From a virus: a DNA stretch of 29,752 nt. The notes under the pieces are model-generated. The model was not told the DNA's origin, ran no database searches, and worked only from the letters and a program-made list of their open reading frames with translations. Position numbers and translations under genes: made by a program. How positions within the stretch are numbered: position 1 is the stretch's first letter; the number at the start of each line of letters is the position of its first letter. Positions 1 through 29,752 of this stretch are shown one piece after another. The stretch is from IMG/VR virus record IMGVR_UViG_3300009285_000849, positions 1-29,752 of that record, one strand, 5' to 3'.

Positions 1-1364
1 GACGGGCCAGCCGCCACAACTGGAGCTGCGCCTCTTACGGCCTGTTGTCCGTATCGTTGCGCTAGTCCAGAGGCCGCTATCCCAGCCTGAGCTCCCATTC
101 CGACGAGTCGAGGGGAGAGGAACGGAAGAGAGGCCAGGCCCCCGGCCTTCGCCGCCATACCGCCCTTGGCGATAGCAAATCCAATACCGCCGTATACTCC
201 TGGAGTGAACCCGGTCTGAGGCATGGATCTAAGCCATGGGGCCGCTTCCTTCCCAGCCGAAGCCTCTACCATCTGTTCAAGTGATTGCCTGGCCCCGGCG
301 ATTTCATCAGAAGCCTTGAGTATGGCGTCCTTGGTTTCGCTATTGCTTCGCAAAGCCCGTTTGATTACCGCCGCTGCGTCATCAGCGTTTACGACGCGAG
401 ACAGGTCCTCGGAGAGCTCCATTGCCTTCCGATAGATTTTATTCGCCGGGGCAATCTCCGGGATGGACTGCTCGATGTAGTCCATTACTTCGCCCTTTAC
501 CTTTGCCAATGCGGAAGAAATCGTCTTGCCTCGATTGTTCCTGATAGCCGCATTCAAATCCTTCTGGAAGAAGTAGACCTCCTCCGGAGTGGCCGATTTA
601 AGCTCATTGGCCCGGAGCATGAACTTCTGAAAAGTGTTCGCCTCGGCCTCTTCTGCGACTCTGCCTGGGATATTGTATCCGAACTCGACCTGGATATCCG
701 CCACCTTCTGGCCTATCCCCTCTTGGAGATTGAGCTTGAATCCGGGTCCATACTTCTCATTGGACCTGACTATGCCGATCAGTTTACCGTAGGTATCGGA
801 AGCCGCTTCTATATTGGCGTCAATCAAGGACTTAAACTGCTTGGCCGCGTCCGAGGATATTTCTGCCGCTTTCTCCGCTCCCATCCTGGCGTATTTCATG
901 ACACTCGATGGATTGTCATAGAGGGCTTTCATTGCATCGTCAGAGAGTCCGGTTATGTTCTTGGCCACATACTTGTAGGCCCCAGCCCCAATCTTAGCGG
1001 CCTGCTCTCCGATGGCTCCGGCGACAGGAGGCAGATACTTGGCTCCAAGATATTGAGCCCCGGCCTCTAGTCCTATCCGTTTCGCCGCCTCTCCGGCAGT
1101 CTGTGGGGCTTGCTCCGGCGATATGTATCTGGTCGCTATATCCTGATAGGCTCGACCAGCCGCACCGCCGAGAGCCGCGCCAGGAGGCCCAGCAAGTGCC
1201 ATGCCCGCAGTACCGCCGATGATGGGGCCGACATTCTCTTTTCCGAACTCGATGGCCCGGGATATCAGCCCAGGATCAGAAGCCTTCACAGCCTCTAGTT
1301 TTTTGGAATCGAATCCGGATGGCTTTCTTTTAGCAGCTTCCAGTTTACCTGGGTCGAAGGCCAC
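1..1364 (-). CDS. Putative internal virion / DNA-ejection-type protein, C-terminus beyond the window
   Basis: The frame is open from a GTG at 1364 down to base 1 (454 codons) and leaves the window without a stop. GGAGG lies nine bases before the GTG. An in-frame ATG at 1400, preceded by AAGGA, would add 12 residues and overlap the upstream gene by 35 bases. Residues about 35-70 are rich in Gly and Ala (GGTAGMALAGPPGAALGG) and could insert in a membrane. The middle is long, charged and probably helical. A second Gly/Ala-rich hydrophobic stretch lies near the visible end. Long helical proteins with Gly/Ala hydrophobic patches downstream of tail genes are typical of podovirus internal virion proteins that cross the host envelope during DNA delivery. 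The assignment rests on position and composition only; no domain was recognised. Confidence 0.6.
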   Translation of the reverse strand, partial: MAFDPGKLEAAKRKPSGFDSKKLEAVKASDPGLISRAIEFGKENVGPIIGGTAGMALAGPPGAALGGAAGRAYQDIATRYISPEQAPQTAGEAAKRIGLEAGAQYLGAKYLPPVAGAIGEQAAKIGAGAYKYVAKNITGLSDDAMKALYDNPSSVMKYARMGAEKAAEISSDAAKQFKSLIDANIEAASDTYGKLIGIVRSNEKYGPGFKLNLQEGIGQKVADIQVEFGYNIPGRVAEEAEANTFQKFMLRANELKSATPEEVYFFQKDLNAAIRNNRGKTISSALAKVKGEVMDYIEQSIPEIAPANKIYRKAMELSEDLSRVVNADDAAAVIKRALRSNSETKDAILKASDEIAGARQSLEQMVEASAGKEAAPWLRSMPQTGFTPGVYGGIGFAIAKGGMAAKAGGLASLPFLSPRLVGMGAQAGIAASGLAQRYGQQAVRGAAPVVAAGP

Positions 1365-1365
1365 T

Positions 1366-2385
1366 TCAGTATCCCTCCGAAGCCATCTTTTTGTAGACAT
1401 CTTCTTCCTTCATCCCCTGCTTGGTTAATTCTCCATATCGTTGTTCTGCCGTTTTCCTTGGAGTGGGCGTCTGCGTTGTGGGAGGTGGAACAAGCGTCTG
1501 ACCTGTTGCCGATTGGATTAGAGATTGCGGAGTAGTCCCATTCGGTAATGACGGGGCCAGCGGGATTCCCTGCTGTGAAGATATCCCTGGAACTCCTAGA
1601 GGAAGAACAACATTTCCAGGAGTGCCGCCATAACGCTCGACAAGTCCTCCGTATGATGTCTCGATGTGCGTTTGCTGTTTGAGTTGTGCTTTGTATAAGT
1701 CTCTAGCCCGATCAATAAAGTCCTGACGCATATCTGCTGACAATCTCTCTCCCTTTACCACCTTCCCGACAGCGGCTTTTATTCTCTCTCCGAATGATCC
1801 TGTATCGGCGGCCTGGGCAAACTCACTTTCTCGGACCACCGATCCTGGGTCTAATATCTTCATGTAATTGAAAAGCAGAGCAAGGTCTCCGGCTGCGCTG
1901 GGATTCCTAGCGGATGCCTCTACGCGATTGTATGAATCTCGGACCTGGTAAAATGGCTTACTCAGGTCCTGAAGTTCTCCACGGAGTTTGCCTTCCAGGG
2001 TCTTTATCTCCTTGTCAGATTCACCCATTCCCTTCATGGATTGCGCTTCCTTCGCTCCTATCTCAGCTTCTCTCTCCCGCTTCTTCGTCCCCATATATTC
2101 CCTGGTAGCTTTTATTAGTGGGGACTCTTCCGCCAATGATGGGCCCTGGGCCGATGCTATGACTTCCGGAGTTACTTGAGATGGGTCAAGGCCGAACTGC
2201 AATAGATTAGCTCCGCGTTGTGTCGCCGTCTGTGCTTGCTGAATACCCATCTGATTTTCCATCATCTTCCGACGCTGATAAGCCTCGAAGATGGCATCAA
2301 GTCCGGCGGGGATATCCGGGTATTGCCGGAGTCCTAGTTGTGATGGCTGGAAGGAAGGCCCGGAAGGTCTTTGACCCATGTCCAT
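1366..2385 (-). CDS. Putative internal virion protein with LDPGSVVRESEFA motif
   Basis: 339 residues; ATG at 2385 with AGGAG six bases upstream. The N-terminal half is charged and helical. Residues about 165-190 read DLALLFNYMKILDPGSVVRESEFA. I remember this motif from phage virion proteins of the internal or ejection type, usually encoded beside tail-hub genes. The C-terminal third is rich in Pro, Gln and Thr, and the last about 30 residues look like a small helical tail (RYGELTKQGMKEEDVYKKM). It lies between two other Gly/Ala-rich proteins in the same operon, which supports a shared role in genome delivery. The exact function is inferred. No enzyme motif such as a lysozyme or transglycosylase was seen. 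Confidence 0.65.
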   Translation of the reverse strand: MDMGQRPSGPSFQPSQLGLRQYPDIPAGLDAIFEAYQRRKMMENQMGIQQAQTATQRGANLLQFGLDPSQVTPEVIASAQGPSLAEESPLIKATREYMGTKKREREAEIGAKEAQSMKGMGESDKEIKTLEGKLRGELQDLSKPFYQVRDSYNRVEASARNPSAAGDLALLFNYMKILDPGSVVRESEFAQAADTGSFGERIKAAVGKVVKGERLSADMRQDFIDRARDLYKAQLKQQTHIETSYGGLVERYGGTPGNVVLPLGVPGISSQQGIPLAPSLPNGTTPQSLIQSATGQTLVPPPTTQTPTPRKTAEQRYGELTKQGMKEEDVYKKMASEGY

Positions 2386-2397
2386 GTCGATCTCCTA

Positions 2398-3243
2398 TTA
2401 GTAAAGCGATCCGGCACCACGACCGAATAGTCCTCCGAGTCCTGCGCCCAACTCTGCTCCTGCCATGCCGCCGCCCATGCCTCCGATCCCGGCTCCAAGA
2501 AAAGCACCGCCAGCACCGAACAGGGCTTGATTCTTATTCCACTTGTTCTGCTGATTCATGAGATTGTTGTAGTAGTCAGCCTGCCGGTAGTAGTCCTCAA
2601 GGGCATATCCCCGTTGCCGTGTCTCGTCCCGCAATCCGTAGCCCCTGCCGATGGCCGCTTGCCCTGCTCCCATGTACTGCGATTGAAGATTGCCCTGCTG
2701 GCCCGCGAGATACTGAGTCATGAACGGCTGGCGATTCATGGCTAGTTGTTGCGCGGCCTGCGCGAAAGCGTTGTCATAGGCCGAGGTAAACGGGCGTCCC
2801 ATCTGGCGGTATTGGCCCGTAAGTTGAGACTGGGCCTGTCCCAGAAGTTGCTCATCGTATTTCGTAAGTTGCCCCTGCAATTCCTCCGTCTGTGTTTTCT
2901 GTAGATTGGTCTGGTATTCTGGCGTGGATTTAAGAATCTGGGAAACCTCGTAAGGTTGAAGCTGGCCTTCCTTCACGAACTTAAGGAAGTAGTCTAGCTC
3001 CTCCGGTTTAGGGTCTCGGCCAAGGGACTCCTTGAATTGACCAGTCAAGTCCTGAAACTGCTTCTGTGCTGTCTGTGCGGCCTCCAATGCCCGCTGAGTT
3101 TCCCGGTAAGCATTCTCGGCCGATATTTTTGTCCCCAAATTCCCAAGTCCTGTAAGACTCTGTTTAGCAAGATAGTCTTTCTGGGCAGACTCATTGGCCG
3201 AAATCGCCTTGTCTACTGCTTCCTGATATTCTTTATCGGTCAT
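2398..3243 (-). CDS. Putative internal virion protein with DUF4214-like segment and Gly-rich membrane-like C-terminus
   Basis: 281 residues; ATG at 3243 with AGGAG six bases before it. The N-terminal about 70 residues are Ala/Gln-rich and helical. Residues about 72-110 (SLGRDPKPEELDYF, then QILKSTPEY) follow the pattern of DUF4214-type modules: L-GRDPxxxEL, a gap, then a closing SxEY. The middle is Gln/Tyr-rich, as in proteins that pack inside virions. Residues about 240-275 are a Gly/Ala run (GAGGAFLGAGIGGMGGG) resembling a membrane-inserting or pore segment. It is encoded directly after the tail protein and before two further putative ejection proteins. This position and composition fit a protein released into the host envelope at infection. 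The DUF4214 resemblance is by eye. Confidence 0.6.
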   Translation of the reverse strand: MTDKEYQEAVDKAISANESAQKDYLAKQSLTGLGNLGTKISAENAYRETQRALEAAQTAQKQFQDLTGQFKESLGRDPKPEELDYFLKFVKEGQLQPYEVSQILKSTPEYQTNLQKTQTEELQGQLTKYDEQLLGQAQSQLTGQYRQMGRPFTSAYDNAFAQAAQQLAMNRQPFMTQYLAGQQGNLQSQYMGAGQAAIGRGYGLRDETRQRGYALEDYYRQADYYNNLMNQQNKWNKNQALFGAGGAFLGAGIGGMGGGMAGAELGAGLGGLFGRGAGSLY

Positions 3244-3252
3244 ATAGCTCTC

Positions 3253-5004
3253 CTATGGGCTTAAAGGTCGCCATGGCTGGGTGAAATAGTCTACACGATA
3301 CCCCAGGATTTCCCAAGGCTGATTTGTCGCGTTGTTGCCGAACTGAAAATTTATGAAACTTGATGGACTGACGGCTGGAAGATTGTAGTTGCTCCTGATA
3401 TAGGGGTAGGATGACGCAGTGGAGAGAGAAACAGAATAATTCCCCGTCGCGCTGCGCTCATTGGCCCAAGTCGTTGTGATGCTCCCCGTCTGCTCATTGG
3501 AAAATATGCTTGAAAGTCTCTGCCATGATTTCTCCTGGAATGGAGTATCGCCGCCCCAATCCTTTGTTTTCCAATAGGAGTTTATGGACGCGCCGTTGTC
3601 CGTGTTGATTCCATTGCCAGCGTACTTGAACCAATACCCGCCGAGACTCGAACCAAAATACTTATCGTTGTTCATGATGAGCATGGATGATGCGGGCAAG
3701 TCCATGGGGTAGAAAGTCCCATAATTGATGTCGTACTTTAGGACTCGGTTGTTCGTTGTGGAATAATTGACGCTCGTAGACCAGTATGCCTGATCCAAGG
3801 AACTGTCATACAGACCCCAGGAAGGCGGTGCAGTAGGACCGTTCCAGTAGACAACGCACGAGTCCACCCTGGCGGTATCGCTCGATGACCCTAGAGTTGA
3901 ATCGAATCTGATTTGTAGGGCCGCTTTGGCCGATACCTGTACTGCCGCATTATTGGTCTGAGCCGTCCAGGTATTCGTCGAGAGCGCGGAACAGGTGCTA
4001 TCGCTTCGAGTGTAGTAAGTCAGACCCCCCGCCCCGGTCTTTCCTTCAGCGCAAGAGAGCAAGCCGAAACTATTTATCAGTAGGCTGGACTCCATGCATT
4101 GAGTGACGAATGTCCCGGTAGATGCCGAGTTAGTCGTGACCGACTCTAGGACGGGACTATCGCCGGCTGATGATCGCGTGACATTGAACCGCCCGCGCCA
4201 CTGGATGAATTGCTGAGTGGTCCCGGCATTGAGCGTGTTAGATGTTGCCCGCCAGTCATTCCATATGCCATTTGATGAGGTAGCCGACCGGACATCGTAG
4301 TAGAGAGTGGCCCCGGACGCGGAGGGCGTAGACCAAGAAGCCGTGAATGGCCCTCCCGTCGGCGTGGTGAATGAAGTGTTGAAGGTGTCGGATTGGAAGG
4401 TGCCGGAGGTGAAGCCGGTGGATACAAATGATACGAAATTGGCGACAGAATCACCACTGTTGTTCGCCACCCAGAATAGGACTTCGGTCGTCGAGCTAAA
4501 TTTTATCGACTCAAGATTCTTGTTGGTCCCTTTTTCTATGTATACATATATCGTCGTATTGAAATAAGCCGATGTGTCTACTCGGAATTGTTTGCAATTT
4601 GGAGATGAAGAGCCGAATGGCAGACTTACGGTAGCCAGATTTGATCCGCCAGAGTTCTTTACATAAAGATCGAATCCCTCTCCTGGTGTGTGAAGGAATC
4701 GCACAAATCTTGTTCCGTTCGGTACCACGGCACTACTGCACGCGACGACATCCGACATCTGATATACGGTCGCACTCATCGCTGACCCTCTGGTCCAGTT
4801 GGTAAATGACCCGTTACTGAAATCGGAATTGAAGAAGTGCATATCCCTCAAAAGCTCCACCGTCCCGCTGGTTGAAACGGTTACGCTGCTCACAGTCCCG
4901 TTCAAGAATTGGGAAGTGGAATCCCATGAAGCTCCACCGTCCCGCTGGTTGAAACGGTTACGCTGCTCACAGTCCCGTTCAAGAATTGGGAAGTGGAATC
5001 CCAT
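3253..5004 (-). CDS. C-terminal part of the split tail (nozzle/hub) protein
   Basis: This frame carries about 530 residues of tail protein and ends at 3253. The ATG at 5004 is not the natural start: the first about 26 residues are the second repeat copy read out of frame. The true sequence enters within the first copy (4852-4928). Visible modules are a beta-rich segment at about residues 50-190, a Ser/Thr-rich Fn3- or F5/8-like segment (YYDVRSATSSNGIW, then QFIQWRGRF) and a second beta-rich region containing WGLYDSSLDQAYW. The protein ends with a strand-rich FGNNATNQPWEILGYRVDYF. Large beta-rich proteins of this kind form tail hubs or nozzles in short-tailed phages. With one 77-bp copy removed it joins the upstream fragment into one 930-residue product. 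Confidence 0.75.
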   Translation of the reverse strand: MGFHFPILERDCEQRNRFNQRDGGASWDSTSQFLNGTVSSVTVSTSGTVELLRDMHFFNSDFSNGSFTNWTRGSAMSATVYQMSDVVACSSAVVPNGTRFVRFLHTPGEGFDLYVKNSGGSNLATVSLPFGSSSPNCKQFRVDTSAYFNTTIYVYIEKGTNKNLESIKFSSTTEVLFWVANNSGDSVANFVSFVSTGFTSGTFQSDTFNTSFTTPTGGPFTASWSTPSASGATLYYDVRSATSSNGIWNDWRATSNTLNAGTTQQFIQWRGRFNVTRSSAGDSPVLESVTTNSASTGTFVTQCMESSLLINSFGLLSCAEGKTGAGGLTYYTRSDSTCSALSTNTWTAQTNNAAVQVSAKAALQIRFDSTLGSSSDTARVDSCVVYWNGPTAPPSWGLYDSSLDQAYWSTSVNYSTTNNRVLKYDINYGTFYPMDLPASSMLIMNNDKYFGSSLGGYWFKYAGNGINTDNGASINSYWKTKDWGGDTPFQEKSWQRLSSIFSNEQTGSITTTWANERSATGNYSVSLSTASSYPYIRSNYNLPAVSPSSFINFQFGNNATNQPWEILGYRVDYFTQPWRPLSP

Positions 5005-5005
5005 G
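4852..5005. repeat. Perfect 77-bp tandem duplication that frameshifts the tail gene
   Basis: Bases 4852-4928 and 4929-5005 are identical over exactly 77 bp. The flanking bases differ on both sides, so the unit is not longer. Since 77 is not a multiple of three, it shifts the frame of the tail gene; without one copy, 6122 to 3253 is 2793 bases, or 931 codons including the stop. A perfect repeat of this length equals a standard SPAdes k value and could be the unremoved end overlap of a circular contig that was later rotated. Confidence 0.95.
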
Positions 5006-6122
5006 TCTTGCTTGTACTGGATGGGAACACTGACCCAGATATCGAAGTGGTGTCCCAGGTGTTGACGGGGCTTTCACTCCCGGCTTCCCAATCGGACTGA
5101 TCTGTTTCAGTGAGGCTCTGATTCTTGAGGCTTTGGGTGACAAGAAGATTCGATATCTTCCTGGAAATGGTGGAAATGCTGCCGTCCGCTCCGATGCGCC
5201 AGTATCCATTGTCCGAGCCCTTGAACATGATCCCGTTCGATGTCAGGATGACGGAGCCAGTATCATCGGTCCCTACCGAACCTGACAGGACGGTGCATCG
5301 CGTGGTGTATTGGTCGCCCAATTCGCAGACGGTTATGCTCTGTGATTTGAAGATGTAGATATTCCCGAGCCATGCTTTCAGGGCAGTAACCTTGTCCCCG
5401 AAAGTGCCCATATCATCTGTCCATGAGTCCACCGGGAGCAATCCGGTAGTGAAATTGGTGAAGTCTCCGGATTTCGAGTAGTAGACCCGATTCGGCAGAT
5501 TGGCCACATCGGCAACGACAAGCCTATCCCCGGCGAGCTCCAAGATCGTCCCTTGCGGGATGGCAGTCGAGTAGAGTACGGATGTCCCGTTGTACCTAAA
5601 TACCTTGTCCCTTGAGTCATTGGCCCCATAAAGTGAACCGTCTACTGTCGCAAAAGACCACCGCTTAGTCCCGGCTGTCACCGTGGTTATTATCGTAGTG
5701 AATGCGGCCTTATTCGATGATTTGGAGCAGAAAATATCATGGCAGGCTACGACGATATCATTCCCTGAATTGTCCCGGAAATAAGCAGATCCGGTAACTG
5801 GTGCGCTGGCCGTGGTGAGGACGGCCTCATTGGCATATCCACGCCGTTTCCGCAAGGTCAGGCCGTTTAGGTCGGTCTCGACATTGAGTGCATCTTGTGC
5901 TTCGCAATCTGCCAGGGTGGCCGGGGAATCTGTATCGTTCAGGCCGCAGAACTTATCCGCCCCAAGAGCCCCCTGTTGGGCAATGGCCGGAATATGTCCC
6001 AGAACGAACAGAAACAGGCCAAGGCTGATTTTGACGCCCCATGTTACCGGAATGTGCACCAAAACGCACTGGCGGGGGCATTCCCTTGACCGCACGGGGC
6101 CTAAAACGCCATTTAGAACCAT
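4902..6122 (-). CDS. N-terminal part of the split tail (nozzle/hub) protein, beta-propeller type
   Basis: 406 residues from the ATG at 6122; the frame dies at 4902 because of the 77-bp duplication. Residues about 30-50 form a hydrophobic, signal-peptide-like segment (SLGLFLFVLGHIPAIAQ). It is followed by the KFCGLNDTDSPATLADCEAQDALNV region common at the start of phage tail proteins of this sort. Then come repeated beta blades (YGANDSRDKVFRYNG, NLPNRVYYSKSGDF, WLGNIYIFKSQSI, NGYWRIGADG) consistent with a beta-propeller like those of podovirus hub or nozzle proteins. The start overlaps the adaptor gene by 10 bases, and in-frame TTG and GTG codons closer to the hydrophobic segment are alternatives. 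A secretion signal on a virion protein is unusual. Family placement is by pattern. Confidence 0.75.
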   Translation of the reverse strand: MVLNGVLGPVRSRECPRQCVLVHIPVTWGVKISLGLFLFVLGHIPAIAQQGALGADKFCGLNDTDSPATLADCEAQDALNVETDLNGLTLRKRRGYANEAVLTTASAPVTGSAYFRDNSGNDIVVACHDIFCSKSSNKAAFTTIITTVTAGTKRWSFATVDGSLYGANDSRDKVFRYNGTSVLYSTAIPQGTILELAGDRLVVADVANLPNRVYYSKSGDFTNFTTGLLPVDSWTDDMGTFGDKVTALKAWLGNIYIFKSQSITVCELGDQYTTRCTVLSGSVGTDDTGSVILTSNGIMFKGSDNGYWRIGADGSISTISRKISNLLVTQSLKNQSLTETDQSDWEAGSESPVNTWDTTSISGSVFPSSTSKTWDSTSQFLNGTVSSVTVSTSGTVELHGIPLPNS

Positions 6123-6778
6123 CTACGCTGACCCCGCATCTTGATTATCTCCGTGGCCGTGTTCTTGAAGGTTTGGACAGCTAGGTCTACAGATGCCTGA
6201 TAATCCCGGTTTAATTGGCCTAGTTTTATGGCTACTTCGGGGGTTATGTCGATCCCTTTCATGAGCAGATAGGCCGCGTAATTGGCTATGCCCATGTGGA
6301 ACTGAACCATCAGAGTAGAACTGTTCAGCGGGACATCGGAATCTCCTGACATCTCGGCCGGGACCGGGTAGTAGGTCAGTATGAGATTCGCCCCAGCATC
6401 ATTCGCGCCTGGGATGGGGTAGAGCCTAATCTGCTTTCTTCCTTCCTCCGGGTCAATCATGAACTTCTTTGGAGTGCCAGCATCATCGGTCCAGTCATCC
6501 CCATTGTCGAATTGGAGAGTGCGCCTCGATACTGGATTAAGCTCGATTCCCTTGTGGGTTACTTGCTTCTCCATCCAGAAATCGGTAGGTAGATCGTATG
6601 CGGCCGTGCCATCCACAACGGTATAGGTTGACGCATCTTTGAATAGAGCCTTGGAATCGTAAGCGAACTGTTCCTGTGCCCGGTTTATGGCATCGTTATA
6701 TTGCGTAACTGTGAACTTGCTTATGCTCGGATCTCCGCAGAAACCGGCCACGAGAGTCTGTATCTGTCCTCTATTCAT
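6113..6778 (-). CDS. Head-tail adaptor protein (SU10-adaptor-like)
   Basis: 221 residues. The pattern matches phage adaptor proteins that sit under the portal and receive the tail: an N-terminal helical region (YNDAINRAQEQFAYDS), then a strand motif TVVDGTAAYDLPTDFW, a central beta segment with RKQIRLYPIP and LTYYPVPAEM, and a C-terminal helical region (LGQLNRDYQASVDLAV). Length and motif order agree with the adaptor of SU10-like podoviruses and its relatives. It lies immediately before the tail protein, which starts inside its last codons. Its own start overlaps the last codon and stop of the glycosyltransferase gene at 6775, so translation is likely coupled. The head-tail role is well supported; the SU10 kinship is a by-eye judgement. 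Confidence 0.8.
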   Translation of the reverse strand: MNRGQIQTLVAGFCGDPSISKFTVTQYNDAINRAQEQFAYDSKALFKDASTYTVVDGTAAYDLPTDFWMEKQVTHKGIELNPVSRRTLQFDNGDDWTDDAGTPKKFMIDPEEGRKQIRLYPIPGANDAGANLILTYYPVPAEMSGDSDVPLNSSTLMVQFHMGIANYAAYLLMKGIDITPEVAIKLGQLNRDYQASVDLAVQTFKNTATEIIKMRGQRRWF

Positions 6779-7980
6779 TGGACGAGCTCCGTTTTCTTTT
6801 CAGAGAATGGGTCCCAGTCCGGGGATACCGGATCGAGAGGCTTCACATCATCGTCTATAGATAAGGACGATACCGAAGGCGGTTTCTTTGTTGCTCCCCT
6901 CTTGATTGCTTCCTCAAGACAGGCGACATAAGTCTTAGTCACTGTATCCACATGGAAGTCAGATGCCACGCGGCCATAGGCCGCTTTCCCGATATGCCTA
7001 CGCAATCGCCTATCTCTGATCAGCGTGTCCAGGTGATTCTCGAACTCGGCTGCATCATCGGCCAAGAGCCCGTCAATGCCATGCTTTACAGTCTGCTTGA
7101 AGTGGCCGACATTGGAAGCCACGGTCGGTATTCCCAGGGCAGAATATTCCAGCCAGCGCAGATTTGATTTTCCACGATTGAAGGCATTGTCCACCAGTGG
7201 AGCCATGCCGATATCAAAAGCCCTATCCGCCAGATATTGCGGGTAGTGGTCTATCCTTGCCCATTTCGTTATGAACTCTACCCGTTCCAGATTCCTCAAG
7301 AATGGGGGCACTCCATGGCACAATACGAAAGTGACATCCTTATGCTTGGCTAGGATGTTTTTTATTACCGGCTCGATGATACGCAAGTCCTCCTCGTGGC
7401 TGGAACCTCCGGCCCATCCGATCCTGATACCGGGCTTTGATTTCCTCTGTGTCCTATCCCACGCGGCCAGGTCGATACCATTCTGAACCACGAAGATATT
7501 ATCGTTAAAATCTGAGTAGACTTCTTTCAGGTATGGAGTGCTGACAATCATGCCATCCATGTTCTTGAATTGCTCAATAGCTACTTGACGATGATGGGTC
7601 CCGGCTGCGTCGTAGACTTCCGAAGCCGGGTTATAGGCCGGAGTGTCCACCATGTTATCGTCTATCTCGGCTAGGAATGGAAGGTCAGGGAATATATCCT
7701 TCAGCGCGTAGAGCGTGCTGAGTGCGGCCTGAATATGAACCATCTGGCAGACCACTACATCGGCTTCCCGGCAGGCATTATAGAAGCCCTTGAATATTGC
7801 CAACTTCGTCATTGGATTGGTTATCTGTTCTTCCCATGGATGAGTAGTCGTCAAATCCTTGCGCCAGGCAATCGGCATCAGATTCGCTATACCCATCCTG
7901 TCTGCGGCCATGGCGTAATTGAGCATCCGGTAGTAGAATACGCCGGAATTGGATGTCTGGATGAATAGGGCCTTCAGCAT
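6775..7980 (-). CDS. GT-B fold glycosyltransferase (GT4-like)
   Basis: 401 residues. It shows the two-domain plan of group 1 glycosyltransferases: an N-terminal acceptor domain (VVVCQMVHIQAALSTLYALK; AEIDDNMVDTPAY), a linker with FVVQNGIDLAAWD, a C-terminal nucleotide-sugar domain opening with IRIGWAGGSSHEEDL, and the conserved motif NLRWLEYSALGIPTVASNVG holding the Glu that contacts the donor ribose. It probably transfers a sugar from a nucleotide-sugar donor; donor and acceptor cannot be read from the sequence. Residues after about 365 form a hydrophilic tail. It overlaps the next glycosyltransferase by seven bases and the adaptor by four, placing it in the late structural operon and suggesting a virion or cell-surface glycan target. 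Confidence 0.85.
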   Translation of the reverse strand: MLKALFIQTSNSGVFYYRMLNYAMAADRMGIANLMPIAWRKDLTTTHPWEEQITNPMTKLAIFKGFYNACREADVVVCQMVHIQAALSTLYALKDIFPDLPFLAEIDDNMVDTPAYNPASEVYDAAGTHHRQVAIEQFKNMDGMIVSTPYLKEVYSDFNDNIFVVQNGIDLAAWDRTQRKSKPGIRIGWAGGSSHEEDLRIIEPVIKNILAKHKDVTFVLCHGVPPFLRNLERVEFITKWARIDHYPQYLADRAFDIGMAPLVDNAFNRGKSNLRWLEYSALGIPTVASNVGHFKQTVKHGIDGLLADDAAEFENHLDTLIRDRRLRRHIGKAAYGRVASDFHVDTVTKTYVACLEEAIKRGATKKPPSVSSLSIDDDVKPLDPVSPDWDPFSEKKTELVQ

Positions 7981-8684
7981 GGGGCTCCTATCAACACATT
8001 CATGGAATGCAATATGGCCTCTTTCTCTTTCTTGACCTCTGACTCATTCCGATTGCTCACCGTCCCGGAATTGAGGATTCGATAGGAAGAGAGGAACTGA
8101 GGCATGGCGCAAAGATTCACACCGTCATGGGCTGCCCGAATCTGTTGATCCCAATCCTCGACTCCGAGTTTGCATATGTTCCCCAGAGAATATGGGTATC
8201 TCTTGGCGAAGTCCTTCGTATAGGATACGGTGCTATGGATTATTCCGTTCGCCATCGAGATCATGGCTTCCTTGAGGACGAATGGAGCGGAACGGACCTC
8301 GCTTACTACCGATCCATCCGGCTCGATAAGCCTGCCTGATCCATAGGCGAACTGAACACCGCCGCTATGGAATTTGTCGGCCACATACTGAGCCCGCTTC
8401 GGCTCGGACAGGTCGTCGGCATCAAGGACGCATATCACATCACCGGATGCAGCATCGTTCCCGGAATTTCGAGAGAAAGACCGCCCCTGCTTGGTCGGAT
8501 TGGTAAGTATCCTCACCCTGGCGTCCTGCTTGATGAAGTCCAGGTATTGCTTTGTCAGGTCGGTGGAACCGTCATCGACTATGACCACTTCGATATCATT
8601 ATGCGTCTGCTCAAGGCATGACTTAACGGCATGGGGAAGCCAGGTGGAGCAGTTGTGACTCGGGATGACGAAGGATATCTTCAT
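7974..8684 (-). CDS. GT-A fold family 2 glycosyltransferase
   Basis: 236 residues, about the size of a single GT2 catalytic domain. Recognisable motifs in order: MKISFVIPSHNCSTWL at the start, VVIVDDGSTD (residues about 33-42), SRNSGNDAASGDVICVLDADD (the DxD metal/nucleotide-sugar site) and GVEDWDQQIR, equivalent to the ED catalytic-base motif. All key acidic residues are present, so it should be active. Donor sugar is unknown. It overlaps the neighbouring glycosyltransferase genes by seven and four bases. Nothing truncated was seen. Confidence 0.9.
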   Translation of the reverse strand: MKISFVIPSHNCSTWLPHAVKSCLEQTHNDIEVVIVDDGSTDLTKQYLDFIKQDARVRILTNPTKQGRSFSRNSGNDAASGDVICVLDADDLSEPKRAQYVADKFHSGGVQFAYGSGRLIEPDGSVVSEVRSAPFVLKEAMISMANGIIHSTVSYTKDFAKRYPYSLGNICKLGVEDWDQQIRAAHDGVNLCAMPQFLSSYRILNSGTVSNRNESEVKKEKEAILHSMNVLIGAPC

Positions 8685-10147
8685 GCCACGGCCTCCATCA
8701 ATCTCTCCGGCGATAGGAGCTTCTTGTAGTAGCCACGACCCGAGTCATTGGCCTTGTTCTTGTCGATTATTGTCCGAACTCGTTTGACCACCGATTCAAT
8801 GAATTGGCCCTTGTCCTGCGTGTCATCGACATAGCCGCAGAATGGTTGCTGGATGTTCGATATCACATGCCGCCCATTGATCAGAGCCGTCTTGATATTG
8901 GCTGATATGGTTCGGTCTGGGAATAGGTGGATGATGCCGTGATAGTCCGATACCGAGGCTCCCGATCCCACCACATCCATCTCCACATCCGGCAAGCTAT
9001 TGTCTATCACCACCATGAGCCGTCCGTACTGGGCCTCTATGTCTACCAAGAACCTCGGCTTGCCAGGGAGCGGGGACTCGTTTGGTATCTCCAACGGAAT
9101 AGGCAGAACCTCGACATTGAATCCGGCCCTACGCATCATGTCATACGCTTTCTTGTCCTCGACATACTGCGTTGCCACCTCGTTCAAACTGGCCGAGTAG
9201 GCACAGACCGCATCGAAATTGATGGACCTGTACACATCCAGGATATTGTCGGAAGTGAAGAACACAATTCTCTTCCTGACCGTATCGTTATTCATGGCCG
9301 AGAACGCTTCCGAGTGTCTGTCTACGAATTGACGGAGAGGGCTGAACCCAAGCTGGACAAGGACCTCGTACTTATGGGGCTTGAAGTTTGGATAGTCCCG
9401 GTAGTCCGCTCCGATGAGTTTTGCAAGACGGATACCATCCTCTTTGTATTGTACCGATGAAACACAGACTCGGTTATCCGGTATTCCGTGCTTCTTCTTT
9501 ACCGCATCCATTCGTAAAAGCCATGCGCTGGGCAAACATCCTTTTCCGCTGATGCTGTTCGGATTGGGGTACTCCGTGGCGAAGGCATAGCCCTTGAAGA
9601 ATGCCCCTTTGCCCCCCTTCTCAACGATGCTGAGCCAGAAGTCCCAATCCTGTAGGGATTCAAGGGATTCATCCCAGCCCGGAAACAACTTTGACCGGAA
9701 TGGGAAGCAAGCTGAAATGTAGTTGTTTACCCGCAGTAGCCACGGATCGAACGGCTCAGATGCTATCGCCCCTTTCTCATCGAGGAACCGATAGCCGGAG
9801 TAGATGAAATCTGTTTCCTGATGCTTGTCTAACTGTTCTACCCACATCTGCGCCGTCCCCGGCTCGATGATGCAGTCGGAGTCCCAGAATACCCAATACT
9901 CTCCGGTGGCCTGCTTGGCGCCCTCGTTCCTGGCCCTACAGGCCCCCCCATGTTGTATCTCTACAACCTTTGGAGTGACCGCATGACCACGGAATGAATC
10001 CATGATGATGTCAACAGCCCCGGCCGATGGACCGTCAAGCACGAATATGGCCTCGAACTCCTTGAGGCTCTGCTCTGCCAATGCCTTGCAGGCTCTGCCC
10101 AGGATATGCTCAGTCCGGTAGACTGGGATTATGAAAGACAGTTTCAC
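8681..10147 (-). CDS. Two-domain glycosyltransferase: GT2 domain plus GT-B-like domain
   Basis: 488 residues. Residues 1 to about 225 are a GT2 domain: LSFIIPVYRTEHILGRACKA, IFVLDGPSAG, ACRARNEGAKQATGEYWVFWDSD with its DxD site, and SLQDWDFWLSIVEKGG as the catalytic-base region. Residues about 230-470 are a separate domain that resembles half or all of a GT-B enzyme (RIVFFTSDNILDVYRSINFD, then MDVVGSGASVSDYHGIIHLF and SANIKTALINGRHVISN). The second part looks degenerate because a clear E-x7-E motif is missing. A bifunctional enzyme adding two sugars, or a GT2 enzyme with an acceptor-binding domain, are both possible. Four-base overlaps tie it to both neighbours. Confidence 0.8.
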   Translation of the reverse strand: MKLSFIIPVYRTEHILGRACKALAEQSLKEFEAIFVLDGPSAGAVDIIMDSFRGHAVTPKVVEIQHGGACRARNEGAKQATGEYWVFWDSDCIIEPGTAQMWVEQLDKHQETDFIYSGYRFLDEKGAIASEPFDPWLLRVNNYISACFPFRSKLFPGWDESLESLQDWDFWLSIVEKGGKGAFFKGYAFATEYPNPNSISGKGCLPSAWLLRMDAVKKKHGIPDNRVCVSSVQYKEDGIRLAKLIGADYRDYPNFKPHKYEVLVQLGFSPLRQFVDRHSEAFSAMNNDTVRKRIVFFTSDNILDVYRSINFDAVCAYSASLNEVATQYVEDKKAYDMMRRAGFNVEVLPIPLEIPNESPLPGKPRFLVDIEAQYGRLMVVIDNSLPDVEMDVVGSGASVSDYHGIIHLFPDRTISANIKTALINGRHVISNIQQPFCGYVDDTQDKGQFIESVVKRVRTIIDKNKANDSGRGYYKKLLSPERLMEAVA

Positions 10148-10953
10148 GCTCTCACCGCCTCTTCAGGTATAGGCCCCATCTCGAAGCCTTTTGGATATTC
10201 AGCCGGAATAAACTTGAAGCCCATGCCGTCCTTGAAAGTAACTCTCGGATGGGTCGAAGCAATCCTGTCTATGCCTTCACTGGAATAACCCTGATGCTCA
10301 AGGCATGTCCTCATTCTTCCCAGCCTTCTCGCCAGTGGTCGGACATCGGAGAAATGGAGGATTTTTATCCCGCTATTCTCCACCGGGTAGGGGTACTTTC
10401 CAAAGTCTTGTCCATAGTGCTCGTGCTTCTCCCCGGTTATCTCTCGGAAGTAGATATCCTCTTCCGATGATCCGTACCATCCGAAGTAATGAGCCCCCAG
10501 GTCCGGATTCCTCAGACGAAAGATGTTCTTCCATTTTTCTCCGCGCCCATGTCCTATTCTGTAGAGCTCGCCCCCAGGCTCACCGGCATATGAATCCATA
10601 TCGGCAGTCATGGCGATGGCTTCTGAATCCTTTACCTTCAATATCCGCTCTGGATTCGATATCCACATGTCCGGATGAAGGAACACGGCCAAGTCGGTAT
10701 CCAATGAGTGTAGGCAATCATCGAACAAGAGCACATAGTCATCCTTCAAGTCCTTCTCGCGCTTGTTCTCGAACAGCTTTATCTTCGATCCGTTCAGATC
10801 CCCTGCCTGGATGGCCTTTATGGTTTCCAGCGTTCCATCCGTTGACCCACTATCGAAGAATACCATCTGGTCCATGAACGGAAGCACTCGCAGGATATGG
10901 GAACGAATCCACATTATCTCGTCCCGAATCAACGTGAATGTCCCGATACTCAT
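10144..10953 (-). CDS. GT2-like glycosyltransferase (RDE / DSGSTDGT type)
   Basis: 269 residues. The N-terminus reads TLIRDEIMWIRSHILRVLPF, then MVFFDSGSTDGTLETI, the hallmark opening of GT2-type enzymes with an Arg-Asp-Glu start motif. AVFLHPDMWISNPERI replaces the usual DxD region; the spacing fits but the motif is not canonical (HPD). Later, FRLRNPDLGAHYFGWYGSSEEDIYFRE fits an acceptor-site region. The C-terminal about 60 residues are basic. It overlaps both flanking genes by four bases. Activity is likely but the altered DxD site makes the donor choice uncertain. Confidence 0.75.
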   Translation of the reverse strand: MSIGTFTLIRDEIMWIRSHILRVLPFMDQMVFFDSGSTDGTLETIKAIQAGDLNGSKIKLFENKREKDLKDDYVLLFDDCLHSLDTDLAVFLHPDMWISNPERILKVKDSEAIAMTADMDSYAGEPGGELYRIGHGRGEKWKNIFRLRNPDLGAHYFGWYGSSEEDIYFREITGEKHEHYGQDFGKYPYPVENSGIKILHFSDVRPLARRLGRMRTCLEHQGYSSEGIDRIASTHPRVTFKDGMGFKFIPAEYPKGFEMGPIPEEAVRA

Positions 10954-11696
10954 GCTGATCCCACCAATTCAGCATAAGCTCTCTTGGCGTCATCTGGCCT
11001 GTAGGACTCTGCTTTAACCGCCACGCACGGAACAGGTATTGATTTCGTGTTCTTGTCCAGGCCATGCTTATCATGGAATCTGTCCCAGTAGTCACCTATC
11101 GGATTCATGTCCGACGGGTACTTCCCATAATACTGTTCCGGCTTGTTGTGGCCTACCAGGATATCCACCACGGCACATCGGCTTCTAAGGCAGAAATCCA
11201 GGTCGTAGAAGAATAGCCCGTCGAACTGCTCATCGAATAGTATCTTTATGAAGTGTTCCCGAGTCATGGCCATGAGCATCCCGTCCACCACTCGAACGGG
11301 GCCGGATTTCGGATTCAACGACTTGACATGCTTCTTCCCGTCGATTAAAGTAACCCATTTCCCCACTGCCCCTTCCGGGAAGCTGCCCATGAATTTACCG
11401 CCGTTATATTTCTCCATTCCGACGACTCCAACGACATCTACCCCGTCGGATAGGGCCTCGATTATTACGCTATCCCATCCGGGGCTAAGGAACTCGATAT
11501 CGTCATGGGAGAACACAAGGATGTCGGCCTTGGACGACTTGCCCAGTCGGTTGTAGGTTTTTGCTATCCGGGGTTGCCCATCGTCGTATTCATATTTAAA
11601 GCCTGGTGCATCAACCATGAATGTCGATAGGGCGCTATCCATCATGCGCTGATGCAGGTCCTTGTATCTTACCCGGGTGACTATGTCTATGCTCAT
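10950..11696 (-). CDS. Glycosyltransferase of the StrF-like GT2 group
   Basis: 248 residues. Its motifs match the GT2 branch exemplified by the StrF-type domain: IAKTYNRLGKSSKADILVFSHDDIEFLSPGWD (the HDD site), VVGMEKYNGGKF, VRVVDGMLMAMTREHF and FDGLFFYDLDFCLRSRC, where the acidic pair closes the active site. The C-terminus (IGDYWDRFHDKHGLD) is helical. These enzymes typically act on surface polysaccharide or protein glycans. It overlaps the methyltransferase upstream and the glycosyltransferase downstream by four bases each. The family call is good; the substrate is unknown. Confidence 0.8.
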   Translation of the reverse strand: MSIDIVTRVRYKDLHQRMMDSALSTFMVDAPGFKYEYDDGQPRIAKTYNRLGKSSKADILVFSHDDIEFLSPGWDSVIIEALSDGVDVVGVVGMEKYNGGKFMGSFPEGAVGKWVTLIDGKKHVKSLNPKSGPVRVVDGMLMAMTREHFIKILFDEQFDGLFFYDLDFCLRSRCAVVDILVGHNKPEQYYGKYPSDMNPIGDYWDRFHDKHGLDKNTKSIPVPCVAVKAESYRPDDAKRAYAELVGSA

Positions 11697-12235
11697 TTCA
11701 CCGCCACCACATTGAGACTTACCGATTTCAAATCTCCAGTAGAGACATTCCTTGAACAGTCGTGTTCATCTCCCACTGGGAAATTATCCACCCGACTCGC
11801 TTCCGAGAATCCGGCCTCATGTAGGAGTTTCGACAGACGATCAAAATCGAATCCGGCCATATGATAGGCCGTGGGGTATTCCTGTCCACCCCATAGATAG
11901 TCCACCAGCCATTCATTCATGCGTCCGATATTCAGATATATTTCAATGCTTCGAGCGAAGTCGGGAACAGCGACATAAAGTATCCCGCCAGGCTTCAACA
12001 CCCTGACCCATTCTTTCAGAACAGAGAGGGTCCTGACATGGGGGAAATGCTCAAGGCAATGGGAAGCGTATATCTCGGACACTGAGCAATCGGCATACCT
12101 AGACAGGTCGGAGATATCGGCTATCACATCGGCCCCGGAGGCTTCGTCAATATCAACGCTCAAGAATCCAGGAATAGAGCGTGTCCTTGCTCCTAGGTTC
12201 AGGCGTATCTCGTCAACAACGATATCCGTAATCAT
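11693..12235 (-). CDS. SAM-dependent methyltransferase of the glycosylation island
   Basis: 180 residues, a compact class I methyltransferase. IRLNLGARTRSIPGFLSVDID is a motif I SAM-binding segment with the acidic residue at the end of strand 2. ADISDLSRYADCSVSEIYASHCLEHFPH is the next segment, and LKEWVRVLKPGGILYVAVPDF is the post-motif LKPGG signature. The HEHF/LEHF style resembles the methyltransferases that modify sugars in capsule or O-antigen clusters. In this setting, directly upstream of five glycosyltransferases, methylation of a glycan is the best guess, though a DNA or protein target cannot be excluded. Four-base overlaps on both sides. Confidence 0.85.
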   Translation of the reverse strand: MITDIVVDEIRLNLGARTRSIPGFLSVDIDEASGADVIADISDLSRYADCSVSEIYASHCLEHFPHVRTLSVLKEWVRVLKPGGILYVAVPDFARSIEIYLNIGRMNEWLVDYLWGGQEYPTAYHMAGFDFDRLSKLLHEAGFSEASRVDNFPVGDEHDCSRNVSTGDLKSVSLNVVAVK

Positions 12236-12441
12236 CTTCCACGATACCGTTCTTGGTTTTCAAGTATCCGGTTCACGCCGGATTTGATATCAGTGATATT
12301 GCTCTCCATGACTGATAACCTGACCTCATGGCCCTGGACCTTATCGGCCAGATTTGGGACTGTCTTGAGTTGGGAATACGCCATACCGGCACCGAAGATT
12401 ATTCCTATCGCCCATTTCCATGTGTCGGCGTCGAGCTTCAC
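12232..12441 (-). CDS. Small membrane protein with coiled-coil tail, possible holin or lysis accessory protein
   Basis: 69 residues from a GTG start at 12441 with a GGGGG ribosome site five bases away. Residues about 8-25 (WKWAIGIIFGAGMAYSQL) form one transmembrane helix. Residues about 30-65 (DKVQGHEVRLSVMESNITDIKSGVNRILENQ) have heptad-spaced hydrophobics typical of a coiled coil. One helix plus a coiled coil is seen in several phage holin-like or hemolysin-like (XhlA-type) proteins, although there the helix is usually C-terminal. It sits between a small basic protein and the methyltransferase, near other small membrane proteins. Function is inferred and weakly supported. Confidence 0.7.
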   Translation of the reverse strand: MKLDADTWKWAIGIIFGAGMAYSQLKTVPNLADKVQGHEVRLSVMESNITDIKSGVNRILENQERYRGR

Positions 12442-12449
12442 CGTTCCCC

Positions 12450-12605
12450 CTATCTATCTGCTTTTGTTCTCTTCTTCCTCAAATCGGCAGCATGGGCCTT
12501 CTTGTATTGCTGGATATCAATGAACCGACCCTTCTTGTTCCGCTTCGCATACAGCTTCTTCCCCTTCGAGCTTCTGATGATGGTGCGCTTTATCGTCTTT
12601 CCCAT
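12450..12605 (-). CDS. Small, strongly basic protein of unknown function
   Basis: 51 residues; ATG at 12605, preceded by AGGAGG five bases upstream, one of the best ribosome sites here. It starts MGKTIKRTIIRSSKGKKLYAK, and Lys plus Arg make up over a third of the residues. No cysteines and no hydrophobic helix. It may bind nucleic acid or the capsid. It is short and lies between the cysteine-peptidase-like gene and the coiled-coil membrane protein. No family recognised. Confidence 0.7.
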   Translation of the reverse strand: MGKTIKRTIIRSSKGKKLYAKRNKKGRFIDIQQYKKAHAADLRKKRTKADR

Positions 12606-12614
12606 GATACCCTC

Positions 12615-13094
12615 CTATGCGTCAAAAAACAGAACGTCCCCGCACTCTTTATCCGGCTCCTGCCATTCATCCACGTCCGGCTGATAGACCTTCATGCGGA
12701 GGTTCCCATTCTCCACCACGACGGCCCAGGAGGCCCAATGCTGGCCATTCCTGACCATGGAATCGTAGTCCATGCCGCCGAACGCCTCAGCCCGCGTGAA
12801 CCCTGCCCGTCGGCGGGCCTTTATCCGCTCGGCTCGGAACAAAGCCTCTTGGTCATCGCAGTCGAGCACGTCCTTGGCCCACGGATGTCTCCAATTCGCG
12901 TTGACAGCCGATGCGAACTTGCGGGCCATGCCGTAGTCCAGGGCCAGGAACTCATCATCTATCGCAATAAGGGCGCGGAGTTGATCATAACTGAACTCTT
13001 TGCGCATCTTCACGGAACCGACAATGACTATACCCGCCTCCTCCGGCTTGATGATGCGCGAGCCTTTCGCGTAGTCCACCCAGGGCAGAATCAC
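12615..13094 (-). CDS. Cysteine-peptidase / transglutaminase-like protein
   Basis: 159 residues from a GTG at 13094 whose last two bases belong to the stop of the previous small gene (GTGA). The pattern is that of small transglutaminase-like or papain-like cysteine peptidases: KDVLDCDDQEALFRAERIK places Cys79 at the head of a helix, GQHWASWAVV supplies His119, and KVYQPD supplies Asp140. Order and spacing (Cys, about 40, His, about 21, Asp) suit this fold. In phages such proteins serve as prohead proteases, host-wall peptidases or tail-fibre processors. The gene lies after a fibre-like gene and beside small membrane proteins, so a lysis role is possible. The fold is predicted by eye only. Confidence 0.55.
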   Translation of the reverse strand: MILPWVDYAKGSRIIKPEEAGIVIVGSVKMRKEFSYDQLRALIAIDDEFLALDYGMARKFASAVNANWRHPWAKDVLDCDDQEALFRAERIKARRRAGFTRAEAFGGMDYDSMVRNGQHWASWAVVVENGNLRMKVYQPDVDEWQEPDKECGDVLFFDA

Positions 13095-13201
13095 TCACCC
13101 CTCCCGATACGGACCATTCCGCCAAACAACCAAGCCGCTAAGATGCAGGCCGCGAAGTAGAGCGGGACAGCCCACATTAGATTGTAGGTCCAATGGGTCA
13201 T
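13091..13201 (-). CDS. 36-residue single-helix membrane protein
   Basis: The gene runs from an ATG at 13201, sharing one base with the stop of the preceding gene (TGATG), to a TGA overlapping the GTG start of the next (GTGA). Nearly the whole product is one hydrophobic helix (MWAVPLYFAACILAAWLFGG) with a short basic C-terminus (VRIGRGE). The tight coupling on both sides is the main support, since no gene of this length can be judged on codons alone. Small membrane proteins next to a wall-peptidase candidate suggest a holin or lysis aid. No homolog recognised. Confidence 0.65.
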   Translation of the reverse strand: MTHWTYNLMWAVPLYFAACILAAWLFGGMVRIGRGE

Positions 13202-13986
13202 CAGTTATCCGTCCCGCATCCGACCGTCGCTGAATGCGAAACCTTCCAGTCTGCCGCCGCTGGCCCAGTTCCGACGCACACTGAATACGGTATGACCCCA
13301 TCTGAGACGAGAACGATAGCCCCGACTTCGCCCGGAGCCAGAACGTTCAGTTGCGCCTTGGTGCGAACGAATAGGCTTACCTGCCCGGCTCCGGCGTCTA
13401 GCAAGGTCGCTGGGCTCGTCGTGCCGATGCCGATATTGCCGCCAGAGTCGATGCGTAATCGTTCAGTCCCCGCCCCCGTGGTGGCGAGGGTGTAGAACCT
13501 GAAACCGGCAGTCGCAAATCCTACCGATTGTAATATCATGTCGTATCCTGTCCCGACCCCTATGCTCGTCTTGCCGACAGTATCATCGTAGTAGACCACC
13601 TTATCCCCATCGGAGAATGTCCCAGGTGCCGCAGGGCTGGCAGAGTATCCGCTATTGCCGTAGCGCATTGTCGTCCGCGCTGTACCTCCCGGCCCGGATA
13701 TGTGAAGTATGCTATCGGGGGCCGTAGTCCCTATCCCCACCATCCCGTTTCTCACCGCCAGCGTCGAGCCGCCGACGGAAAATGCGTCGCCGCCGACGGT
13801 GAGGGTAGAGGACTTCATGGTCACTGATGGACCGTCGCATCCTGCCGCGAATGTAGAGGCGTCTGAGGCCGGGGTCTTGATGCAGGCCGCTGATAGTGTA
13901 GTCCCCGCCTGGGTCGGTCCATAATCCACATCGAACGCCCACGCCGAAGATGCTCCTAGAAGCAACGCTATGGCTATGCTCTTCAT
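13201..13986 (-). CDS. Secreted fibre-like protein with GIGTT repeats
   Basis: 261 residues. It begins with a textbook Sec signal peptide (MKSIAIALLLGASSAWA, probable cut after the last Ala). The mature part is rich in Ser, Thr, Ala and Gly with short beta repeats, including two copies of an iGIGTTxP motif (MVGIGTTAPDSILHI; GNIGIGTTSPATLL). This motif is common in phage tail fibres and in bacterial adhesins, where it precedes a chaperone domain of the S74 type; that domain is absent here. Two cysteines near the C-terminus (SVCVGTG, ATVGCGTDN) could form a disulfide. The start overlaps the previous stop by one base. Role unclear: fibre or surface-exported decoy. Confidence 0.75.
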   Translation of the reverse strand: MKSIAIALLLGASSAWAFDVDYGPTQAGTTLSAACIKTPASDASTFAAGCDGPSVTMKSSTLTVGGDAFSVGGSTLAVRNGMVGIGTTAPDSILHISGPGGTARTTMRYGNSGYSASPAAPGTFSDGDKVVYYDDTVGKTSIGVGTGYDMILQSVGFATAGFRFYTLATTGAGTERLRIDSGGNIGIGTTSPATLLDAGAGQVSLFVRTKAQLNVLAPGEVGAIVLVSDGVIPYSVCVGTGPAAADWKVSHSATVGCGTDN

Positions 13987-14423
13987 CAGCGCACCAATCC
14001 GTCAAGACAGCGGAACTCGCAAGCCGCTATCCCAATCTCGCAAGTGAAGTACCATGCCCCGGTATTCGATCCGTCGAGTTTGAATGTCTCGGTGGATAGG
14101 ACGGGGAATCCATTGCCGATATTGGAATGAACTGTGGCGTATTGCGCCGCACTCACTGTACCGATCCACACCGTAGACCCTGTATTATTGCGGCATATTC
14201 CGTCTGGTCTCTTCGTCGATGCTCCGAAGAACTCAGTGCCAGCTACCGATGATCCGGAAACAAGCCGGACATTATTGTATGATCCGCGCTCTATCCGGGT
14301 GGCACCCTCGTGTCCGGTGTCGGCCTGTAGCTTGTAGAACTCACCAAACAATGCGAGCCAAGCCAGGGCCATGACAGAAAGGCAGAAGAAAGCCACTCCA
14401 CGTTCCAGCTTCTCAGTCTTCAT
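13986..14423 (-). CDS. Membrane-anchored protein of unknown function
   Basis: 145 residues; ATG at 14423 with GGAGG seven bases upstream. Residues about 9-28 (GVAFFCLSVMALAWLALFGEF) form one transmembrane or uncleaved signal-anchor helix, followed by a mostly beta extracytoplasmic domain. That domain has five cysteines (GICRN; FTCEIG; AACEFRCLDG), enough for disulfides. It is the first gene after the capsid gene and is coupled to the secreted fibre-like protein by a TGATG overlap. It may anchor or present that protein, or act in the infected cell envelope. No family recognised. Confidence 0.7.
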   Translation of the reverse strand: MKTEKLERGVAFFCLSVMALAWLALFGEFYKLQADTGHEGATRIERGSYNNVRLVSGSSVAGTEFFGASTKRPDGICRNNTGSTVWIGTVSAAQYATVHSNIGNGFPVLSTETFKLDGSNTGAWYFTCEIGIAACEFRCLDGLVR

Positions 14424-14462
14424 TTCACATCCTCCAGGTTAAAGTATCCCGCCTTATCTTGA

Positions 14463-14484
14463 CCCACCGCTTGTTAGCGATGGG
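14463..14484 (-). terminator. Stem-loop after the capsid gene, possible attenuator or processing site
   Basis: On the minus-strand transcript the arms CCCAUCGCU and AGCGGUGGG pair over nine positions (one U-G) around an AACA loop. On the plus strand the same wobble becomes a mismatch, so the hairpin belongs to the late transcript. No U-run follows, so it is not a classic intrinsic terminator; it may stabilise the capsid mRNA end or reduce read-through. Confidence 0.45.
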
Positions 14485-14501
14485 CCAAGTAAGACCACGA
14501 C

Positions 14502-15566
14502 TTAGACGAGCTCGTGCGTGAGCAGCAGAACGCCAGCGCTCGGGTTGAGGACTGCGGCCACGGCCCGGAGCTTATAGGCCACGGTCGAGTACAACTCGAA
14601 CGGATCATTCGTGCTTGTCGGACCAGGACGCTTGACGATCATCCTAGCACCGCTACCGCCAAGCTCGGTCACACCGAACGCGCCATCAGAGAGGATGGGC
14701 GTGATGTTGACCGAATGAGCCGCCACCGCGTAGCGCGGGACGTTGGTGCTTTCGATGAACCGAACGCCATGCATGGGGCTCGTGACTCGGCCCTTCCACA
14801 TGGAATTCTGCGGCCCTCCATCCCAGTTGATGAACCATTGCTTCAGGTCGTGGTTGCCCAGACCCGTCGCAACGGTATTGGGGTGGATGACTCCAGCATA
14901 GTTTCCGTCCGCGTATGGAGTCGCATCGAAGCGGCGAAGGCGGGCGACTGCCTTCCTCACTCCGATGGGTCCGAATCGCGCCGAGATGGAAGGCGCGGTC
15001 GCTCCGACAGCCGACAGACGGGCCGCAGAGGTCCCGAATACGGCCGGGAATCCGAACTGCGTGCCCGCATGGGTGCCGGTGTCGGCGCAGAAGGACGAGG
15101 CGATAGCGGAAGCATAAGCCGACATGATCGTGCTCCTGCTTCCATCCTTGCCCACCTGGCTGAGACTGTTCTTGATGACGGCCAACTGGCACACATTGTC
15201 CAGCGTGAGAGCCGCCGACTGCAACAGCCTCTCGATGGAACCCTGAACAGGCGAGGAGATGAGCGTATCCTCCGACAGGGTGCTGACTTTCGTGGCCCGG
15301 CCATACTGGGCGATGGTGACATTCACCCGACGGGACGAAAGGACGGCGGCTGAATTGGCCGACTGTTCGGCCAAGGTAACGGAAGCCGCCGCAAGGCGCC
15401 GCCACCCGTTGAAGGTCATCTGAGTGCCTGACCCAAGCGGGAGCGGATGCTTCTCTCCGAGTTGGTAGAAAGCCGTGGTCTCTTCCAAGACCTTGATCAG
15501 CCTTCTGTTGAGATAGACGAGCAGCATATTGTCGTCTATCAGTGTGCTTGTTCCCTGGTCTGCCAT
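14502..15566 (-). CDS. Major capsid protein, N4-gp56 family-like
   Basis: 354 residues, the normal size for an HK97-fold capsid protein without a delta domain. Diagnostic features of the N4-gp56 type are seen: KVLEETTAFYQLGEKHPLPLGSGTQMTFNGWRRLAAASVTLAEQ near the N-terminus, then VNVTIAQYGRATKVSTLSEDTLISS, a helix with the ALTLDNVCQLAVIKN core, and in the second half GNYAGVIHPNTVATGL and PMHGVRFIESTNVP. It lies directly after the scaffold gene and before a stem-loop, a typical place for a highly translated capsid gene. No separate N-terminal propeptide is visible. Confidence 0.88.
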   Translation of the reverse strand: MADQGTSTLIDDNMLLVYLNRRLIKVLEETTAFYQLGEKHPLPLGSGTQMTFNGWRRLAAASVTLAEQSANSAAVLSSRRVNVTIAQYGRATKVSTLSEDTLISSPVQGSIERLLQSAALTLDNVCQLAVIKNSLSQVGKDGSRSTIMSAYASAIASSFCADTGTHAGTQFGFPAVFGTSAARLSAVGATAPSISARFGPIGVRKAVARLRRFDATPYADGNYAGVIHPNTVATGLGNHDLKQWFINWDGGPQNSMWKGRVTSPMHGVRFIESTNVPRYAVAAHSVNITPILSDGAFGVTELGGSGARMIVKRPGPTSTNDPFELYSTVAYKLRAVAAVLNPSAGVLLLTHELV

Positions 15567-15595
15567 TTTCTTCTAAACACCCATTTTGTTTTGCC

Positions 15596-16549
15596 TCAGA
15601 ATCTCAGTCCCTGCTTCTTCCAGAATATCTGTTCCTGTTCCGGCGTGAGCTTCTTTAGGTATTCCTGGAGTTTCTGCGGGGTATCCAATTTCTGAGGCGA
15701 AGTCCTGACCACCGAACCGGCTGCCGCTGAAGGCGGTGTCGGTTCCTTTGGATTGGGCGTTTGAACCTGTGGAGCAGGACTCTTACTTCTTGCGACTTCT
15801 ATGCCCTTGGCGAACAAGTAGGCGTTTCTCATGGGTTCAGGCGACTGATTGATCCATGGATTGGATTGCCGAATGGCCATGAGTTCATTCATCCCTTTCT
15901 CGGATAGAACCCATGGGTCTTTTTCACCGATGGACTTGAGCTCGGCTATGCGGTTGTTCTCCTCGTTCTTGGCAAGAACCACATCCATATCCGATCTTGC
16001 CTGAGCGTATGCGGCATCCTTGGCCGCATTGTGGAGGTTCACCAGGACCCGACCGAAACCATACTGCTTAATGTCGGCCTCGATCTGAGATTCTAGTGAG
16101 TTTGGAACAGCCGGACTACCCGGTGCCTGATCCTGAATAGGCCTTGGTGCGGCTTGCTGTGCCTTCTTCAGGGCTTTCTCGGCCTCCAAGTAGCTCGTCG
16201 TCAACTTCTCCATGTCCACGGTTCCATCGGCGCGCTTGAACTTGTCCGGGACCTCTGTCACTTGCTGGGTTGCTGGGGCCGGAGGGGGCTGATTTCCGTC
16301 CGGTTGCACAGGCTCAGGGACGACAGGATTCTGGACAGGATCTTGCACTATCGGGGCAGGCGCATGAATTTCCTGCGGCTTAGACATCTGCGCCTTGATT
16401 AGGGCCATGTCCTTCTCTACATCCTCCGGCCTTCCGGAGAATCCCTCTATCGCAGGCGTCTTCTGCTCCGTAGAACCACCGCCCATCTGTACTTCTGTTG
16501 GGACTTCGACTTGCATCGAAACCCCGTCTACCACCATTGCATCAGGCAT
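15596..16549 (-). CDS. Capsid scaffolding protein
   Basis: 317 residues; ATG at 16549 with GGAGG seven bases upstream. The composition is typical of scaffolds: hydrophilic, with Pro/Gln-rich low-complexity stretches at about residues 60-100 and 255-285, and helical middle sections (DMEKLTTSYLEAEKALKKAQQ; NRIAELKSIGEKDPW). The last about 35 residues (LDTPQKLQEYLKKLTPEQEQIFWKKQGLRF) are a charged helical tail, as used by scaffolds to bind the capsid protein. Position between portal and capsid gene is the canonical one. No protease domain is fused. The function rests on place and composition. Confidence 0.75.
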   Translation of the reverse strand: MPDAMVVDGVSMQVEVPTEVQMGGGSTEQKTPAIEGFSGRPEDVEKDMALIKAQMSKPQEIHAPAPIVQDPVQNPVVPEPVQPDGNQPPPAPATQQVTEVPDKFKRADGTVDMEKLTTSYLEAEKALKKAQQAAPRPIQDQAPGSPAVPNSLESQIEADIKQYGFGRVLVNLHNAAKDAAYAQARSDMDVVLAKNEENNRIAELKSIGEKDPWVLSEKGMNELMAIRQSNPWINQSPEPMRNAYLFAKGIEVARSKSPAPQVQTPNPKEPTPPSAAAGSVVRTSPQKLDTPQKLQEYLKKLTPEQEQIFWKKQGLRF

Positions 16550-16601
16550 TTGTTCGCCTCCGATTGCCCATCTCTGGGGTCGTCATTTTGCCGGGGTCCA
16601 T

Positions 16602-16910
16602 TTAGGATTGCCCAGCCCTTGAGGGTCCGGACTTCTCGGATTGCCTCAAAATCTTCTCGGCCTCGACATCTCCGAGTCTTACTTCATCTTCCAGCCAGTC
16701 CATAAAATCGGTTAATGCCCTGTTCCTCAGTCCGTGGGCGAAGGCCGTCCTGTTGGTCAACTTCTCAGGGTTTCTCTCCATCATCTTTGTAAGAGACTCG
16801 AACGATTGCGCCTTTTTCTCGCTTATGTACTCAAGGGCGATCTTCCAGCCATCGGAGGCTGTCATCTGCCGCAAGGCGGCTGTCCTGCGGATGCGCTCTT
16901 CCACGGTCAT
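16602..16910 (-). CDS. Small head-module protein of unknown function
   Basis: 102 residues, mostly helical and charged (MTVEERIRRTAALRQMTAS; EYISEKKAQSFESLTKMM; FMDWLEDEVRLGDVEAEKIL). Its ATG overlaps the portal stop as ATGA, so the two are coupled. Small helical proteins between portal and scaffold are common in podovirus head modules, often of unknown role in assembly or packaging. No cysteines, signal or catalytic motif. A 52-base non-coding gap separates it from the scaffold gene. Confidence 0.75.
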   Translation of the reverse strand: MTVEERIRRTAALRQMTASDGWKIALEYISEKKAQSFESLTKMMERNPEKLTNRTAFAHGLRNRALTDFMDWLEDEVRLGDVEAEKILRQSEKSGPSRAGQS

Positions 16911-18901
16911 CGGCCAACCATACCCTGGCTCGGCATGGCAGACTTTCCGGTCGCCTGCATCTGTTTGTCCATTTCGATGTCCTTCATCTGCTGCATGACC
17001 ATCATCATCTTCTCCGTGTCCTCCGGTGATCTCATTAGAGTTGACGGGTCTATCCCGACATTGCGGGCCTCCGACTCGAACACCTTAGTATCATCCAGCC
17101 ATGGCGCACCGATGAACTGCGCCCGCAGGTCTTTTATCATTGCCTGCTTCATGGCCTTGTTATCCATCTCGAAGATACCCTGCGGCTCGTAGGTATAGCT
17201 CTCGTCTATCTGCTCCGGAGTCAGAAGCTCGAATTTCTGAGCCCTTTCCTGCCCGATGGCCGCTATCACATCCTCCGGCTGTATGTTGAGATATATCTCC
17301 TTCCAGAAATCCATGAATATCTTCTTTATGGTCCGGGTCTCGATTAGGGAGCCGATGTAAGAGAACTTCTCACCGGCCTGCTGGATGTTTATCTGCTGAC
17401 CGCCGAGGGTCTTGTTTGTGTCGCTGACCGCTCCGGCCATTCCCATAGTCGCCCTGGTCGCTGAAGTCCTTTCCTGCGCGTACCGCTCCATCTCCTGAGG
17501 CTCGATGAACGCCTCTCTCGGGACATCCCCACGAGGCATGACCATGAAAGCCGCCCTGACATCGCCTATTCCAGCAGCCTGCATGGCCTTCAGATCGAAC
17601 CTGACCACTCCACCTAGAGAATCGTCATCTAGCTCTTTCGGATTGATCAACAGACGCTCTATGACTCCATATTTCTCCGTAGCTCTCAGGTTCCCTTGGT
17701 CAAGACGCTGGTTTACTGCCTCGTTCGTTACGAGCTGGATATCCTTCAGCATCTCCGGTATCCCGATACCGTAGTATTGACCTGCCTTCTTCATGTAGTC
17801 CATTTTTCGGATTGGTGATTTCCCGTCATAGGACCGCATGGGTTGTGCGGAAAGGATAGCCATTTTGTGGAAAATGATTCTGGAGTAGATCAGAGATTCC
17901 GGATCTCCACCGGACGCCAGCCACTTAGCCGGGATGTTGGCGAACAACTCATAACATTCCCGGTCCTCTTGGTACTTGGTCTTTGGCGTGGATTCATCCT
18001 GAATGCCACGGTCTGACTTGAGTGTCAGTTTCTCGTCCGGAGTCCTTTGCGGGTCGGACACATCCTTGAGAGTTTCGGCGGATTCCGGTCTGAAATAGCC
18101 ACGCTCAACTCCTCGGACCACATCGCCGTATGTGATCGGATACCGTGCCGCAACTGGCCGTCCATCATCATCATCAATACTCTGCGGATCTGGAAAAACA
18201 TCCCATATTGAAATCGGGTCGAAGACAATACCTCGGTAGACGAGGATGTCCTTTACCTCATCCTGGTAGCCAACTATGCTCGGACCATTGATCAAAGCCT
18301 GCTCCACCGCCATCGGGTCAGTGGTGTCTATGGGGGCCATGACCGGAGTCCTGACAAGCCTTGGCTCGGTCTTTCCTGTCTCAAATCTTGACCGGAAGAA
18401 ACCGGAGCCGTAGGTGGTGGCATCATCGAGCCCGATATCAAATTTTGACTTGTACCCGCATTTTTCGTACTCGCGCATTACGATATCGCGGATGTTCTCG
18501 GATTGGTCGTTTTCCTGAGTCCCCCGAGCCTTGACCTCTATGAATGGATTTGGACCCAGGAGCGTGCGAAACAGGCGTGCCTTTACGGTCTCTCGATGTG
18601 ATGGCGTGATAGGGACGAATACCCGGGATTGCCAACTCAGTTTCTTTGCAGATAGTACCGGATCGTATATGGCCTCGGCAGCTCTACGATACGAGTCCCA
18701 GGCATCTTCCCAGGATGCGGCCCGCCATGCCTGCGCTTTGGAAAGCCAGCCGTTGCACCACTCAAGCATTTCCTGCTGGGCGACTTCTTTGGCGAGCTCG
18801 GCCTCTCTCTGCTCTCTCTCGGACTCGATGGAAGCAAGGTAATCCATGGCGTCCGGCTTTACCTCGATGAGGCCTTGCCCGTTCATTAAAGCGTCAGGCA
18901 T
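16907..18901 (-). CDS. Portal protein
   Basis: 664 residues from the ATG at 18901, which overlaps the terminase stop by eight bases (ATGCCTGA). An in-frame ATG at 18937 would add 12 residues and 44 bases of overlap. The protein has the portal plan: a charged helical N-terminus, WEDAWDSYRRAAEAIYD, then SRVFVPITPSHRETVKARLFRTLLGPNPF and GLDDATTYGSGFFRSRFETG. The middle includes DPISIWDVFPDPQSIDDDDGRPVAARYPITYGDVV, and the long clip-stem helix region contains VTNEAVNQRLDQGNLRATEKYGVIERLL. The last about 100 residues are Met/Gln-rich and acidic. Portals form a 12-subunit ring at one capsid vertex and feed DNA in. Size and order match podovirus-type portals. Confidence 0.85.
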   Translation of the reverse strand: MPDALMNGQGLIEVKPDAMDYLASIESEREQREAELAKEVAQQEMLEWCNGWLSKAQAWRAASWEDAWDSYRRAAEAIYDPVLSAKKLSWQSRVFVPITPSHRETVKARLFRTLLGPNPFIEVKARGTQENDQSENIRDIVMREYEKCGYKSKFDIGLDDATTYGSGFFRSRFETGKTEPRLVRTPVMAPIDTTDPMAVEQALINGPSIVGYQDEVKDILVYRGIVFDPISIWDVFPDPQSIDDDDGRPVAARYPITYGDVVRGVERGYFRPESAETLKDVSDPQRTPDEKLTLKSDRGIQDESTPKTKYQEDRECYELFANIPAKWLASGGDPESLIYSRIIFHKMAILSAQPMRSYDGKSPIRKMDYMKKAGQYYGIGIPEMLKDIQLVTNEAVNQRLDQGNLRATEKYGVIERLLINPKELDDDSLGGVVRFDLKAMQAAGIGDVRAAFMVMPRGDVPREAFIEPQEMERYAQERTSATRATMGMAGAVSDTNKTLGGQQINIQQAGEKFSYIGSLIETRTIKKIFMDFWKEIYLNIQPEDVIAAIGQERAQKFELLTPEQIDESYTYEPQGIFEMDNKAMKQAMIKDLRAQFIGAPWLDDTKVFESEARNVGIDPSTLMRSPEDTEKMMMVMQQMKDIEMDKQMQATGKSAMPSQGMVGR

Positions 18902-20372
18902 TGTTGACCCCGTAATGCGCCGTCCTTCGTGGTTCATACGCTCTCACGGTCTGTACTTCCGGGTTGGATTCGACCAGATAGCGGACGCAATCCATCGGGT
19001 CCTTGTATTGCTCTTGCGGCTTCCCGGACTTAGGATCACGCGCCCAACGCTCGGCTGCGGCTATCGTGTTGGGGCAGCTCGGAGAAATCGTGAGCTTCGG
19101 CCTATTGAGATTGTCGATTGGCCGGGATGCGTCGTAGCGGAGATAGTCCTTGATCTTTAGGATTCCTGTTTCGACCTCGGAGCCGATATCTCCGACCTGA
19201 TATGAGTCCTGGAAGAATAGATTTTCCTGGGCAAATTCCTGCTTAAGGGTGATCCCGCCCATCGTGCGCCGGACATTCCCGAAGTGCCTGTCGAGGATGC
19301 GGACATTTATTTCTTTCCCGCACTCTCGCGCTAGGAATATCTGTGCGTAGTCTCTGACGCTGAGATTGGAGTCCTTCGCTCCCTCAAACTCAAAATCCGG
19401 GTACTCATCGTAAATGTGGAGCGCTCCTGTCGCGTCAACGGTGGCCCAGACGGCGAATACCGGCTTGCCGATGGCCGGGTCCACGACCATGTACCGAGAA
19501 ACATCGGTCCTCTCGATGGTCGGAGCGACATGGACTTGCCTGGAAAAAGATTTTAGGATTCGACCGCTGAGTGACAGGGGCTTCCCCGTCCTACTGGCCT
19601 CTCTCTCGTCCGGGTCCAGATTGCTCAAGGCCCTCTCGATTGCGTCATGGTCAAGGTTGCCGTTTTTCCCATGTTGCCTACAATTTTCCTCCACATCTCC
19701 GAAAATTACACGGACATCCTGGCCATTCGCACGGTTGAATATCCCGTCAACTACCCAAGGATTTTGTAGCAGGCTGGTCATGGCACCTAGGACGACACCT
19801 CCGGCCCTTGTCCGTCTAAGAGACTCATCCCATATCGGCTTAGGTGGGGGCTCGTTGAAAATCGTAAGGCCGATGTTGGGTCCGGCGAACTCCGACTCGC
19901 TCTGCTCGTATGTCATCGCGTCGATTACCCATCCGGTATCAGTGGTCCACTCGCACGGATAGAATTTCCCCTTCCTATGGGACTCGTATCTGTCCGTCGG
20001 AAAGTACCGCATTATCGCGTTTTGCAAACTCCCAATGGATTCGATTTCTTTGGGCGTGGAGATGATGCGAGCTCTCTTCTCGTGCGGAAAATCTTTGAAT
20101 ATCGGCGCGGCGAAACACGATGGTGCCATTCCAGGCCATACTATGGCCGATAGTATCGCCACCATCAACTCCGACTTTCCCCACCCAGTACCAGATCCAG
20201 CAATCACGATGAACGCCCCATCGCGTGATATCTCGGAGATAAATCTATCCTGCCCACCATGGGGTAGGAAATACCGTATCTGCTCATTCTGCTCCCGGTA
20301 ATGCCGCAGGGCCAGGAGGTGCCGGATTCTCTCCCTCTCCGGTTCCGTTAGCGAGGCGCTTGATCTCAGCAT
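18894..20372 (-). CDS. terL: Terminase large subunit (ATPase-nuclease)
   Basis: 492 residues; the ATG at 20372 has AGGAG four bases upstream, inside the small-terminase gene (89-base overlap). The ATPase Walker A is GSGTGWGKS (about 59-67); the Walker B-like strand is NIGLTIFNEPPP (about 166-177), with Asn-Glu instead of the usual Asp-Glu. The RNase H-type nuclease domain opens with YMVVDPAIGKPVFAVWA (Asp298) followed by GALHIYDEYPDFEFE and INVRILDRHFGNVRRT (Asp361). The C-terminus has KPQEQYKDPMDCVRYLVE. It pumps DNA into proheads and cuts it. Order TerS, TerL, portal is standard. Confidence 0.9.
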   Translation of the reverse strand: MLRSSASLTEPERERIRHLLALRHYREQNEQIRYFLPHGGQDRFISEISRDGAFIVIAGSGTGWGKSELMVAILSAIVWPGMAPSCFAAPIFKDFPHEKRARIISTPKEIESIGSLQNAIMRYFPTDRYESHRKGKFYPCEWTTDTGWVIDAMTYEQSESEFAGPNIGLTIFNEPPPKPIWDESLRRTRAGGVVLGAMTSLLQNPWVVDGIFNRANGQDVRVIFGDVEENCRQHGKNGNLDHDAIERALSNLDPDEREASRTGKPLSLSGRILKSFSRQVHVAPTIERTDVSRYMVVDPAIGKPVFAVWATVDATGALHIYDEYPDFEFEGAKDSNLSVRDYAQIFLARECGKEINVRILDRHFGNVRRTMGGITLKQEFAQENLFFQDSYQVGDIGSEVETGILKIKDYLRYDASRPIDNLNRPKLTISPSCPNTIAAAERWARDPKSGKPQEQYKDPMDCVRYLVESNPEVQTVRAYEPRRTAHYGVNNA

Positions 20373-20712
20373 CTATCTCCTGATCGGTTATGTTCGACTC
20401 GTCCGGTCCTTTGGACACCCTGATCCTCTCGACGGGTTTACCCTCGGATGTATCCCGAAATATCTCAGTAGATTTTGAGTCTCCTTTTCGAGCCTTGCGG
20501 ATAAGAGCCTCTGCTATCAATTCGAGATTTGTCTTTCCGGTGTCGGGGTCTATTTCACCGGCCAAACGCTTGAGAACTTGGGATAGCGTTGTAGTGCCTT
20601 TGGGTCGACCATGACCGACAGCAAATTTATTTCCAGGCTGGAAAAGGTACGGAGGATTTTTCTTTCCTTCCAATTCGGTTTTTTTTTGGTTTGTAAACGA
20701 TTCCGCTTCCAC
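20284..20712 (-). CDS. terS: Terminase small subunit-like DNA-binding protein
   Basis: About 142 residues from a GTG at 20712. A GTG five codons further upstream lies inside the promoter spacer and cannot be on the transcript. The expected transcription start is about 20712, so the mRNA would be nearly leaderless; an in-frame TTG further in is the alternative. FQPGNKFAVGHGRPKGTTTLSQVLKRLAG resembles the DUF5681 N-terminal motif (GN...GRPKG) found next to terminase large genes. The rest is charged and helical (ELIAEALIRKARKGDSKSTEIFRD), and the C-terminal about 20 residues are Pro/Gly/Ala-rich. It should recognise phage DNA for packaging. Confidence 0.7.
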   Translation of the reverse strand: MEAESFTNQKKTELEGKKNPPYLFQPGNKFAVGHGRPKGTTTLSQVLKRLAGEIDPDTGKTNLELIAEALIRKARKGDSKSTEIFRDTSEGKPVERIRVSKGPDESNITDQEIDAEIKRLANGTGEGENPAPPGPAALPGAE

Positions 20713-20718
20713 GCCGAT

Positions 20719-20746
20719 ATTATACACCGGATTTCCTGCTTGTCAA
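20719..20746 (-). promoter_or_regulatory. Sigma-70 promoter for the late (packaging and structural) operon
   Basis: On the minus strand TTGACA (20746-20741), a 16-base spacer, then TATAAT (20724-20719): both boxes are perfect consensus. It lies just before the small-terminase gene. It is the only promoter I found for the structural and packaging genes; none was seen between 1 and 20.7 kb. Confidence 0.85.
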
Positions 20747-20803
20747 GTTCTTTCGGTTTTTTGCCGTAGAAAACCGAACATTAACTACATGACTCTTAAC
20801 GGC

Positions 20804-21307
20804 TCAGAACTCCGGCTGCTCGGGCTGGTTGGCGTTGGATGCCTTGACGATATCTGCGAGGACTTCGCGGGCCACGCCGCCGATCTTGTATTTCCGTGGT
20901 CGACCGGAGAGCGCCCATGATCCATCGGGTTGCACCTCGACGCCGAGGGAGAGAGAGCGCTCGACATCGGCCAGGATATCACGGTGGATTTCGGGTGTAA
21001 ACTCGGGGACATTGGACAGGACCTTGAGTCCGGCGATTGGTTTCCCACACCCGCCGCATATCTTGGCTGTCGCTATAACCCCTTGGGATTTAGCCGATTT
21101 CCAAAGCAGGATTTCTCCGAGCCAACAGACAGCGGCGCAGCACTGAGAGCGCATCTTGCGCTCGGATGCTGGCAGGAGCTCCCATCGTTCGGGGCAGGGG
21201 ATTTCCCATAGCATTTTTGAGTCGTGAGAAGTGCGTCGGGACCATATTACCTCGCGTGTATCGTCGCTGGAATCACGCAAACGATGTGCGAAGGTCTTGT
21301 CGCTCAT
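20804..21307 (-). CDS. Putative zinc-binding protein of the replication operon
   Basis: 167 residues from the ATG at 21307, which overlaps the helicase-loader stop as ATGA and has GGAGG eight bases upstream; an ATG 16 codons further up is possible but less well placed. CGGCGKPIAGLKVLS at about residues 84-98 is a CxxC half of a zinc ribbon, and a second Cys cluster (SQCCAAVC) lies about 25 residues before. The C-terminal half (LSLGVEVQPDGSWALSGRPRKYKIGG) is beta-rich. Earlier, KMLWEIPCPERWELLPASERKMRSQ is hydrophobic and charged. A DNA- or protein-binding part in replication is likely from its neighbours. No family recognised. Confidence 0.65.
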   Translation of the reverse strand: MSDKTFAHRLRDSSDDTREVIWSRRTSHDSKMLWEIPCPERWELLPASERKMRSQCCAAVCWLGEILLWKSAKSQGVIATAKICGGCGKPIAGLKVLSNVPEFTPEIHRDILADVERSLSLGVEVQPDGSWALSGRPRKYKIGGVAREVLADIVKASNANQPEQPEF

Positions 21308-22044
21308 TTCTTTACCCTCCAATCCTGTTGTCCGACCAGGGAAATTATTTTGCACATTTGCGCGAGTCTGGACGGGATCCGGTCGCTCCCCAATTTTTCG
21401 GTTAATTGGTTGAGATCCAGGTTACTGGTTATGACGAGTCCGTTACGCATATCCATGTATCTACCGTCAATGATGCGGTATATCAGGGACGCCAGAAATT
21501 CCGTCATTTTCTCGGTCCCGATATCGTCGATGACCAACAATCTAGCCTCTTGCAGGCTCTCTATGCGACTCGCCTCTTGGTTTGCATCCGCCGAACAGCG
21601 GATAAACTCTGATATGGTCTGGGGCTTAAGCACCTCGGGAACATATTTTTTTTGAGTCCTGGCCGCGATGGTGGCCAAATGAGTTTTTCCTGTGCCTGTA
21701 GGACCGAAGATGTATAGATTTTCCTTGTCTGGGTCGAACTCAACGGCTGAATGATGGGCGTACTCCAATGCTGGGCATCTACGGACGAATTTCTCTTTGG
21801 TGAAGCAGTGATATGCCTTCTTCCCCCCCAGGGACTTAACGGCCTTTTCCAGTTTATCCTCCTGCCCTATTTTTTTTAGGCGGGCCGCTTCAAGTACCTT
21901 TTCTTGTTCATCGGAGCAATGATCGCATCCGTCGGGTCCAATCGGATACTCGCAGACCGGGCACCACTTCTTAGCCTCGGAATGCGTCGAATTTTCCTGG
22001 GGTAGGAGCCGAGTATCCTGCGTGCTTGTTGGTTGTTGTTCCAT
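21304..22044 (-). CDS. DnaC-like AAA+ helicase loader
   Basis: 246 residues. An N-terminal zinc finger (Cys28, Cys31, Cys40, Cys43: CPVCEYPIGPDGCDHC) precedes an AAA+ domain. Walker A is IFGPTGTGKTH (about 112-122), Walker B is LLVIDDIGTEK (about 169-179), sensor 1 is VITSNLD (about 204-210) and the arginine-finger region is GSDRIPSRL (about 219-227). This is the usual plan of DnaC/DnaI-type loaders that put replicative helicase on DNA. Phage versions recruit the host helicase; no helicase gene is in this window. It follows the replisome-organiser gene with a 74-base overlap and precedes the zinc protein with a four-base overlap. Confidence 0.9.
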   Translation of the reverse strand: MEQQPTSTQDTRLLPQENSTHSEAKKWCPVCEYPIGPDGCDHCSDEQEKVLEAARLKKIGQEDKLEKAVKSLGGKKAYHCFTKEKFVRRCPALEYAHHSAVEFDPDKENLYIFGPTGTGKTHLATIAARTQKKYVPEVLKPQTISEFIRCSADANQEASRIESLQEARLLVIDDIGTEKMTEFLASLIYRIIDGRYMDMRNGLVITSNLDLNQLTEKLGSDRIPSRLAQMCKIISLVGQQDWRVKK

Positions 22045-22660
22045 TTTGATTTTTCTCCCAGGTCCTGACGGCGGCTCGCCAGTCCCTCATCTTATTTTTC
22101 CCGACTCGCCAGCCGTTGGACTGGTAGTAGTCGTAGAATTTCTCCGGGTCGAGTCCTTTCCCGCGCTCTTGGCAGTAGGTGCGTATGTCCTCGATTTTTG
22201 GGGGGATATCTTTATCTGTTGGTATAGGCTTAGTAAGGATAGGTAAGGTACGGCAAGGAGGAGTCTCTAAGGAATGCTCAAGGAGTGCTGAAGGATGCAT
22301 CTTATTACGCTTTAATTTACTCCATCTTTTCGCATTGGCCCTGATAGACCGGACCCTAAAAGCATGTAGATGACCCTGGTGTTCCAAAAACTTGTGAATC
22401 GAAATGTTTTTGTCTTGTCGGTCAAGGAAGCCGATGCGCTCTAGTGCCGCGAAACATACGCCACGCTCCCCATCCCATCCAATCAGGTGCTCTATCTCCA
22501 AAGGCTCGATATTGCGGAAGATCCCAGACTCGGGACACGATTTCGCCGCGATAGCCCATAACCGGATTGGGAAAATTGATGCTTGCGGGCCGAGCGCGAA
22601 TTCTAGCCTCTTGGTTTTTTCGTGATCGAAATAATTTGGGTCGAGATTTAGGTAGGGCAT
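21971..22660 (-). CDS. Replisome organiser / replication initiation protein
   Basis: 229 residues from the ATG at 22660; a TTG at 22726 is possible but lies in the structured leader. The N-terminus, YLNLDPNYFDHEKTKRLEFALGPQASIFPIRLWAIAAKSCPESGIF, has the pattern of the winged-helix N-terminal domain of phage replisome organisers. A linker with basic residues (RANAKRWSKLKRNK) follows, and the C-terminal DPEKFYDYYQSNGWRVGKNKMRDWRAAVRTWEKNQ resembles the DnaD-like helicase-recruiting helix motif. It is followed by the DnaC-like loader, the classic initiator plus loader pair. It likely binds the phage origin, which I cannot locate. The family call is by pattern. Confidence 0.8.
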   Translation of the reverse strand: MPYLNLDPNYFDHEKTKRLEFALGPQASIFPIRLWAIAAKSCPESGIFRNIEPLEIEHLIGWDGERGVCFAALERIGFLDRQDKNISIHKFLEHQGHLHAFRVRSIRANAKRWSKLKRNKMHPSALLEHSLETPPCRTLPILTKPIPTDKDIPPKIEDIRTYCQERGKGLDPEKFYDYYQSNGWRVGKNKMRDWRAAVRTWEKNQNGTTTNKHAGYSAPTPGKFDAFRG

Positions 22661-22757
22661 TAAATCGGAGCCTCCGGCCCGAGGATGGAGCGTGACCCCG
22701 CACCCGTGAGCAGGACCGGAGGCCAAATTGATTTTTGGTTTTTCTGCGGGGTCACGC
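22661..22757 (-). promoter_or_regulatory. Structured leader of the replication operon (13-bp stem plus loop complementary to the ribosome site)
   Basis: On the minus-strand RNA the 5' arm GCGUGACCCCGCA (22757-22745) pairs perfectly with UGCGGGGUCACGC (22702-22690). The 42-base loop holds GCCUCCGGUCC, complementary over 11 positions (one G-U) to GGGCCGGAGGC (22680-22670), which contains the GGAGG ribosome site of the replication gene. The transcript begins at or inside the first arm. This is a pseudoknot able to mask translation start. Confidence 0.6.
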
Positions 22758-22761
22758 GGAC

Positions 22762-22790
22762 AGTATAACCCCGGCGACTGCGGATGTCAA
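22762..22790 (-). promoter_or_regulatory. Leftward sigma-70 promoter of the replication operon
   Basis: On the minus strand TTGACA (22790-22785), a 17-base spacer and TATACT (22767-22762). It drives the replisome-organiser, helicase-loader and zinc-protein genes. Transcription should start near 22755-22757, exactly at the first arm of the leader stem. Confidence 0.85.
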
Positions 22791-22806
22791 GCGTTTTTTT
22801 CTGCCG

Positions 22807-22817
22807 GGCGCTGCGCC
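22807..22817. promoter_or_regulatory. Palindrome between the divergent promoters, possible operator
   Basis: GGCGCTGCGCC is a perfect palindrome around a central T, located between the two outward-facing -35 boxes (33 bases apart). Its place suits a regulator that affects both promoters. No partner protein was identified. Confidence 0.4.
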
Positions 22818-22823
22818 AGCCTA

Positions 22824-22852
22824 TTGACTCCTCTGCCTCTCCCTGTTATAAT
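22824..22852 (+). promoter_or_regulatory. Rightward early sigma-70 promoter
   Basis: TTGACT (22824-22829), a 17-base spacer, then perfect TATAAT (22847-22852). The palindrome CCCGTAAACGGG (22854-22865) covers the expected start point and could be an operator. The first ATG follows at 22867, so the leader is only about eight bases and lacks a ribosome site. Confidence 0.85.
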
Positions 22853-22866
22853 GCCCGTAAACGGGT

Positions 22867-23061
22867 ATGATTATGGGCCGCCAGTCAATCGCAAAGCCAA
22901 ACACGGACTCCTGCCGCTATTGCGGCGGCGCGGTCCCTCCGTGCCGGTTGGCGTGGATAAAAAAAATCTACTGCTCGGATAGGTGCGGGGCGTACTCGCG
23001 GATCGCGGGGCATTGGGCGCGCAGGGCCGTGGGCATAGGTCCTTCGGGCAATCCTGGGTAG
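22867..23061 (+). CDS. Small zinc-finger protein, first gene of the early operon
   Basis: 64 residues from the ATG at 22867; a second in-frame ATG lies at 22873. Cys16, Cys19, Cys36 and Cys40 (CRYCGG, then YCSDRCG) make a complete zinc site, and the tail YSRIAGHWARRAVG is basic. It resembles the small CxxC...CxxxC zinc proteins found in many phages and bacteria. The predicted start of the mRNA is about eight bases before the ATG, so translation would have to work almost leaderless. It is followed by a second promoter rather than a coupled gene. Role unknown; DNA binding or regulation is plausible. Confidence 0.65.
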   Translation: MIMGRQSIAKPNTDSCRYCGGAVPPCRLAWIKKIYCSDRCGAYSRIAGHWARRAVGIGPSGNPG

Positions 23062-23074
23062 GTCCTTTTTGCCC

Positions 23075-23103
23075 TTGACAGATGGGCGTATAACTGTTAT
23101 CCT
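23075..23103 (+). promoter_or_regulatory. Second early sigma-70 promoter, with extended -10
   Basis: TTGACA (23075-23080), a 17-base spacer and TATCCT (23098-23103) preceded by TGT, an extended -10. It drives the chain of small genes from 23160. The about 50-base leader holds a hairpin (23118-23136) whose CUCCC could also pair with the downstream GGGAG ribosome site. Confidence 0.75.
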
Positions 23104-23159
23104 CTAGGTGTAGGCAGACGGTGGGAGCCGCTCCCCACGAGGGCGGCAGGGAGAGAAAA

Positions 23160-23408
23160 ATGAAAAACTACGACGCCACACCGGACTCCATCGGGAACTG
23201 GGGCGGACGCGAAAAATCCGCGCTGAGTCGCTGGAACAACCACGTAGCTCCTATCCTCAATCGTAGGCTGGAGGCCCTCAATGATACCCCGGATGGGCCG
23301 GATGATATGGATGAGGAAATTCTCGATCGCTGTGCCGACGCCGCATGGGAGGCGTTTGTCTCCTCTGGAGTCCGCGCCGCCATCGCCCAGGCCGAGGGGA
23401 TAGCATGA
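23160..23408 (+). CDS. Small acidic early protein of unknown function
   Basis: 82 residues from the ATG at 23160, preceded by GGGAG; a GTG at 23121 would add 13 residues but lies in the leader hairpin. The protein is acidic and mostly helical (LDRCADAAWEAFVSSGVRAAIAQAEG), with the beginning MKNYDATPDSIGNWGGREK. No cysteine pairs or signal. It is the first gene of the coupled chain, the next gene starting inside its stop codon. No family recognised. Confidence 0.7.
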   Translation: MKNYDATPDSIGNWGGREKSALSRWNNHVAPILNRRLEALNDTPDGPDDMDEEILDRCADAAWEAFVSSGVRAAIAQAEGIA

Positions 23409-23572
23409 TCTCATGGGATATTACATACGAGTACGCCTTGCGCCTGTCGGGTTCGCAATATTGGGCCTCTGACAAGGCCGGAGAATACGGACACCTGGAC
23501 GAGGCCGTAGCCAGGGACGAGATACGGAGAGATTGGGCCAGGCTCAGGAGCCTGGATAAACTCCGTCCATGA
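23405..23572 (+). CDS. Small early protein of unknown function
   Basis: 55 residues; ATG at 23405 overlaps the previous stop (ATGA). The sequence begins MISWDITYEYALRLSGSQYW and continues with a charged helical half (DEAVARDEIRRDWARLRSLD). No motif recognised. It is coupled on both sides by four-base overlaps, which is the main evidence that it is translated. Confidence 0.65.
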   Translation: MISWDITYEYALRLSGSQYWASDKAGEYGHLDEAVARDEIRRDWARLRSLDKLRP

Positions 23573-23712
23573 CCTCCCCCGTCTGCCGCTGGCCGCAGCT
23601 CGATGTCCCGTTCGGTGAGTGCCGCCGGGGCACGGTCCCGAAATCGGACTACTGCCGGGAGCATGCGCCCCTGGTCCCGGTGTGGCCCAAGGGCGAGGAG
23701 ACACCCGCATGA
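23569..23712 (+). CDS. Small Cys-rich protein
   Basis: 47 residues; start and stop both sit in ATGA overlaps. Cys6, Cys18, Cys29 and His32 (CRWPQ; GECRRG; YCREH) could bind one zinc ion. Basic residues surround the site. Function unknown; possibly a nucleic-acid- or host-protein-binding zinc knuckle. Confidence 0.6.
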   Translation: MTSPVCRWPQLDVPFGECRRGTVPKSDYCREHAPLVPVWPKGEETPA

Positions 23713-23861
23713 CCATATCCCCGGTCCTATCCTGTCCGGCATGCGGGGACCATTTCCCGGGATTCCTGGCGGGGTCAACTGAGTGCCCGGCAATCCCGAC
23801 ATGCCCCGACTGCGGACGCTTGTCATATCTCGGGCTCATGGAGCGCATGGGGCTTGCATGA
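23709..23861 (+). CDS. Small zinc-ribbon protein
   Basis: 50 residues; coupled at both ends by ATGA overlaps. CPACGDHF and, 19 residues on, CPDCGRLSYLGL form a two-CxxC zinc ribbon, with an extra Cys (STECPA) between. The arrangement is that of the zinc ribbons seen in many phage small proteins. Function unknown. Confidence 0.65.
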   Translation: MTISPVLSCPACGDHFPGFLAGSTECPAIPTCPDCGRLSYLGLMERMGLA

Positions 23862-24061
23862 TCGACCGCATCGACGGGTACCTCTCAAAAATCGCGCAGA
23901 CCCGGGACCGCGAGGCCCTTGTCCTCTGCCTATCGACGGGCGAGTGGATACTCCGTCGGCCGGAGCATTTCGACATCGGCCTTGGCCTGGATTTCCGCGC
24001 GGCCCGGCCCGCCGTGCTGGCGTGGGTCCACGCCCAGGCAATCCCGGAGAGACCGCGCTGA
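23858..24061 (+). CDS. Small early protein of unknown function
   Basis: 67 residues; ATG at 23858 overlaps the preceding stop, and the following gene starts on the last base of its TGA. MIDRIDGYLSKIAQTRDREALVLCLSTGEWIL shows a helix then strands, ending with a short helix (RPAVLAWVHAQAI). A single cysteine and no zinc site. No family recognised. Confidence 0.65.
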   Translation: MIDRIDGYLSKIAQTRDREALVLCLSTGEWILRRPEHFDIGLGLDFRAARPAVLAWVHAQAIPERPR

Positions 24062-24279
24062 TGTCCTGTCCCTGCTACCAGGCCCCGAATCACTGTACTC
24101 CCGACCACAGAGGCCCGACCCGGTGCAAGGCATGCCTATTCTGGATGTGCCGGTTCAATCGCCGGACTCGGCGCGACATGTCGGCCCCGATGAGATCCAA
24201 TCCGGTCAGTCGGCGTATCGAGCGGGCGCGGAAGATCTCGGTACTGGAAAAATTCTGGAAGGAGCGCGATGGAAACTAA
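24061..24279 (+). CDS. Small Cys-rich basic protein
   Basis: 72 residues; its ATG shares one base with the previous TGA (TGATG). The N-terminal half has five or six cysteines (SCPCYQ, HCTPDH, RCKACLFWMC), enough for one or two zinc sites. The C-terminal half is strongly basic (RFNRRTRRDM; SRRIERARKI). That composition suits nucleic-acid binding. The next gene overlaps by 11 bases. Confidence 0.65.
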   Translation: MSCPCYQAPNHCTPDHRGPTRCKACLFWMCRFNRRTRRDMSAPMRSNPVSRRIERARKISVLEKFWKERDGN

Positions 24280-24454
24280 TATTTTTCAGTTGATGAAACA
24301 AAAGAAAACTTTTCAGTTGACGGAACAAGAGGTCGGTCAGGTCCTGGAATTGCTCTGCCCGAAATGCAAAGGGAAACTGAGAGAGCAGATAAATGCCGAT
24401 GTGTACATTTGCGCTAGATGCAATCGGGTCTATTTAATCTGGCCGCTGATATGA
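24269..24454 (+). CDS. Small zinc-ribbon protein, AT-richer than its neighbours
   Basis: 61 residues; the ATG at 24269 lies inside the previous gene. CPKCKGKL and ICARCNRVY give a complete four-Cys ribbon in the C-terminal half. The first 45 residues are Lys/Gln-rich. Two near-copies of a short FQL segment (bases about 24283-24322) suggest a small internal duplication. The DNA is AT-richer than that of the neighbours, a hint of separate origin. Function unknown. Confidence 0.65.
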   Translation: METNIFQLMKQKKTFQLTEQEVGQVLELLCPKCKGKLREQINADVYICARCNRVYLIWPLI

Positions 24455-24678
24455 TGTTTCGGACTCGGGTAAACTACATGAACTTCTCCAAGCGTCGGCG
24501 GCGCGGCTACAAGTGGGTGCGCGGACTCTGGCGCGGGTTCTGCCGATGCGGGCGATTGACGCTGATGCTACCCGGCTCTTTTAGGATAATCGAGAGGCCG
24601 GGGATAGACCACTTCTGCAATCCTCTTGAGGCTCCGGGCTCTGGGATGCAGTTGGTTTTTGGAGGGATAGGACGATGA
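24451..24678 (+). CDS. Small basic protein with a cysteine pair
   Basis: 75 residues from the ATG at 24451, overlapping the previous stop (ATGA). It is strongly basic at the start (MNFSKRRRRGYKWVRGLWRGF) and has a CRCGR zinc-like pair with a later HFC. The rest is hydrophobic and Gly-rich. Likely nucleic-acid or host-protein binding; not recognised. The next gene starts in its stop codon. Confidence 0.6.
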   Translation: MMFRTRVNYMNFSKRRRRGYKWVRGLWRGFCRCGRLTLMLPGSFRIIERPGIDHFCNPLEAPGSGMQLVFGGIGR

Positions 24679-25016
24679 GGCGATTTGATTGGAACGGAAC
24701 GCTGGCGATAAAGTATCGAGGCCATGACCTATCCGTAGTGGCTCGGGTAAATTACGATCCAGGCCAAGCATACGGCGACCCTTACCATTGCTACCCGCCG
24801 GAATCCGAAGTGGACATCATCGAGGTCAACGAGGTATGCCATGGCAGAACGCGAAAGCTCTCCGTGGAGTCAATGAACAAACTCGCTGAGCGAGAGGATT
24901 TCATCGAGGCCGTCATGAATACGGCCATCGAGGAGATGGATAATCGGCGGCAGGACCACGCCGAGGCCATCATGGACGAGCGCAGAGAGCGAGGATATTC
25001 TCATGGGAATAACTAA
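24675..25016 (+). CDS. Conserved-looking early phage protein of unknown function
   Basis: 113 residues. It opens with a beta-rich half (WNGTLAIKYRGHDLSVVARVNYDPGQAYGDPYHCYPPESEVDIIEV) and ends with a charged helical half (NKLAEREDFIEAVMNTAIEEMDNRRQDHAEAIMDERRE). The first part resembles small phage proteins of unknown role that I know only as hypothetical. It overlaps the preceding gene by four bases and the following one by 14. Confidence 0.7.
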   Translation: MRRFDWNGTLAIKYRGHDLSVVARVNYDPGQAYGDPYHCYPPESEVDIIEVNEVCHGRTRKLSVESMNKLAEREDFIEAVMNTAIEEMDNRRQDHAEAIMDERRERGYSHGNN

Positions 25017-25215
25017 GAAGCGCGACGAGGAAGTCCCTATCTCGACCTGGGCAACCGTTTTCCTGCTCCTGGCAAATCTCGTATTCATGGAGTGCATCTA
25101 CCTCCAAGTCCGGGATACGAAGAAGCTCCTACGCCAAGACCTGGACGCTTGCGGATTCCGGCTCGATGACGGGCTTGAGTGCCGGGAGTGGGCGAAGCCG
25201 GACCCAAGGAATTAA
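25003..25215 (+). CDS. Small single-pass membrane protein
   Basis: 70 residues. Residues about 14-34 (STWATVFLLLANLVFMECIYL) form one transmembrane helix. The N-terminus is charged and the C-terminal half is soluble and charged, with two cysteines. It might modify the host envelope or signal superinfection exclusion. Neither a lysis nor an exclusion family was recognised. A strong ribosome site for the next gene follows its stop. Confidence 0.65.
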   Translation: MGITKKRDEEVPISTWATVFLLLANLVFMECIYLQVRDTKKLLRQDLDACGFRLDDGLECREWAKPDPRN

Positions 25216-25226
25216 GGAGGACTGAA

Positions 25227-25412
25227 ATGGCTATAAAGACCCAGACGGGAATCAACGCACATTGTTCCAGATGCCTTCAAGAATCAAAGGTGTTCGCCGC
25301 GCATATCGGACGAACGCACAAGGACTGCAACACGATGCGGAAGAACGGAGAGAAACGCAACGGAGGAGATTGGGTAGTAGGGAATGTTCCAAAGCCGGAC
25401 CCGGTGAAATAA
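25227..25412 (+). CDS. Small zinc-finger protein
   Basis: 61 residues; the ATG at 25227 follows a strong AAGGAGG site, which decides the start over a longer in-frame ATG. HCSRCLQESKVFAAHIGRTHKDCN contains a CxxC and an HxxxxHxxC, enough for one zinc site. The tail is basic. Its stop shares a base with the next start (TAATG). Possible DNA-binding regulator; not recognised. Confidence 0.7.
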   Translation: MAIKTQTGINAHCSRCLQESKVFAAHIGRTHKDCNTMRKNGEKRNGGDWVVGNVPKPDPVK

Positions 25413-25585
25413 TGGACTGCTGGACCTGCAAGTATCAGCAAGTCGGAGGCTCGTCCTTCCTCGGGCTCTGTACTTTCTTCAAGGTCCACCGGGCGCAAGA
25501 GCCGAAGGAAATACCGATGACGCTTGTTGATGTCGGGTGCAAGTTCTTCGAGCAGAGAAAACAGGATGAAGAAAAAAAGGCTTGA
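25412..25585 (+). CDS. Small Cys-rich protein
   Basis: 57 residues, coupled to the previous gene by TAATG. Cysteines in CWTCKY, GLCTFFK and GCKFFE suit one zinc or an iron-sulfur site. The last 15 residues are Lys/Gln/Glu-rich. Its stop codon TGA lies inside the -35 box of the next promoter, so translation and the RNA gene that follows share bases. Function unknown. Confidence 0.65.
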   Translation: MDCWTCKYQQVGGSSFLGLCTFFKVHRAQEPKEIPMTLVDVGCKFFEQRKQDEEKKA

Positions 25586-25611
25586 CAATACCGGGATAGC
25601 TCTGGTAGACT
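25582..25611 (+). promoter_or_regulatory. Sigma-70 promoter of structured RNA 1, with A-rich upstream tract
   Basis: TTGACA (25582-25587), an 18-base spacer and TAGACT (25606-25611). GAAAAAAA directly upstream (25571-25578) resembles an UP element. The expected start is about 25618, at the first arm of the RNA. Confidence 0.7.
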
Positions 25612-25617
25612 TGGATC

Positions 25618-26040
25618 ATGCGTGGCGAGCAACAATCCAAGTCGTTTATCGCTTCGGGGTCCCTCAACGACTTGGTTGCGCGCCACGCTCCAAACCTGAG
25701 AGGGACCCCTTGCTTTATGCGCGTTCAGACCGTCGCGCAACCAAAAACCGGAAGACAGGTCCGGCCTACCGCGTGGCAGGAAATGGCGCTGATCTTGCAC
25801 CAGGGCATACGAGCATCCCTGGATGCGCTCCCCGAATACCCCGGCTCTGTGGTGACAACAACCGGGAATATGGGCGTGATGCGAAAGCATCTATCCGTGG
25901 CAAGGCTCACTTACTCAATCTCAGAGTAGGCAGAGGACAAGGGCACGGACGGAAGGAGCCTTCGGAGATTCAATCCGTTCTCTCGGGTAATACGCCCAAG
26001 GGAATGGTCAGGGATTAGATAGTCCGCTAGAGCGGAAGGA
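25618..26040 (+). ncRNA. Candidate structured RNA 1 (pseudoknotted, about 420 nt), or long leader of the RecT operon
   Basis: The stretch starts at its promoter and shows dense base pairing. The 5' end GCGTGGCG (25620-25627) pairs with CGCCACGC (25681-25688). Inside, CCAAGTCG (25637-25644) pairs with CGACTTGG (25668-25675). The loop of that helix contains GGGGTCCCTC (25656-25665), which pairs with GAGGGACCCC (25700-25709) outside the first helix: a pseudoknot. Further hairpins include TGCGCG/CGCGCA (about 25718-25739) and GATGC-GAAA-GCATC (25878-25891). The RecT gene starts at 26051 with its own ribosome site, so this may be a leader. An ATG at 25618 opens 103 codons; the product looks unlike a protein and its codons coincide with the helices. 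Confidence 0.6.
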
Positions 26041-26050
26041 GACTGAAAAA

Positions 26051-26974
26051 ATGGGAGAAGACAAGGCCGTATCGACGGAGGTCAGGCCGGAGAAGCCGAA
26101 GAACAACGGAGTGGCTTTGACGGGCGTGGGATTTCGGAGCCTAGTCCCGAAAGACTTCTCGGAGGCCGAGCACATCGCCATGGTCCTGGCTAAATCGGAC
26201 ATAGTGCCCAAGGAGTTCGTCGGGAAACCGGCGAACATCCTGCTGGCGATCATGTACGGAAACGAGATCGGCCTGGCTCCGGCCCAGGCGTTGCAGAACA
26301 TCATGGTGGTCAACGGCAGGCCGTCCATGTGGGGCGATGCGGTCCTGGGGAAGGTCAAGGCGTCCAGCGTCTACGAGGCCAGCCGGGACTCGTTCGACGA
26401 GAAGACCATGACGGCGACATTCTCGGTTAAGCGCAAGGGCGAGGACTGGCTCACTCGGACATTCTCGCAGGCCGACGCGGTGAAGGCAAACCTGTGGGGG
26501 AAGGCGGGGCCGTGGCAGGGATACCCGAAGCGGATGCTGTTCAACCGGGCGCGGGCCTGGGCGCTGCGGGATGCTTTCCCCGATGTTCTCAAGGGTCTGC
26601 GGATCGCGGAGGAGGAGCAGGACATCATCGAGGTCGTGCCCGTGACCGGCCAAGCGGACCAATTCGCCATGCCGACACCGAGGGCCGAGACTCAGACGGA
26701 GCAATCCAAGCCCGAGGAAACGGAGCAGGATCCGGCCCAAGCGCCAACCGACGGACCCAAGACCGTCCAGGGCGTCATCGAGAAGATGACGAAGTACGAC
26801 GGCGGTGCCTATCTCTACATCGACGGGGCGAAGTTCTACTCGGCAGACGAGTCCATCATCCACGCCGGTAGACTCGCCAAGGAGCAGGGGCGAAAGGTCG
26901 AAATCGCCTACGAGGATACCAAGGACGGTCATGTCATCTCGGAGGTCCGTCTGCTGGATCAGGAAAAGCCGTAG
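26051..26974 (+). CDS. RecT-like single-strand annealing protein with extra C-terminal domain
   Basis: 307 residues; ATG at 26051 with AAGGAG nine bases upstream. The N-terminal about 185 residues carry the RecT-family signature: AMVLAKSDIVPKEFVGKPANILLAIMYGNEIGLAPAQALQNIMVVNGRPSMWGDAVLGKVKAS, then RTFSQADAVKANLWGKAGPWQGYPKRMLFNRARAWALRDAFPDVLKGL. An acidic Pro/Glu-rich linker (about 200-240) leads to a small beta-rich C-terminal domain (VQGVIEKMTKYDGGAYLYIDGAKFYSADESII) that resembles an OB-like fold. It anneals complementary single strands during recombination with the exonuclease downstream. The RecT part is firm; the domain at the end is described, not identified. Confidence 0.85.
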   Translation: MGEDKAVSTEVRPEKPKNNGVALTGVGFRSLVPKDFSEAEHIAMVLAKSDIVPKEFVGKPANILLAIMYGNEIGLAPAQALQNIMVVNGRPSMWGDAVLGKVKASSVYEASRDSFDEKTMTATFSVKRKGEDWLTRTFSQADAVKANLWGKAGPWQGYPKRMLFNRARAWALRDAFPDVLKGLRIAEEEQDIIEVVPVTGQADQFAMPTPRAETQTEQSKPEETEQDPAQAPTDGPKTVQGVIEKMTKYDGGAYLYIDGAKFYSADESIIHAGRLAKEQGRKVEIAYEDTKDGHVISEVRLLDQEKP

Positions 26975-27022
26975 CCGCTGGACGCCCGCAGGGGGCCGGG
27001 TTATGTCCCCATAATTCTAATT

Positions 27023-27214
27023 ATGAAAAAGAAAACAAAGAAAGGGAAAGATATAACCAGCATGAATTCCCTAGCCGAATTGCTCCTGCATGGTGATTGG
27101 GTCTATTTGCGCGATAAACCTCTGCATCCATCAATAATCATGAACATGACTATGGCTACTGTAACTGGATTTGTTCTTAGAGGATTTATACGAGAATGCG
27201 AGCCATCGAAATAA
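27023..27214 (+). CDS. Small hypothetical protein in the recombination module
   Basis: 63 residues; ATG at 27023. No strong ribosome site is visible before it. The N-terminus is Lys-rich (MKKKTKKGKDI) and the rest is hydrophobic-polar (LAELLLHGDWVYLRDKPLHPS; NMTMATVTGFVLRGFIREC). The DNA is AT-richer than the surrounding genes. It overlaps the exonuclease gene by 19 bases. No family recognised. Confidence 0.55.
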   Translation: MKKKTKKGKDITSMNSLAELLLHGDWVYLRDKPLHPSIIMNMTMATVTGFVLRGFIRECEPSK

Positions 27215-27846
27215 AGAACCCGCAGGGCTTCACCTTCGACCCGGTTGGTCACATTTACCGAGTGGGGACTGTGGTGCGGCCGGGCATCAATGCGGTCCTG
27301 GAATCAGTAGGGCTAAGGCCATCGCTGAAGATGATTTCTCCGGAGGTCCTTGAGTTTGCACGAGGCCGGGGTCAGGCAATTCACGCCGTCTGCGAATTGT
27401 TCGACCGTGGACACCTAGGGAATTACGAGATCGACGACCGGACATTGCCATACCTGGAAGCCTGGAAGCTATTTCGCCAGGAGTGGAGCTTCGAGCCCGA
27501 GATAATCGAAACGCCCATGGCTCATCCTGTCTACCAATTCGCGGGTACGCCAGATCGGGCCGGGACAATCGAGGGGAAACCGTCAGTCGTCGAGATCAAG
27601 ACGGTGTCAGGAGATCCGATAAGGCCCGCCGATTGGGTAGGCTTGCAGCTCGCGGCCCAGGAAATGTTACTTTACGGATGCGCGGGATACGAAGTTTATA
27701 ATCGGATAGCCGTGTGCCTGGGCTCGAACGGGAAGTATGTCGCCCGGGAGTACACCGACTATACCGATAAGCAGTTATTTCTCGGCGCGGTCGGAATCGT
27801 AGGATGGAAGAACAATCACTATCGGGGGGAAAATGGAAGCCACTAG
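27196..27846 (+). CDS. PD-(D/E)XK exonuclease, RecT partner
   Basis: 216 residues; ATG at 27196 overlaps the end of the previous gene. Motifs in order: RGRGQAIHAVCELF (His63 helix), QFAGTPDRAG with Asp120, VVEIKTVSG with Glu133 and Lys135 (the D-ExK active site), and DWVGLQLAAQEML with Gln151. These are the marks of the PD-(D/E)XK exonuclease group (Cas4/YqaJ/lambda-exo relatives). It would chew one strand so that the RecT-like protein can bind and anneal. It is encoded two genes after RecT. The next gene starts 14 bases before its end. Confidence 0.8.
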   Translation: MRAIEIKNPQGFTFDPVGHIYRVGTVVRPGINAVLESVGLRPSLKMISPEVLEFARGRGQAIHAVCELFDRGHLGNYEIDDRTLPYLEAWKLFRQEWSFEPEIIETPMAHPVYQFAGTPDRAGTIEGKPSVVEIKTVSGDPIRPADWVGLQLAAQEMLLYGCAGYEVYNRIAVCLGSNGKYVAREYTDYTDKQLFLGAVGIVGWKNNHYRGENGSH

Positions 27847-28465
27847 CGAAGTCGGATTCTCGGACAAGATGCGCCGGGCTGTCGCACTCGCCAATGAAGT
27901 CAAGGCCCTGGTCATCAAGACGCCGCAGGACTACGCCCTGGCCGGAGAGAAGGAGGACGCCATCCGTGTACTTGAAAAGGAGCTTGAGATCGAGTATAAG
28001 GCGCATCCGGCCATAGTCGAAGCTAAGATTCTCCAAATCCAGAAGGGAGACATGGCCGACATCCTCAAGGGAGCGAGGATCGGGGTCAAGGCCAAGCGCA
28101 TCGCCTACGACGAAGCAGATGAGCGCAAGCGCCTGGAGGAACAGCGACGGCTCCAAGCGGAAGCGCAGAGGAAGGCCGACGAGGACGCGCTCAAGGCCGC
28201 TCTCGCCGCCGAGAAATCCGGCGACAAGAAATCCGCCGAGGCCATCATCCAGCAAGAGGTCATAGTCCCCACGGTCATCATCCCGAAGGACACCACGAAG
28301 GCGGGAGCGCCTGTCCGTGTGGTATGGTCCGCCGAGGTGCTTAACGAGAGCCTGATCCCGAGGAGATTCTTGATGAGCGACATGGTCAAGCTAAACGCGC
28401 AGGCCCGCATCGACAAGGAGAACACCGATATCCCCGGAGTCCGTGCCGTGTCGAGAAAGGTCTAA
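27833..28465 (+). CDS. Coiled-coil phage protein associated with the RecT/exonuclease module
   Basis: 210 residues. The first about 95 residues are helical (EVKALVIKTPQDYALAGEKEDAIRVLEKELEIEYKAHPAIVEAK). A long charged coiled coil follows (DEADERKRLEEQRRLQAEAQRKADEDALKAALAAE). The end has RVVWSAEVLNESLIPRRFLMSDMVKLNAQARIDKENTDIPGVRAVSRKV, which matches the C-terminal pattern of a phage protein family often encoded beside RecT and exonuclease genes. Function of that family is unknown to me; a scaffold for the recombinase is possible. Overlaps the exonuclease gene by 14 bases. Confidence 0.75.
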   Translation: MEATSEVGFSDKMRRAVALANEVKALVIKTPQDYALAGEKEDAIRVLEKELEIEYKAHPAIVEAKILQIQKGDMADILKGARIGVKAKRIAYDEADERKRLEEQRRLQAEAQRKADEDALKAALAAEKSGDKKSAEAIIQQEVIVPTVIIPKDTTKAGAPVRVVWSAEVLNESLIPRRFLMSDMVKLNAQARIDKENTDIPGVRAVSRKV

Positions 28466-28476
28466 AAAGAAAAGCC

Positions 28477-28505
28477 TTGACTATCGCATGACCGTCTGAT
28501 ATACT
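28477..28505 (+). promoter_or_regulatory. Sigma-70 promoter of structured RNA 2, with A-rich upstream tract
   Basis: TTGACT (28477-28482), a 17-base spacer and TATACT (28500-28505). AAAAAGAAAAG just upstream (28464-28474) resembles an UP element, as at the RNA 1 promoter. The expected start is about 28512, the base before the first arm. Confidence 0.8.
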
Positions 28506-28511
28506 GAGACC

Positions 28512-28910
28512 ATGAGCCCAAGGAGTTTTTTAATTTACGGTCGTCCGTGCCACGGAGGAATCTCCTTGGGCTCACACGGACGGCCCATTCTTTTGTATCT
28601 GGATGGGACGCCGGGTAGGCTCATGACCGACCCGGCCGATTTGAGGTCGCGGCGGCGCAGAAATGCGCTTGGTGATAACCGAGGTGGGGAAACGGGACAG
28701 AGCGAGGGAGTTATGACCCTCGAAGATCGTCCGGCCAGAACCCTCAGAAGCGTGTCATGTGCACCATAGGCCATGACCGCAGGCTGTGGACCCTGCCGCG
28801 ACCTCAAGCCCCCAAGCCCGGGGGTGGACCTGGGTACGGAATGCATATGAGCATTCGTGGCAAATATCGAAATCCCAGGCCGTCCGTGGAATCCTGACCA
28901 CGGACAATTT
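28512..28910 (+). ncRNA. Candidate structured RNA 2 (pseudoknotted, about 400 nt), or long leader of the downstream genes
   Basis: A 13-bp perfect helix (28513-28525 with 28562-28574) starts at the RNA 5' end. Inside its loop GGTCGTCCGTG (28539-28549) pairs with CACGGACGGCC (28575-28585) immediately after the helix, with one G-U: an H-type pseudoknot. Later helices: GCCGGGT/ACCCGGC (28610-28636), a 13-bp perfect long-range helix (28641-28653 with 28795-28807) enclosing GCGCA-GAAA-TGCGC (28655-28668), CTTGGT/ACCGAG (28668-28683) and CGAGGG/CCCTCG (28703-28722). GGGGG/CCCCC (28809-28824) and GAATGC/GCATTC (28839-28856) follow. An ATG at 28512 opens 85 codons, but the product is unlike any known protein. 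The next gene at 28927 has its own ribosome site. Confidence 0.65.
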
Positions 28911-28915
28911 AGGAT
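28882..28915 (+). promoter_or_regulatory. Hairpin before the 28927 gene whose loop can pair with the ribosome-site region
   Basis: GTCCGTGG (28882-28889) pairs perfectly with CCACGGAC (28898-28905). The loop contains ATCCT (28891-28895), complementary to AGGAT (28911-28915) in AGGATAGGAG just before the gene. This forms a small pseudoknot next to the translation start. There is no T-run, so it is not a classic terminator. Confidence 0.5.
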
Positions 28916-28926
28916 AGGAGTAGAAA

Positions 28927-29115
28927 ATGGAAAAGCCCAGAGTAAAATTAGTTGGTCAAGACGGAAATGTCTTTAACCTGCTTGGACTTTGCACAAAGGC
29001 CCTTAAGCGGGTTGGTCAACGACAGCAGGCAGATGAGTTGTCTGCTAAAGTTTTGGATTGCAAAAGTTACAGCCATGCATTGACTTTGATGATGGATTAT
29101 GTGAGGGCCGAATGA
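28927..29115 (+). CDS. Small conserved-type phage protein of unknown function
   Basis: 62 residues; ATG at 28927, AGGAG six bases upstream. RVKLVGQDGNVFNLLGLCTKALKRVGQRQQADEL resembles a widespread small phage/plasmid protein with a VxLVGxDGNxF start, seen by me as hypothetical. The second half is helical (AKVLDCKSYSHALTLMMDYV). AT-richer than most of the window. It is the first gene after structured RNA 2, and the following gene overlaps its stop. Confidence 0.75.
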   Translation: MEKPRVKLVGQDGNVFNLLGLCTKALKRVGQRQQADELSAKVLDCKSYSHALTLMMDYVRAE

Positions 29116-29411
29116 AAGACCTGGACAAGGCGTGGAAGAAGTATCTAAAGCTCATCTCTCAGGGCGACGCGCTCTACTTTCAGGGCGACGTGCTCCGCTC
29201 TCAGGGCAACGCGCTCTACTCTCAGGGCGACGCGCTCACCTCTCAGGGCAACGCGCTCACCTCTCAGGGCGACGCGCTCCGCTCTCAAGGCGACGCGCTC
29301 TACTCTCAGGGCGTCGCGCTCTGGAAAAAAGCAATAGCCCCCCTCACCTGCGAGTGGAAAGCGTGGGACCATTGCGTCCTGAGCGATGGGAGGGAGTTCA
29401 AGGCAAAATGA
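29112..29411 (+). CDS. Heptad-repeat protein (QGDALxS)
   Basis: 99 residues; ATG at 29112 overlaps the previous stop (ATGA). After an 11-residue charged start (KDLDKAWKKYL), eight 7-residue repeats (SQGDALY and variants) fill residues about 16-71, then a short charged tail with two cysteines. The 7-residue period with Ala-Leu at fixed positions predicts a long helix or helical bundle. The position after Leu changes among Tyr, Arg, Thr and Trp, which may alter a binding surface. Similar heptad proteins occur in phages without known function. The next gene starts inside its stop. Confidence 0.7.
   Translation: MKDLDKAWKKYLKLISQGDALYFQGDVLRSQGNALYSQGDALTSQGNALTSQGDALRSQGDALYSQGVALWKKAIAPLTCEWKAWDHCVLSDGREFKAK
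29157..29324 (+). repeat. 21-bp tandem repeat, eight units, within a gene
   Basis: Eight 21-bp units begin with TCTCAGGGC and code for SQGDALx. Codon-level similarity between units is high, including third positions, so the array is probably young. Length changes would stay in frame. Confidence 0.9.
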
Positions 29412-29752
29412 AAATGAAAATCACTCTAAAACTGCTTGAGCAGAAATCGGCATGCAAGGAGGCCCGGGATTGGTTCGCCGCGACCTATCCGCACGGAGCG
29501 TCCATGGCCCGGGTCGTGCGGGAGTGCCCGCGTGGCGATTGGTTGATTTTCGGCCTGTGGGAGTCCGGGACCACGACCATCGAGCAAATAATCCTGGCCG
29601 GATGCACGGCGGGCAGACTGTCGCTCCCGTACAGCGGTCCGAACCTGACGGTCAACACGGCGGCATTCTACTCCGCTGAGAGAGTGGCCGAGGACAACAC
29701 ACCGAAGAATAGGGCCGCCGCCAGGGTCGCCGGGGCCGCCGCCCAGGGCGTC
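29408..29752 (+). CDS. Hypothetical protein, C-terminus beyond the window
   Basis: 115 codons from the ATG at 29408, overlapping the stop of the preceding gene, to the end of the window; a second ATG at 29414 is possible. KEARDWFAATYPHGASMARVVRECPRGDWLIFGLWESG reads like the short phage/bacterial proteins that begin with a helix and a W-L pattern. The visible end (TPKNRAAARVAGAAAQGV) is Ala-rich. Incomplete, so function cannot be read. Confidence 0.65.
   Translation, partial: MKMKITLKLLEQKSACKEARDWFAATYPHGASMARVVRECPRGDWLIFGLWESGTTTIEQIILAGCTAGRLSLPYSGPNLTVNTAAFYSAERVAEDNTPKNRAAARVAGAAAQGV

Follow-up and report, generated by a model that had tools for sequence, protein, structure and literature searches.

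A promoter followed by a predicted 5'-terminal pseudoknot is used three times in one uncultured phage

One arrangement, an early-type promoter followed at once by a predicted 5'-terminal pseudoknot, is used three times in a single uncultured phage. The window analysed, a stretch of 29,752 bases (IMG/VR virus record IMGVR_UViG_3300009285_000849), contained a leftward structural operon (terminase, portal and capsid genes), a rightward early region (small genes, recT, exonuclease-like genes and a phrog_1933 gene) and a leftward replication pair (DnaD-like and DnaC-like). Two of the putative modules pointed rightward (RNA1 and RNA2) and one leftward (copy 3), and they preceded recT and the exonuclease genes, the small-gene operon, and rep and dnaC, respectively. 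A preliminary description of this DNA had counted two such RNAs; the third copy lies on the minus strand (22800-22660).

The RNA1 promoter (25568-25611, plus strand) comprised an A-rich tract (25568-25578), GGCTTGACA and an 18-nt spacer, with the -35 box TTGACA at 25582-25587 and the -10 box TAGACT at 25606-25611. The 5' pseudoknot module (25618-25709) opened with an ATG at the predicted +1 (25618) and was formed by a first helix P1 (25620-25633/25675-25688 and 25637-25646/25666-25675) and a second helix P2 (25656-25665/25700-25709), with TCCA at 25689-25692. When folded alone, P1 reached -36.1 kcal/mol (z = -5.4) and the P2 arms -21.5 kcal/mol. The body of RNA1 (25710-26042) extended up to the recT Shine-Dalgarno site (26034-26042) and was weakly structured (z = -1.5 to -2.2; whole leader against shuffles, z = -2.4), with one GAAA-capped 5-bp hairpin (25878-25891). 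The first clear gene 3' of RNA1 encoded a recT-like ssDNA annealing protein (26051-26974, plus strand), whose start codon was located 433 nt from the predicted transcript start. A frame of 103 codons with a borderline codon score began at the +1 ATG (25618-25929); it possessed an in-frame ATG at 25717, with GAGGG 12 nt upstream of it within P2. An additional inverted repeat spanned the RNA1 start site (25608-25616/25635-25643).

The RNA2 promoter (28464-28505, plus strand) comprised an A-rich tract (28464-28473), GCCTTGACT and a 17-nt spacer, with the -35 box TTGACT at 28477-28482 and the -10 box TATACT at 28500-28505. Its 5' pseudoknot module (28512-28585) also opened with an ATG at the predicted +1 (28512), and consisted of P1 (28513-28525/28562-28574; -33.6 kcal/mol alone, z = -5.9) and P2 (28539-28549/28575-28585; arms alone -19.8 kcal/mol). 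The body (28586-28910) was strongly structured (z = -4.6 to -5.3; whole leader z = -7.5) and non-coding by codon score, as was the 85-codon upstream frame of RNA2 (-0.22). It contained a long helix (28641-28653/28795-28807), one GAAA-capped 5-bp hairpin (28655-28668), and two strands (28878-28888 and 28898-28905) that compete with P2 for pairing. The next gene, encoding a phrog_1933 small protein (28927-29115, plus strand; Shine-Dalgarno 28911-28920), began 415 nt from the predicted RNA2 start. The A-rich tracts, -35 boxes, starts 7 nt past the -10 and distances of 433 and 415 nt previously described were therefore all present, as were a strong first helix with its loop paired outside in both RNAs and the GAAA-capped hairpins, one per body.

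Copy 3 was identified with a descriptor whose thresholds were fixed beforehand, requiring on either strand a sigma-70-like promoter, a helix of 8 bp or more whose start lay at most 14 nt from the -10 box, and a loop able to form 6 bp or more with the 40 nt downstream. Exactly three sites were returned in the window (RNA1, RNA2 and minus-strand 22762), and the same three loci were top-ranked in a scan independent of promoters. The copy 3 promoter (22762-22800, minus strand) possessed an A-tract (22800-22794), GCTTGACA and a 17-nt spacer, with the -35 box at 22790-22785 and the -10 box TATACT at 22767-22762. Its 5' pseudoknot module (22669-22757), with a GTG at the predicted +1 (22755), was formed by a 13-bp P1 (22757-22745/22702-22690) and a 12-bp P2 (22724-22713/22680-22669), with TCCA at 22689-22686. 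The Shine-Dalgarno site of rep (GGAGG, 22675-22671, minus strand) was located inside the P2 3' arm, and rep itself, encoding the DnaD-like replication initiation protein (21971-22660, minus strand) and followed by the DnaC-like loader gene (21304-22044, minus strand), started 95 nt downstream of the predicted +1. A 31-codon frame with an undecided codon score ran from the +1 GTG (22660-22755, minus strand) to a TAA overlapping the rep ATG (TAATG). A 330-nt body was lacking in copy 3, which reduces the common unit to the promoter plus the 5' pseudoknot; the bodies of this length in RNA1 and RNA2 are separate elements that the unit can do without.

The promoter type was common to all three copies (A-tract, GSCTTGAC and -10 box), each with the first base of an NUG exactly 7 nt past the -10. 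In each, a predicted P1 began at +1 to +3, after 2, 1 and 0 unpaired nt in RNA1, RNA2 and copy 3, respectively, and its loop paired downstream in a second predicted helix, so that the modules were interleaved helices (a pseudoknot) of 10-13 bp over 74-92 nt, in a unit of roughly 80-100 nt. The distance to the gene varied (433, 415 and 95 nt), and contact of P2 with a Shine-Dalgarno site was clear in copy 3 only. The 5' modules of RNA1 and copy 3 aligned better than 99% of shuffles, both carrying GCGTG at the start of P1 and CACGCTCCA at its end, and the sixth P1 pair of this alignment showed a compensatory difference (G-C in RNA1, A-U in copy 3). The RNA2 and RNA1 modules were not alignable, 46% of shuffles being equally good. 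Given the motif in RNA1 and copy 3, the earlier statement that the sequences are unrelated is partly wrong, and divergence of duplicated leaders fits this pair. The lengths of loops L1, L2 (between P2-5' and P1-3') and L3 (after P1) were 9, 0 and 11 nt in RNA1, 13, 12 and 0 nt in RNA2, and 20, 10 and 9 nt in copy 3. Because these lengths differ, a common topology but no common tertiary structure is indicated, and one three-dimensional fold for all three copies is unlikely. The best local alignment of the RNA1 and RNA2 bodies was matched by 2.7% of shuffles and their homology is unproven at the sequence level; a weak common stretch consisted of ATGC-loop-GCAT followed by CGTGGCAA. Of the design ascribed earlier to both RNAs, the promoter and the 5' pseudoknot recur beyond chance, but the long body and the loop geometry are not shared.

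Among promoters scoring at least 10/12, the lower of the P1 and P2 scores reached at least 22 in 3 of the 9 window promoters, compared to 1 of 492 control promoters; these came from further phage and prophage loci totalling 4.17 Mb, mostly picked by RecT, terminase or DNA patterns. This contrast is strong but gives no exact probability, since the controls are not random phage DNA and the threshold of 22 was picked after the scores were seen. The single control promoter reaching the helix level of the weakest window copy was an AT-rich repeat, and when the 120 nt 3' of the RNA1 and RNA2 -10 boxes were shuffled, this level was reached in 10 of 6000 trials. A chance origin of the three modules is therefore unlikely.

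At 4 of the 6 plausible window promoters, the seventh base after the -10 was the first of an ATG or GTG. The corresponding rate was 6.6% in 545 control promoters (about 3% at most other offsets), which suggests that this phage habitually uses leaderless starts. The fourth of these promoters (20746-20719, minus strand) precedes a gene GTG at 20712 and has no pseudoknot leader. The opening AUG, although present in RNA1 and RNA2 as first described, is consequently no specific mark of these RNAs.

As the common feature is a helix at +1 to +3 in both directions of transcription, a role at the 5' end or on the polymerase is favoured over a direct effect on the gene that follows. The function judged most probable, although held tentatively, is that of a cis-acting leader sealing the 5' end, which would both protect the mRNA and occlude the start site. 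A paired 5' end with at most 2 free nt would make 5'-end-dependent decay (RppH/RNase E or RNase J) hard to start, and closure of P1 would conceal the 5'-terminal AUG or GUG from leaderless initiation, so that a long-lived early mRNA would result with the real genes translated from their own Shine-Dalgarno sites. In copy 3, where P2 covers the rep Shine-Dalgarno, the same fold could also repress rep translation. Secondary structure at the 5' end is known to prevent attack by RppH and RNase E; in Bacillus it can also stabilise long RNA downstream (PMC3997798). Consistent with end sealing, P1 began 0-2 nt from the predicted +1 in 3/3 copies, P1 and P2 were strong and were not found at other promoters, and the body, missing from copy 3, appears dispensable; likewise, sequence in common is confined to short stretches in two copies and is nearly absent from the third, fitting selection on shape over bases. 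Form would be kept without sequence, we propose, because what the function demands at the 5' end is a shape, whatever the bases that form it. The modules resemble the 5'-terminal stabilising stem-loops of bacterial mRNAs in having a helix 0-2 nt from the 5' end and shape rather than sequence in common, but differ in being pseudoknots, predicted from sequence at three promoters of one phage. A plain hairpin would suffice as protection, however, so that a P2 of 10-12 bp needs another reason; CACGCTCCA in both RNA1 and copy 3 hints at sequence recognition, and the transcription starts are predictions.

Early phage messages whose first bases lie in a structured RNA occur, to our knowledge, in very few systems, the put elements of HK022 being the clearest. 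By analogy, a possible but less probable function is that of a put-like nascent-RNA antiterminator, the 5' fold staying on RNA polymerase so that terminators or pauses in the early operons would be read through. HK022 putL lies directly after PL, with its first base pair at A3 and a length of about 70 nt; each early operon has one put copy, whose RNA binds the polymerase and suppresses termination (PMC9378689). The window modules are likewise cis elements, in more than one copy, directly 3' of early promoters in both orientations, and their first pair is predicted at +1 to +3; the GCGTG/CACGCTCCA motif of RNA1 and copy 3 would also fit, as would a viral pair in which a +1 hairpin and a boxA-like stretch are kept in otherwise diverged leaders (L121/L124, below). 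Known put elements, however, consist of two successive stem-loops and a triplex and their copies are similar in sequence, whereas here a long interleaved pseudoknot of 10-13 bp is predicted and RNA2, lacking the motif, shares almost no sequence with the other copies. Furthermore, alignment to the HK022 early region was not above shuffles, and terminator-like sites in the region showed no excess over chance (11 found, 8.9 expected). Read-through by put depends on the zinc-binding domain of the beta' subunit of RNA polymerase, a feature that a put-like module would share. Since shape is better preserved than bases among the copies, end sealing is ranked first, with the put-like function close behind.

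Translational control is rather unlikely. Here the 5' NUG would start a leaderless frame, and ribosomes or a bound early protein would toggle P1 and P2 and thereby switch the first gene. The excess of NUG codons 7 nt past the -10 and the frames of 103, 85 and 31 codons that begin there are consistent with this, as are the copy 3 frame stop overlapping the rep ATG and the P2 covering the rep Shine-Dalgarno. There is also a precedent, as the ssDNA-binding protein gp32 of T4 acts on a pseudoknot in its own mRNA (PMC3014915). The T4/RB69 gene 32 element is, like the modules, a leader 5' pseudoknot (an autogenous operator), and the next clear gene of RNA1 encodes an annealing protein; it is, however, small, is located 67 nt from the start codon and is followed by an A+U-rich stretch spanning the ribosome binding site of its gene, whereas P1 and P2 are far larger and P2 is separated from recT by 340 nt that include a GC-rich body. 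Against this reading, recT has its own Shine-Dalgarno site, as does the gene that follows RNA2, in each case some 340 nt 3' of P2; the RNA2 frame scores as non-coding and those of RNA1 and copy 3 are undecided; and no pseudoknot accompanies the leaderless GTG at 20712.

It is also doubtful, though conceivable, that the modules represent an undescribed early-promoter cassette, in which a leaderless start codon would be fused to a 5' pseudoknot that is kept by its shape only and acts on the nascent transcript, and which would have been copied to DNA-metabolism operons and would occur in other phages with other sequences. Such a cassette may work through polymerase read-through, timing of the first ribosome, or end sealing.

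The suggestion that RNA1 and RNA2, with their full lengths of 415-433 nt, both belong to a single class of large structured non-coding RNAs is improbable. RNA2 folds far beyond shuffles (z = -7.5 for the whole leader, about -5 for the body), and the two RNAs have similar lengths, one GAAA-capped hairpin each and the weak CGTGGCAA stretch, but the RNA1 body is weakly structured, the bodies are not securely alignable, the geometries differ and copy 3 is bodiless. The RNA2 body resembles GOLLD, ROOL and OLE as a long structured non-coding stretch, but it has no Rfam match, is shorter, runs directly into a gene and is the only strongly structured copy. Chance, or inverted repeats acting on DNA as operators rather than as RNA, is very improbable despite the repeat over the RNA1 start site and the post hoc selection of two of the three pseudoknots, as copy 3 was found with preset thresholds, the contrast with control promoters is marked, and interleaved repeats cannot all join one cruciform.

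Searches for RNA1 and RNA2 yielded no match in Rfam 15 at the gathering cut-off (chance-level matches only at E ≤ 10), no homologue in 50,697 phage records, and none in about 160 viral or genomic loci picked by RecT (40-58% identity) or in 6 loci picked by the downstream gene; since these relatives are so distant, absence from these loci neither proves nor refutes the RNAs. DNA and protein searches of phages with RNA1, RNA2 and their frames gave no match, the 103- and 85-codon frames matched no family, and scans with RecT, exonuclease and capsid peptides found no close relative; IMG/VR likewise yielded none. Terminase alignment led to one record of the same phage without useful variation (L096) and to a locus with 57% terminase identity (L097), whose rep gene had no such leader. 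Intergenic gaps 5' of recT in relatives were uninformative, as chance ORFs fill them and would also fill that of the window. Three modules that are alike in shape and nearly free of common sequence would escape sequence or covariance searches, and a search based on geometry is therefore suggested, with a promoter, a helix at +1 and pairing of its loop with downstream bases as the criteria. The modules also offer a compact test of whether the target of the leader is the polymerase, the ribosome or an RNase.

Pattern scans for GCGTG...CACGC helices 3' of promoters gave matches that were mostly chance or coding. A tRNA-like appearance at four loci (L138, L161, L226 and L246) was rejected because they sit within a conserved coding frame, and a fifth (L129) was a true tRNA. 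A reading of CACGCTCCA as a tRNA acceptor end was likewise dropped, as ARAGORN found no tRNA in the window and no T-arm was seen. Several other matches are leads only rather than relatives, since the scan patterns already demanded part of the motif, but they hint that such leaders are more widespread among phages. In L122, the two strongest promoters were divergent, each with a hairpin starting 8 nt past the -10, an AGTAGCG start common to both and more pairing downstream. L121 and L124, an unrelated viral pair, possessed a near-identical +1 hairpin followed by the boxA-like CGCTCTTTAACA in leaders of 250-290 nt that had diverged elsewhere. L120 carried GCGTGGC/GCCACGCTCC and a 7-bp P2 directly 5' of an antirepressor-like gene, and L339, L347 and L352 formed a group with a starting GCGTGG hairpin.

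RNA2, the leader transcribed from one of the early promoters of the window, contains four strands complementary to one another between 28539 and 28905 (28539-28549, 28575-28585, 28878-28888 and 28898-28905), the last of which stops just upstream of the Shine-Dalgarno sequence of the next gene. This four-strand arrangement would correspond to the layout of an RNA switch. Downstream, the gene at 29150-29330 encodes tandem, heptad-like repeats of the pattern QG(D/N)AL--S (units QGDALYS and QGNALTS), whose copy number may be variable.

On the minus strand of the window, at the head of the stretch 20746-20284, a promoter matched the consensus at 12 of 12 positions, and a GTG began exactly 7 nt downstream of its -10 box. 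The gene behind it is probably leaderless and small-terminase-like, heading the structural operon. Among 545 promoters of the control loci, drawn from diverse phages and prophages, ATG or GTG was enriched about twofold exactly 7-8 nt after the -10 box, a sign of widespread leaderless starts. Within the structural operon, the region 6775-12235 (minus strand) carried several genes resembling glycosyltransferases and a single one resembling a methyltransferase; a comparable block was present in a Manatee Spring podovirus (MW202743).

Among the other loci compared, two leaders (L121, 1270-1590, minus strand; L124, 461-760) shared a near-identical hairpin at +1 followed by a boxA-like CGCTCTTTAACA, while their bodies were strongly folded yet divergent (z = -6.9 and -3.6, respectively). 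Neither gave a match in the Rfam search, and both are candidate nut/put-like antitermination leaders. Locus L122 possessed two strong divergent promoters (1995, minus; 2838, plus), and behind both of them a hairpin began 8 nt downstream of the -10 box; from the minus promoter, approximately 390 nt without a clear gene extended to a terminator-like site.

On one side of a sharp junction (L096 1-716 against the window near 22930), the 8.6-kb contig L096 had the same sequence as the window; beyond it, the sequence was unrelated and tail-gene-like, which points to either recombination or chimeric assembly. A short deletion within the gene at 20804-21355 (window coordinates) was also present in L096.
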